From the IMG/VR virus record IMGVR_UViG_3300037583_000003, positions 29,183 to 93,182 of that record: 64,000 nt of DNA; one strand, given 5' to 3'. A program made the translations under genes and the position numbers. The stretch is from a virus. The notes below the pieces were generated by a model. It was not told where the DNA came from, made no database searches, and saw only the letters and a program-made list of their open reading frames with translations. Positions within the stretch are counted from its first letter, which is position 1. The number at the start of each line of letters is the position of its first letter. Positions 1-64,000 of the stretch are shown piece after piece.

Positions 1-3
1 CTA

Positions 4-273
4 ATGGCAGAAGTATCCAAAAGTAAAGACCGCATAATTACTGAGGATATGGTAGAAGCTTTAGCTTACTCAGAGCACACAAAGTACATGCACCTATACG
101 TACCATTTTGGAATCCAATCGAGGATACGTTAGGTGTACTAAGTGCAGTAGCGAGTACTGACCACGTTTGTTTTATAGAAGCGTACTATGTGCAAACAAC
201 ACTACCTTATAGGTCTTATATGCATACTTTCATACCAGACGTAACCAATAGAAATAACAGATCTATGTCTTAA
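4..273 (+). CDS. Hypothetical protein (89 aa)
   Basis: I do not recognise this protein. It is 89 residues, aromatic-rich (many Tyr/His/Phe), with no signal peptide, membrane segment or obvious motif. The ATG lies three bases from the window edge, so its ribosome binding site and a possible upstream start cannot be seen; the true N terminus could be earlier. Codon use (CTA, GTA, ACA) matches its neighbours, and the next gene follows 19 nt later in the same direction, which supports it as a real member of the + strand early operon. Confidence 0.55.
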   Translation: MAEVSKSKDRIITEDMVEALAYSEHTKYMHLYVPFWNPIEDTLGVLSAVASTDHVCFIEAYYVQTTLPYRSYMHTFIPDVTNRNNRSMS

Positions 274-292
274 CTCCATACAAGGAATCAAC

Positions 293-1303
293 ATGACACT
301 ACCTACTGCTAGTCAAACAGAGTCACCTACCACAGACAGCAAACTAATATCCCTAACCACAGCACAAGAAAACTACAGTAACATCATCTCAGAACTAAAC
401 GAAGTATCATCAGGTATCTCAGAATCAGTACTATTCTCCGAGACAGAATTTAGCCAAGCTAAGGCTGATCTACAAGACTTCGTAATCAAGTCACAACAGC
501 TAGCTAACCGTAGCACTATAAAAGAAAGAGCTATGAGAGGACTAGCTAAAGTACCTCTAATCGGCCAACATGCAGAAGAATCTCTTAGAAGTATCCAAAG
601 AGACAAGATGAACGATACCTCTATCTCAGAGATTGTAGATCAGTTATACAGTGGCATCGAAGCTAGAGGTGTATCTCTAACAAACACTATTAACCAATGG
701 TACAACCTAGTAGACAAGTCTACCTCATTAGTAGCCAACCTAAGTACACTAGACGCTCAACTAGACACAGTACTAGCTACTGAGCTAACTGGCAAGGAAC
801 GATTCAACCTAACTAGTGTGTCTTCCGAAACTAAGATGACCCTAGCAAGTAACCTAGGAACTATCCAGGAACTGCAAGTACTTACAACTGTAGGTGAAGG
901 TATTCTGAAACGTATCAAACAAACAATGCCAGCTAGCAGAGCAGTACTCCTCAACAGACTAGTTATGGACGCTGGTGTGTCTCAGATTAACAACATCCAT
1001 GATGAGATCCAAGACATCGTAGCAATTTCAGATGACATCAACAAAGTAATGCAACAAAACAGTCATACTGCTGTAATGAAAATGATCTCATCCCAAGTAA
1101 CTTCAGAAAAGGAAATCAAGAGTCTAACTCAAGGTTACGACAACAGAGTAAAACTGCATGAGGACGTTAACAGAGAAGTAGTGAAAATGATTGATAACAT
1201 GCAAACTACACACACAGCTATATCTGAATCTATGGCTAAAACCTCCAAGGCTCTAGCGGCTAATGCCTTAATAGACCTATCATCAAGAGAGACAGTACAA
1301 TGA
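293..1303 (+). CDS. Helical coiled-coil protein, possibly TelA-like
   Basis: A 336-residue, almost wholly alpha-helical soluble protein rich in Ser, Thr, Leu and Glu, with long heptad-like stretches and no membrane segment. The build (a short basic segment around residues 75-95, followed by several long helices) resembles TelA/KlaA toxic-anion-resistance proteins, which some phages carry beside AAA/vWA chaperone modules; I see only the general pattern and no decisive motif. AAGGAA lies about 6 nt before the ATG. Its stop overlaps the next start in ATGA, so the two genes are probably translationally coupled and may act together. Function is not established. Confidence 0.6.
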   Translation: MTLPTASQTESPTTDSKLISLTTAQENYSNIISELNEVSSGISESVLFSETEFSQAKADLQDFVIKSQQLANRSTIKERAMRGLAKVPLIGQHAEESLRSIQRDKMNDTSISEIVDQLYSGIEARGVSLTNTINQWYNLVDKSTSLVANLSTLDAQLDTVLATELTGKERFNLTSVSSETKMTLASNLGTIQELQVLTTVGEGILKRIKQTMPASRAVLLNRLVMDAGVSQINNIHDEIQDIVAISDDINKVMQQNSHTAVMKMISSQVTSEKEIKSLTQGYDNRVKLHEDVNREVVKMIDNMQTTHTAISESMAKTSKALAANALIDLSSRETVQ

Positions 1304-1767
1304 TCCAATCCACATTCACCGTAGAGACCACCAGTAATGTAGTCACCTTCGCGTTAGGAAACGTAGCTTTTATCTCTTTATCCGAAAGCCTAGGTAACAT
1401 TCGAGTTACCCTAAACAAGGAAGGTAACGACTCCGTAGTATTAATAAGTCTAATCCGAGATACAAAAAAGGTATTCAACGAATTCCAGACTGCACTATCC
1501 AAGTACAAATCTAAGTCACTAGAATCTGTACCTTCTAGGTTAGCAAAATCAGCTACTGAAATAGTAGAAACTCTTTCTTATATGAAAGAGAGTATGGCAG
1601 AAAACGCACGTATGGTAGATTCTATGGAGTGGAAAATACCTATGTTAGTAGAGAAAGGTATTGAAGAAAAACTAGCTCTAGTAGATCCACACCTCGATAA
1701 AATCCTACGAAAGCTAGATAACATTAACAAAGGCTTTACTGCACCTATTGTCATCAAAGGTTTATAA
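1300..1767 (+). CDS. Hypothetical protein coupled to the upstream coiled-coil gene
   Basis: A 155-residue protein I do not recognise. The N-terminal third looks beta-rich (repeated Val/Ile/Thr), the rest is helical and charged. It starts in the ATGA overlap with the coiled-coil gene and has no separate Shine-Dalgarno, so it is likely translated by coupling. In TelA-type modules the small partner is often a regulatory or adaptor protein, but that is only a positional guess here. Confidence 0.55.
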   Translation: MIQSTFTVETTSNVVTFALGNVAFISLSESLGNIRVTLNKEGNDSVVLISLIRDTKKVFNEFQTALSKYKSKSLESVPSRLAKSATEIVETLSYMKESMAENARMVDSMEWKIPMLVEKGIEEKLALVDPHLDKILRKLDNINKGFTAPIVIKGL

Positions 1768-1793
1768 CCCTAACCTAAACAAGGAACTAACTA

Positions 1794-2195
1794 ATGGGCT
1801 TTAAAATAACAGAAGAACACTACACAACAAAGCTACTGCAAGCAAACCCAAACAACATCTACGTCTTTGGTGACAACCTATGTGGCTATGGTTTAGGGGG
1901 TCAAGCTTGTATCAGACTTGAACCTAACGCTTTCGGTTTACCAACTAAGGTGTACCCAAGCACTACAGTAACCTCATACTTCAATGAGGAGGACAAACAC
2001 CAGATTAAGCCACATCTAGCTGCCAAATTTAAGTACCTAGAGGAGCTAGCTACTACACACACAGTAGTATTCCCTTCTGCTGGCTTGGGTACTGGGCTAT
2101 CACAACTAGACGTCAGAGCACCTAGCATCCTCGAATTCATTGACGACTGGGTATTCTCAGTTACAGGAGAACACTATGAACAATACAGAAATTAA
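1794..2195 (+). CDS. Conserved phage protein, macro-like fold suspected
   Basis: A 133-residue protein with a pattern common in phage hypothetical proteins: NIYVFGDNL near residues 21-29, then GxGGQA, EPNAFGLPTK and a C-terminal FPSAGLGTGLSQL. The glycine-rich loops suggest a nucleotide- or ADP-ribose-binding (macro-like) fold; I recall a DUF7831-type family with this signature but cannot check it. AAGGAA lies 8 nt before the ATG. The end overlaps the start of the next gene by 20 nt. Biochemical role unknown. Confidence 0.7.
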   Translation: MGFKITEEHYTTKLLQANPNNIYVFGDNLCGYGLGGQACIRLEPNAFGLPTKVYPSTTVTSYFNEEDKHQIKPHLAAKFKYLEELATTHTVVFPSAGLGTGLSQLDVRAPSILEFIDDWVFSVTGEHYEQYRN

Positions 2196-2631
2196 ACCAC
2201 TACCAACTACCAAAAGGGAACTACTCACTGCTCTCCTTGAAGATAGGAAATTCCTAACACTTGGTGGACACACTCTCTACTACGATGACTCAGCTCCTTG
2301 TTACCCTTTCAAGCAATCACTAAACCCTACTAAAAATCCCTCATCCTATGCCTCACTAGGTAGCTGGACTCCAAAAGACCTACTAGACTTAAAGGAAGTA
2401 CTGCCCCCCAAGTGGTATGAAAATATCCCATCAGATGGAGTACTCTGTGAGGTTTGGGATGAGGATACGGACACTAAAGTAACCACACTAATACATAAGT
2501 ACTCATCAAAACAGACCTACCCGTTCCAGACTAGCAATTACTCCTACTACCTTAATGCAACACCTCTGTCAAAAGAACGTATGGACGTACTAACAAACAA
2601 CACACTAGAGGCACTACTATGCGACAGTTAG
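2176..2631 (+). CDS. Hypothetical protein (151 aa)
   Basis: No family recognised. An in-frame ATG exists further upstream at 2140, but I choose 2176 because AGGAGA at 2165-2170 sits 5 nt ahead of it and the upstream start would lie deep inside the preceding gene. The protein is polar with many Tyr, Thr and Leu and no visible catalytic motif. It overlaps the preceding gene by 20 nt and the RNA ligase start by 13 nt, so it is part of a tightly packed operon. Confidence 0.6.
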   Translation: MNNTEIKPLPTTKRELLTALLEDRKFLTLGGHTLYYDDSAPCYPFKQSLNPTKNPSSYASLGSWTPKDLLDLKEVLPPKWYENIPSDGVLCEVWDEDTDTKVTTLIHKYSSKQTYPFQTSNYSYYLNATPLSKERMDVLTNNTLEALLCDS

Positions 2632-3590
2632 CAACTACACAACAAATCGAAGAAGTAAGACCTATTGAGGGAGCAGACTTAATTGCTGCTTACAAGATAA
2701 AAGGTTGGTGGGTTGTAGCACGTTTAGGTGAATTCGAGGTAGGTGACTACTGTACTTACATCGAGATTGACTCATGGATTCCAACAGAAGTAGCACCATT
2801 CCTATCCAAAGGTAACGAACCTAGAGAGTACAACAAGATTAGAGGTGAGAGACTTAAAACTATCAAGTTAAAAGGTCAAATCTCACAAGGTCTAACCTTA
2901 CCTACAACCTTAAGAGTTGTTGGAGAAGACGTCACAGACTCTCTAGGTATTACCTTATGGGAAGCAACTATCCCTGCTCAACTAGCTGGTTTACAGAAAG
3001 GTAACTTCCCTTCATTCATCCCAAAAACTACACAAAGTAGAATCCAAAACCTACATAGACTACCAGAGGGTAAACTATTCGAAGTTACAGAAAAACTACA
3101 TGGGACTTCTTGCACTATATACAGTACAGACGGTGAGTGGGGAATATGTTCCAAAGACACGGAATTCAAACTCGACGGTAATGATAAAAACACCTTCGTT
3201 AACACATTACAGAAGCTACTACATAAGTTACCTCTAGATGGTCCAGATTTAGCTATACAAGGAGAGATCATAGGTTACGGTATCAATGGTAACCAGTACA
3301 AGATTGATGGCTCTAGGTTCCTAGTATTTGACATCTACAACATCACAACAGCTACCTACATGTTACCAGAAGAGAGACTACGTTATTGTCACAAGAACCA
3401 ACTTACACATGTACCTATAATTCACAAGGAACTATCCTTAGAGGGTGAAACAGTAGAATCACTACTCTTAACTGCTGACACGACTAGTACGCTACATACA
3501 TGCAAGGCTGAAGGACTAGTCTTCAAGTCTACAACAGACGACACCTCGTTTAAGGTGATTTCCAATAAATGGCTACTAAAGGAGAAATAA
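2619..3590 (+). CDS. RNA ligase, Rnl2/DRB0094-like
   Basis: A 323-residue ATP-dependent RNA ligase of the nucleotidyltransferase superfamily. Motif I is EKLHGTS, with Lys159 the expected residue that takes AMP. FLVFDIY (234-240) fits motif III, AIQGEIIGYG (212-221) the following strand, AEGLVFK (297-303) motif IV and FKVISNKWLLK (311-321) motif V. The first ~110 residues form the OB-like N-terminal domain typical of the DRB0094 type (TIGR02306). Length matches phage Rnl2-type enzymes (~330 aa). Such ligases seal 3'-OH/5'-PO4 nicks and help phages repair tRNAs cut by host anticodon nucleases. The tRNA-like locus directly downstream makes that role attractive, but the link is inference. Confidence 0.93.
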   Translation: MRQLATTQQIEEVRPIEGADLIAAYKIKGWWVVARLGEFEVGDYCTYIEIDSWIPTEVAPFLSKGNEPREYNKIRGERLKTIKLKGQISQGLTLPTTLRVVGEDVTDSLGITLWEATIPAQLAGLQKGNFPSFIPKTTQSRIQNLHRLPEGKLFEVTEKLHGTSCTIYSTDGEWGICSKDTEFKLDGNDKNTFVNTLQKLLHKLPLDGPDLAIQGEIIGYGINGNQYKIDGSRFLVFDIYNITTATYMLPEERLRYCHKNQLTHVPIIHKELSLEGETVESLLLTADTTSTLHTCKAEGLVFKSTTDDTSFKVISNKWLLKEK

Positions 3591-3638
3591 CTAACATCTA
3601 GTATTTACAAATACAAATTAATACAATCAACAAGTAGG

Positions 3639-3725
3639 GGTACGCTACTATAAAACGTACCAACTTATGGAAGTACTGGTGTTTGTGAATGTGGGTTCGA
3701 TTCCTACGCTGTAGCGTGTAGTACC
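3639..3725 (+). ncRNA. tRNA-like structured element 1
   Basis: GGTACGCTAC (3639-3648) can pair with GTAGC (3711-3715) plus GTACC (3721-3725) with a 5-nt bulge. Inside, directly before the 3' strand, is a T-arm-like hairpin (3691-3707) with a TTCGATT loop and GTGGG/CCTAC stem. Spacing resembles a tRNA: a 7-bp stem (3642-3648/3711-3717), 42 nt, T arm, then 3 extra bases. I could not form normal D and anticodon arms; instead ACCAACTT pairs with AAGT-AC-TGGT. No CCA follows. It may be a decayed tRNA or a tRNA mimic. Confidence 0.4.
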
Positions 3726-3738
3726 TTAACTGGTATTG

Positions 3739-3802
3739 GGCGGTGCAGTCTTGTAGGCAAGTTAGAGACTCAATACTGAAGGTTCGATTCCTTCCACTTC
3801 CT
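3739..3802 (+). ncRNA. tRNA-like structured element 2
   Basis: A perfect T-arm-like hairpin, GAAGG-TTCGATT-CCTTC (3778-3794), is followed by CACTTCC and T, the layout of a tRNA 3' end. GGCGGTG (3739-3745) could serve as 5' acceptor strand with one mismatch; the GGAAGTA at 3669 is an alternative with a longer insert. Between them GTCT...AGAC can form a D-arm-like stem, but there is not enough sequence for an anticodon arm. No encoded CCA. Probably a degenerate tRNA or tRNA mimic. Confidence 0.4.
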
Positions 3803-3813
3803 AGAGTAATCTA

Positions 3814-3841
3814 CCATTAACTAGCTATAACTAGTTAATGG
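3814..3841 (+). other. Perfect 11-bp hairpin
   Basis: CCATTAACTAG (3814-3824) and CTAGTTAATGG (3831-3841) form an uninterrupted 11-bp stem with a 6-nt loop. No T tract follows on the + strand, so it is not a standard intrinsic terminator. It separates tRNA-like element 2 from the next structured segment and could be an RNA-processing or stabilising hairpin. Confidence 0.6.
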
Positions 3842-3956
3842 ATTATACCAGTACTTCCAGGTTTATAGGCCTGTAAACTACGTCTCAGCATGAGTTGAGA
3901 GAATCCAGCCTAGCATGACTGGTACGACTTAACAGTTGTATAGTATAAAGGTTTTG

Positions 3957-4006
3957 GATTACTCTACCTAGAGAGCTTATCACCTGAGTACTCCAGATAG
4001 AGTAAT
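3957..4006 (+). ncRNA. Switch-like stem upstream of the tRNA
   Basis: ATTACTCTA (3958-3966) pairs perfectly with TAGAGTAAT (3998-4006), enclosing 31 nt. The same strand extended by one base, GATTACTCTA (3957-3966), also pairs perfectly over 10 bp with TAGAGTAATC (3802-3811), so the two copies of TAGAGTAAT compete for one partner. This allows either a local hairpin next to the tRNA or a long-range domain closing 3802-3966. Function unknown. Confidence 0.45.
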
Positions 4007-4017
4007 TAACTAATCAC

Positions 4018-4093
4018 GGCTTCGTAGTTTAAAGGGTAAAACATTCCTCCCCTAAAGGAAAGCTTTCGGTTCGATACCAGAATGAGGCCACCA
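4018..4093 (+). tRNA. tRNA, likely Arg (anticodon CCT), with encoded CCA
   Basis: The 76-nt cloverleaf reads: acceptor GGCTTCG with TGAGGCC (two G-T pairs), TA, D arm GTTT/AAAC with GGG in the loop, anticodon stem TTCCT/AGGAA with loop CCCCTAA, T loop TTCGATA, then A and a genomically encoded CCA (4091-4093). The loop gives anticodon CCT, reading AGG, which the phage uses often. Oddities: position 33 is C instead of the nearly universal U, the T stem has a mismatch, and the 3' acceptor side has one extra base. It may be weakly functional or read differently. Confidence 0.7.
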
Positions 4094-4112
4094 AACAACT
4101 AAAGGTAACACA

Positions 4113-4595
4113 ATGAAAATCCTAACTAGTCCATTACAAATGTTTCTAGCTACACTAAACCCATTCGTAACTACTTGTGAAACTACAGAGTTCCAGTTCG
4201 TAACCCACCCAGACTTCTACCTAGATGGCGTTAACAAGTTCTCTGTAGATCGTACAGAGTTTGAAAACATGAGATTGTTCTCTAGTACGCCTAGTACTGT
4301 AGCACTACCTATTACGGTGGAATACCCGAACACTAGAGTGGTCTTAACTCTAGAGTACGACCAAACAGACTTACTCGGTTTACGTAAAATCTCAGCAGGG
4401 AGAGCTAGTCCCAACAATCTAAGCTCCAGATTTCGCTACTTAAACGTACTAAGCCTAGTCATAGCCAAAGTAAACTCTCAAACAGAAGATGCAGTAGGTC
4501 TACATAGATTTGTAGATGAACTGCTTAAACCCTACCCTATTAACTGTACAAACCTAGTTATGGTATCAGTTAGTAGCCAAGAGACACAACCATAG
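4113..4595 (+). CDS. Hypothetical protein (160 aa)
   Basis: A 160-residue protein without a recognised family, mixed alpha/beta in character, with no membrane segment. AAAGG lies 6-7 nt before the ATG. It is the first gene after the tRNA, only 19 nt downstream, so it is probably co-transcribed with it. The stop overlaps the GTG start of a very small ORF. Confidence 0.55.
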   Translation: MKILTSPLQMFLATLNPFVTTCETTEFQFVTHPDFYLDGVNKFSVDRTEFENMRLFSSTPSTVALPITVEYPNTRVVLTLEYDQTDLLGLRKISAGRASPNNLSSRFRYLNVLSLVIAKVNSQTEDAVGLHRFVDELLKPYPINCTNLVMVSVSSQETQP

Positions 4596-4705
4596 TGATA
4601 GGATTAACAAAAAACGCCAGTATCGCTATAACCACTTGGGCAGGACACGACCCAGCAGTTACTGTACTACTACTAGTTTACCTAATACACAAAGCACTAT
4701 TCTAA
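4595..4705 (+). CDS. Small putative membrane peptide (36 aa)
   Basis: A 36-codon frame starts at GTG in a TAGTG overlap with the preceding stop and ends 22 nt before rIIA. The C-terminal half (AVTVLLLVYLIHKALF) is a plausible single membrane span. There is no clear Shine-Dalgarno, so translation would depend on coupling. Its place directly before the membrane-associated rII pair is suggestive only. Confidence 0.4.
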   Translation: MIGLTKNASIAITTWAGHDPAVTVLLLVYLIHKALF

Positions 4706-4727
4706 CCAAACAATTAAAGGACTACCA

Positions 4728-6956
4728 ATGCAACTTTCCACTGGACAAGAAGCAGTAAACAACACTGGACTAGCTTCTAACGAACTAACCATGCAACATT
4801 CAGCTAGTGCATTTGAGATTGTATTCAGTTCTCTCTACGAACGTAAGGAAGAGGCTGTACTAAGAGAACTAGCTTGTAACGCACTTGATGCACATATCGT
4901 AGCTGGTATCCCTAATGTACCTATCCACATCAAGTTACCTACAACACTAAACCCCAACTTAGTAGTTACAGACCAAGGTGATGGTATGTCTCTATCTACC
5001 GTAAACAAAGTGTACTTCGCTATGTTTGCATCAACTAAACGAGACAACAATAACGAGATTGGTGGTTACGGTATCGGATCTAAATCTCCATACGCTATCA
5101 CCGAATCATTCACAGTAAAAACGATCCACAAGGGTCTACGAACAGACATCATCATGTCATTAGACAAAGGTATCCCTAAGTCTCTAATTGTAGCTTCTGA
5201 AGTACCTACAGACGAACCTAATGGGACTACAGTAACCGTCCCAGTATCTTGTAGCTATAAACAAAGTAAACTAACACTTGTAGCCGAGAAATTATTCACC
5301 TACTGGGATACACTACCTGAGTGCAGTGAAGTAACTTTAAATAGTAAAACAAAAACTAAGCTATTCTCAACAAACCACTTCACGTACACATCACTTGGGT
5401 TTAGAACAATAGGAAGTATATTTGGGTACATACTAGTTGGTCCTGTAAAATACGCAGTACCTGACGAAATAATGAATTCACTAAAGTTTCCAAAGACAAT
5501 GAACTCATCAAGGCTTAGAGACTTACTAGGTAACGCTGTAAGGGTACTACTAACATCCGAGATTGGTAAAGTAAAAATAGCTCCATCAAGAGAGAGGATT
5601 GACGTAACCACGGAAAACAAAGACTACATTCAAAGTCTAGTGGACGAGGTTACAAGCTCTTTAGAGGAAGATTTCCGTGTCAGCTCGTTAGACGTTCACG
5701 AGATCATATACAAGCACGTTAAGGATGTACCACCGTCAGAAAACGGCTTAAGCTACAATCAGATAGCTGCCTTACAGACAGAATTACATAGTAAACACCT
5801 AGAAAGTACCTTACACCGCTTGTGTGTAGAAACACCTGAAGCCTTATCAAAAACAAAAAGAGATTACTTAATTGCTTTCTCTGATGCTACGTACTACGCT
5901 AGTTGTTATCAAAATAACAAAATCCCAGAAGTATTCGTGCTTAGTTTAAATGCTGGTTACATGCACAGACTAAATAGCTTAGGAAGTCTTAAACGATTCA
6001 CGAATGACCAAAGCAGCATCATTAGGAGGTACACTAGATTAAAACTTAACGCAGAGGATAAAGTCACTATACTTGTTGAAGCAGAAAGCCTAACCAACCA
6101 GCAAAAAAGCTTAATAACCTACAACAGGAGACTTGCTTACACAAGTGGTGATTCATCTACGTTCTTGGAACTGTACTCCTGCGAAGATATAGACCTATAC
6201 AAACAATTAGCCAAGGACTACTTGCCTTACGAGGTAGAGTTCTTAACCTTCAAGGAGCTGAGTAAAACATTAGTAGCTAAACCTAAAGTAAGCAGATCAA
6301 CTAGTGGTACAAACAAACCTAGAGGTACTCCCTCAATAGAGTCATGGAGTACTCACGAAGGTTGTGCAAATAAAAACCTAACACCAGAAGATGTATACTC
6401 TGATACTGAAGGTGTAAGGACTATCTTCATAGTGGAAGTTAAACCATCAGATGTGCACCACATTGTGAGAAATATATCAGACTTGGTAAGTAAGATACCT
6501 ACTAGAATTGTCTATATAACAGCAACAGAAAAACACACAGCTAGGTACAAAAACCACAACCTCAAGAACTTCACTACTTGTAGTAGTACATCATTGTCTA
6601 CAAAGAAACTCCAATGGGTGATTGGAAAAAACTATAAGTTACTAAAAGCACTAGCTACAACTTGGAAGCAATCATGGGCTTTTGATAAAGCAAACCTAAG
6701 TACTAGCTACGCTAAGGTAGAAGAAGCTTACGGCTTAGGGGAGGTATCTTGGGAATTCCGCAGTACCTTTAACAGACGCCCAGACACCTACCTAATACAT
6801 GAAATTTTTGGGGACGGTAACTACAAACAAATAGAAATAGCTCATGCTATAGTATCATCTAATAAACAAGCAGTAGCAATTGCTAACCTATACTCCAAAA
6901 CTACAGTATCCAAGGTATTAAATAAACTACTAAACCACGCAAAAGAAGAGGAATAA
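4728..6956 (+). CDS. rIIA: rIIA-like protein with GHKL ATPase domain
   Basis: A 742-residue homologue of T4 rIIA. The N terminus is a GHKL (Hsp90/MutL/histidine-kinase) ATPase domain: N-box RELACNALDAH with Glu47 and Asn51, DQGDGM (82-87) and GGYGIGSKS (112-120) for the ATP lid. The remaining ~500 residues are mixed and less recognisable. N4-like phages carry an rIIA/rIIB pair. In T4 these membrane-associated proteins prevent exclusion by the lambda Rex system; their biochemical action is still unclear. Start supported by AAAGGA 7 nt upstream. rIIB begins 2 nt after the stop, so the two are co-translated as a pair. Confidence 0.88.
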   Translation: MQLSTGQEAVNNTGLASNELTMQHSASAFEIVFSSLYERKEEAVLRELACNALDAHIVAGIPNVPIHIKLPTTLNPNLVVTDQGDGMSLSTVNKVYFAMFASTKRDNNNEIGGYGIGSKSPYAITESFTVKTIHKGLRTDIIMSLDKGIPKSLIVASEVPTDEPNGTTVTVPVSCSYKQSKLTLVAEKLFTYWDTLPECSEVTLNSKTKTKLFSTNHFTYTSLGFRTIGSIFGYILVGPVKYAVPDEIMNSLKFPKTMNSSRLRDLLGNAVRVLLTSEIGKVKIAPSRERIDVTTENKDYIQSLVDEVTSSLEEDFRVSSLDVHEIIYKHVKDVPPSENGLSYNQIAALQTELHSKHLESTLHRLCVETPEALSKTKRDYLIAFSDATYYASCYQNNKIPEVFVLSLNAGYMHRLNSLGSLKRFTNDQSSIIRRYTRLKLNAEDKVTILVEAESLTNQQKSLITYNRRLAYTSGDSSTFLELYSCEDIDLYKQLAKDYLPYEVEFLTFKELSKTLVAKPKVSRSTSGTNKPRGTPSIESWSTHEGCANKNLTPEDVYSDTEGVRTIFIVEVKPSDVHHIVRNISDLVSKIPTRIVYITATEKHTARYKNHNLKNFTTCSSTSLSTKKLQWVIGKNYKLLKALATTWKQSWAFDKANLSTSYAKVEEAYGLGEVSWEFRSTFNRRPDTYLIHEIFGDGNYKQIEIAHAIVSSNKQAVAIANLYSKTTVSKVLNKLLNHAKEEE

Positions 6957-6958
6957 CC

Positions 6959-7909
6959 ATGTATCCACATATCGTCACAAACTCAACATTAACTATTATC
7001 CTAGATGGTGTACCTAACACTATTGAGGATAGCCATACAAACTACCTAGAGGCACTAGAGATTGCCCGTATAGAAACCCCATCTAAGGAATTAGACGAAC
7101 ACCTACTAGAACTAGTCAAACCAATCAAACAATTCACTCGTATCTTTGGCTCTGACGTTACTGGCTTCTACATGGTCAATGACGTCCTACAGTGCAAGGT
7201 ACAAGGGAAGGTTTTCACTTTACCAGAAACACTTTACGCTCAAGTACTAAGTATCTACAGAGAAGGTGGAAACTTACAACCACTCTACAACTTTGTAGTT
7301 AAGCTATCTAAAAACCCAAGACAAGAGGTAGTACGTGAGTTATGGGACTTTATCTACTCCTGTGGTCTAGCTCTAACCAAATCAGGAAACTTTCTAGCTT
7401 ACAAGAATGTTAATACCAACTTTAAGGACATCTACACTAACACTATGGACAATTCTCCAGGATCTACCCTCAAGATGGATAGATCAGAAGTAGAACACAA
7501 CCCTGATGTAACTTGTGCTAGAGGCTTACACTTTGCTGCTTGGGGTTACTTGAAACACTATGCACATGGAGGAAGAACAGTAATCTTGTCTATCTCCCCT
7601 AAAAATGTAGTATCTATTCCTACAGACTATAACAACATGAAAGGTAGAGCTTACAAATACAAGGTACTCCGTGAAGTAGAACAGCCAGAGGAGTTAAAAG
7701 CAAAGTCTGTATGGTCTGATTACCACACTAGGCTTGACGAATGGCAAGACAACATGGATGTTAAACCAGACTTCAATGGTTTAGTAGAGGTAGAATTTGT
7801 CAATGGCTATAGTATTAAGAGTGAAATAACCCCTCTTACTTGGGGTATTTGCCCAGATACCGAATGGGACGTTGCTAGGTTCAAACTCTTAGAACTCTAC
7901 AACGAATGA
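6959..7909 (+). CDS. rIIB: rIIB-like protein
   Basis: A 316-residue protein matching the rIIB pattern: an N-terminal region followed by the conserved C-terminal module with SGNFLAYKNVN (~residues 143-153), a segment rich in Asp/Asn (DIYTNTMDNSPGS) and CARGLHFAAWGYL, features seen in rIIB proteins from T4 to N4-like phages. It directly follows rIIA (GAGG within the upstream gene as ribosome site) and is expected to act with it at the membrane against prophage exclusion. The C-terminal YKVLREVE strand after SPKNVVSIPTDYNNMKGRAY is typical. The stop overlaps the next ATG in ATGA. Confidence 0.87.
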   Translation: MYPHIVTNSTLTIILDGVPNTIEDSHTNYLEALEIARIETPSKELDEHLLELVKPIKQFTRIFGSDVTGFYMVNDVLQCKVQGKVFTLPETLYAQVLSIYREGGNLQPLYNFVVKLSKNPRQEVVRELWDFIYSCGLALTKSGNFLAYKNVNTNFKDIYTNTMDNSPGSTLKMDRSEVEHNPDVTCARGLHFAAWGYLKHYAHGGRTVILSISPKNVVSIPTDYNNMKGRAYKYKVLREVEQPEELKAKSVWSDYHTRLDEWQDNMDVKPDFNGLVEVEFVNGYSIKSEITPLTWGICPDTEWDVARFKLLELYNE

Positions 7910-8718
7910 TAGTCCAACCACTATCAGATCTACACTTAGATAGCTACTTCCCCTCGTTGACACCAACAGACGAGGAGTTAGCTTACTTCTGTAACCAAAA
8001 GCTTACCTCAACAGGCAACATCGACGTATTCACAATAGCTGGTGACTTAAGCCATTCTGACACTCTAACAGGTATATTCCTCAACTACCTAGTAAGGCAA
8101 TACAACGCTCATGTAGTTTTCACCTACGGTAACCATGATCTATACCTAATAGGTGAACACAAAGACCTAGCTGATTCTTGGGAACGTATCATCAATCTAC
8201 AGGTTATGTTCCACAAGTCACCTAAGATACATTTCCTAAATGGAGACTACGTAGATATTGATGGAATTAGATTCGGTGGACTATGCAACTGGTATGACGG
8301 TGGTTCTAGAAAGTACCATCCACTACTAGACTACTTCTGGAGACAAGAAATCAATGACTTCAGGTACATAAAGCTAGGTACTAGAGGAGACGTTAGCATT
8401 CAAGGTATTCGTACAGCTATGTCGCCCAAAGACCAACTAATGTCCTTACGCAACGCTAACTGTGACTACCTACTAGCTCACGTCTGTCCTATACAAGACA
8501 CAGATCTAGTAACTGAGGAATACAGAAGATCACTCACTAACGGATTCTTCTTCTCAGACGACCTAAACCTATTAGGCAACCCTAAGTTACGCTACCTACA
8601 GTTTGGACATACTCACAGTAGGGTATCAAAGCAATACGACAACTTCATAGCCTTTAATGCAGCCATCGGTTACAAGGGAGAGTGTCGTTTTCAACCACCC
8701 CAAACAATAACCCTTTAA
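7906..8718 (+). CDS. Calcineurin-like metallophosphoesterase
   Basis: A 270-residue binuclear metallophosphoesterase with all five family blocks: SDLHLD (Asp8, His10), AGDLSH (Asp47), YGNHD (Asn76, His77), LLAHVCP (His192) and FGHTHSR (His235, His237). No signal peptide, so it acts in the cytoplasm. Length fits stand-alone phage phosphatases. Substrate cannot be read from sequence; candidates are 2',3'-cyclic phosphate or 5'-phosphate ends (which would fit with the RNA ligase), or nucleotides, given the nucleotide-metabolism genes next to it. It starts in the ATGA overlap with rIIB. Confidence 0.92.
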   Translation: MIVQPLSDLHLDSYFPSLTPTDEELAYFCNQKLTSTGNIDVFTIAGDLSHSDTLTGIFLNYLVRQYNAHVVFTYGNHDLYLIGEHKDLADSWERIINLQVMFHKSPKIHFLNGDYVDIDGIRFGGLCNWYDGGSRKYHPLLDYFWRQEINDFRYIKLGTRGDVSIQGIRTAMSPKDQLMSLRNANCDYLLAHVCPIQDTDLVTEEYRRSLTNGFFFSDDLNLLGNPKLRYLQFGHTHSRVSKQYDNFIAFNAAIGYKGECRFQPPQTITL

Positions 8719-8728
8719 GGAGCATACT

Positions 8729-9247
8729 ATGGCAACTATTATAGCAGCAATGACATTAGATGGAGGTATAGGCTACAAAGGCAACCTACTAGTAGATGAC
8801 CCTATTGACATGTACCAATTCAGGCTACAAACCACTAATCAAGTAGTCATAATGGGACGTAACACCTATGAGTCGTTACCCAATGGATTTCTGCCTAACA
8901 GAGTAAACTTAATCGTAACATCCTGCAAGGAGCTACATAAGAAGTACCCTGATCAAACCTTTACCTCCCTAACTAAAGCCCTATACTACGCTGGAACTAT
9001 ACCTGAAAAGGAAACTTTCATCATAGGTGGGGGGCAACTATACAAAGAAGCAATCACATTACCTCACGCACACAAACTCATCCTAACTGAACACTACACA
9101 TACCCAGACAATAGTGATACATTCTTTCCGCCTATACCTAAGAACTTTAAACTAACCAAATCTATACCTTACTACCTAGCAGACGAAGACAATGGTTGTG
9201 GCATACACGCTAAGATAAACTTCTATACCCGTAGGTACAACGTATGA
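8729..9247 (+). CDS. folA: Dihydrofolate reductase
   Basis: A 172-residue DHFR reducing dihydrofolate with NADPH. Visible features: the N-terminal strand IIAAMTLDGGIGYKGNL with the Met20-type loop, VIMGRNTYESLP (~40-51) carrying the NADPH-binding GRxTxES signature, and FIIGGGQLYKEAI (~95-107) with the diagnostic glycine triplet. It supplies tetrahydrofolate for the thymidylate synthase 2 kb downstream; together they drive phage dTMP synthesis. AAGGAG lies 8 nt before the ATG. The stop overlaps the next start. Confidence 0.95.
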   Translation: MATIIAAMTLDGGIGYKGNLLVDDPIDMYQFRLQTTNQVVIMGRNTYESLPNGFLPNRVNLIVTSCKELHKKYPDQTFTSLTKALYYAGTIPEKETFIIGGGQLYKEAITLPHAHKLILTEHYTYPDNSDTFFPPIPKNFKLTKSIPYYLADEDNGCGIHAKINFYTRRYNV

Positions 9248-9483
9248 CAGCTCATAACCATCTAACCCCTAGAACTCCTAGTAAACCATTCTTCGATGTA
9301 GGTAACTACGCTGTACTTTGGTACAACAAGGAGTTCAAGCACGTAGCTACAGAACTTAGTGAACTTAACCGTATTGACCTAATAGCTCAATCTAACGAGG
9401 TACTTAAGCGTTACTCTACAAGACATAGCTTTGTTATCGTCTTAGTATGCCACAGCTCTCTAACCTCACCTTGGTGTCCCTGA
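9244..9483 (+). CDS. Hypothetical protein (79 aa)
   Basis: A small basic protein, no family recognised. It begins in an ATGA overlap with DHFR, and the following gene begins 1 nt after its stop, so it fits the operon. The C-terminal end is hydrophobic (HSFVIVLVCHSSL) but short for a membrane anchor. No catalytic motif. Confidence 0.5.
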   Translation: MTAHNHLTPRTPSKPFFDVGNYAVLWYNKEFKHVATELSELNRIDLIAQSNEVLKRYSTRHSFVIVLVCHSSLTSPWCP

Positions 9484-9484
9484 T

Positions 9485-9730
9485 ATGCCTAAGCAAATTG
9501 GAACATTCCGTACAGAGATAACTGGGATACCTTGCCAAGTTAAGGTACTACACCACTTCCGTCAGCTACCTTGGACTGGACTAACTCCAGCACCTAGTGA
9601 CCTAGACTACACTGGTTTCGTAGAGTTCGACTACTACATACTAGATCGCCTAGGCTACAGAGCTGACTGGCTAAAGTCTAAGATCAACCCAGCAATCGAA
9701 CGGAGACTACTAGAGGAGTACGAATCATGA
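9485..9730 (+). CDS. Small conserved-looking phage protein (81 aa)
   Basis: An 81-residue protein with an N-terminal beta-strand pattern (GIPCQVKVLHHFRQLP), an acidic middle with VEFDYYILDRLGY and a charged helical end ending in LLEEYES. Small proteins of this look occur in many phage replication regions, but I cannot name a function. It overlaps the next start by 4 nt. Confidence 0.55.
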   Translation: MPKQIGTFRTEITGIPCQVKVLHHFRQLPWTGLTPAPSDLDYTGFVEFDYYILDRLGYRADWLKSKINPAIERRLLEEYES

Positions 9731-10218
9731 GTACAAATAAAGAATCTACTGCTGAACTAGCCTCAGAGTACATTATCGTAGACTACGTATCCTGTGCAGA
9801 ACCTGATGGTTGTCCTAGATCTAGCTACCTACACTTCGCCACACTAGAGGAATGTGAAGAATGGGTAGGCAGTAAGAAAGGTACTATGAACTCTAATGAC
9901 TTTCAGATAATGAAAGTACACCATCTAGAAAGTAGCACACCCTCTAGGAAACTAGTGACTTACGATCCAGTAGTAATCCTCGACGTAGAGAGTAACTTAA
10001 TTGGGTTTTCTATATTCACTAGGTTTGAAAACCAACAGGTACACTACTTAGATGACAATGTAAAAGGTGCTAGTACCACTAAGTACTGGCAGTACCTAGA
10101 CCACTGGGAGCTACAGCATACGGAGTTACTAAAGTCTACTAAGCCTAATAGGCATTGGGTACGACACGTAAGTGACACATTCAAAGGAGGAGACTTTAAT
10201 AAAATAGCTAGTTTATAG
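9727..10218 (+). CDS. Hypothetical protein, paralogue A
   Basis: A 163-residue protein related to the following gene. Shared pattern: Y-x-I-x-DY near residue 16, then DGC, a T-x-EECE-x-W block (~36-45), a D-x-x-I-x-K strand, SSxxxRKL and DPVV-x-L. This implies a tandem duplication. The domain resembles no enzyme family I know; the conserved DGC and EECExW may hold a fold or a metal. It overlaps the previous gene (ATGA) and has no membrane segment. Confidence 0.55.
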   Translation: MSTNKESTAELASEYIIVDYVSCAEPDGCPRSSYLHFATLEECEEWVGSKKGTMNSNDFQIMKVHHLESSTPSRKLVTYDPVVILDVESNLIGFSIFTRFENQQVHYLDDNVKGASTTKYWQYLDHWELQHTELLKSTKPNRHWVRHVSDTFKGGDFNKIASL

Positions 10219-10268
10219 TTACTAAGTCAGCCACACTTCCCCAAAGCCAAATCAAAAAGGAGCTATCT

Positions 10269-10769
10269 ATGGATCTTATAGAAGACAAATCAGAAACTAC
10301 TGAGTATCAAATACACGATTACACAGGGGTAGACTTTGATGGTTGCCAAGAAACCATAGTATCTTGCACTACTAAAGAGGAGTGTGAAGCTTGGATCAGA
10401 AGAAACAACGGTAGAGTTGGCGCACTAGACTACGACATTATCAAGCTAACTTGTATGTCAAGTAGTATTGAATGCAGGAAACTTGAAAGGTTTGATCCTG
10501 TAGTAGTACTGTTTTCTGATACTGATCTTGTTAAGTTCACTACTGCAATCGTAGTCGAGGGTGACTATCTATATTACGAGCATAATCCTGTTAACACCTG
10601 CTCTAGGTGTAGACTTAGGACTCGTACAAAAAACTGGGAGTTTATGGACGTATGGGAAGAAAACAACGTAGACAGACTACTTGACACAGCTGGAGACAGG
10701 GAGTTCATAAAAGCAGTGTCTAAAAGACGTAAAGTTATGAGTGGTAAACTATGCTCCGAACTAGTATAA
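10269..10769 (+). CDS. Hypothetical protein, paralogue B
   Basis: A 166-residue homologue of the preceding gene, sharing YxIxDY, FDGC, KEECEAWIR, CRKL and DPVVVL at the same spacing. It differs by a Cys pair (TCSRCRLR, near residue 115) that could bind metal and by a basic C terminus. AAAAAGGAGC sits 6 nt before the ATG, a strong ribosome site. A 50-nt gap ahead of it holds no obvious promoter. Function unknown. Confidence 0.58.
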   Translation: MDLIEDKSETTEYQIHDYTGVDFDGCQETIVSCTTKEECEAWIRRNNGRVGALDYDIIKLTCMSSSIECRKLERFDPVVVLFSDTDLVKFTTAIVVEGDYLYYEHNPVNTCSRCRLRTRTKNWEFMDVWEENNVDRLLDTAGDREFIKAVSKRRKVMSGKLCSELV

Positions 10770-11125
10770 CTAACAAAGTACTAACTCACGATAACTACAG
10801 CGACTGGGAAAACGTATGTCCTCATAAAAGTAGGTGGGTAGTTTCCTACTACAACAAGAACAACCCATACTGGACTTACCCTCAAGCACTAGTACTCGCC
10901 AAAAGTTTACACCTAAACTATACATTAGCTGAGTCTTGTTACAACGAGCTAGAGGAACTTAAACAATTCAACAACCCTGTCAAAGGATACTACCCCATAA
11001 GAGTAGTAGACTTTCTAGGTAACGAATACACAACCATAGCTGCTAGTCTTAACAACAACAGTAGAGCAGTCTACCTAAACCCCTTCACGATGGACATACC
11101 ACCGTCACTAGGAGAACTAATTTGA
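10751..11125 (+). CDS. Hypothetical protein (124 aa)
   Basis: No family recognised. It is an aromatic-rich soluble protein with a helical middle ([13 protein letters not shown]). It overlaps the previous gene by 19 nt and the TTG start of thyA by 4 nt, which places it in one translationally linked string; the exact start is uncertain. Confidence 0.5.
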
Positions 11126-11955
11126 AACAATACCATGAACTACTAACAAACATCAAACTACACGGTACACCTAAAAGTGACCGTACTGGGACTGGAACTA
11201 CTTCTCTATTTGGGACTCAGATGAGGTTTGACTTATCTCTAGGATTCCCTCTAGTTACTACAAAGAAACTCCACTTCCCCTCCATCTTACACGAACTACT
11301 GTGGTTTCTTCGAGGAGACACTAACATCTCCTACTTGAAGGAAAACAAAGTACGTATCTGGAACGAGTGGGCTACAGAGAATGGTGACATAGGTCCACTA
11401 TACGGTAAGCAATGGACTTGTTGGGCTAACCCAGATGGATCTACAATCAACCAAATCCAGCAAGCAGTTGACCTAATCAAATCTAATCCTAACAGTAGAC
11501 GAATTATAGTAACAGCTTGGAATCCATCAGATCTACCAGACGAATCTATAAGCCCACAGGAGAACGTACACAACGGCAAGATGGCTTTAGCTACCTGTCA
11601 CTCATTCTTCCAGTTCTACGTATCCAACAATCAACTATCCTTACAACTGTACCAACGTAGTGGTGATGCATTTCTAGGTATCGCTTACAACCTAGCCTCA
11701 TACTCCATACTTCTACATATGATGGCACAACAAACTAACCTAGAGGTAGGTTGCTTCATACACACCATAGGTGATGCACACATCTACAATAACCACCAAG
11801 AACAGGTTGACCTACAACTATCTAGAACCCCAACAAAACTACCAACGTTAACAATCAATCGCAAACCTAATAGTATCTTCGACTACAAGTTTGAAGACTT
11901 CACATTACACGATTACAACCCTCATCCTCATATAGCAGGTAAGGTAGCAATCTAA
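11122..11955 (+). CDS. thyA: Thymidylate synthase (ThyA type)
   Basis: A 277-residue ThyA that methylates dUMP to dTMP using methylene-tetrahydrofolate. It aligns along its length with the E. coli enzyme from memory: MKQY start, DRTGTGT (20-26), [13 protein letters not shown] (57-69), LYGKQW, SRRII (125-129), catalytic Cys159 in [11 protein letters not shown], and C-terminal [10 protein letters not shown]. Two oddities: an insert of about 14 residues before the catalytic loop (140-154), and QRSGDAFLG where most ThyA have QRSCDxFLG (the non-catalytic Cys is replaced). It starts with TTG; AGGAG at 11110-11114 lies 7 nt ahead, and the overlap with the upstream stop supports this start. Confidence 0.96.
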
Positions 11956-11970
11956 CTACAGGAACAACTC

Positions 11971-14247
11971 ATGCTAGAAATACTAAGAGATGAGCTAACA
12001 ACCCTAGGTGCATTTAACTCACCCTCAAACAGGATAGTAGCTAGCTTAACAGACACAATAGCCGAAACTAACATCCCTGAGAAGGTTAAGATAACTATTG
12101 CACTATCCCACCTAACAAACTTTGCTGGGCAATTCAGACGTAACCTAGAGTTATGGGATGGAACTCCAGTACCTATTAACAGTATCTCTTTCATATTCCT
12201 AGGTTCTGGTGGAGGTAAAGACTTATGTAACGGAGCTATCAAGAAGTGTTTCTCAGATGCATACAAACACATCAACGAAGTATTAGAAGAAGAGACTAAA
12301 GCAGAAGCAATCTCCCTAGCTACTAAAGCAGGAGAGGATTCACCTAACCTTCCACAAGTCTACAACGACTACTTAACACCAATCCCTCCACTACGTACTA
12401 GCATCACTACAGGACCTGGACTAGTTCAACTAGCTAATGACGTAAGTAAACTCCCTCTAGGCAGTACATTCGTATACTCTGGTGAGTTTGCAGACGAACT
12501 AGCCCACAATGCTAATACAACAGAGAACATCAAGATACTATCAGAAGTCTACGATCTAGGTAACAAGGAAGCTACATACAACAAAGGTATAGAATCCAGA
12601 GCAGGTGAGATCAACGGAGCTTCTATGTCAGCACTCTTCGTTAGCTCACCTGACCAACTACTCTATGACGAGAATACAAGAAAACGTTTTATGGTTGCAT
12701 TCTCCTCAAAGCTAGCTAGACGTTCTTGGTTAGCCTTCCACCCAGAAGATGTACCAGCAGAGTCTTTCTCCTCCAGCAAGAAACTTATAGCTCATGTCTT
12801 TGAGACAGAGAAACGTTCACAAGTAGCTAGAGACAAAACTAAACTCTTAGTGGAGGACATTACTAACTTCGGTCTAGAGACTAACAACACACTCATAACT
12901 TTATCTGATGACATATTTGGTACATTCACCATATACAAAAGATACAACTACGAGCTAGTATCCAAACTACCTAACAAAGAATCTATCTACGCCCTAATCA
13001 GAACCCATCTCCAGTGGAAAGCCCTAAAACTAGCTGGAGCACTTGCATTCATGGATAGATCAGACGTTGTAGAACTAGAACACTACGTAGAAGCTATTAG
13101 ATTCTGTGAGCTACTAGACAGAGACATGGAGGCGTTTGAGACTGTACTAAACAAGTCACCTCACGAACAATTTGCAGACTACGCTAAAACAACTGTAGTA
13201 CTTCACGATGACTCATCACTGCCTTACTCAGTAATCACAGCACATGAGTTAAAAAAGAGAGGATTCCTGACAGGGGTAACAAAAACAAAACTACAAGAAC
13301 TAGTTAGTTTAGCTACAGGTTATAACTTAGATGGAGTATACACGTTACATAATAACGAGACCTCTATCAGATATGAGCCTATAGTAAAAACTGATGAACT
13401 AGTAGTCTCATTCAAACCTATAGACAACTCCAGACTAAACAAAGCAATCCTGGATAACGAGCCTACCGAAGTAGTATCCAAGATCAAGCAATCAATAGCT
13501 TCAACTACGTCTACAGGTTTAGTTACAGAAGAGAGTACTTTCTCAGAACTTATTTACCTACTTCAAGGTGACTACGCCTACTCCCCCTTTAAGTTCACTA
13601 ACGGTACTAGAGGTAAGGATAACGTAGTAGGTGGAACTAAGTGGTTAGTACTTGACGTAGACAAGTCTTCCTTATCTTACGAAGAAGTTCACTTCATGTT
13701 ATCTGACATTAACCACCACGTAGCACTGTCTAGTGATCCTGCTAACGAATACAAATTCAGAGTCCTAATAGAACTAGATGCTACCGTAGAGCTACCTAAT
13801 GTAGACTGGAAGATTTTCTACTCCCTAATAGCTAACGATCTAGCTATAGTAGTAGATCCATTACCCCAGTCACAGATATTCTTCAGTTACGCTGGTAGAC
13901 CAACCTTATCAGTTACAGATGCTACCCCATTAGCCGTTAGACCTTACCTAATAACCACTAGCGAAACTCTAGTAACTAAAGCTAAACCAACTGCTAGTCT
14001 ATCCACTAAACAACAGTCAGCTCTCCTACAAGACAGCTTAGAGACATTCCACTACGCTTTTAACGCAGAGAACGGTAGTGGCTCTAGAAACCTAATAAGA
14101 GCAGCTTACCACTCCCAGCACTTAGGAGCTTCACTAGACGAGACACTCACATTACTGCAAGACGTAAGTAACTACTGGACTGTCCCTATGGAGGAATCTA
14201 GACTGGACAAAATACTATCACAAGTTAGGAGATTCTATGACAACTGA
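11971..14247 (+). CDS. Primase, N4 gp43-like
   Basis: A 758-residue replication protein. The N-terminal half has the look of DUF3987-type phage/plasmid proteins, with a glycine-rich loop GSGGGKD (78-84) where a Walker A would be, though the usual GKS/T is degraded. The C-terminal half has an archaeo-eukaryotic primase-like core: WLVLDVDKS, with Asp562 and Asp564 as likely metal ligands, followed by a strand YKFRVLIELD and QIFFSYAGRP. The order primase - PD-(D/E)XK exonuclease - SSB recalls N4 gp43-44-45, which is the main reason for this call. It would lay primers for the DNA polymerase at 19.7 kb. Confidence 0.72.
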   Translation: MLEILRDELTTLGAFNSPSNRIVASLTDTIAETNIPEKVKITIALSHLTNFAGQFRRNLELWDGTPVPINSISFIFLGSGGGKDLCNGAIKKCFSDAYKHINEVLEEETKAEAISLATKAGEDSPNLPQVYNDYLTPIPPLRTSITTGPGLVQLANDVSKLPLGSTFVYSGEFADELAHNANTTENIKILSEVYDLGNKEATYNKGIESRAGEINGASMSALFVSSPDQLLYDENTRKRFMVAFSSKLARRSWLAFHPEDVPAESFSSSKKLIAHVFETEKRSQVARDKTKLLVEDITNFGLETNNTLITLSDDIFGTFTIYKRYNYELVSKLPNKESIYALIRTHLQWKALKLAGALAFMDRSDVVELEHYVEAIRFCELLDRDMEAFETVLNKSPHEQFADYAKTTVVLHDDSSLPYSVITAHELKKRGFLTGVTKTKLQELVSLATGYNLDGVYTLHNNETSIRYEPIVKTDELVVSFKPIDNSRLNKAILDNEPTEVVSKIKQSIASTTSTGLVTEESTFSELIYLLQGDYAYSPFKFTNGTRGKDNVVGGTKWLVLDVDKSSLSYEEVHFMLSDINHHVALSSDPANEYKFRVLIELDATVELPNVDWKIFYSLIANDLAIVVDPLPQSQIFFSYAGRPTLSVTDATPLAVRPYLITTSETLVTKAKPTASLSTKQQSALLQDSLETFHYAFNAENGSGSRNLIRAAYHSQHLGASLDETLTLLQDVSNYWTVPMEESRLDKILSQVRRFYDN

Positions 14248-14457
14248 TTCACAAATAACCATCTACACTGGAAACAACCCTACTTTCAGGTTCACTGTCT
14301 TTCCTCTGACCCTAGTAACGTATTCACCATTAGTGATACAGGTGATTTTATCTCACAAGATCCATCACAAGACCTAGAACTACTAAACTCTGGTTTTAGT
14401 GAAGTAGTAGACAGAACTATAGCTCTAGGTTTAGGCACATATAAAGGAAAACAATGA
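14237..14457 (+). pseudogene. Small ORF broken by a frameshift
   Basis: An ATG at 14237, inside the end of the primase gene, opens a frame reading MTTDSQITIYTGNNPTFRF and closing at TAG near 14373. A second frame, one base back, is open from about 14249 to TGA at 14455-14457 and reads CLSSDPSNVFTISDTG then FISQDPSQDLELLNSGF. That second frame has no start codon but has the codon use of a real gene and ends in an ATGA overlap with the next gene. Joined by a -1 shift between ~14250 and ~14370 they make a ~70-residue protein. I see no classical slippery heptamer, so a mutation or base error is more likely than programmed shifting. Confidence 0.5.
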
Positions 14458-15281
14458 AAGAACATGACTATTTTGGCTACAACAGCGGCAAGGGTATTAT
14501 CCCTGAAGAAGACTTCCGAATCTCACCATCACAGGTATCTAGGTACTTCAGCGAAACAACTAACTGGTTTCGTGAATTCCTACTAGGTGAGGAGGGTTTC
14601 GTAGGTAACACAGCAAGCAACCTAGGTAACTGTGTACATGCAGGAGCAGAGATGTACGTTAGAGAAGGTGTTGTCCACCACAACCTAATTACAGACTTCA
14701 TCACTAACCTACCAGAGGACATAGACAAGCAACGTATCTTGACTAACTACCCTATCATGTTAGATACGCTGATCTCAGAATACCTACGTTACAACGTACC
14801 ATCACAAACTGAGTTATTCCTAACCCACAAGCTAGTTGAAGGTGTATGGGTTGCTGGATCTGTAGATGCTATCAGAGGGTCTAGAATCGTAGACTACAAG
14901 ACTACATCAGCACTAACAGCACCAACTAAGATCTCCAGACCCTACTGGTTTCAACAGTGTCTATACGTATGGCTAGCAAGGAAGAATGGTTATTCAATCG
15001 ACTCCTTTAGTCTAGTCTTCATAACAGCACCACAAGTGGGTAGGATATCAGAGAAAACTGGTAAGCCACTAAAGGACTACCCTTCTAAGGTAACAGTGTT
15101 AACTCACCTAGTTACAGACCTAGACATGGAGATCATAGATAACACAGTAAAACTCATAGCTGGATCTGTCAATGTATGGAAATCTAACCCTGAGCTACAC
15201 TACATTTTAGCTCAAGACTACCGTCTAAAACTTCCAGACAAACCAGTAAAATTCATAAGGAGAGCTAAATGCAAGGACTAA
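14454..15281 (+). CDS. PD-(D/E)XK nuclease, RecB/Cas4-like (N4 gp44-like exonuclease)
   Basis: A 275-residue nuclease of the RecB/Cas4-like PD-(D/E)XK superfamily. Visible blocks: LGNCVHAGAEMYV with His62 and Glu66, GSVDAI (Asp138) and IVDYKTT (Asp147, Lys149) forming the catalytic D-xK, and WFQQCLYVWL with the downstream Gln. No helicase or Fe-S cysteine set. By position between primase and SSB it corresponds to the N4 exonuclease used in recombination-linked replication and end processing. The start lies in an ATGA overlap with the broken ORF; AAAGGAAA is 3-8 nt upstream. Confidence 0.85.
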   Translation: MKEHDYFGYNSGKGIIPEEDFRISPSQVSRYFSETTNWFREFLLGEEGFVGNTASNLGNCVHAGAEMYVREGVVHHNLITDFITNLPEDIDKQRILTNYPIMLDTLISEYLRYNVPSQTELFLTHKLVEGVWVAGSVDAIRGSRIVDYKTTSALTAPTKISRPYWFQQCLYVWLARKNGYSIDSFSLVFITAPQVGRISEKTGKPLKDYPSKVTVLTHLVTDLDMEIIDNTVKLIAGSVNVWKSNPELHYILAQDYRLKLPDKPVKFIRRAKCKD

Positions 15282-15439
15282 CACACCACCCTAAAGGTTC
15301 AATGTGTATGGTTTGCTCAAACAACAAACTTGATGATTGTAAGCACCTAGATTTCCATAAGATGCCAGTCATAGAAAAGTATGACGACATAAAGGTAGTT
15401 AGGTGTACTAACTTCAAACAAGAAAAACCACACAGGTAA
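15269..15439 (+). CDS. Small Cys-rich protein, possible zinc knuckle (56 aa)
   Basis: A 56-residue protein starting at 15269 with AAGGAG at 15257-15262. It contains CMVC followed nine residues later by CKHL (residues 18-33) and a final RCTNF, so a Cys/His metal-binding knuckle is plausible. Small proteins with the pattern GSMCxxC ... C ... MPVI ... VVRCTNF recur in unrelated phages as hypothetical genes. It overlaps the exonuclease end by 13 nt and precedes the Sak4-like gene. Confidence 0.7.
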   Translation: MQGLTHHPKGSMCMVCSNNKLDDCKHLDFHKMPVIEKYDDIKVVRCTNFKQEKPHR

Positions 15440-15469
15440 ATTAACACAACCAACCAAAAGGAGTACTAT

Positions 15470-16135
15470 ATGGCAGTAAAACTGTTAATCTCAGGATTAT
15501 CCAATACTGGTAAAACAACCCTAACTAAGGACTTACAGAATGCCCTAGTTATTAACCACGATGGTAAGGACTACAGCCTTCCTATCCCACACGCTACTAT
15601 CAAGGAATTCTCACTAGCATCTGATATGGTTACATTCATTACAGACAAGATAGAAGCTTACAACAACAAGTTCGGGGATTACCCTGAAACAATTGTAATT
15701 GACTCAGCTAGTAGGGTCTTCAACAGCCTCTATGATGCATGTATTGGAAAATACTCAGGTTTTGACGTCTACACTACCCTAGACAAAGAAATAAAGGAGT
15801 TTATTAACTTCCTTGAGTTGTCTTTATTAGAATCAGACATCAACCTAGTTATCATTAGTCACGCAATATTTGACGATAAAACCAACAGGTTCATCCAAGT
15901 AGGTAAAGGTAACTTCAGTAAGACAGGTGGATTCACATCTATTGTAGACGAAGCTATATTCATTGATGTAAATGGTACTAAACGTACAATCTACTATCGT
16001 GAACCTAAGTACTCAGCTAGAACATTCATTGACGAATTACCTGATAAATGCAAGGCATCAGAATTCAACTTACAAAACCATTTAGACTTATTAACCAAAA
16101 GTAGCAATTCAGCTGCGGAATACGAACTTCAATAA
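15470..16135 (+). CDS. RecA-like P-loop ATPase, Sak4/AAA_24 type
   Basis: A 221-residue P-loop ATPase with Walker A GLSNTGKTT (9-17), Walker B-like ETIVIDSAS (~72-80) and VIISHA (~125-130) as the sensor strand. It is the size of phage AAA_24/Sak4 proteins, minimal RecA-like single-strand annealing proteins that work with a phage SSB. The next gene is the SSB candidate and the nuclease is upstream, which makes a recombination set of exonuclease, annealase and SSB. AAAGGAG lies 7 nt before the ATG. Confidence 0.82.
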   Translation: MAVKLLISGLSNTGKTTLTKDLQNALVINHDGKDYSLPIPHATIKEFSLASDMVTFITDKIEAYNNKFGDYPETIVIDSASRVFNSLYDACIGKYSGFDVYTTLDKEIKEFINFLELSLLESDINLVIISHAIFDDKTNRFIQVGKGNFSKTGGFTSIVDEAIFIDVNGTKRTIYYREPKYSARTFIDELPDKCKASEFNLQNHLDLLTKSSNSAAEYELQ

Positions 16136-16148
16136 CAGGAATAACAAC

Positions 16149-16838
16149 ATGCAAACTAAAATCTCAACATCAGCAGACACAATCGAAGAAACAACAGGTG
16201 CTAACTTTATTGGTAGTTCTGGGGTATACCCAATCCATATTAACTTCGCCAACTTAACTCCTAGTAACACCAACGGTAGTAAAGCAGAGCAAGTAAACTT
16301 CAATATCGACTACAACGGAAACTCACAAGTACTGTACGGTCCATACGTACAGAAAAAAGATGGTAACGTTAACGAAATCGGATACGGTTTACTAGTAAAA
16401 CTAGGCGTTATCGCTGGGATGGTAGATGGTGATGACTTCCAATTCTCAGAAGAAACTCACCCTGTAGGGAAGGATAACAAACAAACAGACTTCACCGTTA
16501 TCGACCAATTGTCAGACTTTTCTGTGTACGTACACGTCCAAGAAGAATACTCACGATACGAAGGCAAAATCAGACAAAACTTAGTCATTAAGGCTTTCTT
16601 TGATGAAAATGGAGCTTCAGCTGAAGAGTTAGTAAATGACGCAGAAATCGGAGCAAGGTTTGCACTTGTAGAAGAGAAGTATGCCAACAACATCACCTAC
16701 AAAGATGACTTGACAGAAGATGACATCAAGAAGTGGATTGCAGGTGGTCGTGGTAAGAACTCAGCCACAGACACAGCTACAGCTACAGCCACAGCTAAAA
16801 AACCAGCACGAGCTAGCTTCAAGAGAAACACTAACTAG
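16149..16838 (+). CDS. ssb: Single-stranded DNA binding protein candidate (N4 gp45-like)
   Basis: A 229-residue protein with a beta-rich N-terminal 150 residues consistent with an OB fold and a low-complexity Ala/Thr tail (residues ~208-220) ending in basic SFKRNTN rather than the acidic tail of bacterial SSB. N4 SSB (gp45, ~265 aa) is known to act in replication, in recombination and as activator of host RNA polymerase at late promoters. Placement after the Sak4-like gene and before the helicase supports the call; direct sequence evidence is modest. AGGAA lies 8 nt before the ATG. Confidence 0.68.
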   Translation: MQTKISTSADTIEETTGANFIGSSGVYPIHINFANLTPSNTNGSKAEQVNFNIDYNGNSQVLYGPYVQKKDGNVNEIGYGLLVKLGVIAGMVDGDDFQFSEETHPVGKDNKQTDFTVIDQLSDFSVYVHVQEEYSRYEGKIRQNLVIKAFFDENGASAEELVNDAEIGARFALVEEKYANNITYKDDLTEDDIKKWIAGGRGKNSATDTATATATAKKPARASFKRNTN

Positions 16839-16848
16839 CAGTTAAACT

Positions 16849-16872
16849 AAGTCTACTTTAGCGAGTAGGCTT
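16849..16872 (+). terminator. Hairpin after ssb, weak terminator or attenuator
   Basis: AAGTCTACT and AGTAGGCTT form a 9-bp stem (one G-T pair) with a 6-nt loop in the 68-nt gap between ssb and the helicase gene, followed by ACCTTT. The T run is too short for a strong intrinsic terminator; it may reduce read-through so that SSB is made in excess, or protect the upstream mRNA. Confidence 0.35.
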
Positions 16873-16906
16873 ACCTTTAACAACTACATCAGGAACTAGT
16901 TTTAAC

Positions 16907-18340
16907 ATGAGCACAACTTCAGAACAACAAGCACCAATAGATTATCTACTAAAGCATGAAGGTCTAGTAATGGTTAACGCTATAGCTGGATCAGGAAAAA
17001 CCCACCTACTAGTAGAAGCATCTAAGCAACTCCCTGTACAGAAAGCGTTATACCTAGCATACACCAAGTCAATAGCTACGGAGGCATCACGAAAGTTCCC
17101 CTCAGCTACAGTAGAGTGTAGAACTACACACTCTCTAGCTTACCAAAGAACTGTGAACCTACTAGGCTTAAAGCTAGGCTACTTCAACTACAAGGCTATC
17201 AAAGACCGTATCACATACGAAGACAAACTTACAGTGATAAGCCACGTTGAGAAGTTTTGTCTATCAAAACACCTAGACTTCGACAGCTACACAGAAGAGT
17301 ACCAAATAGACCCAGGGTTAGCAGACATAGCAGTCAAACACCTTGACTACATGTACTCTGCTAAAATAGATTGTACTCACTACTTCTACCTGAAGGTATT
17401 CCACCAACTACTAGCATCTGGTCACATTGTATACGATGAACTAGACCTATTAATGTTAGACGAAGCTGGTGACCTAAACGAGGTAACTCTAGAGATCTTC
17501 CTACTACTACCCGCTAAACGTAAGATAGCTGTAGGTGACAAACATCAAAACATCTTTAGCTTCAACCACACAGTTAACGCTTTCAAACTACTAGAAGGTC
17601 AAGGAAAGGAGTTTAGCTTAACCAAATCTTGGAGAGTATCTTCACACATAGCTAACGACATCCAACGATTCTGTAGTACCTACATGGATTCCAACATGGA
17701 GTTCTCTGGTATCACCTATAGCAACCTTAATTTAATAGAGTCTAAAGGTTACATAACCAGAACTAACTCTGCCCTCATTGGTAAGATGATCGAGCTAAAC
17801 GCTAGCAACACACCTTATGCCCTAGTAAGACCAGCCTCAGCTATATTCAAAACAGCACTAATGGTTTGCTACTTCAAGAAAGGTGGCGAGATCAAGGACA
17901 AGGAATACAGTCACCTACAAGAAGAACTAAACGATTGGTACAAAACCAACCCAACAGGTTCTTATGGTAAGCTACTGACCTACTTAAAGATACAACACTC
18001 CGACGACATAGGGTTAACTACTGCATTATCCGTGGTACTAACCCATACCTCCAGTGCTGTAATCGAAGCACACAAAATAGCTAAGTCCCATGAGAAGTCT
18101 CACTGCAACTACATCCTAGCTACCGCTCACTCTGTCAAAGGACTAGAAATGGATGAAGTTTACATAGCAGATGACCTAAACAGCTCAGTAGAAGACCTTC
18201 TACCAGAACTCATTGGTAACCCAAACTACGTTAAGGATCAAGAGGAGATTGACTCACTTAATCTATACTACGTAGCTTGCTCAAGAGCACGTAAGAACCT
18301 AGTTAATGCAATCCACCTAACAAACTTAAAGGAACTCTAA
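16907..18340 (+). CDS. SF1 DNA helicase (UvrD/Pif1-like)
   Basis: A 477-residue superfamily 1 helicase. Motif I is AIAGSGKT (25-32); motif Ia TKSIATEA; motif II LDEAGD with Asp185-Glu186; motif III GDKHQNIFSF; motif IV region LTKSWRVS; motif V ATAHSVKGLEMDEV (~405-418); motif VI YYVACSRARKNL (~454-465). The order and spacing fit UvrD-like enzymes without long insertions, so it should unwind DNA at the fork or in recombination. In N4 the helicase gene (gp42) also lies between DNA polymerase and primase genes. The next gene overlaps the last base of the stop codon. Confidence 0.92.
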   Translation: MSTTSEQQAPIDYLLKHEGLVMVNAIAGSGKTHLLVEASKQLPVQKALYLAYTKSIATEASRKFPSATVECRTTHSLAYQRTVNLLGLKLGYFNYKAIKDRITYEDKLTVISHVEKFCLSKHLDFDSYTEEYQIDPGLADIAVKHLDYMYSAKIDCTHYFYLKVFHQLLASGHIVYDELDLLMLDEAGDLNEVTLEIFLLLPAKRKIAVGDKHQNIFSFNHTVNAFKLLEGQGKEFSLTKSWRVSSHIANDIQRFCSTYMDSNMEFSGITYSNLNLIESKGYITRTNSALIGKMIELNASNTPYALVRPASAIFKTALMVCYFKKGGEIKDKEYSHLQEELNDWYKTNPTGSYGKLLTYLKIQHSDDIGLTTALSVVLTHTSSAVIEAHKIAKSHEKSHCNYILATAHSVKGLEMDEVYIADDLNSSVEDLLPELIGNPNYVKDQEEIDSLNLYYVACSRARKNLVNAIHLTNLKEL

Positions 18341-18567
18341 TGAAAACTTGCAAACGTAAGTACCTAAAACATGAAAAGAGATGGGAGTACAAAGCCACCG
18401 ACAAGAATGGTTATACTTTCTACTACACAGAAAAACCAATTACTGTGTATTACAACCTAGGTGTATGGCACTGTGAAAATGGTATCTATTCCCCTATAGG
18501 TATTTCTAATAAAGTAGCTTCAGGTAAAAAAGATTGGGAAAAATCACTCAGAAAAATTAAGGACTAA
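18340..18567 (+). CDS. MKTCKRKY-family small protein, copy 1
   Basis: A 75-residue protein, the first of three paralogues around the exonuclease gene. All share a start MKTCKRKYxK, W-x-YK-x-TD-x-NG-x-x-FYY, then a variable middle and a C-terminal KVASGKKDWxxSLRxI-D. The first ~25 bases are nearly identical at the DNA level in the three copies, which implies recent duplication. The N terminus is very basic and the fold looks beta-rich (WW or Tudor-like in size), but I do not recognise it. AAGGAA precedes the ATG by 5 nt. Confidence 0.7.
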   Translation: MKTCKRKYLKHEKRWEYKATDKNGYTFYYTEKPITVYYNLGVWHCENGIYSPIGISNKVASGKKDWEKSLRKIKD

Positions 18568-18569
18568 CT

Positions 18570-19232
18570 ATGGATCAACTAGTCAAAGTCAGCTACGAGA
18601 GTACTTCAGACCTAACTGTAGCTCGTAGGTGGTTAAAGGAACTAAACTCCTTCTCTACCATAGCTTGTGACTTAGAAACCTCTACAAGGTACTCAGACGA
18701 GGACAGAGTTGAGCTACTAGCTACATCGCTAGACGAGTCCCTACCCAAGCAAGTTAGACGTGCAGCTAAAGCTAAACTGCACTCTTCAGCACTAAGCCAT
18801 CCAATGCACACAGTACTAACTCACTTCCAAGTAGCATGGAACGAAGAAGAAGCAAAAGTATTCATACTCGACAGTGTAGAAATCACAGAACTAATCCTAA
18901 ACTTCATAGTCACAACTAAAGTAAAACAGATATGGCATAACTACTCTTTTGATGGTAAGCATATCTATTTCTATACACTAAGACACCCTATAGACTTCGA
19001 GGATAGCCAGATACTAGCTAAAACACTAGCTAACCACGTAGACATACAACATGCTACAACAGGGCTAAAGGAACTAGCTGGTTGTGCTTATGGAGCTTGG
19101 AGTGTGTCTGATGAGTTATTCCACTTCGATAACCTAAATGACCCTAAGCTACTACTCTACGCTGCAACAGACCCATGTGCAACTATGTGGATATGGAATG
19201 TAATGCAACACAACTTAAAGGAATCACAATGA
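18570..19232 (+). CDS. 3'-5' exonuclease subunit of a split family A DNA polymerase
   Basis: A 220-residue DnaQ-like proofreading domain. Exo I is CDLETST (Asp34, Glu36), Exo II HNYSFDGKH (Asp128), Exo III YAATDPCATMW (Tyr197, Asp201). In N4 and T7 this domain is fused to the polymerase; here the gene stops right at the exo-pol linker (KESQ-stop) and the polymerase begins 480 nt downstream in its own gene with its own start. A conserved loss of covalent linkage suggests that the two parts assemble non-covalently. The stop overlaps the start of MKTCKRKY copy 2 in ATGA. Confidence 0.9.
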   Translation: MDQLVKVSYESTSDLTVARRWLKELNSFSTIACDLETSTRYSDEDRVELLATSLDESLPKQVRRAAKAKLHSSALSHPMHTVLTHFQVAWNEEEAKVFILDSVEITELILNFIVTTKVKQIWHNYSFDGKHIYFYTLRHPIDFEDSQILAKTLANHVDIQHATTGLKELAGCAYGAWSVSDELFHFDNLNDPKLLLYAATDPCATMWIWNVMQHNLKESQ

Positions 19233-19480
19233 AAACTTGCAAACGTAAATACCACAAACATGAGTTAGTGTGGAATTACAAGTCTACTGATAAGGATGGT
19301 AGCGTTTTCTACTTTAAAGAAAAACCACATATAGCCACTTGCGCTTCAAGATTTTGGAGTAGTGAGTTTTCTTCCCACTTTCCTTCAGGTTTCATTGACT
19401 CCATCCGTGTAGGTTTATCCTACAAGGTAGTGTCAGGTAAGAAAGATTGGAAGAAATCATTAAGAAAAATTAAGGACTAG
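19229..19480 (+). CDS. MKTCKRKY-family small protein, copy 2
   Basis: An 83-residue paralogue with a 9-10 residue insertion in the variable middle compared with copies 1 and 3. I start it at 19229 because ATGAAAACTTGC is the shared start of all three copies and AAAGGAA lies 5 nt ahead; an upstream in-frame ATG at 19175 would run inside the exonuclease gene. C terminus KKSLRKIKD is nearly identical to copy 1. Function unknown. Confidence 0.7.
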   Translation: MKTCKRKYHKHELVWNYKSTDKDGSVFYFKEKPHIATCASRFWSSEFSSHFPSGFIDSIRVGLSYKVVSGKKDWKKSLRKIKD

Positions 19481-19482
19481 TT

Positions 19483-19710
19483 ATGAAAACTTGCAAACGC
19501 AAATATTTAAAACAAGAGACTATCTGGAACTACAAAGCTACTGATCCCAACGGTTACATTTTCTACTACGTGAGAGAACCAGTCATTACTGATTACGATC
19601 CGGATATATGGGATTGTGGGTTTGGTAGCTATTCCTCTGCAGGCTTGTCCAAGAAAGTAGCTTCAGGTAAGAAAGACTGGACTGAATCACTCAGGAGAAT
19701 TGTAGACTAA
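19483..19710 (+). CDS. MKTCKRKY-family small protein, copy 3
   Basis: A 75-residue paralogue, starting 2 nt after the stop of copy 2 with AGGACTAGTT ahead. It keeps MKTCKRKY, NYKATDPNGYIFYY and KVASGKKDW but has diverged in the middle and last residues (RRIVD). With copy 2 it fills the gap between exonuclease and polymerase genes. Whether the family is a replication accessory factor or a passenger that separated exo from pol cannot be told from sequence. Confidence 0.7.
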   Translation: MKTCKRKYLKQETIWNYKATDPNGYIFYYVREPVITDYDPDIWDCGFGSYSSAGLSKKVASGKKDWTESLRRIVD

Positions 19711-19712
19711 CT

Positions 19713-22700
19713 ATGAAACCTAAATACCTTAACCCTACAACATCAGACCCTCATTCACCTTGGGACTTACTACCTGCTCCTAACCCAAAGGACTCAACCT
19801 ATCCAGATGACTTCTTCTACAAACAAGTAGCTAAGCACCTACTTAAGGACACTGTACGTATGATGGACAATGGTCTACATATAGACATGGACAAGGTTGA
19901 GGCACTAGAGGAAACCTTAATCGAGGTACTAGCTTCAGTATCTACTAGATTAGAAGATAACAAGACCATTCGTAATTTCCTTGTACTTCGTCATGCAGAT
20001 CTAAAACTAGACTACGTAGCTGACAGAAAAACTAAACTAAGAGAACCTAGCTACTACACTAAAGAGTTTAAACACAAGGATATGGTACACCGTAGCTACT
20101 TTATGAGAGAGTTCCTATTAAGAACTAGTATAGACCCTCCAGAAGAACTACTACCTACTGGTATACCTAAGTGGTCAGCTAACGAGGTAAAGAAACTCCA
20201 AGGAAAATACCCAATACTACAGAAGCTACTACTTGGAACATTACCCCTAACAAACGTTGACGTTATAACAGCTATGTCCAGGTTAGACAAAGATAAGTCT
20301 GACATGTACAACGTAAAGTACCTAGAGCAGATCAAACAGTTACCTGTAGAATTCCCTAAGTTCAATCCAGGTAGCACACTTCAACTACAAAAACTATTTA
20401 ACTACCTAGGCATTGAGTCAGAGTCATTCTCCAAGAAGACTGGTTTAGCTAGTTGGGACAGAAAGCAAGTTGAGCGAGTTAACAAACTAACCAACAAACC
20501 AGATGTAACTAACTTCACTCAAGCCTTCATAGATCACTCATATGCAGCCATAGTTAAGAATAACTTCATAGAGGGATTCTACAACTACAGCATAGACGGT
20601 AGATTGTACGGGACTGTAAAACTCCTAGGAGCTAAGTCAGGTAGACCTACATCAGCTAACCCTAACATGTTGAATTTCCCTTCATCAGGATCTATATTCT
20701 CCAAACCTATAAAGGAGTGTTTCACAGCACCACATGGTTTTGTTATAGGAGCTATAGATTACGCCGCCCTTAATATATCGGGGGTCTTACCTAGTAACAG
20801 GTGAGTAATAATGGAATTTAATTGCTGGAACGCTAAGGGGAAACCTAAGCCAATCAGCAGCGAAAGATAGTTAATTTAATAGTCCCGTAATCGTACTTAG
20901 ACTATACTTTAATCAATAAAGGAGACTGTATGAAAATGTACAATTACGCTTACATAGAATGTAAGGATTACATGAAAATAGTTATCACAAAGTTAGACGA
21001 CGACTCTTTCTACAAAGAGGGTTACTGTGATAACGACGTAAAACCACAAGTAAAAGCTACTGGTGTAAGATACGCAAATACTGGGTACTTATACCTGGCA
21101 CGAAAAATTAACTGGACGCGTTCAGAGACTATCTACGCACGTAGAGTAGGCTTCAAGTGAAGTCGAAACAGTTCCTACCCTATCCTACACGGAGGGTAAA
21201 GATATAGTCCGATACCACAATAAATTGTGGAGTAGTCTAACGAACTACATAACATATAAGCGAAGATCGTGTAATAGCTAACCTATCTGGTGACAAAAAC
21301 AAACTTGGTATATTCACTCAAGGGCTAGATGGTCATTCACTAGCTGCCTGTTACTATGTACCAGACAGAGTAGCCGTTATTCTAGGTATTACAACCAAAG
21401 AACTACTAGATGACATAACTAAGGCATCTAGATTACTAAAGAAGCTTGTAGACGACAAAGTACCTGCTGCTGTAAAAATCAGAGGGTTCTTTAAAGCAAC
21501 AAGCTTCGCATTAGCGTAGACGTACATGCGCCTTTATGGAGTAATCCATATCGAACAACTATATAAATGCTGGGACTTCCAGTTAAACTAACCTATAACC
21601 TATTACAGGCCATGAACAAGCGGTTAGTTATGGAAAATCAGCAGGTTAAACTTTTATATTTATCTAAGTAAGCAACCTGGTACACTATAACAAACAAAGG
21701 AATCTTATATGATAAAGGTAATAGAAAATTTCCCGAACTACACAATAAGCACAGAGGGTAGTGTAACAATGACAGTATCAAACGTAACTAAGAAGCTCTG
21801 GGTTGGTGCTAATGGCTACTTGCACGTAGACCTAAGTTCTAATGGTTTTACTAAGAAAGTTTCACTCCATAGACTACTAGCAAAACACTTCTTACCAAAT
21901 TCTGGTAACAAACGTACTGTAAACCACATAGATGGTAATAAGTTAAATAACAGCTTGTGTAACTTAGAGTGGTCTACTGACTCAGAAAACCTAAAGCACG
22001 CTTACGACACAGGTTTAAGATCTTGTCAGGCTACTTACACGAATTGCCAACTAGAGGACATACTCACTAACATGTACCTTAAAGGTATAACCTTAGTAGA
22101 CATTTCTTTCTACGTTGGTCTAAAGTGTTCAGCACTTAGTGTGTCACTTCGTAAAGCAGCTGCAAGACTTGGTCTAACAGAGGAATACAAAAGTTCCTCT
22201 GCCGACAATATAAAGGCTAGGCATAAACTTGTAGGCGTACTCAACACCAAAACCATCAGGTTACAGATGATAAATGAGCCTACTGGTGACGTGGTAAGAA
22301 CGTTTAGATCTCTTAAAGAGGCTAAAGATTTTCTTGGTGTTAGCTCATCAGGTCCTATAAGTAATGTACTTTCAGGTAGGCAGAAAAGAGCTTACAAGTA
22401 TTTGTGGAAAAAGGTTTAACCCCAACGACTATCCCGTAAGGGAGTACACTCAAGTGAGTGGAAACGTATAGTACCCTGAAAAGGGTAATGATATAGTCTA
22501 CTCTGTTTAGAGATAAGCAGAAGTTCATAAGCGAACTGGTACTACTTAACGACTAGTATTGAATACAACGATGGCTCATTCCCACCAAACATAGCAGCTA
22601 CAGCAGGTATACCACTTGCGGATGCAGAGAGAATTTTCAATGCTTACCACAACGACATGTATCCTGGCATTACTCGCTACAGGGAAGAGTATGTGCTACC

Positions 22701-23118
22701 AACTGCCATAGAACACGGCAAACTTCATCTAGCACTAGGATTCTCTATATGGACTGACAACCCCTCTAAAGACATCCGAACACTAGCTAACGCAACCTGT
22801 CAGGTATGGTCAATACTTACACAGATTGCAATCAACAAAATACACCAACTAATCGACCAAGCTGGTTACCAAGATGACATCAAAGTAACCTCTACCATCT
22901 ACGACTCTATCTACTTTGAGATAAGAGATGACCCTAAGATCATACAATGGCTTAACAACCGTATAGTACCAATCTTAGAGAAAGACTTTATGGAAGACCA
23001 GGTAGTACCTAACAGTGCTGACCTAGAGCTAGGTTCTGATTGGGCTACTCTCCACACGTTAACGCACAACGCTAGCATTAGAGAGATTACAGGTGTACTT
23101 AATAAACTAGAAAGGTAA
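19713..23118 (+). CDS. Family A DNA polymerase, three exons, two group I introns
   Basis: The replicative polymerase without exonuclease domain. Exons are 19713-20770, 21261-21517 and 22571-23118 (1058+257+548 = 1863 nt), giving exactly 620 residues plus stop. Spliced motif A is IDYAAL-EDRVIANLSGD with Asp349; motif B is Arg427-x3-Lys431-x3-Phe435-x3-Tyr439-Gly440, completed only across the second intron (FALA-Y|G); motif C is TIYDSIYFEI with Asp550, where the usual His before Asp is Tyr. Both junctions put U at the 5' exon end and G at the intron end, as group I splicing needs. The unspliced message stops 10 codons into intron 1, so splicing is essential. N4 polymerase (872 aa) equals exo plus pol here. 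Confidence 0.93.
20771..21260 (+). ncRNA. Group I intron 1 in DNA polymerase motif A
   Basis: A 490-nt intron. Exon end CGCCCT (to 20770) pairs with an internal guide GGGGT (20781-20785), placing a U-G pair at the splice site (P1). A typical core follows (GCTGGAACGC ... AATCAGCAGCGAAAG), P7 is GACTATA (20900-20906) with TATAGTC (21203-21209), and a P9 hairpin CCACAATAAATTGTGG lies after it. It ends in G at 21260. Excision joins CT|C as Leu353 followed by EDRV. The loop between the P7 strands holds a small ORF. Confidence 0.88.
20930..21160 (+). CDS. Intron-encoded small protein of unknown type (76 aa)
   Basis: A 76-residue ORF lying between the two P7 strands of intron 1, with AAAGGAG 6 nt before its ATG, so it is placed to be translated. 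It has no GIY-YIG, HNH or LAGLIDADG motif. It is Tyr/Lys/Asp-rich, begins MKMYNYAYIECKDYMK and ends with a basic segment ARRVGFK. It could be a maturase-like helper, a decayed endonuclease or an unrelated passenger. Confidence 0.5.
   Translation: MKMYNYAYIECKDYMKIVITKLDDDSFYKEGYCDNDVKPQVKATGVRYANTGYLYLARKINWTRSETIYARRVGFK
21518..22570 (+). ncRNA. Group I intron 2 in DNA polymerase motif B
   Basis: A 1053-nt intron that splits the Tyr codon of the motif B Tyr-Gly. Exon end GCGT (to 21517) can pair with GCGC (near 21538-21541) giving the needed U-G pair. P7 is ACTATA (21684-21689) with TATAGT (22492-22497). It ends in G at 22570 and the downstream exon starts AT-GGC, restoring TAT-GGC (Tyr-Gly). 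An HNH endonuclease gene occupies its centre. The 3' boundary is set by reading frame and motif and fits the terminal-G rule; P1 is short. Confidence 0.85.
21709..22419 (+). CDS. HNH homing endonuclease with NUMOD domain
   Basis: A 236-residue homing endonuclease inside intron 2. The N-terminal part is NUMOD4-like (ENFPNYTISTEGSV), followed by the HNH core with SLHRLLAKHFLPN and VNHIDGNKLNNSLCNLEW (~residues 50-90), then a helix-turn-helix segment and a C-terminal NUMOD1-like DNA-binding module (FRSLKEAKDFLG ... GRQKRAYKYLWKK). It should nick or cut intron-less polymerase alleles at the motif B site and spread the intron. AAAGGAA lies 8 nt before the ATG. Confidence 0.93.
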   Translation: MIKVIENFPNYTISTEGSVTMTVSNVTKKLWVGANGYLHVDLSSNGFTKKVSLHRLLAKHFLPNSGNKRTVNHIDGNKLNNSLCNLEWSTDSENLKHAYDTGLRSCQATYTNCQLEDILTNMYLKGITLVDISFYVGLKCSALSVSLRKAAARLGLTEEYKSSSADNIKARHKLVGVLNTKTIRLQMINEPTGDVVRTFRSLKEAKDFLGVSSSGPISNVLSGRQKRAYKYLWKKV

Positions 23119-23122
23119 AACT

Positions 23123-23362
23123 ATGGCAAGACTTACAACTAAGCAACTAGCAGATGCACTAGTAAACAATGGCTCATTTCCAACCAGAGCAGCAGCTCGT
23201 TACGCATTAGACGAAGTAAATCAAGCAATCATCGAAACTTTAGAGAATGGCTCTGCTGTATCTATTGTAGGCTTCGGTAGATTTGAACCATTCACTCTAC
23301 ACAGTGGAAAAATCAAAGCTAAGTTTACTGCTTTTAAAGCATTCAAAGACGCTATCAACTAA
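23123..23362 (+). CDS. HU/IHF-like DNA-binding protein
   Basis: A 79-residue HU-family protein: helical N terminus (TTKQLADALVNNGSFPTRAAARYALDEV), then the beta-saddle VSIVGFGRFEPF and a short arm ending KFTAFKAFKDAIN. It is shorter than HU (90 aa), lacking most of the flexible arm with its Pro tip. It likely bends or compacts phage DNA during replication. It starts 4 nt after the polymerase stop, so both are co-expressed. Confidence 0.88.
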   Translation: MARLTTKQLADALVNNGSFPTRAAARYALDEVNQAIIETLENGSAVSIVGFGRFEPFTLHSGKIKAKFTAFKAFKDAIN

Positions 23363-23371
23363 GGGTTACCT

Positions 23372-23743
23372 ATGGAAGAACCACAACCACTCCCACAAGA
23401 TTCAGTAAAAGAAACTCTAGATCAACGTGGGAAAAGGTATGGGTCATTCGAGAAGCAAGCTGAGTTATCTCAAGCACTATCTCAGACAATGATCCGTCAC
23501 TATTTCAATAACCACCAACAACCAACTACGCCCTTACCACCCTTCATAGTCGAAGCAATCAACAACATCTGCCACAAGCTAGCTCGTATAGCTAATGGTG
23601 ACCCACTCTACGTAGATTCATGGAGAGATATTGCAGGTTACTCATCGTTAGTAGCTGAGATCTTAAAGACTACAGAGGGTGCTACAGACGCTAAGGTTAC
23701 CAACACTAAGTTCACAGACGGTAAGTGGACTGATACTACCTAA
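23372..23743 (+). CDS. DUF6378-like phage protein
   Basis: A 123-residue protein with the pattern of small phage proteins in which RGKRYGSFEKQAELSQ is followed by an amphipathic helix (EAINNICHKLARIANGDP) and DSWRDIAGYSSLVAEIL. This matches my memory of DUF6378, often found near nucleotide-metabolism genes and all-helical like MazG folds. The C-terminal 20 residues are polar and probably disordered. Enzymatic role not established. Confidence 0.72.
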   Translation: MEEPQPLPQDSVKETLDQRGKRYGSFEKQAELSQALSQTMIRHYFNNHQQPTTPLPPFIVEAINNICHKLARIANGDPLYVDSWRDIAGYSSLVAEILKTTEGATDAKVTNTKFTDGKWTDTT

Positions 23744-23759
23744 ATACAAGGACTACCTA

Positions 23760-24362
23760 ATGTCAGATCTACAATTTGAGTTACCAAAAGAACCAACACG
23801 GGTATGGGACTTGTATGTACCTGTAGTTGTGAGAGGTAAGTTCACTACTGGACTTAACTACTGTCCTGATAGGAAGTACGTGAACATCTACATTACAGAT
23901 ACCATCGTAGAACCCCACCTGTACAATGAACTCCAGTACACTCTATCTCAGTGTAACGAAGGTGATGATGTAAAAATGCACATAAACACCCCTGGTGGTG
24001 ACCTAGATACTACAATAGCCGTTATGGACTCTATGAAAAAGTGTAAGGCTAACATAACTGGTTACATCACTGGTACAGTTGGTTCAGCTGGAACTATGAT
24101 AGCTATGTGTTGTACCTCAATAGAAGTATCAGATCACTCTAGTTTTATGGTACACACCTATAGCACGATTATCCAAGGTAAGGGTAATGAGGTCAAAGCA
24201 CAACAAGACTTCTCTGACGTAGCAACTGATCGCCTAATAAGAGATGTATACAAGGACTTTATGACACCAGAAGAACTAACCCTCTTAATCGAAGGTAAGG
24301 ATTACTGGTTCAATAAAGAACAACTACTTACTAGGTGGGAGAATAAAACTAATGTCAACTAA
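23760..24362 (+). CDS. ClpP-like serine protease (S14 fold)
   Basis: A 200-residue ClpP/crotonase-fold protease. The oxyanion region INTPGGDLDTTIAVMDSM, the nucleophile block GTVGSAGTMIAM (Ser in GSAGT) and SSFMVHTYS with the catalytic His match S14 peptidases; an Asp in VYKDFMT or nearby is the third residue. I start at 23760 (AAGGACTACCTA ahead) rather than an earlier in-frame ATG lying inside the previous gene. In phages this fold is usually the head-maturation protease next to portal and capsid; here it lies in the early region on the other strand, so its target is probably not the capsid. Confidence 0.85.
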   Translation: MSDLQFELPKEPTRVWDLYVPVVVRGKFTTGLNYCPDRKYVNIYITDTIVEPHLYNELQYTLSQCNEGDDVKMHINTPGGDLDTTIAVMDSMKKCKANITGYITGTVGSAGTMIAMCCTSIEVSDHSSFMVHTYSTIIQGKGNEVKAQQDFSDVATDRLIRDVYKDFMTPEELTLLIEGKDYWFNKEQLLTRWENKTNVN

Positions 24363-24750
24363 CATAGACAAGTTTATATGCCAACACCAGCTAGATACAG
24401 ACCAACTAAAGGCAATAGCTCTAGGCAGGTACTTAGAACTAGAACCTGAAGTGTTATTACTAAGTGAAGAGTTTACTACAAACGGTAACGAGTTCCACTA
24501 TGGTACTCAAACCTATCTCGTACTACTTGAACATGAGCTGTTTGAAGTACTAGAGAAAAGGCTAGATAGTTGCATTGATGATATTATGTTACACGACATA
24601 CCTAAAGGGTTACACGACTACTTTGATGAAGAGAAGTGGAAGTCAACCGCTAAACTAAAAGGAGCTGGTCATTTTATAGCCAACTACGATGGTGAGGAAC
24701 ATAAGTACTACTCTGGCTATCAAGAGTTTCTAATATACAGAATTAACTAA
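24352..24750 (+). CDS. Hypothetical protein (132 aa)
   Basis: An acidic 132-residue protein without recognised family, overlapping the protease gene by 11 nt. It has a helical start (DTDQLKAIALGRYLELEPEV) and the acidic-aromatic C-terminal half typical of small phage inhibitors or adaptors. Coupling with the ClpP-like gene could mean an adaptor for it; that is a guess from position. Confidence 0.55.
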   Translation: MSTNIDKFICQHQLDTDQLKAIALGRYLELEPEVLLLSEEFTTNGNEFHYGTQTYLVLLEHELFEVLEKRLDSCIDDIMLHDIPKGLHDYFDEEKWKSTAKLKGAGHFIANYDGEEHKYYSGYQEFLIYRIN

Positions 24751-24767
24751 CAATAAAGGATTTACAA

Positions 24768-24992
24768 ATGGAAAATAATAAAGAACTACCAGAAATGGAT
24801 GACCTATTCGGAGCACTTAAAGGAATGATGGGTAAATCAGAAGAAACAGCAAGTTCAAAGGAACGTGGAGAACTTATCGACTCTATTACACACAAAGTCT
24901 TAACATCACTAGAAGACTTACCTGTATCAGATCTAGCCTCTCACTACGTGCTAGTTAAGGTACTCGCACAACTCAACAAAGGAGTCCGTTAG
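24768..24992 (+). CDS. Hypothetical protein (74 aa)
   Basis: A small, acidic, helical 74-residue protein with a Ser/Glu-rich linker after MDDLFGALKGMMG. AAAGGA sits 7 nt before the ATG. Its TAG overlaps the GTG start of the next gene. No function assigned. Confidence 0.55.
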   Translation: MENNKELPEMDDLFGALKGMMGKSEETASSKERGELIDSITHKVLTSLEDLPVSDLASHYVLVKVLAQLNKGVR

Positions 24993-25435
24993 TGCAAAAC
25001 CCAATCAAACAGATTCACAAGTTCAATCTTGATGCTGGACTCATCACTAAAGGTTACGATGACTTCTTAGAATCTAGCTTCCAAATTGAGGAAGCATTAG
25101 AGGATTTTAACCTAGCTGAACTAGCTCACGCAGTTGGTTCAGAGTCTACATCAGCTAAGGACGTATCAAGAGCTATCTTAGACCTAGCTCCTGGTGAGTT
25201 AACTGATGTACAGCGTCTAGACAAGGCTTGTGATGCATTAATCTTCTCAGTAGGCTCTATGGCAAAGTTAGGACTAAACCCTAACCAAATCACTAAAGCT
25301 GTTAACCTAGTTATGCAGGCTAATAACCAAAAACTAGTAAACAAAAAATTTGACTCTCTAGGTAAACTAATCAAAGATCCGTCTTTCATTGGTCCTGAAG
25401 CCAAACTACAACTAATCTTAGACGAGAGAACTTGA
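24992..25435 (+). CDS. PRA-PH/MazG-like nucleotide pyrophosphohydrolase
   Basis: A 147-residue all-helical protein of the MazG/HisE type. Key pattern: F-x5-IEE-x-LEDFN (residues ~31-40) giving an ExxE-like metal site, then LDKACDALIFSVGSMAKLG (~80-98) with the paired Asp/Glu of the fourth helix, and VMQANNQKL plus PEAKLQLIL at the end. Phage members of this group hydrolyse non-canonical or surplus NTPs or dNTPs and fit the nucleotide genes around it. The start is GTG at 24992 in a TAGTG overlap, with AAAGGAG 7 nt ahead. Confidence 0.78.
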   Translation: MQNPIKQIHKFNLDAGLITKGYDDFLESSFQIEEALEDFNLAELAHAVGSESTSAKDVSRAILDLAPGELTDVQRLDKACDALIFSVGSMAKLGLNPNQITKAVNLVMQANNQKLVNKKFDSLGKLIKDPSFIGPEAKLQLILDERT

Positions 25436-25436
25436 C

Positions 25437-25682
25437 ATGGATCTAATCCCATTCATCATAGTGGGGTTGGCTGTTGCATTCAACTTCTGGATAATCAAGG
25501 TTAAGTTTGAGCGTAAGAGATACTTAGATGCACTACTAGATCTATTTGTCCTTACCTTTATATCATTTCTATTTGCAGGATCATTTGGTGGTCTAATAGT
25601 AGCTACTGTAGCATCAGCTATCATAAGTGTACTACTCTACATTTTCCCACCAAAACTACCTAAACTTAGTGACTACATCTAG
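25437..25682 (+). CDS. Small membrane protein, two to three spans (81 aa)
   Basis: An 81-residue protein with an N-terminal span (LIPFIIVGLAVAFNFWII), a basic loop (KFERKRY) and a long hydrophobic stretch (LFVLTFISFLFAGSF ... IVATVASAIISVLLYIF) that could cross the membrane once or twice. No signal cleavage site. It begins 1 nt after the preceding stop. Could be an inner-membrane effector such as superinfection exclusion, but there is no specific motif. Confidence 0.6.
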   Translation: MDLIPFIIVGLAVAFNFWIIKVKFERKRYLDALLDLFVLTFISFLFAGSFGGLIVATVASAIISVLLYIFPPKLPKLSDYI

Positions 25683-25759
25683 GTAATCTTACCCTTGATA
25701 ATACAATTACAAACCTATACAGTAGTTGACCCTAAAAAACTTAACTACTAGAGGAACAC

Positions 25760-28444
25760 ATGACTAAACACATCCAAGTAACCAAACGAGATGGTAATAC
25801 AGAACCACTAGACCTAGACAAAATCCACAGAGTTATATCTTGGGCTGTAAAAGGACTAGAGGGAGTATCTGTATCAACAATAGAGCTACAGTCACGTATC
25901 CAGTTCTACGATGGCATAACGACTTCAGATATCCACGAAACAATCATAAAGTCTGCTGCTGATCTCATATCTACGGAATCACCAGATTACCAGTACGTAG
26001 CTGCTAGGTTAGCTATGTACCACTTACGTAAACGAGCATTTGGCAGTTTTACTCCTCCATCATTAGAATTACACATAAACACCTTAGTAAAGTCTAACCA
26101 CTACGACAAGCACATACTTGAGGACTACTCTAGTGCAGAGCTATCAGAGTTAGAGGACTCTATTAACCATGCACGTGACTTCACCTTCAGTTACGCTGGA
26201 GTTAAACAACTTGAGGGCAAGTACCTCCTACAGAACAGGGTAACAGGTCAAATATATGAGTCTCCACAGTTCATCTACATGCTAGTTTCCCTGTGCTTAT
26301 TCGCTAGCTACCCTAGAGAAACTAGACTACAGTATGTAAAGGATTTCTATGAAGCAACATCTACATTCAAACTATCTTTACCTACACCAATACTAGGTGG
26401 AGTCAGAACACCATCTAGGCAGTTCAGCTCTTGTGTACTCTTAGACACTGATGACTCACTTGACTCTATCAACTCGGTATCATCAGCCATAGTTAACTAT
26501 ATCTCCCAACGTGCAGGTATAGGCGTAAACGTAGGACGTATTCGTGCTTTAGGTAGTGAGATACGTGGAGGTGAAGCTAAACATACAGGATTAATTCCCT
26601 TCATCAAACTATTTCAAGCCTCAGTAAAATCTTGCTCTCAAGGTGCTATTAGAGGTGGAGCTGCTACCTTATTCTATCCGCTATGGCACTTAGAGGTTGA
26701 GTCACTTCTAGTACTTAAGAACAACCGTGGTGTAGAAGAGAACCGAGTTAGACACCTAGACTACGGTGTACAAATCAACAAGCTTATGTACCAACGTATG
26801 ATTGAGGGTGGGACTATTACCCTATTTAGTCCATCTGATGTACCTAACCTATATGACTCCTTCTTCTCAGACCAAGACGAGTTCGAGAGACTATACAAGA
26901 TCTACGAATCTGATCCTAGTATCCGTAAAAAGTCTATACCAGCAATTGATCTATTTGTGCAACTAGCACAGGAACGAGCACAGACTGGACGTATCTACAT
27001 ACAGAACGTAGACCATTGCAACACCCATAGCCCATTTGACCCAAATGTAGCACCTATCAGACAATCAAATTTATGTGTTGCTCCAGAAACCCAAGTACTA
27101 ACTACTAACGGTTACATACCTATAGCTGAGTTAGATGGTACAAAAGTACAAGTATGGAATGGTATAGAATGGTCTAGTGTACACGTACATAAGACAGGAA
27201 CTAACCAAAAGTTACTTAAAGTTACTACCTCTAGTGGGCAGACTTTAGAGTGTACTGAGTACCATAAGTGGTACATATATGACGAGTACTCTGGCTTACT
27301 GAAAGTTAAGCGAACGGTTAACCTAGAAGCTGGTGATAAACTAATCAAGGCTAGTCTACCATCAGGGGAGCTAGTACCTGAAGAGTTCAATAAAGTCATC
27401 AGTGTCACAGACGAAGGTAGAACAGATGACACCTATTGTTTTACTGAGCCTAAACGAGGTATGGGTATGTTTAACGGCATACTAACTGGTAACTGTTTAG
27501 AAATAGCTTTACCAACTACTCCACTGGGTCGAACTGAATACGAAGGTGAGATTGCTTTATGTACACTATCTGCTTTCAACCTAGGAGCTATAGATTCTCT
27601 AGATGAACTAGAACACCTATCTAACCTAATCGTTAGAGCTTTAGATAACCTATTAGACTACCAGAACTACCCTGTATCAGCTGCTGTAAAGTCTGGACAA
27701 GGACGTAGACCTCTTGGTGTTGGTGTAACTAACCTAGCCTATTACCTAGCTAAGAACGGTGTTTACTACTCTAACGGTTCAGCTAACAACCTAGTCCATA
27801 GAACCTTTGAGGCAGTACAGTTCTACCTTTTAAGGGCATCTAACAAACTAGCTCGTGAAACAGAACCTTGTGAGTACTTTCATGAGACTACTTATGCTAC
27901 TGGTGTGCTACCTATCGACACTTACAAGTCTGATGTAGACACCGTATGTAATCAACCACTTCTACTAGACTGGGAGAGTTTACGCTCTGACATAACGGAG
28001 CATGGTTTACGTAACAGTACACTAAGTTCACTAATGCCCTGTGAAAGTAGTTCGATCTTGTCTAACTCCACTAACGGTATAGAACCTCCTAGAGGCTACG
28101 TATCTGTGAAGTCTAGTAAGGATGGTGTCCTAAAACAAGTAGTCCCAGAATACCTCAAACTAAAGCAAAACTATGAGCTTCTATGGGACATACCAAACAA
28201 CACTGGATACCTAGAGTTAGTAGCTATTATGCAAAAGTTTGTAGATCAAGCTATCTCAGCTAACACTAACTATGACCCTACTAAGTTTATAGACTCTAAA
28301 GTACCAATTAAGCAAGTACTTCAAGACATCCTATACAGCTACAAGCTAGGTCTTAAGACACTCTACTACCACAATACTAGAGATGGTGCTTCAGACCAAG
28401 CAGAAGTAGATGACGGATGTGCTAGTGGTGCATGTAAACTTTAA
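25760..28444 (+). CDS. nrdA: Ribonucleotide reductase class Ia large subunit with mini-intein
   Basis: An 894-residue precursor of NrdA; after intein removal 754 aa, close to E. coli NrdA (761). N-terminal ATP-cone (IQVTKRDGNTEPLDLDKIHRV), active-site Cys in FSSCVLLD, thiyl-radical Cys in NLCLEIALPT, its disulphide partner in ALCTLSAFNLG, the radical-path Tyr region near YNALMPT-like SSLMPCESSS, and C-terminal shuttle CASGACKL. It reduces NDPs to dNDPs together with NrdB, starting 38 nt downstream. The 140-residue intein begins at residue 439. AGAGGAA precedes the ATG by 6 nt; the 77-nt gap upstream has no clear promoter. Confidence 0.96.
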   Translation: MTKHIQVTKRDGNTEPLDLDKIHRVISWAVKGLEGVSVSTIELQSRIQFYDGITTSDIHETIIKSAADLISTESPDYQYVAARLAMYHLRKRAFGSFTPPSLELHINTLVKSNHYDKHILEDYSSAELSELEDSINHARDFTFSYAGVKQLEGKYLLQNRVTGQIYESPQFIYMLVSLCLFASYPRETRLQYVKDFYEATSTFKLSLPTPILGGVRTPSRQFSSCVLLDTDDSLDSINSVSSAIVNYISQRAGIGVNVGRIRALGSEIRGGEAKHTGLIPFIKLFQASVKSCSQGAIRGGAATLFYPLWHLEVESLLVLKNNRGVEENRVRHLDYGVQINKLMYQRMIEGGTITLFSPSDVPNLYDSFFSDQDEFERLYKIYESDPSIRKKSIPAIDLFVQLAQERAQTGRIYIQNVDHCNTHSPFDPNVAPIRQSNLCVAPETQVLTTNGYIPIAELDGTKVQVWNGIEWSSVHVHKTGTNQKLLKVTTSSGQTLECTEYHKWYIYDEYSGLLKVKRTVNLEAGDKLIKASLPSGELVPEEFNKVISVTDEGRTDDTYCFTEPKRGMGMFNGILTGNCLEIALPTTPLGRTEYEGEIALCTLSAFNLGAIDSLDELEHLSNLIVRALDNLLDYQNYPVSAAVKSGQGRRPLGVGVTNLAYYLAKNGVYYSNGSANNLVHRTFEAVQFYLLRASNKLARETEPCEYFHETTYATGVLPIDTYKSDVDTVCNQPLLLDWESLRSDITEHGLRNSTLSSLMPCESSSILSNSTNGIEPPRGYVSVKSSKDGVLKQVVPEYLKLKQNYELLWDIPNNTGYLELVAIMQKFVDQAISANTNYDPTKFIDSKVPIKQVLQDILYSYKLGLKTLYYHNTRDGASDQAEVDDGCASGACKL
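27074..27493 (+). mobile_element. Mini-intein in NrdA (140 aa)
   Basis: In-frame insertion between QSNL and CLEIALPT. It starts with Cys1 (CVAPETQVLTTNGYIPIAEL, block A), has block B GQTLECTEYHKW with the T-x-x-H motif, block F DDTYCFTEPKRGMGMFNGI and ends ILTGN followed by Cys+1. The penultimate residue is Gly instead of the common His, a known but less common variant that may slow Asn cyclisation. No LAGLIDADG or HNH domain, so it is a minimal intein that cannot home by itself. The first extein residue after it is the catalytic thiyl-radical Cys (439 in the spliced protein). Confidence 0.95.
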
Positions 28445-28481
28445 CTAACCCGTGGGCTAATAACCCACACAGGAGTAACAA

Positions 28482-29603
28482 GTGACAAACACTTACTCAA
28501 CTTTTAACAGTACTAAGAACAACCAACTACTAGAGCCAATGTTCTTTGGTCAGAATGTGAACATAGCTAGGTATGATCAACAAAAGTACCCTGTATTTGA
28601 GTCTCTTACTGAGAAACAACTATCGTTCTTCTGGAGACCAGAGGAGATTGACCTATCTAATGATAGAGCTGAATTCGCTAACCTACCAGAGAATGAGAAG
28701 CATATCTTCCTTAGTAACCTTAAGTACCAGATACTACTAGATTCTGTTCAAGGTAGATCACCTAATGTAGCATTCCTACCTATTGTATCTATCCCTGAAC
28801 TAGAGTCTTGGATCGAAACTTGGTCATTCTCTGAGGGTATACACTCTAGATCATACACTCACATCATTCGTAACATCGTAGCTGATCCATCTATCATCTT
28901 CGACTCAATACTAGATAATGACGAGATCATCAAAAGAGCTGAGAGTGTCACTAAGTACTACGACAAACTCATAGCTCTAACAAACCATATGTATGCTAAC
29001 CACATAGACATTAGCCTAGATGCTCCATTCCGTAAGGAGATCAAGACTGCACTATATCTAACAATGGTATCAGTTAATGTACTAGAGGCTATTAGATTCT
29101 ACGTATCATTCGCTTGTAGTTTTGCCTTTGCTGAACGAGGTGTTATGGAAGGTAATGCTAAAGTAATCAAGCTTATAGCTAAGGATGAAGCAATCCACCT
29201 ATCAGGTACTCAGCACATACTCAGCATCATGTCTGAAGGTACTGATGATCCTGAGATGGCTGAGATTGCCTTAGAACAGCGTGAAGCTACTTACTTTATA
29301 TTTATGGATGCAGCTGTACAAGAGAAGCAATGGGCTGACTACCTCTTTAAGGATGGCTCTATGATAGGACTTAACAGTGTCATACTGAAGAACTACATAG
29401 AGTACATCACTAACGTCAGACTGAAGGCACTTAAACTAGACCCAATATTCCCTAAGACAGTTAATCCCTTACCTTGGATGAACCATTGGTTAGTTAGTGA
29501 CAACGTACAGGTTGCACCACAAGAGTCTGAAATCACCTCCTATCTAACTGGTCAAATCGACTCTAGTGTCAACGTTAGTGATTTCAGTGATATGTCTATC
29601 TAA
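28482..29603 (+). CDS. nrdB: Ribonucleotide reductase class Ia small subunit
   Basis: A 373-residue NrdB that holds the di-iron/tyrosyl radical site. Iron-ligand helices are visible in [11 protein letters not shown], the [13 protein letters not shown] region, [12 protein letters not shown] and [13 protein letters not shown] (Glu and His ligands). Length equals E. coli NrdB (376). It starts with GTG at 28482 with AGGAG at 28471-28475, after a small GTGGG/CCCAC hairpin (28452-28468) in the gap to nrdA that may tune translation. Its last 8 nt overlap the 3' end of the convergent vRNAP C-terminal gene. Confidence 0.95.
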
Positions 29604-32600
29604 TAGGATAAGTTAATGCCTCCAATCCAGATGGAGTTATAGCCCTAACTAAGGTCTCGAATGGGTTGTACACCATACCTCCTAGGTTCTTAGTTATCAT
29701 TGACTGGTCTGTTACATCCTCTACGTCACCTACAATATACTCTTGGCCAAGTATAGCTATCAGTAGTTTAGCTGGATGACCCTTAGCTAGTTCGGCTATA
29801 GCTTTCTGTATCCTTGTAAAGTACTTAGTGAACATAATGAACCCCATCTGGTTAAACCACTCTACCAACCTACTATTAGGCTTGTTATAGTTAATAAATG
29901 CATCCCTAACAGTTTTTAAAGCCTTGTCCTTACTTATACCTTTCCTAAGCATTAAGTGGTACTGGGCATACCTAGCTACAAAATCCGAGTACTGTGTAGC
30001 TGTACTCATCATCTTAAATACACTCGTCTTCTCATTCAAATACAACAAGTTAACACCATCCCTAACAATAGTAGGTGCTCCTTTCAGCCTATCATCTAAG
30101 ATGTCTGTAAACATACTAGAGTTGTCACCTTCCCCAATATCAAGTTCTTCCACTATAGAAGTGTAGAACCCCCCGTCTATCAAATCCTTAACTGGACTAC
30201 TCTTAATATCCCCTTCTAACGCACTCAATCTCCTAATCTCAACACTACTAGCTAACCCAGCTTTTTCCTTTCCCTTTAACCTTATAACTTCTTTCTGGCT
30301 ACTAATAAAGTCATTCAAGTCCCTAACCCCTTGCAACTGCAACTTAGCTATCTCTACTGGTGAATGTCCAGTCATTACTGAATACATCAGGTTTGACACT
30401 ACATTACCTACAAGAACAGTTGGTGTTCTTAATATCACATCTACCTTAGCTACTTTAACTATCTCTTTCCACACTTTCTCAGCTACTCTTAGACCATAGT
30501 TCATACCTTCAGGCAATATCTTACCTCCAGGCACATCACTTAATCCTAACTCTCGGTAACCCATAATACTATGTAACATATCTCGTCTCAGTGTGATCCC
30601 GTCTTTAAACTCTAACTTTATCTCAGTAGGTACTAATCCCCACAACTCATTCAACTCTTTATCATTAGATTTACCATCAAGTGTCACATACTCCATAGAG
30701 TTAAGTTTACCCATCATGTGTTTCTTACTCTTATTCTTATCTGCGTCCTCTTTAACATACTTCAGTAACTCTTTATTGAACGTACTAGACTCCATCTTGT
30801 CATAGGTACTCGCGTACATACTTCCTATAACATTAGACACTCTCCTATCCATCTTCAGTATCTTCACTTTGTTCTTCTTACTCATATTATAACTATACCC
30901 AACAATCCTACCACTATTGTTCAGCTTAGGTGACAGCAGCTTATCATCAGCAGTTGCTACATAAGTACCTGCTTCCATTTCCCTTACAATCTCTTCTGCC
31001 CTAACATTTATAGCCCTAATCAACTTATCAGCTTTAACTCGTTCCACTACATTGTCACCATCTAGTCCTACCTTACCAGTAACCGATGTACCTCTTGTAT
31101 TCTTACCAGTAGTTCTCAGTGCCACCCTATGGAATGTCTGTGTTACCTGTAAACTAGACACATAGTAACCTAGCTCACCTTCTGAGGCATCCAAACTGTA
31201 TCTAGGTACTTTGTGTGACAACTTGTAACCTAGACGCTTCATACGCTTCTCATCAGCTATTGGTGCTGTAGTTCCCTCTATATTCTGATCTAGTACTGGC
31301 TTACTGTAACCCTTAATAATCCTCCTCTTATCCGCATGTGTAGTGAATAACTCTTTCTCAGACATCTCTTTATGTGCAACTTGATAAGCTACTACCTGTT
31401 CTACTCCTGACTTCTCATTCTCCATCAAGTCTAGGAATATGTCCTTATCTGTTTTACTACTCACTTGCAACCCTCTTAGAGTAGCTAACGTATCCACTAT
31501 ATCCACTAACTCCTTAGTATTATCAGGATACCTAACCCCTTCAACACTTACTCTATCTACTATATTCTTAGCATTGGTCATCTGAACTATTCCACCATCA
31601 CCATCCACCATGTACCTAGCTAAACCATCTATTTGTGCTATGTAGTAGTTATACGATCTCTTATCCGTTTCACCCTTAAGCTTATCCTCTAAATTCTTAA
31701 TCTCTTGCTTCAACCTGTTAGGATACTTTATTAGATCAACCACATCATAGTCATAGGCTATAGTACCTAGATCAATATCTACAACTATAGACGTTAAACT
31801 ATTCTCTTCATCTACGTCTAACTTCCTTGTAAACCCAGACTTTATCATCTGTATCTTATCTAACCTAGTTAGTGCTCTATGCTGATCTATTTGGTTACTG
31901 TAGTACCCTAGTTGCTCTATCATATCCTGATAGTCGTCACTCTCTGACATATCCCTTATAGTAGACCATAGTGTACCTTCAGGCTTCAATGACTTAACTC
32001 CAGTAGTACTAGATAGAAACTGTATTGTTCTTTTAGCCTCCTGACTAACTAACGACTTAGCTATGGTTGCCACTATGTGGTAACCTTGTTTCACTACACC
32101 ACCTCCCACAAGTTTACTAGTATCTTGTCGCTTACCCGCTTTATCCTTCATCTTATCTATTCTAGTCGCTAGGTTATCTTCAGCTTTATTGAACTGACCT
32201 ATAAGCTTACCTAGTATACCCTCTCTTTTACGTACTACTTGCTTCTTGTTAGTCTCTGCTAACCTAGCTACTAACCACGCCATCTCTTGGTAGTCACTAC
32301 CAGTAGGTATCTTCCTATTCCATACCACTAACCTATCAAACAACTCCCTCACATACCCTATAAGCTTAGTTACCAGATTAGTCTCATCAGTAGTCACCCT
32401 ATTAGTCCTACGATCAGCCAAGGCTTTCATAGTAGCTTTATTAGTCCTTGCAAACGCTATGAACTCATGTAGTCCTACAGCAGTATCTGCGAAGTAGTCC
32501 AAGTCAGCTTGAGCTTGCACCAAGTCAGGCTTATCCATGTACTTTGATAGCTCCTCTGGTGTCATACTAAGGAAACTATTCTTTATAGCTACTATTCTCC

Positions 32601-33504
32601 TTCTTACGCTTGCTATGGCTGGGTCTCTACTGTTAAGTGCATACGCTGTTACTACATGGTACAACTCATGTGTATAAGCTTCTAGTGCTGACCTATTAGT
32701 ATCTCTCGGTCCTAAACCAACATACACATCTGCTTTGTTACCGTCAAACTTAACCATACCACCATTCCTGGTTGTCCTACCTAGATGTACAGTTACATCA
32801 GGCATTAAGCTAACTAGAGGTGCTACTATACCTGATAGGTTATCTAGCAGTGTAGCCTTATGCCACTCACCAGTATCTGTTGGATCTAACTTATCTACTT
32901 CCTCAGCTAACTCCATGATCTTATCAGGGTTACTTATCAAGTCTCTAGCTACTACCTCGTACTCCTCGTAACCCCTATTCAGAAAGTCCTTATCAGACCC
33001 TAGGTTATCTAACTCTTCACTCGTTACTTGGAAGTCTACACCATCTAGCTGTATAAACGCTTTACCTCTTAACTTTCTAGTGACAGTCCTACCTGTAGTA
33101 CTACGGGTAAACCTAACACTGTAACCATCATCCACTTTAACTATGTCCTCAACTACTACACTAACCCCGTCAACAGTAGGACTATTAGCATTTATCATAT
33201 CTTTAGTTGCTGCAACTACACTCCCTAACTTACTCTCAGGAGACCTACCCTCATCTACACCCCCTTCATCCACTTTAGTTTCTTTAACTTCCTTAGCTTT
33301 AACTATGGGTTTAACGTCTACCATACCTTCTTTAGGTGGTTGCAGTTGTCTTAGATTATATGCAAACTTATCTACGGTATCCTTTACTTCCTTAGTGGTA
33401 GTTCCCTTCTTACCCTTAACTAACGCACCTAGCTTACCTTTTACAACAGGAGAACTTAAGAACCCCTCCATTTCTTTTTTGAACACATCTACATTACAGC
33501 TCAT
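29596..33504 (-). CDS. Virion protein equivalent to the vRNAP C-terminal domain, with HExxH motif
   Basis: A 1302-residue giant protein, last gene of the late arm. It begins at ATG 33504 in an ATGA overlap with the vRNAP gene, with AGGAG 7 nt ahead; an in-frame TTG six bases earlier is too close to that site. N4 gp50 has about 1400 residues after its polymerase domain that are needed for packaging in the head, and this gene matches them in position and size. Residues 274-288 read [15 protein letters not shown], with His279-Glu-x-x-His283 as a possible zinc-protease site, inside a fold with PDVTVHLG and ADVYVGLG strands. The rest is Lys/Asp-rich and helical. Homology to gp50 is inferred, not shown. 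Confidence 0.75.
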
Positions 33505-36500
33505 AAACAATCTCCTGCCTTATCCAATTTCTTTTTCAGTACACTAGAGTCAAATAACTTCCTTATAGCTATACCGTCTTCTTTACTACCAAGCTTAACC
33601 AAGCTTTCTACCAGTGCATTATACTCTTTCTTTACAGCTTTCCTATTACGATCTCTTATAACGTCAGGAGTAACCTCGTAGGCAGACCCTATCGGACCTA
33701 CAAACTGACCAGCCCTAGCGGTAGTACTAAATAGCTCCTTACGTCTTGCTCTAACGTCATCAACAAATACCTCAAGTTTACCTACAGCTTCTTGCAGTTT
33801 CTCACTACCACTTAGTTCATAAGCTTTCGTTCCCATGTCTAGTAGTGCTTCTGCTGGTGTGTACTGTCTAACATCCTCATACCAATTCTTATTCAGTATG
33901 TTTATCTCTCCCATCTGACCTATACCTAGTACTGCTGCATCATGTACAGACAGGAATCCCTTATCACTATCCACCAACGACTGTCCCATAGTATTACCGT
34001 CACTGGTCTGTACAGGTAGAACTAACGCAGATGCTCCAGGAGATCTAAACCCTCTAGCTAATAGTGATGTAGTTAGGAACTCTCTATCACCAGTTAGCTC
34101 TATCTTAGAGGTTTCTGTGTGTACATCTTTATCTAACGCTCTCTGGTACAGAAACAGTTTATCCTTAGCTGACGTACTAGATGCTGTATCTATTGCAGGA
34201 GCTAACCCACTCTCTATTAACTTCTTAACTATACCATTCTTATCAGAACTTGTTACTTTCAATCCAATCTTGTCTACCTCCTTATCATACTCCTTCTTGA
34301 ACACAGCAAATACTTGCTCTGACAACTCAGACATAGCCTTGTTCATTATCAGGTAGTCTCCAAATACCTCATCAAGTGTCTCTATAAACTCTACCTTATA
34401 CTTAGCTTCTAGGTAGTTAGTTAGAACTGCATCAAGCTCACTCAAGCTATCCAAGGACTTCTCAGTTAACTCAGCTCTAGCTTCTACTATCCAGTTAGTG
34501 TCCTCCTGCTGTGTGCTACCACCACCAGCTACCTCTCTTAGTTGCTTGTCAGTTACAACGTAATTACCATCTCTACCTACTTCAAGCAATCCAGCAACCA
34601 TAACTTCCTTCTCTCCAGATATTACATCATCTACAATCTTGAACAATCCAGCACCATAGTTGAATATCATTACAGGAGTCTTCATTATATTACGTAAACC
34701 CTTAGATACTGTGAGATCCGAGGTTAGTCCTAATCTATCCCAAGCTACATCTATCGGTGACACATCAACCTCTATTGATTTTTCAGGGTCATTAGGATTT
34801 ACTGTAGACTTCATACCAACCTCACTAAGCTGACCTACTTTACTAGCTAGTACAGACCCACCTTCTAGATAGACATCGTTTTCTTTAGCTCTATCCATCT
34901 CATTCATACTCATGTGGCTAATTTTATCCTCAGCTATTAGACCTACTTTAAACAACCATTTCTTAGCATTACCTGTAGGTGTCTGCATAACTTTGTAAGA
35001 GAAACCATTAGTTAATCCATCTATCTCCACAACCATAGTAGACCCAAACTCTTCATTCCCATCTAGTAGCTTCTCTATATTGGCTATAGCTAGCGCAGCA
35101 TGTCCTAGATGATCTGATACTAATGCAGCTTCTTGCTGATCTTCTATAGAACTACCTATAATTTTCCTAGCCTGTGCAAGTATCTTAGACTGGTTATTCT
35201 TATCTATAGCTATGCCATCAGCTAACTTACTTCCATCGAATGCTTGGACTATACCATATAGGAACATCACATCTTCATCACTAAGATTACTAGTATTACC
35301 ATCAGACATAAACTCATTAATAGTAGACTTGCTTAACTGTACTCTAGTAGCAGATGCGGTAACTAACCACCTAGCTAACTGTTTATCGTTCTGTGGGTTA
35401 ACCTTACTGCTATCAAGCTGATACCTACCAGCCTTAGTCAAGAACCACTCAAAGAACACTTCAGTATCTCCATCGTTAGTTAGGAGTTCCAACATAGCCT
35501 CCACGTTATTTTTTATTTCTATGTTCCTGCTACGTTGAGCATCCCTTTCATCATACGATACTGATTTGTCACCCTCAGCGTACTCTTTATAACCTATAGC
35601 TTTCATCAAACTACTCTTTGTAGCCTCACCAAGGATACCTCTTAGAGCTTGTACGCCATCGTTCACCTTATAACCTATAGACTCTAACTTGTTCAAGGCT
35701 TTAACCTGTCTAGGGTTAGCTACAGTATACGGATTATTCTTCACGGGAGCTTTAGTCTTCTCTTTAGGTTTAACTACCTTATAGTTCCTAGAGGAGTCTA
35801 TACTTATACTGAACTGATTCTCCAACTCAATCATCCTTGTAAGTGTAGCTTTCCTACTCTCGAAGTACTGGTCTGTTGGCTTAATAAGTACACTACCAGA
35901 AGTATCACTTGCATCGTTACCCATAGGTAGCTTTGTTATTTGCTCACCTACTACTTGTTGCTGTGTGAAGTCATGTATAAGTCCAGCCTTTGCTGCATAA
36001 ACCAGACCTATATTACCAAAGCTAGTTACCAACATAGCCATCTCAGTATCTGTGGTTTCCTCACCCTTAGTTATACCAAGATTCTTCACTATAACAGCAC
36101 CAAGACTATCAGCTTCAAACTTCATTAGTCCTCCACCATGCTTAAGTACGTAAGCTGCAATAGGTGCTCCAGCATCATCATCCTTAGTTACCCCTAACAA
36201 CTCAGTGGCCTCATCCAGAGTTCTACGCTTAACCAGATTCACTGCGTTCTCTGACATGTACTGCAATACGCCAGCTTCTATAGCTACTACAGTGTTAGCA
36301 TTCATCTCATCAGCAACACTAGTATTCGAGTAGTCACCTGAGTTTCTCTCCTTCAGCTTCTTACTTACAACTACCTTAGAGTCATCACCGAAGTCTACAG
36401 TAGGTTTGTATAGATAAGCTAGTGCTGGATTCTTCTTCAGATCAGCAATACCTATAACACCTTGTCCATCATAACCAGTTTTCCTATTAGGTACTTTGAT

Positions 36501-39500
36501 TGCTTCAAACAATGTATTAGCTACCTTAGTAACAGCAGGTGTGAACTCTGCCTTTATAAGGTTCAATCCTGTAGGCATGCTCACTCTATACACGTCACCT
36601 AGTGGTCTAGCCTTCTCACCTCTTACATTGTGAACCAGTAACGGTATACCTTTCTGTGCTACATCGTTATACAACCTAAAGCTAGCAACCTCACTTACTG
36701 CTGCATGCAGTTCCTCAACTTCTTCCTTAGTCAGTTTAACTCCACCTTCCTCGCTAAGCTTAGCCTTAGTCCCTAAGTCCTTCAACCTAGCTAGTAGAGA
36801 CTCTACTTCTACAACAGTGTCAGACTTAACCTTATCTGGTAACCTAGTTGAGCTATCTCCAGTGACTTCATCCATCGCTTCTTGATCCAACTGTAGCTGA
36901 TCTACATCAGAGGTATCAAAGTCATCCATACCAAAGTCTTCTGGATTAAACGTCTCAAAACTACTCATTATGTCAGCTATACTCTCACCATTAGTTTCAG
37001 TGGTAGGTACATCTTCATCTACTTCAAATACATCACCTAACTCACTAGCGTCAAAACTCATATTCCTAAAGTCATCTAGGTTTATTTCTCCACTATCTTC
37101 ACTGTTATCTACTTCATCATCAACAGTAGCCTCACTAACTTCAGTAGCCACTTCTTGCTCAACTTCCTTGTTAGCTTCCTGTGTACTCTCCTCTTTAACC
37201 TCAGTATCTACCTTCTCAGTAGTACTCTTAACTTCTTCCTTACCTACTCCTACTTCAGGTTCTTTATCCCCTTTAACAACAGCTCCTGCTTCTTTCCTTG
37301 CAGACTGCATCTTTCTTAGTTCTTTCTGGACATCAGCTATATTCTGGCCTTGCTCTGAGTCGTTAGTAGCTCCCTCTCTATACCCAGCTAACCTAGTAGA
37401 CAGTAGCTCCATAGACCTTACTTCACCAGCTATAGCTAGCACAGTACCATAGACACCGTAACCTACTTCTGGTTGGTTGTCTTCACTAAGTGCATTACCA
37501 GTTTTCAACATAGTCTCTATTACAGTATCGTACGCTACATAGTTCTTATTACCCGCATGTTCAAACTTATGTACTTTCTTCTTTGCAAGACTCTTGTAAC
37601 TTGCTTGTACTACCTTTAGTGCTCCTTCTCTATCTAACTCTTTTCTGTCCATTACCTCTGCTACTTGGCTATTTACCTCAGCCTCAACTTCCCTTATAGC
37701 AGACACGTACGATGCCAGTTTACCTTCCTGCATTGCTTGAAACCTAACTAGCTTCACAACACTCTCATTAAACAATCCTTCGTCAGCACTCTCAATTCCT
37801 TCCATCGCGCTATCATAGTATGTAAGGAATCCTTTACTACCTTTAGCAACATCATTAGAGACCTCAGACATACTCTTCCTAACCTCTCCAGCTTCTCTAG
37901 CCATAGATAGAGACAACTCACCAATACCTAAGTCCATGTCATCAGCCATGTCTGGTACTTGAGCCTTAGCAGTATCCACAATAGCTTTAAACTCAGTATC
38001 TGTTAGCCCATTAGCTGCTAACAGTTCTATAGTACTAGCTACTTTCCTTGCTTTATCTACATCAGCCATAGACGAACCGTATATAGCTCCTTCTTGCTCT
38101 TGTAGAACTTCTTTCAACCTGTTTATTGCAGCTACTTTAATTCTCTCTGAAGGTGCATTATCAATAAGATGCCTAAGCTTAGACTCTAGCGTAGGTACTT
38201 CACCACTAGTCTCAAACTCCTTAACTACCTCTTCTGAGGACTCTTGACTTCGTTTAACACTTACCTCTTGATCTTCTTTAGCTTCCCTATTCACTGACCT
38301 TTCTGTCTCTACACTAGACTTCTTATCCTTGTACTCTCTTAGTTGCTCTATAGCACCACTAGTAGACACACCAGTAACCTTCAAACCAGCACCTACAGCA
38401 GAGAATTGTAGTGAACCACCTGCACCTAGTCCTGCACCAGTGATACCCTTGATTACAGTCTCTTCATCTACTAACAGCTCTCCAGCTTCGTCTAGTACAC
38501 TAACAACAGTACCATTATCATCTATGTTTAGTTGCACATTAAGTACCTCTCCCATAGCTTGTATATACTCTTGTCCAGCTTCCTTACCCATGTTACCTGC
38601 TAGACCTGCTGCTACACCTAACCCCTTAACTACTAGCCCTACTCTTCCTTCTCTTGGTAGTGAAGGTATAGGTATTGCTTTCATAGCGCCAACTAGCTCC
38701 TGTACTGCTAGTGGAGACTTTATAATACTAGTCATAGCTAACCTGTCCAATCCACCCATAGCTACGTTAGTTATCATTATGGTAGACACTTTCATAATAG
38801 ACGGGTCAGAGTTATGAACTTCTTTATATTCATCTACCTCATTGTTAGTCTGTCCAGCTGCCCACTGAAGTAACCCAGCTGACTTCTGCAACACTTCCGT
38901 ACCTTTCTTGAACGTACTAATAGCTTCATGTCCAGTTTTAGCTGCTTTAGTTACTCCTAACCAAGGAATAAACATAGCAGCTACTGTTGCAATACTCTCA
39001 GCACCTAGCTCTGGGGTTACACCTTCCCACACCAACTTAGCTACATCAGCTAACTTGACTTCTGAATCATCATCGTTCATACCCTTATATATACGTTCAG
39101 CTAGTATCCCAGCCTTCCTGCTGGCCTCTTCACTAAATCTAGGATTATAGCTAAACGTATCGTTAACCATTTTAGCTTTCTCTTCTTTAGTACCTATGTC
39201 CCATAACCCTGTAGCGTCACCTACCCAATCAGCGAAATCAACCACAGCTACCTTAGCGAGTGTACCTACTGCTGCTTTACCAGTGTTCAATGCTCTTCCT
39301 AGTACTCCCATAGTCTCTAACTCAGCTTCATGCCTCTGATCTCTATAGTAGTCACCACTAGAGACTTCCTTACTGCCAGCTGTACCACTAGACCCATTAC
39401 CTAGAGCTAGTACATCTTTCATCTCACTACTATACCTATTGGCAGCACTAGTAGAGTCCATAAACTCACTAGCGTAGTCCAACCTAGACTGGTAGATTGC

Positions 39501-40829
39501 TCTTACCTGTTCTTCTACACTTGCGTCATTACCTAAACCATTTAGTGCTTTACTCAGTATTTGCCTGTTACCCTTATAACTATGTTGCACTGACTGTGAC
39601 CATAGAGCTTCTTGTATCATTCTGTCACTAGTATCTAACCCTAGAGACTCACCTAACTGCTTAACTGGCTCATAGTGAGACTCTGCTATAAACTCCTTCT
39701 GAGCTACTTCTAGCTTATCTCCAAACTTACCTACTACCTTGTTGTACTGCGTATTAAACTCATCAGATCCAGGTTTCATACCCTTGAAGAACTTAGAGAA
39801 CCTACTACCTTGGTCAGACTCTAAGAACTTACTCATAGTCCCTGCATCACTAGCTATCTGGTAGTTACCGTAACTAACACCTCCAGCATCACCAATACCA
39901 CTACTGATAGTACCTACCCCACCAGTACCACTTTCATACTTATTAGCTATAGAGCCTAGTTCGCTGGTCTTGTTTCTAACTTTAGAGTATCCAGATAACC
40001 CTAGGAACTCCTTATACAGTTCACCCTTATTGAATTCTGGGTCATCCCTAGAGTCACCGAAAAATCCCTCAGTGCTCTTATACATTTCAGTTGGGCTAGA
40101 TCCAAGTAACGCTTTTAACCTATTGTACTCACCACTATTACCAACCTCTCTACGAGCAACCCTATCAGCTAGTGCTGAGTCCCTACCATGACCTAGTTTC
40201 TCTAGAGTCTTAGCTACACCCTTAGGTAGGAATAGCTCGAACTGCTTGTCATTCAGATCTACACCACCAACTCCTGGAGCTTCACCATAAGATCTACCTC
40301 CTTTCCACAGGTTATCTACACCCTCGTTCAATGCTCTCTTAGGTTGATACCTGTAATCAGAGTCTCCTAGGTCAGCTCTAGATATTCCAGGTTTAATCCA
40401 GTCATCACCACCTTTACCTCCATAACCGTAGAATATAGAGTAGTCATCCATATCCCCAGTGAACTCTTCCATCTCACCTTTACTATTCTTTGTAACAAAC
40501 TTATCCCCAGACTTGTACACACCTAGGTCGTTAACAGACTGCCCTAACAGATACTGGTACTGGTTATCTTCCAATGAGTTAGCTATCTTATTTCCATAAT
40601 GGTCTTCAAACCTACCGTCATCAGATACTAACCTTTCATTCTCGCCATTAGGCTTAGTCTCATCTACCCAACTAGGGGTAACTACATTACCTAACCTCTC
40701 AAGCTTCCTCTGCTTAGCACTAGCAAGTGTATCTACCTTTGTAGGTGTAGTTGTAGGAGTGAAGTCAGGAGTGTAGTTAAACTGGTCTTCTGTAAGTCCT
40801 AGGTCGTTAGCTGTAAATTCTCTGCTCAT
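33501..40829 (-). CDS. Virion-encapsidated RNA polymerase, N4 gp50-like, with lysozyme-like domain
   Basis: A 2442-residue protein, the largest here. Polymerase motifs: motif A VVEIDGLTNG (Asp1937); motif B RNIMKTPVMIFNYG (Arg2046, Lys2050, Tyr2058; Rx3Kx7YG); motif C VHDAAVLG (Asp2297). Distances (109 and 251) resemble those of N4 mini-vRNAP (107 and 285, from memory). It ends 145 residues after motif C. Residues ~290-465 hold a lysozyme/transglycosylase-like domain: KYESG with Glu299, GIGDAGGVSYGNYQ, then helices. Hydrophobic segments around 600-900 may help pass the membrane. Middle part is acidic and probably disordered (~1200-1330). It would be injected with the DNA and transcribe early genes. 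Confidence 0.9.
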   Translation of the reverse strand: MSREFTANDLGLTEDQFNYTPDFTPTTTPTKVDTLASAKQRKLERLGNVVTPSWVDETKPNGENERLVSDDGRFEDHYGNKIANSLEDNQYQYLLGQSVNDLGVYKSGDKFVTKNSKGEMEEFTGDMDDYSIFYGYGGKGGDDWIKPGISRADLGDSDYRYQPKRALNEGVDNLWKGGRSYGEAPGVGGVDLNDKQFELFLPKGVAKTLEKLGHGRDSALADRVARREVGNSGEYNRLKALLGSSPTEMYKSTEGFFGDSRDDPEFNKGELYKEFLGLSGYSKVRNKTSELGSIANKYESGTGGVGTISSGIGDAGGVSYGNYQIASDAGTMSKFLESDQGSRFSKFFKGMKPGSDEFNTQYNKVVGKFGDKLEVAQKEFIAESHYEPVKQLGESLGLDTSDRMIQEALWSQSVQHSYKGNRQILSKALNGLGNDASVEEQVRAIYQSRLDYASEFMDSTSAANRYSSEMKDVLALGNGSSGTAGSKEVSSGDYYRDQRHEAELETMGVLGRALNTGKAAVGTLAKVAVVDFADWVGDATGLWDIGTKEEKAKMVNDTFSYNPRFSEEASRKAGILAERIYKGMNDDDSEVKLADVAKLVWEGVTPELGAESIATVAAMFIPWLGVTKAAKTGHEAISTFKKGTEVLQKSAGLLQWAAGQTNNEVDEYKEVHNSDPSIMKVSTIMITNVAMGGLDRLAMTSIIKSPLAVQELVGAMKAIPIPSLPREGRVGLVVKGLGVAAGLAGNMGKEAGQEYIQAMGEVLNVQLNIDDNGTVVSVLDEAGELLVDEETVIKGITGAGLGAGGSLQFSAVGAGLKVTGVSTSGAIEQLREYKDKKSSVETERSVNREAKEDQEVSVKRSQESSEEVVKEFETSGEVPTLESKLRHLIDNAPSERIKVAAINRLKEVLQEQEGAIYGSSMADVDKARKVASTIELLAANGLTDTEFKAIVDTAKAQVPDMADDMDLGIGELSLSMAREAGEVRKSMSEVSNDVAKGSKGFLTYYDSAMEGIESADEGLFNESVVKLVRFQAMQEGKLASYVSAIREVEAEVNSQVAEVMDRKELDREGALKVVQASYKSLAKKKVHKFEHAGNKNYVAYDTVIETMLKTGNALSEDNQPEVGYGVYGTVLAIAGEVRSMELLSTRLAGYREGATNDSEQGQNIADVQKELRKMQSARKEAGAVVKGDKEPEVGVGKEEVKSTTEKVDTEVKEESTQEANKEVEQEVATEVSEATVDDEVDNSEDSGEINLDDFRNMSFDASELGDVFEVDEDVPTTETNGESIADIMSSFETFNPEDFGMDDFDTSDVDQLQLDQEAMDEVTGDSSTRLPDKVKSDTVVEVESLLARLKDLGTKAKLSEEGGVKLTKEEVEELHAAVSEVASFRLYNDVAQKGIPLLVHNVRGEKARPLGDVYRVSMPTGLNLIKAEFTPAVTKVANTLFEAIKVPNRKTGYDGQGVIGIADLKKNPALAYLYKPTVDFGDDSKVVVSKKLKERNSGDYSNTSVADEMNANTVVAIEAGVLQYMSENAVNLVKRRTLDEATELLGVTKDDDAGAPIAAYVLKHGGGLMKFEADSLGAVIVKNLGITKGEETTDTEMAMLVTSFGNIGLVYAAKAGLIHDFTQQQVVGEQITKLPMGNDASDTSGSVLIKPTDQYFESRKATLTRMIELENQFSISIDSSRNYKVVKPKEKTKAPVKNNPYTVANPRQVKALNKLESIGYKVNDGVQALRGILGEATKSSLMKAIGYKEYAEGDKSVSYDERDAQRSRNIEIKNNVEAMLELLTNDGDTEVFFEWFLTKAGRYQLDSSKVNPQNDKQLARWLVTASATRVQLSKSTINEFMSDGNTSNLSDEDVMFLYGIVQAFDGSKLADGIAIDKNNQSKILAQARKIIGSSIEDQQEAALVSDHLGHAALAIANIEKLLDGNEEFGSTMVVEIDGLTNGFSYKVMQTPTGNAKKWLFKVGLIAEDKISHMSMNEMDRAKENDVYLEGGSVLASKVGQLSEVGMKSTVNPNDPEKSIEVDVSPIDVAWDRLGLTSDLTVSKGLRNIMKTPVMIFNYGAGLFKIVDDVISGEKEVMVAGLLEVGRDGNYVVTDKQLREVAGGGSTQQEDTNWIVEARAELTEKSLDSLSELDAVLTNYLEAKYKVEFIETLDEVFGDYLIMNKAMSELSEQVFAVFKKEYDKEVDKIGLKVTSSDKNGIVKKLIESGLAPAIDTASSTSAKDKLFLYQRALDKDVHTETSKIELTGDREFLTTSLLARGFRSPGASALVLPVQTSDGNTMGQSLVDSDKGFLSVHDAAVLGIGQMGEINILNKNWYEDVRQYTPAEALLDMGTKAYELSGSEKLQEAVGKLEVFVDDVRARRKELFSTTARAGQFVGPIGSAYEVTPDVIRDRNRKAVKKEYNALVESLVKLGSKEDGIAIRKLFDSSVLKKKLDKAGDCL

Positions 40830-40872
40830 GGTAGGTATCCGTATATTATTTGTATCTGTTTAATTTTAACAC

Positions 40873-40905
40873 AAAAAAGCACCTAGTACCCTAGGGTAGT
40901 AGATG
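40873..40905 (-). terminator. Intrinsic terminator upstream of the vRNAP gene
   Basis: Read on the - strand, GCA-CTACTACCCT pairs with AGGGTACTAG-TGC (one mismatch, small bulge), followed by TTTTTT. It lies in the 108-nt gap between the 501-aa virion gene and the vRNAP gene, so it should stop or reduce transcription entering the vRNAP pair from upstream late genes. No strong promoter is visible between it and the vRNAP start. Confidence 0.75.
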
Positions 40906-40937
40906 CAATTGCCTATACTTATGTAACTTTACTTTAA

Positions 40938-42443
40938 CTACTGGTATAACCTACCGAAGTACAGCTTAACTAGGTCAGGTCTAATAGGTGCTAGTACTTG
41001 CATGGCTATTTCAACCATTCTCTTATCACCAGAGTTAACAGCATTAATAGCTAGTTCAGTAGCTTCCTTACTACCTAGACTAGCATAGTCAACCATATCA
41101 GTGTACACGTCTTTATCGGACTGTACTGGCTCTTCTTGTACTCTAGGTCTAGGTACACTAGTAGTAACTTGAGAAGCAACTTGAGGAGCAACCAGCTTAC
41201 CGACATCAGACATAGTATCTACTTCAGGTACTAGCTCCCTAGCAGGGACATTGTAACTACCCATAGCTTCCCTTCCCATATCAGACAGTAGCTCACTAGT
41301 GTTTCTAGACTTAACATTTTTCATACCAGTTATAGCTTTTAACAGCTTAGGGTCATTTATCTTAGCTTGCATACCTTCTAGTGTTTTTCTGGCTGAGGTA
41401 TTGTACTTTTTAGGACTCTTACGCATGTCTTCTATAATTACCGATAGTTCATCTGCTGTCTCAAAGTTCATATCGTTATCCCATGAACCTAGAGTGAAGG
41501 AGTTCTGTAACGCTCTAAGAATCTCTTTAGGTGTAGGCTTTGATTTAGTACCATCAGGGTTACGTATTGTAGTTTCAGCTACAGAATTAACAGCACTAAT
41601 AGTCTCACCCCTATCCCAGTCTAGACTCCATGATTCATCAGGTAGTACCTTGTTGATGTACTCGTTAATATCACTCTTAGTAGTCTTATCGCCTTTATCT
41701 GAGATCTTCTTATCAAACTGCTTAGATACAGCTAGAGCGTCTTTAAACTGCTCTTTGAACACCTTACGTGTATACTTTAGATTATCTACTCTCTGCTTAA
41801 GTTCCGTATTCACTTCCTTAACACCAGCTCTTTCGTCAGTTACCATTTCCTTCTTGGTGGTATACGGCTCAGAATAATTATCAGCCATAGCTTTAGCTTG
41901 TTTAGCATCACCAGTTTTCTCCATAACATCAGAGTACACTTGACTATAAGCACTCCCTTTAGTAGGTTCTAATCTACCCATCCCTTCTGACACTTTAACA
42001 GTCAGATTCTTCATATCTTGATTGAACTGGCCTAGTATCTTAGGGTTAGCTTCAAGCTCAGACAGACTAATACCATCAGACTTATCTGTCTTTAACCCAT
42101 ACGAACTCATCAGATCCCTTATCGGGTCACTAGCAGCTTCTGAGAAGGCTTTAAGTGCAGGAGTATCTATACCTTGACCACCTAGCTTACCGAACTCAGG
42201 TGTATAGTTTCTCTGGAACTCTGTAGCTATCTGCTCACCCTCGAACTGTGTAGCCCTTTGATCTGCTGCAACTTGAGCACGATCATTGGTTAACTCCCAC
42301 CTTCTGTCTGCTTCAGCCTGAGTTACTTTCCTATCCTCACCATCTAAGTACTTCAAGTAAAGACTACCTGCGTTGTCTAAACCTTTCTGTAACCCAGCTA
42401 AAGGATTTACTATAGAACCTACGTTAACCTTAGTACGTGACAT
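40938..42443 (-). CDS. Internal virion protein (501 aa)
   Basis: A 501-residue hydrophilic, mainly helical protein without a recognised enzyme motif. The N terminus (VGSIVNPLAGLQKGLDNAG) resembles the start of podophage internal or ejection proteins. Long Lys/Glu/Asp helices follow. Located between the 111-aa gene and the vRNAP gene, where N4 carries structural proteins gp51-gp53, it probably is ejected with vRNAP or forms part of the neck. ATG preceded by an AAGGATGGATT ribosome site. Confidence 0.65.
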   Translation of the reverse strand: MSRTKVNVGSIVNPLAGLQKGLDNAGSLYLKYLDGEDRKVTQAEADRRWELTNDRAQVAADQRATQFEGEQIATEFQRNYTPEFGKLGGQGIDTPALKAFSEAASDPIRDLMSSYGLKTDKSDGISLSELEANPKILGQFNQDMKNLTVKVSEGMGRLEPTKGSAYSQVYSDVMEKTGDAKQAKAMADNYSEPYTTKKEMVTDERAGVKEVNTELKQRVDNLKYTRKVFKEQFKDALAVSKQFDKKISDKGDKTTKSDINEYINKVLPDESWSLDWDRGETISAVNSVAETTIRNPDGTKSKPTPKEILRALQNSFTLGSWDNDMNFETADELSVIIEDMRKSPKKYNTSARKTLEGMQAKINDPKLLKAITGMKNVKSRNTSELLSDMGREAMGSYNVPARELVPEVDTMSDVGKLVAPQVASQVTTSVPRPRVQEEPVQSDKDVYTDMVDYASLGSKEATELAINAVNSGDKRMVEIAMQVLAPIRPDLVKLYFGRLYQ

Positions 42444-42452
42444 AATCCATCC

Positions 42453-42788
42453 TTATACGTTAGCTACAGGTGCTTTAAATGCAGCACTTATATTCCTACG
42501 ATTCTGCATAGTCTCAGCAGCAAACTTACGATTCTGTTTAAGACCCTTAAGCTGTTCTTCCATCACTGGCTTCTGTTGTAGGTAACTAGCAAGACCTAAT
42601 CCTAGTTGACCTAACCCTAGAGCACCACTAACAAAACCCTTATTAGTTAAGGTATCTTTATTCTGATCCCACCAACTTAACTCAGCTTTAGGCTCAACAG
42701 CACTATAACCGGGTTTGAATGGTACAGTAGCCTGACTACTAGTTAACAAGCTACCTAGTCCTAGTTGTCCCATATAATCTTCTGACAT
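42453..42788 (-). CDS. Small virion protein with Gly-rich hydrophobic segment
   Basis: A 111-residue protein with a central Gly/Leu-rich stretch FVSGALGLGQLGLGLASYL (~residues 52-70) followed by a Lys/Arg/Gln helix. The pattern (short hydrophobic patch, then basic coiled helix) recalls small ejection proteins such as T7 gp14. AGGAGAA lies 3-6 nt before the ATG. The stop is 9 nt from the next start, so the pair is co-translated. Confidence 0.6.
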   Translation of the reverse strand: MSEDYMGQLGLGSLLTSSQATVPFKPGYSAVEPKAELSWWDQNKDTLTNKGFVSGALGLGQLGLGLASYLQQKPVMEEQLKGLKQNRKFAAETMQNRRNISAAFKAPVANV

Positions 42789-42808
42789 ATATTTCTCCTA
42801 TTTACTCT

Positions 42809-42823
42809 ATTATAACATAACCT
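42809..42823 (-). promoter_or_regulatory. Putative late promoter -10 box (AGGT-N5-TATAAT)
   Basis: On the - strand AGGTTATGTTATAAT lies about 21 nt before the start of the 111-aa gene. The TATAAT is a perfect -10 box; no good -35 is present. The AGGT just upstream is shared with other late gaps in this arm. Confidence 0.4.
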
Positions 42824-44661
42824 TAACTATTATCAGCTAGCCTTAATGCACTTACAGTACTAGCTTGTATATTGCCTGAGTGGAACTTAGTTGCCCACCT
42901 CTCATAAGGCCTATCAAACTGACCAGCATATATAGACCAATCAGCTTGCATGGGTCTAAAGTTAGCAACATTTATATTCATCAGTAAATCATTAACCTTA
43001 GTTTGTTCCCTAGTGTATTCAGCGTTATCCCGTTTGAGATCTTTTATCTCACTAGCTAGAGACCTTAGCTCATTCTTCTGGTAAGAGTCAAACACATAAC
43101 CAACCATCTTTATTATTTGCTGGGAACTTATGTCAGTAACCTTACTACTAAGTAACTCAGTGAAGTTACCTTTAACTCCTTCCCATACCATACGATTAAA
43201 CTCTTTCTCTACTAGGTCTATAGCCACATCATTAACCATGTCACTCATAACTTCCGTAGTTACGTTAGTAGCTGATTCCTCTAGTGCTGCCTTGATTGAT
43301 GACTTAGCTACTGTCCTACCTCCCTCAAGAGCAGTCCTACCTATAGCTGAGTATATACTACCTACTATAGATACAATACCTGCTATCTGGATAAGAGGAT
43401 TCATACCCTTTAGGAACTTACTGAACCCCATAGCTGCTTCCTCATAACCCATACTGTATAGAGCAGCTGTTGCTGTTGACATTACAAGTGTAGCTACCGT
43501 AACAGCCGTAGCTAAAGCCGTAATAGCTGTATACGCACCAGCTCCTACTTTTGCACCCCAACCCCATGTAACTATAACTACTATAACGAATACTATAAAC
43601 GCTACTATCTTCCAAGATCCTGAATCCTTCTCTCTGTAACCTGAGTCTATAGCACTACTTATTAGTTGTATCCTATCCTTTAGTTTAACGTCTCCATTTG
43701 TTAGGGCAGATACTTTCATGTAGTACTTTCTATCACTTACAGTCCATATACTTCCATCTATAGACGTAGGGTGAGGAGTGTACACAGGACCACTTATGAA
43801 GTTACCTGAAGTCACTACTGAAGCTAGACTACCTCTAACGTCTACTACGTTACTATTAGTCGAACTACTATTAAAGTCTGTAGCTATCCGTTCGACTACG
43901 TCTGTAGTTGCACTAAAATTCGTATAAGGTACTGTTATGTAAGCTGTGTAACCTTTCGTTAGTATACCTACGTCTACGGTCTCAAGCGACAGAGAGTCTT
44001 GAATGAACCTATCTATAGTTCCTGGTACTTCAACTAGTGTAGTAACTACCCTATCTATAGTGTATGGTACATCTGTACTACCTAGTATGTACTTAGTTAG
44101 TGCATCCTTATATACATCAGAGGGATTACCACTAGTAACCCTTTCTGTATTCCACATTGACGAGTATCTACCAGCAAACTCAGCTATAAGTCCTGCTTGA
44201 TCACTTACAGGCGAAGTAAACACTACAGGTGTAACACTAGGTTTCTCCCATTGTCGTATTTTAGGGTCAATTGCACCCATTACGGTTAACTCAAGCTGGA
44301 TGCTATGTCCTGCTGGTACAGATCCTGTACTATCCCACATAAGTTTATCTAAGTTACTAGACACAATACCTGCTGTCATACCACTAGTACTAGCCTTTAC
44401 AGGGTTTAACCATAACCATGCGCTCTTAACTCCCTTCATCCTAGGGTTTTTTAACTGATCCCATGACTTCAGTAACATAGCTAACCTTTTGAAATTAGCT
44501 CTTTGTCTATAAGTCTTAAAGAAATAGTTCCTGTGTATTAGAACTGTATGACCATTCACAGTAGTTGTACCCCAGTACTTTATAAACTTCCTGATGTAAG
44601 CTAGCTCTGTTAGGTACTTACCTACTATGAGAGGTTCTAAGTCTGGGTGAGGTTTCTTCAT
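42823..44661 (-). CDS. Virion protein with central membrane segments (612 aa)
   Basis: A 612-residue protein. The first ~330 residues are soluble and beta-rich; then come strong hydrophobic segments (WKIVAFIVFVIVVIVTWGWG; ITALATAVTVATLVMSTATAAL; LIQIAGIVSIVGSIYSAI), and a charged helical C terminus. Such a mix in a late gene suggests an ejected protein that inserts in the host envelope or lines the DNA path. The start overlaps the preceding gene by 1 nt. I cannot assign it to a named N4 protein with confidence; gp52 is the positional candidate. Confidence 0.65.
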   Translation of the reverse strand: MKKPHPDLEPLIVGKYLTELAYIRKFIKYWGTTTVNGHTVLIHRNYFFKTYRQRANFKRLAMLLKSWDQLKNPRMKGVKSAWLWLNPVKASTSGMTAGIVSSNLDKLMWDSTGSVPAGHSIQLELTVMGAIDPKIRQWEKPSVTPVVFTSPVSDQAGLIAEFAGRYSSMWNTERVTSGNPSDVYKDALTKYILGSTDVPYTIDRVVTTLVEVPGTIDRFIQDSLSLETVDVGILTKGYTAYITVPYTNFSATTDVVERIATDFNSSSTNSNVVDVRGSLASVVTSGNFISGPVYTPHPTSIDGSIWTVSDRKYYMKVSALTNGDVKLKDRIQLISSAIDSGYREKDSGSWKIVAFIVFVIVVIVTWGWGAKVGAGAYTAITALATAVTVATLVMSTATAALYSMGYEEAAMGFSKFLKGMNPLIQIAGIVSIVGSIYSAIGRTALEGGRTVAKSSIKAALEESATNVTTEVMSDMVNDVAIDLVEKEFNRMVWEGVKGNFTELLSSKVTDISSQQIIKMVGYVFDSYQKNELRSLASEIKDLKRDNAEYTREQTKVNDLLMNINVANFRPMQADWSIYAGQFDRPYERWATKFHSGNIQASTVSALRLADNS

Positions 44662-45512
44662 CAGTAAGGCTTAGATGCTAAGTTTAGCTTGTTTGCAGCT
44701 GAGTTTATTGTACCTAACAACTGGTCACCAGTACCTCCACCGCCGAATGGGTCATACTCACCTGCTAACGCTGTACCTAACATACTAGCTGCTCCACTAA
44801 GAGCACTAGCCCAAGCGTTATATGAGTAACCGTTAGCTTGTTCCTTAGCTATAATCTCTTGTACATCACTTAGTGTAGGAGTACTACCATGGGTCTTAGA
44901 TACACCACTCAACCCACCATCAGCTAGTGTGAACGTGTAACTACCGTAGTTCCTATAGGTATCAGCTACGACCTTGTGTATAGCTGCTTGACTCTCAGTC
45001 TTCTTAGAATCCAACAGTATACCTTCTTTACCAGCGTTAGTTATACCCACACCTAGCAGTCTAGTCTCCTCATACATCTTACCTGTATCAGTCAAACTAG
45101 CGAGCTTACCGTTCAGTATTGTAGGTGTACCATATGTCCTAACTACTTGTGCTTGCATAGCTATAACTTCTTCAAGCATCTTGTTCACTTGTGCTTCTTT
45201 AAGTAGTACTTCGTGATCTAGTATATCTAGTTTTCTAGCTAGTTCCAGCTTAGCTAGTGCTACATCTTTCTCTTTAGCTGCCCATTGTAGAGCTGTAGAC
45301 ATACTAGCTGTAACAACTGATTGGTTAGCTGCTGTAAGTACACCACTTATGATTTTAGTCTTATCAGTGGAGCTTAAGCTATGCTCTTTGAATAACTCGT
45401 CTAGAGTTTCTTTCGTCCTTATGTACAAGCTTTCACTACCTAGAGACTCTTTGATTAGTGCTCTATACTTACTCGTTACGTCTAGCTCTGTTTCTACTGT
45501 AATTGTTGCCAT
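44661..45512 (-). CDS. Virion protein, positional match to N4 gp54 (~30 kDa)
   Basis: A 283-residue protein: N-terminal ~120 residues are helical and charged (ALAKLELARKLDILDHEVLLKEAQ pattern), the C terminus is Gly/Ala/Ser-rich (SALSGAASMLGTALAG, FGGGGTG). Similar proteins lie between tail/decoration genes and the vRNAP in N4-like phages. No catalytic motif. GGAAAT precedes the ATG by a few bases. Function: structural, inferred from context. Confidence 0.62.
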   Translation of the reverse strand: MATITVETELDVTSKYRALIKESLGSESLYIRTKETLDELFKEHSLSSTDKTKIISGVLTAANQSVVTASMSTALQWAAKEKDVALAKLELARKLDILDHEVLLKEAQVNKMLEEVIAMQAQVVRTYGTPTILNGKLASLTDTGKMYEETRLLGVGITNAGKEGILLDSKKTESQAAIHKVVADTYRNYGSYTFTLADGGLSGVSKTHGSTPTLSDVQEIIAKEQANGYSYNAWASALSGAASMLGTALAGEYDPFGGGGTGDQLLGTINSAANKLNLASKPY

Positions 45513-45527
45513 GTTAATTTCCTATTG

Positions 45528-46784
45528 TTAATCCAACTGTTTATACACAAACAAAGTACACAAAGTAGTAGGAGTACTGCTGAGCGATCCATTTACAGCT
45601 ACTACCTTAAACGTGAATGTGCTACCAACCTTAGCCAAGTACGCGTGTGCTCCAACTACCGAAGACCCTACTGTTGGGAATACTTTAGCCAAAAACAGCC
45701 CAATTGTGTAGTTGTTGTCTGCAGATGTACTAGGTATAAACTCAAAACTAGGTAACGTAGGCATAAAGTCTGTATCAGTAAAGGCAGAGACTACAATACT
45801 ATACTTACCACTCAGTGTTATACTCTGGTCTACCGATAGTACATGTTTACTCACGTAGTGTGAGGCGTAGCTTCTTGTAGTATTCGGTGAAGTACCAGCT
45901 ACAAGCGTACCTTTTACAGACGTGCTAGTACTCTCAGTTATACCATAAGCTGTAACATGGTGCTCTTCGTGTACACCAGCTGACATAGGCCATACCATGT
46001 TACTTACCGTAAACACTTCAGTACTTATGTAGGTGTACTGCCCAACGTAGTCTATATTTAGTATGTTACTAGTCATCATATGGTAGTTGTCTATAGCTGG
46101 GCTGTATGCCTGATCTGCTCCACCATAAGTTAGCACTTTGTTATTTGTTATATCCTGCCCATTTACCGTTATACCATCCGCTAGCGTTATATCATTAGAG
46201 TTTGGAGTTCCTGCTGCAATAATTGCTGTATTAGCACTAGAGTACTCTACGTCAAACCACGTGATAAGTACCCTTAACCCACTACGTATACTGTGCAGGT
46301 AACTGGCTGTACTCTCACTTAGATCAAAACCTATGTACATTCCTATGTAGGGTGCTGTTAGTCCTGCTATGCACACACTTTGCCCTATAGCCGTAATGTT
46401 GGCAGATGTTGTGCCATTTGCTCCACCATAGGTTACAGCTTTACCAGATAGAGTGAGAGAACCTCCTAGAGATGGCTTGTACAATGATACAGTCAGTGGT
46501 CTGTTACCTTTGGCTGTGTAACTAGCAGTAGACAGCCCAGGTATTGCTGTAAACTTCCTTGGGTAATCTATTTGTCCAAACAGTGGGTCGTTGTCTAGTG
46601 AATCGTTACCTAGTGTAGCCTCAAACGTACTGTGTACAGATATCTTGTTACCCACTGTGCTGTTGAAAGCACTACTGTTAAGTAGACTGGTAGTACGAAG
46701 TGAAGCCTTATCAACGTTAGTAGTAGTAAAGTGCATAATACCATCACCTTTAGTACTGCTATATGAATCTATTAACGCACTCAT
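45528..46784 (-). CDS. Virion or tail protein, beta-rich (418 aa)
   Basis: A 418-residue Ser/Thr/Gly/Val-rich protein with alternating short beta strands throughout, typical of a head decoration or tail spike subdomain. No enzymatic motif or signal peptide. Its ATG lies in an overlap with the stop of the 614-aa gene, so the two are translationally linked and probably part of the same structure. Not recognised by family. Confidence 0.6.
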   Translation of the reverse strand: MSALIDSYSSTKGDGIMHFTTTNVDKASLRTTSLLNSSAFNSTVGNKISVHSTFEATLGNDSLDNDPLFGQIDYPRKFTAIPGLSTASYTAKGNRPLTVSLYKPSLGGSLTLSGKAVTYGGANGTTSANITAIGQSVCIAGLTAPYIGMYIGFDLSESTASYLHSIRSGLRVLITWFDVEYSSANTAIIAAGTPNSNDITLADGITVNGQDITNNKVLTYGGADQAYSPAIDNYHMMTSNILNIDYVGQYTYISTEVFTVSNMVWPMSAGVHEEHHVTAYGITESTSTSVKGTLVAGTSPNTTRSYASHYVSKHVLSVDQSITLSGKYSIVVSAFTDTDFMPTLPSFEFIPSTSADNNYTIGLFLAKVFPTVGSSVVGAHAYLAKVGSTFTFKVVAVNGSLSSTPTTLCTLFVYKQLD

Positions 46785-48625
46785 CTTATGTATATACCTC
46801 CGTTATCTAGGTCTATCTTCATCTTATACGTAGTACCATTCCAGGATGAGTCGTATATTACACCAGCTGTAACAGCACCTAGGTTTGCACTTAACGCACT
46901 AAGAGACCCTGTAACTATACTGCCTCCATCTATCTTTGTTGTACTGCCGTCATTTATAGCAGTTACTACATCTTGTGCTGATGCACCTAACGTAGGTACG
47001 TCTGTTAAGTTACTAAAGCTAACTACACCATTGAAACTAACTTGTGGAGTAGTACCACTAGCATCTATAGTGAATGGAGCTACTTGCCCTGTTTGAGCAC
47101 TGTTAGTAAACTTAAACTTCTCTGCATCAATCCAAAACTCACTATCATACGGGTCTGCTTCTGTACCTACACCACCAGTTAATAACGAAGTTAGTCCGAA
47201 CGAACTACTGTAGTATGTCCCATTAATACCTATAGTAGAATCGTAAGCAAACTTACTTTCAACTGTAGCCACACCGTTAGTTATATCTGCGGTTAACGTC
47301 TGCATTAGATTACTATCACCACTAACCCTAGCTATAACTTCAGCACCTAAATCATTTGTAATTTGATTAACATCCCCAGTAAGAGATACATCCAGGTTTG
47401 TCACGTTCTGTGCTATAGCAACTATCCTCTTGTCGGAGGAGTCTACCCAAGAAGTTCCATCCCATACGAACAGTAGGTCATCGTTACTGCTATCGAACCA
47501 TAGGTCACCTTCCCCTTCTGCTACAGGTGGTGTACTTTGCTTAAACGTAGTTATCTTACCATCAGCTAGTGCATAAGCGTTTAACGCTTCCTCATAGGCT
47601 GCTTGTGCTACTTGATCTACAATTAAAGCCCAAGTATAACCTTCTGTGTCTGTACTAAAGGGTGACGTAGAATCAACAGCAACCTTTAGGAACTTGTAAC
47701 TAGCTATGTACGATTTTGTTCCGTTACTATTAGTCGTATACTGTACGTAAACGTCACCTACTTTAGCTTTTCTAACTAAGTCATTACCAGCAGCAGTGTC
47801 TGCTGCTTTCCACGTAACATACGGTTCTGCTGTCTGCACTAACTCTGCTTGTGAGGAACTGCTTGCGTTTACTATAACTACATGCTCTCCAGTAATTGTA
47901 TCCTGTATACCATCAATAGCCCCTAAACCAGCCAGCAATCCTGTACCATCGGGTAGTCCATCAGAGCCTAGGCCTACATAAGTATTTAAGTTGTGTGTTA
48001 CATCTGCTGTAGCTCCTAGTCCAGTGATTGGATCACCTATAACGCTAGACAAAGCTTCCACAGATATAGCATTAGCATTAGAGGTATTCACTACAGCTTG
48101 TTGCAATTGCAGTATCCTGGAGCTAATCTCACCACCCGTGGTAGACGCTGTAACGTAATCAGCTACTATTGTAGTTACTCCACTTTCAGTTACACTTACG
48201 TTATTGAGGTTAGTTATGTTACCCTCGTTATCATTTACACGCCCATTCAACTGCTGTAGTCTAGTAGCTATAATACCTTCTATAGTAGTCTCTATGTTTA
48301 TAAGCTCCGCATAACTATTCTTAGCTATTTGTACTTCGTCTATTGCGGTTACTACACTATTCTTTAGTGATTCTACGTCAAGTAAACTAGTGCCTAGTGA
48401 ACTAACCATTACCTCATCTATCAAACCTAGCAACCAAGGTGGGGCATCATCAGCTGACACACTAGCGTATAGGTTATCACCTACTACCGTGTACTCTTGC
48501 TTGGACACCTCAACAGCTAGTTCACTAGGTACATCGGTAACAATAGAAGGATCTGCTTTAACCTCAACTACAGCTACTGGTGTTACATTTACTTCAGGAG
48601 AAGCTTCAATAGCTGTATCAGTCAA
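46781..48625 (-). CDS. Tail-fibre-like structural protein (614 aa)
   Basis: A 614-residue elongated protein. An N-terminal acidic Val-rich segment is followed by a long coiled-coil with repeated Asn-Asn-Leu turns, a small domain GEGDLWFDSSNDDLLFVW-DGTSW that is common in phage tip/fibre proteins, more coiled-coil, and a C-terminal beta segment seen in lambda J-like/DUF1983 central fibres (FKFTNS, FTIDASG, VVSFSNL, KMKIDLDNGGIYIR). It may form a head or tail fibre. It overlaps the 120-aa gene by 8 nt and the 418-aa gene by 4 nt. Confidence 0.72.
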   Translation of the reverse strand: MTDTAIEASPEVNVTPVAVVEVKADPSIVTDVPSELAVEVSKQEYTVVGDNLYASVSADDAPPWLLGLIDEVMVSSLGTSLLDVESLKNSVVTAIDEVQIAKNSYAELINIETTIEGIIATRLQQLNGRVNDNEGNITNLNNVSVTESGVTTIVADYVTASTTGGEISSRILQLQQAVVNTSNANAISVEALSSVIGDPITGLGATADVTHNLNTYVGLGSDGLPDGTGLLAGLGAIDGIQDTITGEHVVIVNASSSSQAELVQTAEPYVTWKAADTAAGNDLVRKAKVGDVYVQYTTNSNGTKSYIASYKFLKVAVDSTSPFSTDTEGYTWALIVDQVAQAAYEEALNAYALADGKITTFKQSTPPVAEGEGDLWFDSSNDDLLFVWDGTSWVDSSDKRIVAIAQNVTNLDVSLTGDVNQITNDLGAEVIARVSGDSNLMQTLTADITNGVATVESKFAYDSTIGINGTYYSSSFGLTSLLTGGVGTEADPYDSEFWIDAEKFKFTNSAQTGQVAPFTIDASGTTPQVSFNGVVSFSNLTDVPTLGASAQDVVTAINDGSTTKIDGGSIVTGSLSALSANLGAVTAGVIYDSSWNGTTYKMKIDLDNGGIYIR

Positions 48626-48980
48626 CGTACACCTCCTCTACCTTAAACAGGAAGTTACCACTGTTCACAGTAACACAGTCAACTACGATCTTATACAGTG
48701 GTCTACTGTAGTACCTATCAGCTTTAGACCCTTTATCTACTTCTAGTCCAGCTAGTTCAGCTTCTGTTAACGTAAGCTCTACCTTACCACTTAGTAAGTC
48801 TATAGCAACCATAGGCTTAGTGAGTACTTCTGAGCTATCACTTAGTAATAGTAACGACATAGTGAACGTGTCACCAGCTACTATTTCCATAGGTAGTGTA
48901 GAGTCATTCTGTTTGATTACAAACGTATACACGTTGTCTCTACCCCTAGTCAGAGTAAACTTATTTAGATTACAGCTCAT
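48618..48980 (-). CDS. Small structural protein, BppU-like N-terminal adaptor (120 aa)
   Basis: A 120-residue beta-sandwich-like protein: RGRDNVYTFVIKQ, then MEIVAGDTFTMSLLLLSDSS, LLSGKVELTLTEAEL and SGNFLFKVEEVYVD. This strand order resembles small adaptor domains of phage baseplate/fibre proteins that bind the fibre encoded next, here the 614-aa protein whose start it overlaps. No exact family named. Confidence 0.6.
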   Translation of the reverse strand: MSCNLNKFTLTRGRDNVYTFVIKQNDSTLPMEIVAGDTFTMSLLLLSDSSEVLTKPMVAIDLLSGKVELTLTEAELAGLEVDKGSKADRYYSRPLYKIVVDCVTVNSGNFLFKVEEVYVD

Positions 48981-49037
48981 GTTACACCTCAGTAGTTATA
49001 GTGAAAGACTCACCTTAGTAAGCCTTTCGTATACCCA

Positions 49038-49541
49038 CTATCGTACGTAGGAGATTGTGTAACGTCTACGCATTACACTCTTATTGAGCCCAGTCTTATG
49101 ATCTACTAAGTGTTGCAAGATCATAATCTCTTTAAGGGTGTCTATGTGTCCTTGCATAACAGAAACAGGGATGTTCAACGGTAGTACCACTGTACCTAAG
49201 TCGAAGTACAAGTTACCACAACTTGGCTCACAAGTAGTTGTCATTGTATTCATTGTAGGGTCGTTATCTGTAATTTCCACTACAACAGTAGTCCTAGCTG
49301 CTTTCTCTGCAATCCTAGCTCGTTCACGTATAGTACGCTTAACCTTAGCTGCTTTGTTGTCCTGAGCTTTGAATAACGCAGTACCTTCTAAGTTAATATC
49401 AGAGATAGCAACCTCATCTTTGTTTTCTTCAGCTTCGTACTTAGCTTCAATCTTCTCTTTCAATTTAGCAGCACTAATATTGGGTGAGTGTGATATTCCT
49501 AAGTCTTTTGCTTCTTTCTTTAAATCTTTTAAATCTTCCAT
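49038..49541 (-). CDS. Virion-associated protein with N-terminal HeH/SAP-like helix
   Basis: A 167-residue protein. Residues 1-35 form the LKKEAKDLGISHSPNISAAKLKEKI pattern of an HeH/SAP-like helix-extension-helix, often found at the end of capsid or head-completion genes. The middle is charged, and the C-terminal half includes VVEITDNDPTMNT and a Cys pair (TTCEPSCGN). It lies directly behind the capsid terminator and promoter; N4 gp55 is the positional equivalent. Role inferred: head completion or nucleic acid contact. Confidence 0.6.
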   Translation of the reverse strand: MEDLKDLKKEAKDLGISHSPNISAAKLKEKIEAKYEAEENKDEVAISDINLEGTALFKAQDNKAAKVKRTIRERARIAEKAARTTVVVEITDNDPTMNTMTTTCEPSCGNLYFDLGTVVLPLNIPVSVMQGHIDTLKEIMILQHLVDHKTGLNKSVMRRRYTISYVR

Positions 49542-49583
49542 CGTCTAAGCCTTTATAGGTTATTTAGTTTGTGTTCGTTTTGT

Positions 49584-49595
49584 ATTATATCACCG
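49584..49595 (-). promoter_or_regulatory. Putative late promoter -10 box after the capsid terminator
   Basis: CGGTGATATAAT on the - strand, about 43 nt before the 167-aa gene and just past the capsid terminator. A perfect TATAAT, no clear -35. The place is logical for restarting transcription after termination. Confidence 0.45.
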
Positions 49596-49621
49596 TATAG
49601 GATTTCTTACACCCTTAACGT

Positions 49622-49649
49622 AAAAAGTCCCAGTATTTCTACTAGGACT
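49622..49649 (-). terminator. Intrinsic terminator after the major capsid gene
   Basis: On the - strand AGTCCTAGTA-GAAA-TACTGGGACT makes a 10-bp stem (one G-T pair) with a stable GAAA tetraloop, followed directly by TTTTT. It starts 22 nt after the capsid stop codon. It should end most transcripts after the capsid gene, boosting capsid over downstream virion proteins. Confidence 0.9.
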
Positions 49650-49670
49650 TCTATGGTTTACCTAACTAGC

Positions 49671-50897
49671 TTACTTTTCAGCAGCTACTAAGACTTTTAA
49701 CAGCTTCTCAGGCTCTAAGATAATCCCAGCATAAAACATATTATACGAGAAGAATCCTTGGTTAGCATAAGGGTTATTACGATCAACTTCTTGTGGGGAC
49801 ATAGAGTTGAAAGCGATTTTACCTCTACCTTTAAGACCTAGGGTAGCAAATGCACCTTGAGTCGGGAAAAGGATGGGATGTACATCAAAGTAACTACCAG
49901 CAGTTGAACTAGTACCACGTCCCTCAGTTGCAGCAACGTCTGTACCAAAAGTAGTAAACGCTAAGTTACCGTTGTAACCAACAGGAACTTCTGCACCTTC
50001 ACCAGCGTACACGACTGCTCGTGGAGACTCGATGAAACGTACCTTGTGCAATGAACCAATCTCACCTTCCATCAACGTAGAAGCATTTGCATACTCTTCA
50101 GGTTGCTTGAATGCGAATTGACGCTCATAACTAGTACCACGAGTAATAGTCTCAAGGGTAGCCGTTACAGCTTCACCTACGATAGCACAGTAAGAAGGAG
50201 CAATAGGCTGAGTTCCAACCTTAGTAGAACCTACAACCATCTCTTTATTCTTCTTAGCTCGGTTACGAACCAACTTACGTGATGCTTTACGTATTAGGTC
50301 ATAAGATACCACCCAGTCATCATCTTCAGTACCATCAGCAGCGATACCATCAGCCATTGTTGCCTTACTAGATCCAGTACCAGCGTACTGAACAGTAGGA
50401 GTTTCTAACATGTTCATCTGAATTAAATCTTCATAACGAACGTTAGCCAACTCACCTAACTTCATACGATACTCTACCTGCATCAAGTCTTCAGAGAACA
50501 ACAATACTTCATCAGAATACTTAATCAACTCACCGTAGCGAACCAACTTAGTACTTACTGTGACTTTCTCTAAAGTCTGATGGTTAACGTCACCTGCTCC
50601 TTCGTCTAACTTAGCAGTAAGCAACGAAGCAGACACATCCATAGCTGTACGGTTAGTGATATAGCCTTTTTCCCTGAACTCCTGGTTTGACTCTAACCCT
50701 TTACGATCATAAATATTCAAGATCTTAGAGGTCTTAAACTCTTTACCAGTCTGGTTTAGCATAGATCGCTTATCTGCGAATTGTTGATAAATATTCACTT
50801 CTGTTGCAGCTTTAATACCTGCAATATCGTAGTAGTGAACTTTAGTGTTCTCACCAATTGAAGCGTTAGTGCCTTCATTGTACATTTGAGTAGCCAT
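49671..50897 (-). CDS. Major capsid protein, N4 gp56 family
   Basis: A 408-residue capsid protein of the N4-gp56 family (N4 gp56 is ~401 aa). Visible pattern: an N-terminal segment (NEGTNASIGENTKVHYYD), the spine-helix region with KASRKLVRNRAKKNKE, EGEIGSLHKVRFIESP, the domain with GKGRGKIAFN and NPYANQGFFSYNMFYAGIIL near the end. HK97-like fold expected. It is placed after the scaffold gene with 36 nt between, and before a strong terminator. AAAGGAAAT precedes the ATG. Codon use is cleaner and contains more CGT and GTT than neighbours, as often in highly expressed genes. Confidence 0.95.
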   Translation of the reverse strand: MATQMYNEGTNASIGENTKVHYYDIAGIKAATEVNIYQQFADKRSMLNQTGKEFKTSKILNIYDRKGLESNQEFREKGYITNRTAMDVSASLLTAKLDEGAGDVNHQTLEKVTVSTKLVRYGELIKYSDEVLLFSEDLMQVEYRMKLGELANVRYEDLIQMNMLETPTVQYAGTGSSKATMADGIAADGTEDDDWVVSYDLIRKASRKLVRNRAKKNKEMVVGSTKVGTQPIAPSYCAIVGEAVTATLETITRGTSYERQFAFKQPEEYANASTLMEGEIGSLHKVRFIESPRAVVYAGEGAEVPVGYNGNLAFTTFGTDVAATEGRGTSSTAGSYFDVHPILFPTQGAFATLGLKGRGKIAFNSMSPQEVDRNNPYANQGFFSYNMFYAGIILEPEKLLKVLVAAEK

Positions 50898-50925
50898 GTT
50901 ATTTCCTTTTATCTAATCAGTTTAG

Positions 50926-50943
50926 TTTATACATCATAGACCT
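50926..50943 (-). promoter_or_regulatory. Possible capsid-proximal promoter (AGGT-N8-TATAAA)
   Basis: AGGTCTATGATGTATAAA on the - strand overlaps the scaffold gene end, about 29 nt before the capsid ATG. The -10 is TATAAA; no good -35. It shares the AGGT-spacer-TATAA(T/A) layout of other late gaps. Confidence 0.3.
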
Positions 50944-52148
50944 AACCCTGCAAACCATTCATCGAACCCTTCTTCAGAGTCGTCTGGTAGGTCGTAAGTA
51001 GACTTGCCAGTAGCTGCCGTTTTAGTTGTGACAGCTGCCTTGCGTTTAGCCGAAGCTTTCTTCTTACTTTCCCTAGTCGCTTCTTGAGCTTTTAACTCCT
51101 TAGCTTTAGTATCACTAGCAACCTTGTCAGCTTCTAGTTTATCCTTAGCTTTTTCAGCAACTACTCTTGCAGCTTGTTCGGTCTTTAATAGTCCTTCAGA
51201 GTATTCCCTAGCTGCCATACCATAGTATTCTAGGTCAGACTTGTCATTTCCACCGAAAACTTTTAACTTATCTGCGATAGGTTGTAGTTTCCCATATAGA
51301 CCACTTTTCACATCATTGTGTAACAGTCTAATAGTATCTGGATCTGCACTCATAGTTTCCCATGATTTGTCATCCCACTTACTAGATAAGACAGATTCGG
51401 TAATACCGTACTCTGGGTCATGTTTGATACCTTCAATAATATCTTTAACATCCAGAGCTTTATCGTCTCTACCATACTCCTTGGCTTCATACTTGCTGTC
51501 TTCTGCATCTAAATCGAGAGCATCTACGCCTGTTCTCCTCAGTACCTCTGACATCGCATCTTTGTTACCCTTCAGCACATCAATCATTAAGTTCATATCT
51601 TTTGGTGTTAGCTTCTCAGTTTCCATTGCATCAATGATTTTACGCCAAGGCTTAATCACCTGCATCTTCTTCGTATAGTCCACTGCTTTACCGAAGACTT
51701 CTGGAAACTTCTCCATAATCTCCTCTTCAGTGAACTCGTAGTCAACACCACTAGCTCTAACTTTAATGTTACTTGCTGGTTGTACTTCTTCATCCTTAGT
51801 GTCCGCTTCGTCTTCTGAGCTACCTTCCTCTTCGTTGGTGTCTCCGTCAAGATCACCATCTTCAGTATCAGACTCTGATTCTTCAGCATCCACTTCGTCT
51901 TCTGTAGTACTGGAACTATGGGTAGAGTCCTCTTCAGGTTGTTCTACTGAACCGCTAGATCCTGGACTTTCATCCGCTTCTTCTGTACCTAAGTCATCAT
52001 TAACTTCAGTACCTAAATCTTCACCACTTTCAGCTTCGGTATCTTCTACCTCACTGTTGTTTGACCCTTCTCTTTGCATAGCACTAAATGCTGCATCGTA
52101 CTCAGAGTCACTCATGTCGTATAACTCATCTGCTGTAGGAGCACTCAT
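50934..52148 (-). CDS. Capsid assembly scaffold
   Basis: A 404-residue protein with the scaffold profile: an extremely acidic, disordered N-terminal third (Glu/Asp/Ser runs, residues ~15-125), a folded middle (IKVRASGVDYEFTEEEIMEK onward), a long Lys/Glu/Ala coiled-coil (~310-375) and a basic patch KKASAKRKAAVTTK before an acidic end EEGFDEWFAGLGL. Position directly between the portal group and capsid matches N4 gp57/T7 gp9. It guides capsid assembly and leaves or is removed during maturation. Starts 3 nt after the preceding stop. Confidence 0.85.
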   Translation of the reverse strand: MSAPTADELYDMSDSEYDAAFSAMQREGSNNSEVEDTEAESGEDLGTEVNDDLGTEEADESPGSSGSVEQPEEDSTHSSSTTEDEVDAEESESDTEDGDLDGDTNEEEGSSEDEADTKDEEVQPASNIKVRASGVDYEFTEEEIMEKFPEVFGKAVDYTKKMQVIKPWRKIIDAMETEKLTPKDMNLMIDVLKGNKDAMSEVLRRTGVDALDLDAEDSKYEAKEYGRDDKALDVKDIIEGIKHDPEYGITESVLSSKWDDKSWETMSADPDTIRLLHNDVKSGLYGKLQPIADKLKVFGGNDKSDLEYYGMAAREYSEGLLKTEQAARVVAEKAKDKLEADKVASDTKAKELKAQEATRESKKKASAKRKAAVTTKTAATGKSTYDLPDDSEEGFDEWFAGLGL

Positions 52149-52151
52149 AGG

Positions 52152-52475
52152 TTAACTCCCAGCTGGACTTGCAATAGACTCATCTAAGTCTTCAAATCCT
52201 GTTTCTTCATCGTCTACCTGAGCACCCATAGCATGGATAGTTAACAAGTACTGTTGGAATCCACTGATACCTACTAGTACCTCAAATAACTCGTTACGTG
52301 TACCAGCTTTCTTTACATGAGCCGTTGACAACATACTAGTCACATTAGCTGCTCTATCCCTTAAGTACCCATCTATAATAACTCGCTTAAACGCTGGGTT
52401 ATTATTTAGTGAATCTAAGTCACTTGACATCTGCTTGAAATATTGTGCTTGTTCATCTGCTTCTCGGTTGCTCAT
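52152..52475 (-). CDS. Small head-module protein (107 aa)
   Basis: A 107-residue helical acidic protein (AQYFKQMSSDLDSLNNN; VKKAGTRNELFEVLVGISGFQQYLL) between portal and scaffold genes. It is the first gene behind the best sigma70 promoter of the arm. Similar small genes with unknown role sit at this place in N4-like phages. No family recognised. Confidence 0.6.
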   Translation of the reverse strand: MSNREADEQAQYFKQMSSDLDSLNNNPAFKRVIIDGYLRDRAANVTSMLSTAHVKKAGTRNELFEVLVGISGFQQYLLTIHAMGAQVDDEETGFEDLDESIASPAGS

Positions 52476-52546
52476 ATTCGAGTCCCTTACATTAGTTAAT
52501 TTATTAGTTTGTTACTTTCGTCATAACCCTATCGGTTACATCCCGT

Positions 52547-52576
52547 AGTATAACTAACTACCTATATAGCTGTCAA
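52547..52576 (-). promoter_or_regulatory. Sigma70-type late promoter ahead of scaffold and capsid
   Basis: On the - strand a perfect -35 TTGACA (52571-52576) and -10 TATACT (52547-52552) are separated by 18 nt, with AGGT (52560-52563) 7 nt before the -10. It lies in the 101-nt gap ahead of the 107-aa gene. N4 late genes are known to be read by host sigma70 RNA polymerase helped by N4 SSB; this is the clearest such site in the window. Confidence 0.8.
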
Positions 52577-52837
52577 CTATACCATCATTGATTCAGCTAG
52601 TCCTGCTGGTTGTTGTGGTTGTCCTTGTTGAGCTACTAGCAACTCTATAGCTTGCTGGATAAGTTCAACTGGGATACCTTGCTCCACTAGCTCTTCTGGT
52701 GATGCTCCTTGAAGTAACATATCAGCTACAGCTTCTACTGTTATCTCTGTTCTGCCAGTTGGTTGTCCTGCCATCTTACCAGCTAAACCTTGACCCATAC
52801 CATCCATCATATTAGTATCCTCTACCGTTACTTTCAC
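52577..52837 (-). CDS. Small head-module protein (86 aa)
   Basis: An 86-residue protein with Met/Gly/Gln-rich ends and a central helix pair (VEAVADMLLQGASPEELVEQ, IPVELIQQAIELLV) that resembles UBA-like or scaffold-like helices in phage portal accessory genes. It overlaps the preceding 96-aa gene by 26 nt. Function unknown; structural or assembly role by location. Confidence 0.58.
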   Translation of the reverse strand: MKVTVEDTNMMDGMGQGLAGKMAGQPTGRTEITVEAVADMLLQGASPEELVEQGIPVELIQQAIELLVAQQGQPQQPAGLAESMMV

Positions 52838-53102
52838 TATAACCTTTTAAATCATCTACAGCACCTAACCTCTCAGCTTCTGACAGTCCTTGTAGCTCCT
52901 GTTCTCTACTCATTCTACCTCTTGGTTGCACTAGGCTAGAAGCTAGCCCTTGTGGGGACTCTAGGTCACCGTACTTAGACATAAGTGTTTTAAACCTCTG
53001 CTCTATACCAACCTTCCTAGCATTAGCTTCTAGACTTGCAGCTAATCCATCTTGTCTCTTTCTAGTCAGACCACTAACTACACTCTCATCATACAACCCC
53101 AT
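52812..53102 (-). CDS. Small portal-linked protein (96 aa)
   Basis: A 96-residue charged helical protein (SGLTRKRQDGLAASLEANARKVG; RGRMSREQELQGLSEAERLG). Its start shares 1 nt with the portal stop, so it is coupled to portal synthesis. No family recognised; possibly a portal-scaffold adaptor. Confidence 0.57.
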   Translation of the reverse strand: MGLYDESVVSGLTRKRQDGLAASLEANARKVGIEQRFKTLMSKYGDLESPQGLASSLVQPRGRMSREQELQGLSEAERLGAVDDLKGYSESNGRGY

Positions 53103-55066
53103 TAGTCTAGTACTCCAAGTTGTTCATTAGGTCCACCATACATCTTTTGGAAAGCTAGAGCATCTAGTTCAGTACTCCTCTTCAGTTCAGCTAACTCTAG
53201 CTTCTCTTTATGTGCCATACCTTCATCTTCTTTTATAAAGTTTAGGTCAGCTAAGTCACTATCACTTTCTAGTTTTCTAGCTTTACCTATCTCTACAGCA
53301 GTCTTAGCATCTTTAAGTCTACTATCTGCTTCATCTTCACTAGCTCTTCCCATATTCCTAGCTATCTCAGATGCAAGCTTCTTATTCTCTAGCTCTAGCT
53401 TCTGAATCTCTAACTCTTTAACCTTCTCCTCTAATGGATCTGGTTTACTCTCATAAGACCTCATCCGTTTAGCTTGTTCAGGTAAACCTTTCAAGTCCAT
53501 AATCTCTGCCATTAACTCTCTACGTATCTCAGGGTCTTCACTAGGACCTAATGTTTGTAGTAAGAAACTTAACTCTTGGCTCTTAACATTGTTGTCTTCA
53601 GCAGTAGATACTTGTATAGCTATGTCTATTTGCCCGCTAAGATCATCCCTTCTAATAGGTATGAACTCATCATTAGTAACCCTAACTACTTCCTCATCGC
53701 TAAGGAACTCAGCATTGTAAGCCATCCACTTACGCATAATAGGTTTAATTAAATTCTCAGCTATACTCCTAACTATATTCATACGTCTGGTGGATGTAGC
53801 ATCTAACACTCCTCTCACACCAGTAGCACTGCCAGCTAGTGATCCACCATTAATACCATCACTGAACGATTTAGTAGCTGTGATACTCTCTATCTCGTTA
53901 TTCATCAAACCTAGCATATCGAATGCACTTCTAGGCATTTGGTTATATTGTCCGTACCAGAAGTCAGCAGGAGAACCATTAAACTCAAAGTTCTTACCTG
54001 CTAACCACCTCTTCGTATTAATAGCATCTAGAGCACCTTTCTTAACTCCAACTTGTCCATTGTTAGACTGTGCCATATCATCTATCATTCCACGAATAAT
54101 AGCAGTTTTAATCTTCTGGTTATCCCCTATGAACTCAGCGTTAGCCTCTCCATACAGGTGGAAAGGTATAGCATTAAACGGAGCAGCTACGAAAGGTATA
54201 CCACCTCCAGGGTAAGGGTTAGCTTCCATACGTATAATAGTATCATTGACCCATATACAAACTATAGGTTCAGCTATGCCATCCTCGTTAACATCGTAGT
54301 TACCCCAGTACTCATGTACAATTAACTTCTTACGTGACTTGTCAGAGAATTTAAACTCTGTTGTATCCTCGGAGAAGTAATCAGATGCATTTATATCACC
54401 TGAGTCTTTTACTTTATCTAAATTCTTGTTACGCTTATCTTGTCTAAGTGTAGATAGATCTGATTCATACCTACAAACAACAAACTGAGCTTTATTAATA
54501 TCACCTTGACAAGTAGGATCTACGTAGATGTCTTCGTTTCTACGGATTACTGCTGTAGGATGATTCTTCTTAACTACTATCTCATCTACTTCTTGCATTT
54601 CAAAGTAGTAAGTACCGTTGTCATCAGAGACTACAACCTCTTTCTCTACCTTAGTTACCTCTTCTTGATATTCCCAACCAGTTTGCACAACTACTGTTCC
54701 CTCTATGTCTAGTATCTTAACTGCATTAGTCATAAAGTTAAATCTATCAAACTGTCTAGTGAACTGTGTATTTAATAGAAGTTCATTCTGCCTAGCTGCT
54801 TTAACATCCTCGAAGGTTACAGGACTACACTTTACAATGTCATCAGAACTAACAAACGTAGCTACGATAGTTGCATGTTGCCACTCACTCTGTTTCTTTA
54901 TATCCCTAGATACTATAGAGGATTTACCTACTTCCTCATTACCATAAGGTCTACCATCGTATGCAGCCTTCCACTCTCTAATCTTAGCGTCCTGCTGGAG
55001 CTTAAGGGGTTCTGCTGCTTTTATGTCGGCTTTCAATGCCTGTAACAATTTACCTTTACTTACCAT
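53102..55066 (-). CDS. Portal protein, N4 gp59-like
   Basis: A 654-residue portal protein, shorter than N4 gp59 (~763). Pattern: N-terminal helical entry (ADIKAAEPLKLQQDAKIREW), YDGRPYGNE and SSIVSRDIKKQ typical of podophage portals, a beta region with VRFIW-like EPIVCIWVNDTIIR and NPYPGGGIPFVAAPF, the long wing/crown helices with GSATGVRGVLDATSTRRMNIVR, and a C-terminal coiled-coil barrel (KVKELEIQKLELENKKLASE). It forms the dodecameric DNA channel and, with TerL, drives packaging. Confidence 0.92.
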   Translation of the reverse strand: MVSKGKLLQALKADIKAAEPLKLQQDAKIREWKAAYDGRPYGNEEVGKSSIVSRDIKKQSEWQHATIVATFVSSDDIVKCSPVTFEDVKAARQNELLLNTQFTRQFDRFNFMTNAVKILDIEGTVVVQTGWEYQEEVTKVEKEVVVSDDNGTYYFEMQEVDEIVVKKNHPTAVIRRNEDIYVDPTCQGDINKAQFVVCRYESDLSTLRQDKRNKNLDKVKDSGDINASDYFSEDTTEFKFSDKSRKKLIVHEYWGNYDVNEDGIAEPIVCIWVNDTIIRMEANPYPGGGIPFVAAPFNAIPFHLYGEANAEFIGDNQKIKTAIIRGMIDDMAQSNNGQVGVKKGALDAINTKRWLAGKNFEFNGSPADFWYGQYNQMPRSAFDMLGLMNNEIESITATKSFSDGINGGSLAGSATGVRGVLDATSTRRMNIVRSIAENLIKPIMRKWMAYNAEFLSDEEVVRVTNDEFIPIRRDDLSGQIDIAIQVSTAEDNNVKSQELSFLLQTLGPSEDPEIRRELMAEIMDLKGLPEQAKRMRSYESKPDPLEEKVKELEIQKLELENKKLASEIARNMGRASEDEADSRLKDAKTAVEIGKARKLESDSDLADLNFIKEDEGMAHKEKLELAELKRSTELDALAFQKMYGGPNEQLGVLD

Positions 55067-55077
55067 ATAAGACCTAT

Positions 55078-55458
55078 TTATCTATTAAAGAAGTATGCAC
55101 TAGCACCAACTGCTGCTGTTATGATGGCTGTAATAACTGACCATCCTACCTTACTAGCAATATTTGCAGCTACTGCGTTCTTACTTATTACTTTTTCTAG
55201 GTCTGTTAGTCTATTACCTTGACCTTCTTGTCGTGACGACATTAACTCTATTGCTTTAGTATTACCTGAAACCAGTGCTCTAGTTGTTTCTTCACCATGA
55301 GCCATATTGTTCTTTAACAACTTGTGATCTGTTTGCATATCTACTAAGTTACTTGTAGCCCTACTTAGCTCACCTATAGACTTAACTACGGTCTTCAAGT
55401 CCATCTCTAGTTGTACAGCTAATCGCTCTATTCTGTCTAAACGTTCTGTTTGTGGCAT
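55078..55458 (-). CDS. Coiled-coil protein with C-terminal membrane anchor
   Basis: A 126-residue protein: ~95 residues of coiled-coil (RIERLAVQLEMDLKTVVKSI, LTDLEKVISK), then one C-terminal membrane span VGWSVITAIITAAVGASAYF and a short basic end FNR. The layout resembles XhlA-like lysis-cassette proteins, and the gene lies between spanin and portal genes. It may regulate holin or belong to the lysis system; not proven. Confidence 0.6.
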   Translation of the reverse strand: MPQTERLDRIERLAVQLEMDLKTVVKSIGELSRATSNLVDMQTDHKLLKNNMAHGEETTRALVSGNTKAIELMSSRQEGQGNRLTDLEKVISKNAVAANIASKVGWSVITAIITAAVGASAYFFNR

Positions 55459-55476
55459 GTTAAAGTCCTAAGTTAC

Positions 55477-55504
55477 ATTATACGAAGATTATACCAAACC
55501 ACCT
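55477..55504 (-). promoter_or_regulatory. Two adjacent -10-like boxes ahead of the portal group
   Basis: On the - strand AGGTGGTTTGGTATAAT (55488-55504) is followed by a second TATAAT (55477-55482), in the gap between Rz1-like and the coiled-coil gene. Neither has a strong -35. The AGGT-N7-TATAAT spacing equals that of the promoter at 52.5 kb. Confidence 0.45.
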
Positions 55505-55505
55505 A

Positions 55506-55775
55506 TCAGTTAGCTATATACTCTTGCAAATCTTTTATTACACTTACTAATGCCTCTTGTTTGCTGCTACACACCCTGTAGTATTGTACTGTGTATCCAA
55601 GCTCACCTACTATAGTAGAGAAGCTACCGTCTACTGGTGGTGTCAACTCTTTACAAGGACTTAGTAGGTACTCACTCACACTAGGTGGTGTTTTATTTAT
55701 ATAGATCGGAGAGCTTGAGCAACCCACTATCAGTGAGAGTGCAGCTACTACGATCAATCCCTTTAGTACTAACAT
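55506..55775 (-). CDS. Outer-membrane spanin lipoprotein (Rz1-like)
   Basis: An 89-residue lipoprotein with signal sequence (LKGLIVVAALSLIVGC) and lipobox LIVG-Cys19 followed by SSS. The mature part carries PPSVSEYLLSPCKELTPPVDG, the Pro-containing region expected of o-spanins. Its start lies inside the 3' end of the Rz-like gene (83-nt overlap, another frame), the usual architecture of spanin pairs. It joins with the inner partner to fuse the membranes in the last step of Gram-negative lysis. Confidence 0.87.
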   Translation of the reverse strand: MLVLKGLIVVAALSLIVGCSSSPIYINKTPPSVSEYLLSPCKELTPPVDGSFSTIVGELGYTVQYYRVCSSKQEALVSVIKDLQEYIAN

Positions 55776-56034
55776 ACTTTATAACCTCTTTAACCCTAGG
55801 TACGTATACAATCTCTACCTCTAGTACTTCTTCCATTAACTGTAGCTCTGTGTTACTAAGCTTAGTCTGGACTACTTTAAGTTGTTCCATACCTTCTTCT
55901 ACAGCTTCTTGTACTAGAGCTTCCTGTACTACCTTCTGCTCATTAGTTCCAGCCTTGTATCCATACAAGTAGACTATTACAACTGTAACAACTACTGCTG
56001 CGTACTTTATAGCCTTTACATACTTATGTAACAT
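55693..56034 (-). CDS. Inner-membrane spanin (Rz-like)
   Basis: A 113-residue type II membrane protein: basic N terminus (HKYVKAIK), one span AAVVVTVVIVYLYGYKAG, then a periplasmic coiled-coil (VVQEALVQEAVEEGMEQLKV). This is the classic i-spanin build, and Rz1-like overlaps its end. It confirms a Gram-negative host. It overlaps the holin candidate by 11 nt. Confidence 0.85.
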   Translation of the reverse strand: MLHKYVKAIKYAAVVVTVVIVYLYGYKAGTNEQKVVQEALVQEAVEEGMEQLKVVQTKLSNTELQLMEEVLEVEIVYVPRVKEVIKYVSTKGIDRSSCTLTDSGLLKLSDLYK

Positions 56035-56260
56035 TACTTCTATCTCCGCCTGTTTGGAAGTAGAATTTCCATAGTCCTACGTACACACCTACAACTGAAG
56101 CGTAACCTAGTATATGCCACTCACTCATCTCTAATATACTGTGAGTGTTATCTCCAGTGAACCACATATGAAACATGTAGAACATATAGGCCATATACGC
56201 CATACCTAGTCTAGGGAACACCCTCCAGTTGTTAAACAACGTATGGTACATAATCTTCAC
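56024..56260 (-). CDS. Putative holin (78 aa, two membrane spans)
   Basis: A 78-residue protein with two hydrophobic stretches: an unusual Met/Tyr/Phe-rich one (LGMAYMAYMFYMFHMWF) and WHILGYASVVGVYVGLWKFYF, joined by a polar loop, with a charged C terminus GGDRSNVT. It sits between endolysin and spanins and overlaps both, fitting a class II holin. The start could also be the ATG two or three codons further on. Confidence 0.65.
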   Translation of the reverse strand: MKIMYHTLFNNWRVFPRLGMAYMAYMFYMFHMWFTGDNTHSILEMSEWHILGYASVVGVYVGLWKFYFQTGGDRSNVT

Positions 56261-56669
56261 TTACTAAACTGTGTACCAATGGTGTAGGGTCTATCCTATG
56301 ACCACCTATGTTCCATACCTCTACATGTACGTGCTCTGTTATACCCTTATAGTACACACCTAAATCCTGAGACTTACCTACTACGCTAGTGGTCGATACT
56401 TTGTCACCTACCTGTACTAGTGGGTCAACGTACATAAGTCGATACCTATAACCCATATTAGTAACCTCTACATACCTTAGATTACTCTTGTTTGGATCAG
56501 CATAAGGCCAACCTATCTTAGTTACAACACCAGATACTACAGACACAACTTCCTCACCTGGAGTAAACTCAACATCTACACCTTCATGTTTACGTCTACC
56601 TCTAGGTGCTTGCCAATGACCTTGACCTTGTGAGTCTGAATCTCTTATCTTACGTCCTTTCCAGCACAT
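56232..56669 (-). CDS. M23-type peptidoglycan endopeptidase (endolysin candidate)
   Basis: A 145-residue protein with the LytM/M23 zinc-peptidase signature: HEGVDV (His and Asp ligands, ~28-33), a beta-sheet with EEVVSVVSGVVTKIG and VVGKSQDLGVYYKG, and the HVHVEVW strand (~115-121) carrying the second His pair. No signal sequence, so it needs the holin for export. It lies in the lysis cassette and would cut peptide cross-bridges. N4 itself uses a muramidase (gp61), so this is a different enzyme in the same place. Starts 1 nt after DUF1353 stop. Confidence 0.85.
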   Translation of the reverse strand: MCWKGRKIRDSDSQGQGHWQAPRGRRKHEGVDVEFTPGEEVVSVVSGVVTKIGWPYADPNKSNLRYVEVTNMGYRYRLMYVDPLVQVGDKVSTTSVVGKSQDLGVYYKGITEHVHVEVWNIGGHRIDPTPLVHSLVSEDYVPYVV

Positions 56670-56670
56670 G

Positions 56671-57027
56671 TTAATACCCTTTAAAGTTTATATAGTCCAT
56701 AGGTTTAACCAACCTTCCATATAGTGTAGCGAATGTATAGATAAAGTTAGTTGCTAAGGTACTAACCCCATACTCAACCATAGCCTCGTAGAACTTGTTA
56801 TCACAGTACTTCCTGTTACGTCCAGCGGCTAGTAAGTAGTCATGTAGTAATGCTGCTTCAAGGTAACTAGACACTGGAGGAACTAACCACCAGAATAGTC
56901 TAGGTACAGTACCAAAGTCAGTCACAAAACCTCTCTTAACTACATGGTCAAGAATAACCTCGTCCTCTAAAAGTTCATATCGAGCTTTGCCCCAGATACT
57001 AGAGGGCTTGGTTATTTTAACTTTCAT
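56671..57027 (-). CDS. DUF1353 protein next to the endolysin
   Basis: A 118-residue DUF1353 protein: VVKRGFVTDFGTVPRLFWWLVPP followed by EAALLHDYLLAAG and a CDNKFYEAMVEYGV helix. These motifs (TDFGTVPR, ALLHDYLL) are diagnostic. The family is common in phage lysis cassettes and has an unknown function, perhaps related to cell-wall peptides. It overlaps neither neighbour but is within 2 nt of both. Confidence 0.9.
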   Translation of the reverse strand: MKVKITKPSSIWGKARYELLEDEVILDHVVKRGFVTDFGTVPRLFWWLVPPVSSYLEAALLHDYLLAAGRNRKYCDNKFYEAMVEYGVSTLATNFIYTFATLYGRLVKPMDYINFKGY

Positions 57028-57028
57028 G

Positions 57029-57457
57029 TTACTCCTCCAGTGCGTCTGCTACTGTAGTAAAGATCTTCTGTACTGGCAGGAACAAGTTTATGTACTGGTG
57101 TAATGTCAAGTACCAGCACAAATTATCTGCTACTTGTGTCATGTCCTTCCCTGCCAATAAGACACCGTCAGTCGTAAGTAACGCTTTGAAAGAATCAGGT
57201 TCATTATCCAGATCAGAGAACTCGACAAACATGGTGATGTATCGACCGTCCTCCGAACGCGGGAACTGATAGCCACCGAATACCTCATGCTCTCGCATTG
57301 TTCGATAAGCGATTGTGCCGTCCTCTTTTTCGTACTTAAGGAATTCGGCAGCTAGTGACATGTCTAATACTTCGACTTCATTACCACCAATGGTGACTCT
57401 TTGTGGGCAGACAACTACCCAACTATAATATGCATTGTTTCTATTTTGTCTTTGCAT
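57029..57457 (-). CDS. Hypothetical protein of the fibre cassette (142 aa)
   Basis: A 142-residue protein, no family recognised. It begins directly at the fibre stop codon. Base usage here is different from the phage average (fewer CTA/GTA, more CG and GAA-type codons, e.g. the stretch near 57240-57310), as in the fibre gene before it, so the two probably entered together. It could be a fibre chaperone or receptor-linked accessory. Confidence 0.6.
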   Translation of the reverse strand: MQRQNRNNAYYSWVVVCPQRVTIGGNEVEVLDMSLAAEFLKYEKEDGTIAYRTMREHEVFGGYQFPRSEDGRYITMFVEFSDLDNEPDSFKALLTTDGVLLAGKDMTQVADNLCWYLTLHQYINLFLPVQKIFTTVADALEE

Positions 57458-59341
57458 TTATACTACTCCATGTTTAAGTTTTAACTTACTAACGATAGCG
57501 TCTCGCTGTGCATCTGTCCGAGTACCTAACTCTACCGCAAAGCTACCAATATTATGATTAGAAAATAAACCTTTAGCTGAGTCGCTTGCGAGCGTGTGTA
57601 ATTGTACTTTTGCTGGTACATTAGCAGATGTCTCTTTAACGACTTGACCTTCATCGTAAGCTCTAATAAAACCGTTGCTAACTTCTATCGATATTACAGC
57701 AGATGTTTTTTCTAGGATAGAAGTTACGCCCCCGATTCTTATTTTAAGACGGCCTCCGATTGGATCTACAAATATTTCTGTGTCTGGCAAAGCTAAAGCT
57801 GCCCCGTCAAAACTTTTTAGTATTACGCTACGTCGAAAAGGTGTTGCATCAGAAGACGCATCTACAAATACATCTAAGAACCAATCCCCTACAACCTCTT
57901 TACTGAGTAGATCAACGTAAGATTTACCATCGAATTCCATTAAGCCATTTTTCGGTAAACCAATCGGTACTCCGAAACCGTCTTTGACTACTGCAAGTTG
58001 CTGTAACCCTTCAGTTAGCGACTTTGCGTTGTCTCTCATAGCTGAGTTGTTGTAGTTAACTATTAACGACAAAGCTCCTGATACAGTCACTTCGTAAACT
58101 TTATATGCGCTTACAGAAGTTTCTACAAGCCCTACATTACCAATAAGCAGCAATCTTCTTGGCGCACCTAAGTCACTAAACACCGCTCTGTTCCACCCAG
58201 CGTTTGTTACAGTGACTTTTTTAGTCCCCTCTTGTTCAGGCTGTACTACTAAACTCCCGTCAATACTATCAAACAACACGTCTACGATATACGTTTTAGA
58301 CGTACTCATAGTAAAGTCGGTTAAGTACAAGCCTGTCCACCCAACAGGGTTTTCAAGCTTCCAGACTCCATTACTCCAATTCCACCTTATCACACTACCG
58401 ATGTTACCAGTGGCTAAAGAGCTATCCACAAAATCAGGATTAGAGTTTAAAACAGTGGGAGTAACGCATAAGTTTCTTACCCATGCACCAGCTGAGTTGT
58501 TTTCGCCAAGTAAATAACAAAACCCTACTCCTGCTTTCATGGAATCAAGAGTGGTTTGATTCAAAAATGCTGACTTAAGAGTAGCACCTTCATAGTAAAT
58601 CGTTTCTTCGGGTCTTTGGTAATGAGCGGCTATCTCTGCATTAGTCAACGCTTGTGGTATTAAACACACTCCGCTTAGAGTGCCATTCAGATAGTCAGGT
58701 TGAATATGTCTACCACCAAGCGTGAAAGGCTCATTTGGGCTGACGGGATTCTCTGCTGTAGTTAACGCATCAACCTTAACACCATTTTTATAAGTTGTAT
58801 AAGTATGAGTAAGTGCCGTAGCATCAAACGTGTGTACAACTGCGTAGCTACCATTTAGCTTATCCGTAGATTCAAACGGGACTGCTAAAAGATTAGCCCC
58901 AGTCCATATAGAAAAATCTCCGCCTAGGACTGACAAGTGGCTGTTCCCAAACCATATTTTATAAGCAGTAGATGCAACTGTTTCTGCATCTACAAAAGCA
59001 AGTGTCCAGTCGTCGTTTTTAAACTGCTCTTGCGTTAAAGGTGCGCCTACATCAATAAATTGTGTACCATCGAAAGCCAGTCCTTGCCCTGAGAAAATTT
59101 CAGGCTGGTAAGGTACTAAATCATACCCTTTGTTTACCACATAACGAGTACCACCTACTTTAGTTGCAAACTCTGAACCTAGTTGGATTAGTGCTGATGG
59201 TATACTGTCAACTACAGCACCTATACCTCCGTTAGTACTTGCTCCACCGATCTGTGTACCACTAACTAGGTTACCTTCAGCAGACCCTATATACTTAGCA
59301 GGGACACTGTGCTCTCCTGAGCCAAGTATAGCCATACTCAT
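57458..59341 (-). CDS. Receptor-binding fibre/appendage with LamG-like domain (627 aa)
   Basis: A 627-residue tail appendage protein. N-terminal ~75 residues (SVPAKYIGSAEGNLVSG ... KVGGTRYVVNKGYDLVPYQP) look like a virion attachment region. Residues ~85-250 are a laminin-G/concanavalin-like jelly roll (LAFDGTQFIDVG, WTLAFVD, TYTTYKNGVKVDAL, FTLGGRHIQPDYLNGTLSGV), and a second similar domain lies near 470-625 (LMEFDGKSYVDL ... GSFAVELG). Such domains bind glycans. Only the start follows the phage codon style; most of the gene differs, indicating modular exchange. Possible N4 gp66-like role. Confidence 0.8.
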   Translation of the reverse strand: MSMAILGSGEHSVPAKYIGSAEGNLVSGTQIGGASTNGGIGAVVDSIPSALIQLGSEFATKVGGTRYVVNKGYDLVPYQPEIFSGQGLAFDGTQFIDVGAPLTQEQFKNDDWTLAFVDAETVASTAYKIWFGNSHLSVLGGDFSIWTGANLLAVPFESTDKLNGSYAVVHTFDATALTHTYTTYKNGVKVDALTTAENPVSPNEPFTLGGRHIQPDYLNGTLSGVCLIPQALTNAEIAAHYQRPEETIYYEGATLKSAFLNQTTLDSMKAGVGFCYLLGENNSAGAWVRNLCVTPTVLNSNPDFVDSSLATGNIGSVIRWNWSNGVWKLENPVGWTGLYLTDFTMSTSKTYIVDVLFDSIDGSLVVQPEQEGTKKVTVTNAGWNRAVFSDLGAPRRLLLIGNVGLVETSVSAYKVYEVTVSGALSLIVNYNNSAMRDNAKSLTEGLQQLAVVKDGFGVPIGLPKNGLMEFDGKSYVDLLSKEVVGDWFLDVFVDASSDATPFRRSVILKSFDGAALALPDTEIFVDPIGGRLKIRIGGVTSILEKTSAVISIEVSNGFIRAYDEGQVVKETSANVPAKVQLHTLASDSAKGLFSNHNIGSFAVELGTRTDAQRDAIVSKLKLKHGVV

Positions 59342-59637
59342 ACCATTACACCTACAACTGCTGGCTTGTTCAAGTAAGCTCTAGCATAGATACTCTCATC
59401 ACCACTAGGAGCTGCTCTAACAGAGTCTTGTTCAGATTGTACATAATCCTTACTTAAGAACCTCTTAGGGTATAATATAAGCCCAGCATCGCCTAATCCA
59501 GGAGTTACTGAGTCTTTGAACACAGCAACCTCTAGTGGGTCTTCACCCCTACACTGAACAGTCTTAGCACTCTTATCTGATACATCAGTAACTAACTTTA
59601 CCCATCCTTCTGAAGCTTGAATAGTCTTAATTGACAT
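59338..59637 (-). CDS. Small structural protein of the appendage (99 aa)
   Basis: A 99-residue beta-rich protein (GWVKLVTDVSDKSAKTVQC, VAVFKDSVTPGLGD, ARAYLNKPAVVGVMV). It overlaps the LamG fibre start by 4 nt. Small proteins with this strand pattern are found at virion surfaces or fibre bases. No family recognised with confidence. Confidence 0.58.
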   Translation of the reverse strand: MSIKTIQASEGWVKLVTDVSDKSAKTVQCRGEDPLEVAVFKDSVTPGLGDAGLILYPKRFLSKDYVQSEQDSVRAAPSGDESIYARAYLNKPAVVGVMV

Positions 59638-59665
59638 GGTCTTATCCTTATGTTGGTTTTATCGC

Positions 59666-59680
59666 ATTATAACACTACCA
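59666..59680 (-). promoter_or_regulatory. Putative late promoter -10 box (TGGT-N5-TATAAT)
   Basis: TGGTAGTGTTATAAT on the - strand, about 29 nt before the 99-aa gene. Perfect TATAAT, no evident -35. Layout equals that at 42.8 kb. Confidence 0.4.
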
Positions 59681-60238
59681 GACTATACCGTCTAGCTCTG
59701 ATTGGTCTACAGCTGAGTCTACTTCTTCCTTTAGTAACTCGTGCTTAGCAAACAACACTTGGTTACGGTTGTATATACTGTTAGCTAGAGTCTTCAATTC
59801 AGCTATATCCATTGGCACTTTAACTTTAGAAGAGTCTAGCCAGTAGAAGCTTGCATCTAATGCACCATCTGATGTTACTAGCACGTTACTTAACGTTTCC
59901 AGTCTAGCTTTAGTCGTAGTGAACATGTTACCACTTACTTCTATGTCTGCTTGTGTACCTAGTTTGTAGTCTACAGATAACTCGTTTACTTTAGTTACTT
60001 TACCAGCTTCCAGTAACTCACCTTCACTAGACCCTTCTACCCAACCACTACCTCCCCATTTAGGAGCTGTTAGTCCAGGTTGTACTTGTACAAATGTGTA
60101 ACCATCTAGTAGGTCTAGTTCCAACCCACCACTTGTAACGCCGTCATCATCTACCATTACTGGTGAGTACTCAGTTACATAGATTTCATCAGCTAGAAAC
60201 ATAAGAGTTGTTGTGTCATATTTTCGTACTAGTTTCAT
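59675..60238 (-). CDS. Tail-fibre-associated DUF4376-like protein (187 aa)
   Basis: A 187-residue protein built like fibre assembly/attachment proteins: an N-terminal beta segment (FLADEIYVTEYSPVMVDDDG, VQVQPGLTAPKWGGSGWVEG) with the Trp-rich linker typical of Tfa-like proteins, and a DUF4376-like helical C terminus (QADIEVSGNMFTTTKARLE, FYWLDSSKVKVPMDIAELKTL). It lies 1 nt after the 782-aa fibre stop and likely helps fold or attach fibres. Confidence 0.75.
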   Translation of the reverse strand: MKLVRKYDTTTLMFLADEIYVTEYSPVMVDDDGVTSGGLELDLLDGYTFVQVQPGLTAPKWGGSGWVEGSSEGELLEAGKVTKVNELSVDYKLGTQADIEVSGNMFTTTKARLETLSNVLVTSDGALDASFYWLDSSKVKVPMDIAELKTLANSIYNRNQVLFAKHELLKEEVDSAVDQSELDGIVW

Positions 60239-60239
60239 A

Positions 60240-62588
60240 CTATTGCTCCGCCATAAAAGTAAAGTTAACAGTTAACCAGATGTTGGAGTAGGGTGCTCTG
60301 GCAGTTATAAACCCAGACGGCCGTACGTCTACTCTCCCCAGTAAACTATTACTGAACTGGACAGTGAGTACACTGTTTACTGGCCTAAATCCAACAGGTA
60401 GACTCGCTACATCAGCAGATGCACCGCTAAAAACTACACCCTGCACTTCCACTAAACCGTTTGGGTACCTTTTGTACCTAACGCCATCAGAGCCATAGCC
60501 GTTATTGTAAGCAACCCATCCATTAAGCAGCGTAGGCACTAACCATCCTGTGTCTTGTCCTGCGTGGTGTATTAAATTACCTCCGATTGTTCTACCAACT
60601 TGATCTGCGTCAACTACTGCCGTCTCCGCTTCAAACGCCGTAGTCTCTAGACCAATATCCCAGCCTTGACGATAGCTAGCTGGGTTGGATGACTGTAGTC
60701 CTACCGTTACCTTGTCAAGATTGACTTGTAAATAAGACCAAGTTGAGTTTAGCTCACCGATATAAAAGCAAGTTTTACCGCCACTATAGCCAAATCTAAC
60801 TTTGAATTGTCTATTGACATCGGGAGCTCCAGTACTTATAGCTGTTACATTCCGCCAATTCGGAGAAACGCTATAGTCATACCCGGCAACAAACATCTTA
60901 AAAGACTCCCCAGCTACCAAATCAAAAATAGATAGCTCAAATGTCATCATACGAGATTGCCACGTATTTGGTAATGTAACTTTAATTGCACCAGTTTGGA
61001 GTGGGGTATCAGATCTGTAATTACCACCAGCAGGATTAACAACAGTAACTGCTCCCGTGTCGTATTTAGTAACATGACCCAGTGAGTCTATATCGGTGAG
61101 TATTTCTGTTAAGTGTTTACCATCCAATAAGTCCGCATCTAAACCAGAACCAACTCCATCTACAGTCTTTAACTTAGTTAAAACATCGGCTGCTGTGTAA
61201 GAAACACTAGGTAACTTAGCAGCTATATCTGATTCCAGCTCTGAAAGCTCCTTACCGTCTAACGTGTCTGCATCCAATCCTGACCCTGAACCAGTGTTAC
61301 CCGCATGGTATACAGTGTTACCTAGTACTTTAGCACCATTCGTAGTAAGGCTAAGCACTGTAGTAAGGGCAGTACTAGTGCCTTCCAAACTGTTGTTACC
61401 TAGCTGTATATCCACAACGCTAGTACTAGCGTCTGTTGAAGCTCGTATTCTAGCAGAAGATCCATCTCTAACTGGTACACCATCCGCATGGTTAAAGGTA
61501 AGGTTAGCGTTACCACTACCGTCATTTATAGTTAAGCCTACTTTACCCCTGCCAGCTTGGACTCTACCACTAGTTGTGTAGTTTCCAGATGCTTGCCCAG
61601 TGTTGCTCCATATAGCTGTGGAACTTACACCACCTACTTTATCTGCGTCTAACCCTGAACCAGTACCATCAACTGTCTTAAGTTTGCTTAATACGTCACT
61701 AGCTGTATACACACTAGCGTCTAACTTACTGGTACTTAGCTGTGCTACTGTACTGTTAGTCCCGTTAGCACTAACCTGTAGCTCCTCTAAGGCACTTTGT
61801 ACGTTTGTACTACTTAGGTTACCTACAGGTGTTACCGCTACCTCAGAAGCTACCTGATCACCTTTAGCACCACTCTCTATCGTATCCAGTTTAGTACCAT
61901 CTGTAGCTACGTCTCTACCATCTATAGTTGATGTTGTTTCTAATGCTCCAGTAAGGTTACCACCTGTCTTATCTAACTTTAACGCTACCTTAGTGTCTAC
62001 TTCAGATTCTATAGTAGTTAGTTGCTTACCATCTAGTAGATCAGCATTTAAACCACTACCTGAACCATCTACAGTCTTAACCTTAGCTAGTACATTACTA
62101 GCTGTGTATACACTACTATCTAGCTTAGTACTCAGTTCTGTAGCTACTGGGTTACTTACAGGTTTACTAACATCTGAAGTGTTATCCACATTACTGGTTC
62201 TGTTGTTTAACTGCTGTACTGTATTGTTAGTGTTATCACTACTAGTTTGGAGTTCTACTAGCGCACTCTGTACATCAGTACTAGCTAGGTTACCTACTGG
62301 CGTTACTGGTACTTCAGATGCCAGTTGGTCATCCTTAGCGTTAGTCTCTATAGTATCTAGTTTAGTATTGATCGTATCCAGCTTTGTCTGTGTAGCACCT
62401 GACACCTCTTTATCTGCATCTGAAGTATTGTCTACACTACCTAAGCCTAGTTGTGCTTTAGTGACACTATGGGGATTTTCTAAACTCTTTATATGGGACA
62501 CTATAGTGTTCAACTCTGCTAGGTTGTCTCCTGACGGACTATCACCTGCATTCATTTGTTCAGCTATACTCGAAGACCTTGTTACCAT
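60240..62588 (-). CDS. Tail fibre with internal repeats (782 aa)
   Basis: A 782-residue fibre. The N terminus (LNTIVSHIKSLENPHSVTKA then GLGSVDNTSD) is a common virion-anchoring start. Four related units follow with YTAxxVLxKxKTVDGxGSGL-x-AD, and two with PVGNLxSTxVQSALxELQ, building a repetitive shaft. From about residue 500 (below ~61.1 kb) the sequence changes to a folded tip with other codon usage (NWRNVTAISTGAPDVNRQ ... GWVAYNNGYG, RPSGFITARAPY), typical of a swapped receptor-binding end. The first base of its ATG is the last base of the upstream stop (TAATG). Confidence 0.83.
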   Translation of the reverse strand: MVTRSSSIAEQMNAGDSPSGDNLAELNTIVSHIKSLENPHSVTKAQLGLGSVDNTSDADKEVSGATQTKLDTINTKLDTIETNAKDDQLASEVPVTPVGNLASTDVQSALVELQTSSDNTNNTVQQLNNRTSNVDNTSDVSKPVSNPVATELSTKLDSSVYTASNVLAKVKTVDGSGSGLNADLLDGKQLTTIESEVDTKVALKLDKTGGNLTGALETTSTIDGRDVATDGTKLDTIESGAKGDQVASEVAVTPVGNLSSTNVQSALEELQVSANGTNSTVAQLSTSKLDASVYTASDVLSKLKTVDGTGSGLDADKVGGVSSTAIWSNTGQASGNYTTSGRVQAGRGKVGLTINDGSGNANLTFNHADGVPVRDGSSARIRASTDASTSVVDIQLGNNSLEGTSTALTTVLSLTTNGAKVLGNTVYHAGNTGSGSGLDADTLDGKELSELESDIAAKLPSVSYTAADVLTKLKTVDGVGSGLDADLLDGKHLTEILTDIDSLGHVTKYDTGAVTVVNPAGGNYRSDTPLQTGAIKVTLPNTWQSRMMTFELSIFDLVAGESFKMFVAGYDYSVSPNWRNVTAISTGAPDVNRQFKVRFGYSGGKTCFYIGELNSTWSYLQVNLDKVTVGLQSSNPASYRQGWDIGLETTAFEAETAVVDADQVGRTIGGNLIHHAGQDTGWLVPTLLNGWVAYNNGYGSDGVRYKRYPNGLVEVQGVVFSGASADVASLPVGFRPVNSVLTVQFSNSLLGRVDVRPSGFITARAPYSNIWLTVNFTFMAEQ

Positions 62589-63202
62589 TATACGAACCCT
62601 CTGTTACTTAACCTGTTAGAAGTATCTAAGTCATCTGGAGTAAACATACCATGTAACTCCACTCTCCTACAGCTAGCTTCAAATCTCTGATAGTGTGTGT
62701 TGTTCTCTGTGTTTATCTTACCATCTAATGCACCATGTGCTCTGTAACCTATGTAGTTTAACAGTGCTTCAACTAGTTGTGTTGGTAGATCTATTACCTT
62801 ACCTAAGTCAGCTACAGTATAAGTATCAGGTGAAGCTATATATACCAAGCTTATATCTCCTGCTGCTACACCGCTACTAACCTGGATCTTGTTCCAACTA
62901 ACAGTGTTAACACTAAGCGTGTTATTTTCCTCATTTATAGCTAACCTAGACAGACTCAACTTTCCATCTACCATTACCGTTCCATGAGCTGTTTGTATCC
63001 ACATCAGGTTACTGGGCATTGTGTAGAACTCAGTACCTATAGTCCTCTCGAACAAGTACTCTTCCGTCTTCAGAGGGAATCGTTTGTACAACTCTATCAT
63101 ACCTAGGTTCATGTAACCTAGAGTCCTAGAGTCATCATCCTTGATACCTAAAGTACTTAGCTCTCCCTCTTTAGCCATGTTAACTACATCTTGTACTAGC
63201 AT
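62588..63202 (-). CDS. Head-tail connector/adaptor, N4 gp67-like position
   Basis: A 204-residue protein between TerL and the fibres, where N4 has gp67, its tail connector. N terminus is helical (VQDVVNMAKEGELSTLGI) and resembles T7 gp11-like adaptors (NLGMIELYKRFPLKTEE; FYTMPSNLMWIQTAHGT with the YxLP-like turn; LVYIASPDTYTV). It would join the portal ring to the tail. An AGGGTAGTAT sequence precedes the ATG. Confidence 0.72.
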   Translation of the reverse strand: MLVQDVVNMAKEGELSTLGIKDDDSRTLGYMNLGMIELYKRFPLKTEEYLFERTIGTEFYTMPSNLMWIQTAHGTVMVDGKLSLSRLAINEENNTLSVNTVSWNKIQVSSGVAAGDISLVYIASPDTYTVADLGKVIDLPTQLVEALLNYIGYRAHGALDGKINTENNTHYQRFEASCRRVELHGMFTPDDLDTSNRLSNRGFV

Positions 63203-63226
63203 ATACTACCCTTAGTGTTTTTCACT

Positions 63227-63242
63227 ATTATACCACATACCT
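63227..63242 (-). promoter_or_regulatory. Putative late promoter -10 box (AGGT-N6-TATAAT)
   Basis: AGGTATGTGGTATAAT on the - strand in the 46-nt gap between terL and the connector gene, 25 nt before its start. It is an extended-type -10 without a clear -35. Confidence 0.45.
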
Positions 63243-63248
63243 GCCTGC

Positions 63249-64000
63249 TTAGAACACAGTACTTCCACCAAAGTCATCTATGTCATCACCTAATCCACCT
63301 ATCCATATATCAGATCGTCTACCTTCATTTAGGTCACTACTTTCTATAGTTACTTCTGTGCTGGGCAGGAATACTTCCATCTCGCTGAGCTGGTTAAGAA
63401 GATCTATACAATTGTGTACCACTACACCGTTAGCTATGAAGTTGTGTACCTCTTTTACTTCCAGGTTGTATGTCAGACTTTGTCTTCTGTCCTTTCTTCC
63501 TAAGAGAGATACTGTGACTACATTCTTTGGAACATCCTGCTTTACTACAGCACCAGTTGAGCGTACATCTACATCGCTTGTCAGTGACTTAACTCTCTCT
63601 AGTAACATCTGCTTGTGTTGCCTAGAACCCACATCACCTGTTGTGTTAGGTAACCCTGTTGTAGTATTTAGCTTTAGCTCTCTTACAGTACTAGCTATCT
63701 TGATACTGTTACACTTAATTACCTCATCATCTTCCGTAAGAAGCTCTGCTGGTATATACCCCATAGTAGTCAGTACTGGATGATTACTCGTCATGTTAAG
63801 CTCAGTACCATCAGAGAACGCATACGTCATAACCTCTTTTGTTCCTGTGGCTATAACATCTTCAACTAACTGCGGCAAGAAGTCTACATCAAAAGTCATA
63901 ACTTTATCGCCTATAGCTACATCCTTTATACACTTAGTGCTAAGGTCTGCCATTGTAACTAACGTATCCCCTGTCAGACAATCATCATGTTTAAGAGCTT
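63249..64000 (-). CDS. terL: Terminase large subunit, C-terminal part, interrupted by intein (5' end outside window)
   Basis: The frame is open to the window edge. After removal of the intein the visible extein reads ALKHDD-CIDLLNQLSEMEVFLP and ends GGLGDDIDDFGGSTVF, which fits the end of an N4-type TerL: the HDD with following Cys-Ile-Asp is the nuclease-domain end (last catalytic Asp region), and a short acidic-Gly tail is common. TerL cuts and pumps DNA into proheads with the portal. The ATPase part lies beyond the window, so the assignment depends on this tail, the N4 gene order and the intein site. Confidence 0.75.
   Translation of the reverse strand, partial: ALKHDDCLTGDTLVTMADLSTKCIKDVAIGDKVMTFDVDFLPQLVEDVIATGTKEVMTYAFSDGTELNMTSNHPVLTTMGYIPAELLTEDDEVIKCNSIKIASTVRELKLNTTTGLPNTTGDVGSRQHKQMLLERVKSLTSDVDVRSTGAVVKQDVPKNVVTVSLLGRKDRRQSLTYNLEVKEVHNFIANGVVVHNCIDLLNQLSEMEVFLPSTEVTIESSDLNEGRRSDIWIGGLGDDIDDFGGSTVF
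63411..63980 (-). mobile_element. Intein in TerL (190 aa)
   Basis: Starts at Cys1 (63978-63980; CLTGDTLVTMADLSTKCI, block A), with block B DGTELNMTSNHPVLTTMGY (T-x-x-H), block F LTYNLEVKEVHNFIANG and block G VVVHN before Cys+1. All splicing residues are canonical (Cys1, Thr/His, His-Asn, Cys+1). At 190 residues it has a ~60-residue linker (RELKLNTTTG to VRSTGAV) where an endonuclease would sit, but no LAGLIDADG or HNH motif, so it is a mini-intein or a remnant after loss of the endonuclease. Confidence 0.93.

What the first reader, a model, noticed from the sequence alone, without database searches (positions are those of the whole stretch)
63411..63980. Intein in the terminase large subunit
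A 190-aa intein with canonical residues splits KHDD|CIDLL in TerL. With NrdA this makes two inteins in one phage, both lacking an evident endonuclease, so spread would need help in trans or persistence by selection.
Basis: partly seen in the sequence, partly recalled or inferred. Interest (0 to 1): 0.5.

Follow-up and report, generated by a model that had tools for sequence, protein, structure and literature searches.

The report
Terminase intein with lost hidden endonuclease
A phage DNA-packaging gene carries a self-splicing protein insert whose relatives hide a DNA-cutting gene inside the insert in a different reading frame; this copy has lost the cutter but still carries its broken remains.

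Summary
The intein is real: 190 aa, window 63411-63980 (minus strand), canonical Hint residues, inside an N4-like terminase large subunit (TerL) at the nuclease-domain motif HDD|CID. The rest of TerL lies at the other end of the same 93-kb record; about 39 codons are missing between the ends. 'No endonuclease' holds for this copy but misleads. In relative L117 an HNH endonuclease ORF of 211 codons lies inside the intein in another reading frame, while the intein frame stays open throughout. The window's linker descends from that DNA and keeps a stop-riddled fossil of the HNH tail. A scan for this HNH gave 80 loci: in 47 it lies inside an open intein frame (46 in one phase), in 21 between parts of a split intein, in 12 neither. 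Substitutions concentrate at HNH third codon positions, so the hidden frame is under selection. The intein probably homed with its own overprinted endonuclease and later lost it; help in trans need not be assumed. Out-of-frame HNH is in print for a non-splicing methylase insertion; I found none printed for inteins, but one relevant preprint could not be read. Splicing and homing are inferred, not shown.

The parts
63411..63980 (-). TerL intein, 190 aa (Cys1 at 63978-63980, block B TSNH, C-terminal HN, +1 Cys at 63408-63410)
   Evidence: open frame; Pfam Intein_splicing above cut-off; Hint fold; empty site in AD45 and in 78 of 80 TerL relatives, the other two truncated
63981..63998 (-). end of the N-extein of TerL (ALKHDD); the record ends 2 bases further
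63249..63410 (-). C-extein of TerL (CIDLLNQLSEM...GGSTVF) and stop
   Evidence: resembles AD45 TerL C-terminus
63457..63714 (-). fossil of the tail of the out-of-frame HNH endonuclease ORF (frame 2 relative to the intein; HNH motif and start codon absent, several stops)
   Evidence: local score 166 to the C-terminal part of the L117 HNH against a maximum of 113 in 500 shuffles keeping the intein-frame protein; same DNA in the intein frame aligns with L117 at score 104 against a maximum of 43 in 1000 shuffles; not found by the family HMM at E<=1
27074..27493 (+). second intein of the phage, in NrdA at SNL|C (140 aa, no endonuclease, no out-of-frame HNH trace)

Best explanation
This is a cis-splicing intein seated in the third catalytic motif of the TerL nuclease domain. 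It belongs to a widespread group of phage terL inteins whose homing endonuclease is not an in-frame domain: an HNH_3 plus zinc-finger protein is encoded inside the intein, at the usual endonuclease insertion point, in the -1 (+2) reading frame, mostly with its own ATG. Translating terL reads the endonuclease DNA out of frame as a long disordered linker, which the intein removes with itself; internal initiation yields the free endonuclease, which would cut intein-free terL and drive homing. In the window copy an in-frame loss of about 124 codons against L117 removed the endonuclease start and HNH motif. The remaining linker is readthrough of the former zinc-finger end. Shown: sequences, frames, homology, selection on the HNH frame in relatives. 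Inferred: splicing, internal initiation, cutting and homing.
For: Intein and TerL. L117 (TerL ORF of 1183 aa, two inteins): HNH ORF of 211 codons at L117:4285-4920 in another frame while the TerL-intein frame stays open; L094 has the same layout up to its contig end, HNH_3 E 7e-15. Of 80 HNH loci, 47 lie in an open intein frame, 46 in one phase; 34 of 36 spanning ORFs scanned hit Intein_splicing and 31 of 36 hit the TerL family phrog_2; 20 of 20 HNH ORFs scanned hit HNH_3. With each HNH protein and codon usage held fixed, 33 same-phase clusters should show 56 stops in the intein frame and show 0 (sum of log10 P = -38.6); by the same shuffle 16 of 16 split clusters and 8 of 10 'neither' clusters are not depleted at the 10% level. 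Close pairs differ mostly at HNH third positions: 1/2/17, 8/4/21, 36/25/83. Loci with a start preceded by an SD-like 4-mer: 20 of 37, against 41 of 411 control starts. Window fossil. The intein with readthrough linker is predicted as an ordered Hint domain plus a low-confidence linker in both window and L117. No Rfam intron in the seven relatives' loci tested.
Against: No protein, transcript or cleavage data exist here. The family HMM does not recognise the window fossil at E<=1; its identification rests on pairwise similarity to one relative, and that similarity is partly shared with the intein frame because both read the same DNA. Only three relatives close to the window intein were found (L094, L117, L118). 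17 of 37 nested starts show no SD-like sequence, and the SD count allowed several candidate starts per locus while the control counted single starts. The 80 loci are the best 80 of 197 found with a motif pattern taken from this HNH, so proportions are not prevalence. The 33 clusters of the stop test were picked for being open.
Confidence: 0.82

Rival explanations
1. Collaborative homing: the intein never carried its own endonuclease and is spread by a nuclease in trans, for example the T5orf172 protein encoded near terL in the same record.
For: T5orf172 domain at L002:2324-2644, 41.4 bits against a cut-off of 20, a few small ORFs upstream of terL; such an arrangement is in print for an intron in ICP1 terL (PMC10448857, passages).
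Against: Intein-free AD45 has an annotated GIY-YIG nuclease gene at a similar place, so this gene does not track the intein; the linker is homologous to HNH-coding DNA.
Confidence: 0.1
2. The overlap is a product of decay or error: the HNH was once an in-frame intein domain and frameshifts or sequencing errors put it out of frame.
For: Errors occur in metagenome contigs; L094 is cut at a contig end.
Against: 34 separate clusters at 90% identity keep both frames open, 33 of them in one phase; the named phages Highwayman and TJE1 show it; in none of the 80 loci does an intein-half hit share an ORF with the HNH (read).
Confidence: 0.03
3. The HNH is made by -1 programmed frameshifting as a TerL-IntN-HNH fusion, not by internal initiation.
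For: The HNH frame is the -1 frame relative to the intein in 46 of 47 loci, and 17 of 37 loci lack an SD-like sequence before a start.
Against: In L094 the HNH frame has stops up to three codons before its ATG, leaving little room for a slip site; the first start codon is ATG in 32 of 37 loci (counted by eye).
Confidence: 0.12
4. The nested HNH acts in DNA packaging together with TerL rather than in homing.
For: HNH proteins beside terminase genes can help terminase cut (HK97, as told in PMC10448857, passages); relatives of this HNH lie beside terL genes in six isolate records examined (without an intein; 76 with a split intein).
Against: Patchy: 78 of 80 TerL relatives lack the intein, and window, L118 and BL3 lack the HNH motif.
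Confidence: 0.1

Closest known systems
TerL inteins of mycobacteriophages (sites a to g, PMC5050341, passages read)
   Same: Inteins in TerL; in that study five representatives spliced and two tested had endonuclease activity
   Different: All seven printed sites lie in the ATPase domain; this one lies in the nuclease domain at the last catalytic motif, and its relatives' endonuclease is out of frame
ShiLan domain (PMC11855218, abstract, introduction, section 3.6, discussion and passages read)
   Same: HNH plus zinc fingers hidden in another frame inside an insertion that is open in the host frame
   Different: ShiLan has no splicing domain and sits in a DNA methylase; here a complete intein surrounds the hidden HNH
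Fractured genes / split inteins with a nuclease gene between the halves (Dassa et al. 2009, recalled, not read)
   Same: 21 of 80 loci here have intein parts flanking a nuclease gene (20 with both halves, 1 with IntC only), e.g. Vibrio phage 1.238.A; Lactobacillus phage CL2 is alike
   Different: Nuclease is HNH_3 with zinc fingers; its relatives show the contiguous overlapping state
Canonical inteins with in-frame LAGLIDADG domain
   Same: Same Hint domain and same insertion point of the endonuclease between the N- and C-terminal Hint parts
   Different: Endonuclease not in the protein frame. The same L117 gene has a first intein, after GLGK near its N-terminus, with an in-frame LAGLIDADG_3 match

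Membership tests
Class 1 intein (cis-splicing) | Cys/Ser 1, block B TxxH, C-terminal HN, Cys/Ser/Thr +1 | tested here: met
   C1, TSNH, HN, C+1 in P0001; the C1, block-B H and terminal N columns are invariant in 30 aligned sequences
Class 1 intein (cis-splicing) | Hint fold | tested here: met
   AlphaFold and Foldseek
Class 1 intein (cis-splicing) | Splices | not testable with these tools
   needs expression or mass spectrometry
Phage terminase large subunit (N4-like) | Homologous ATPase and nuclease parts on both sides of the intein | tested here: met
   435 aa at the other contig end, 53% to AD45 TerL; matching C-extein
Homing-endonuclease-bearing intein | Endonuclease domain in the intein frame | tested here: not met
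   190 aa; linker predicted mostly disordered; no endonuclease family hit
Intein with out-of-frame HNH (group described here) | Intact HNH ORF in another frame inside an open intein | tested here: not met
   Window copy has only a fossil; met by L117 and by 47 of 80 loci, L094 among them only up to its contig end
Intein with out-of-frame HNH (group described here) | Descent from such an intein | tested here: met
   Linker homology to L117 in the intein frame and in the HNH frame
Fractured gene / split intein | Intein halves in separate ORFs | tested here: not met
   Window intein is one open frame
ShiLan-type insertion | No splicing domain | tested here: not met
   Intein splicing domain present

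The most novel reading that the evidence does not exclude
A whole class of phage terL inteins carries its homing endonuclease as an overprinted, out-of-frame gene rather than as a protein domain, kept in one phase across phages of very different hosts. Once the endonuclease is made separately, stops in the linker frame cost only trans-splicing, so this state could be the stepping stone from contiguous inteins to naturally split (fractured) inteins with a nuclease gene between the halves. The window intein is one end state: endonuclease dead, linker shortened, splicing kept.
Probability: 0.5. Interest if true: 0.85.

Novelty: new variant of a known kind. Interest (0 to 1): 0.66.

Why it matters
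In the usual account the intein endonuclease is a domain of the intein, so cutting, splicing and decay are tied in one protein. An overprinted endonuclease frees the two proteins from each other but ties them in the DNA. It would explain how some 'endonuclease-free' inteins were mobile, would reveal nuclease genes missing from records (Highwayman and TJE1 list only TerL there), and offers a testable route to natural split inteins, whose origin is an open question. Named phages with both layouts exist, so it can be tested at the bench.

Tried and rejected
A direct scan of viral contigs with the window protein found no relative; a C-side pattern HNC[..]DLLNQ gave 3 chance hits only; a D-D-C-x-T-G-D-T pattern gave 4 viral stretches of which only L094 was a TerL intein, and 17 genome stretches with none. 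Pfam Terminase_6N does not recognise this TerL and Pfam finds nothing in P0002. A PDB search with the N4-like TerL profile did not reach the nuclease motif; the SPP1 link came through a TerL of the wider group. An intron inside the intein was considered and not supported: Rfam finds none in the seven relatives' loci tested. An HNH tree (67 rows, quick method, LG+G4) needs 17 label changes among contiguous, split and neither, but starred branches force only 1 or 2 per label and direction cannot be told, so repeated splitting is suggested, not shown. L195 has an open overlapping frame without intein halves and was moved from the open group to 'neither'. L192 has the opposite phase. No out-of-frame HNH trace was found in the NrdA intein or in PH357 NrdA.

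Full report
What was checked. The window is bases 29183-93182 of a 93,182-base virus record, so its right end is the record's end. The minus-strand frame 63249-63998 reads ALKHDD, a 190-aa intein, then CIDLLNQLSEM...STVF and a stop. Pfam Intein_splicing matches above its cut-off. AlphaFold with 30 rows gives an ordered Hint domain and a low-confidence stretch at about residues 101-157 with one predicted helix; Foldseek finds mini-inteins first. The coordinates and junctions of the finding are right.

TerL. The other end of the record begins inside a minus-strand ORF of 435 aa. It is 53% identical to TerL of Alteromonas phage AD45-P1, and tblastn of it finds 487 phage records, N4-like phages such as LIT1 among those listed. 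AD45 TerL reads ...KALAHDD|AIDLLNQFSEM without an intein. Between the two record ends about 39 codons are missing by comparison with AD45. Among 80 TerL relatives from IMG/VR, 78 show an empty site and two are truncated before it. The +1 residue in the closest group is Ala (9) or Val (1), with one of the 11 truncated, whereas the window, L094 and L117 have Cys; the Cys may have come with the intein (inference).

The site. For a TerL of the wider group with its intein at DNH|CID, phmmer aligns EDHDNHC with EDKDNHT of the SPP1-type terminase nuclease structure 2wbn (that 2wbn is from SPP1 is recalled). That is the last catalytic motif of the RNase H-like nuclease (role recalled). Placing HDD|CID of the window at the same spot is by motif comparison, as the N4-like profile itself did not reach it in PDB. 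The intein thus separates residues that must meet in the active site, so the nuclease should be inactive until splicing (inference). The printed mycobacteriophage TerL inteins all lie in the ATPase domain (PMC5050341, passages).

The hidden endonuclease. Three close relatives carry an intein at this place: L094 (67% identity over the first 98 aa), L117 (63%) and L118 (49%). In L117, TerL is one ORF of 1183 codons with two inteins. Inside the second, in another frame, lies a 211-codon ORF starting with ATG behind GAGG and matching Pfam HNH_3. L094 has the same ORF up to its contig end, HNH_3 E 7e-15. L118 keeps only a zinc-finger-like ORF in that frame; Brochothrix phage BL3 has intein halves separated by two stops, with a zinc-finger remnant in the same relative frame.

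The window copy. Its intein is 124 codons shorter than that of L117. Its linker aligns in the intein frame with the last part of the L117 linker, score 104 against a maximum of 43 in 1000 shuffles. In the HNH frame it aligns with the HNH tail, score 166 against a maximum of 113 in 500 shuffles that keep the intein protein, with several stops. A family HMM does not find it at E<=1, while it finds BL3 (1e-19) and L118 (about 3e-9). So the fossil is clear against the near relative only.

How general. tblastn of the L117 HNH found 16 phage records. I fetched 11 of the 16; the other five I left as duplicates or near-duplicates by name. Overlapping in an open intein frame: Acinetobacter phage Highwayman and a gut phage fragment (MT838676), plus Tetrasphaera phage TJE1. 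Between intein halves: Vibrio phages 1.238.A and 1.245.O, Lactobacillus phage CL2. No intein halves flanking the HNH: six others. A scan of IMG/VR with an HNH alignment found 197 loci, of which the best 80 were kept: 47 of 80 lie inside an open intein frame, 46 with the same phase and one (L192) with the other; 21 of 80 have intein parts flanking but stops in between (20 with both halves, 1 with IntC only); 12 of 80 have neither, L195 among them. At 90% identity these are 60 clusters: 34, 16 and 10. Of 36 spanning ORFs scanned, 34 hit Intein_splicing and 31 hit the TerL family phrog_2.

Is the overlap real coding? With HNH proteins and codons held fixed, 33 same-phase clusters would be expected to show 56 stops in the intein frame and show none, sum of log10 P -38.6. 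These clusters were chosen for being open, but they are 33 of 60. By the same shuffle none of 16 split clusters and 2 of 10 neither clusters (L195, L206) are depleted at the 10% level. In the pairs most alike, changes fall on HNH codon positions 1/2/3 as 1/2/17 (L194/L201), 8/4/21 (L148/L172), 36/25/83 (L142/L188) and 15/10/42 (L134/L135), and HNH identity exceeds linker identity in all 75 contiguous pairs listed (many of these pairs share members). So the hidden frame is held by selection and the linker frame mainly avoids stops. Loci with a start preceded by an SD-like 4-mer: 20 of 37, against 41 of 411 control starts.

Mechanism. Splicing removes the readthrough linker with the intein; the HNH is made from its own start; it cuts empty terL; repair copies the intein in. 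Only the sequence part is shown. Collaborative homing by the nearby T5orf172 gene is a weaker rival, because intein-free AD45 has an annotated GIY-YIG gene at a similar place.

Known or new. A hidden out-of-frame HNH in a non-splicing methylase insertion is in print (PMC11855218; abstract, introduction, section 3.6, discussion and passages read). Ten searches (listings and starts of abstracts seen) showed no printed intein with an out-of-frame HNH. The library lacks most subscription papers and holds no bioRxiv collection, and the preprint 10.1101/2025.01.02.630785 on 'non-canonical architecture' of phage inteins could not be read. I therefore rate it a new variant of a known kind.

Noticed in passing
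window 20761-21231 and 21709-22419, + strand: Group I intron (Rfam RF00028, 61 bits) at the end of a DNA polymerase A fragment, followed by an I-HmuI-like HNH_3 ORF: a separate mobile element in the same phage.
   Followed up: partly
L008:727-2607 (Brochothrix phage BL3): terL intein interrupted by two in-frame stops; gp2 and gp3 together hold the two intein halves, so TerL may be made by trans-splicing.
   Followed up: partly
L122, L123 (Vibrio phages 1.238.A, 1.245.O) and L126 (Lactobacillus phage CL2): terL split by an HNH gene with intein halves on both sides; in CL2 the C-terminal half is not listed in the record's annotation.
   Followed up: partly
L117:1571-5122: One TerL with two inteins: the first with an in-frame LAGLIDADG, the second with the out-of-frame HNH.
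   Followed up: yes
L087 and L090, between AD45 TerL residues 140 and 141: N4-like terL with a different, longer in-frame insertion that looks like an intein with an endonuclease region, nearly identical in both loci (read by eye).
   Followed up: no
window 64000 (record end); L094 base 1: Both the window's record and the L094 contig end at or inside the terL intein, which may reflect intein-plus and intein-minus variants in the sampled population.
   Followed up: no
window 27074-27493 and L214: NrdA intein of 140 aa; PH357 has a longer intein at the same site with a LAGLIDADG-like motif in frame and a C-terminal Gln instead of Asn.
   Followed up: partly
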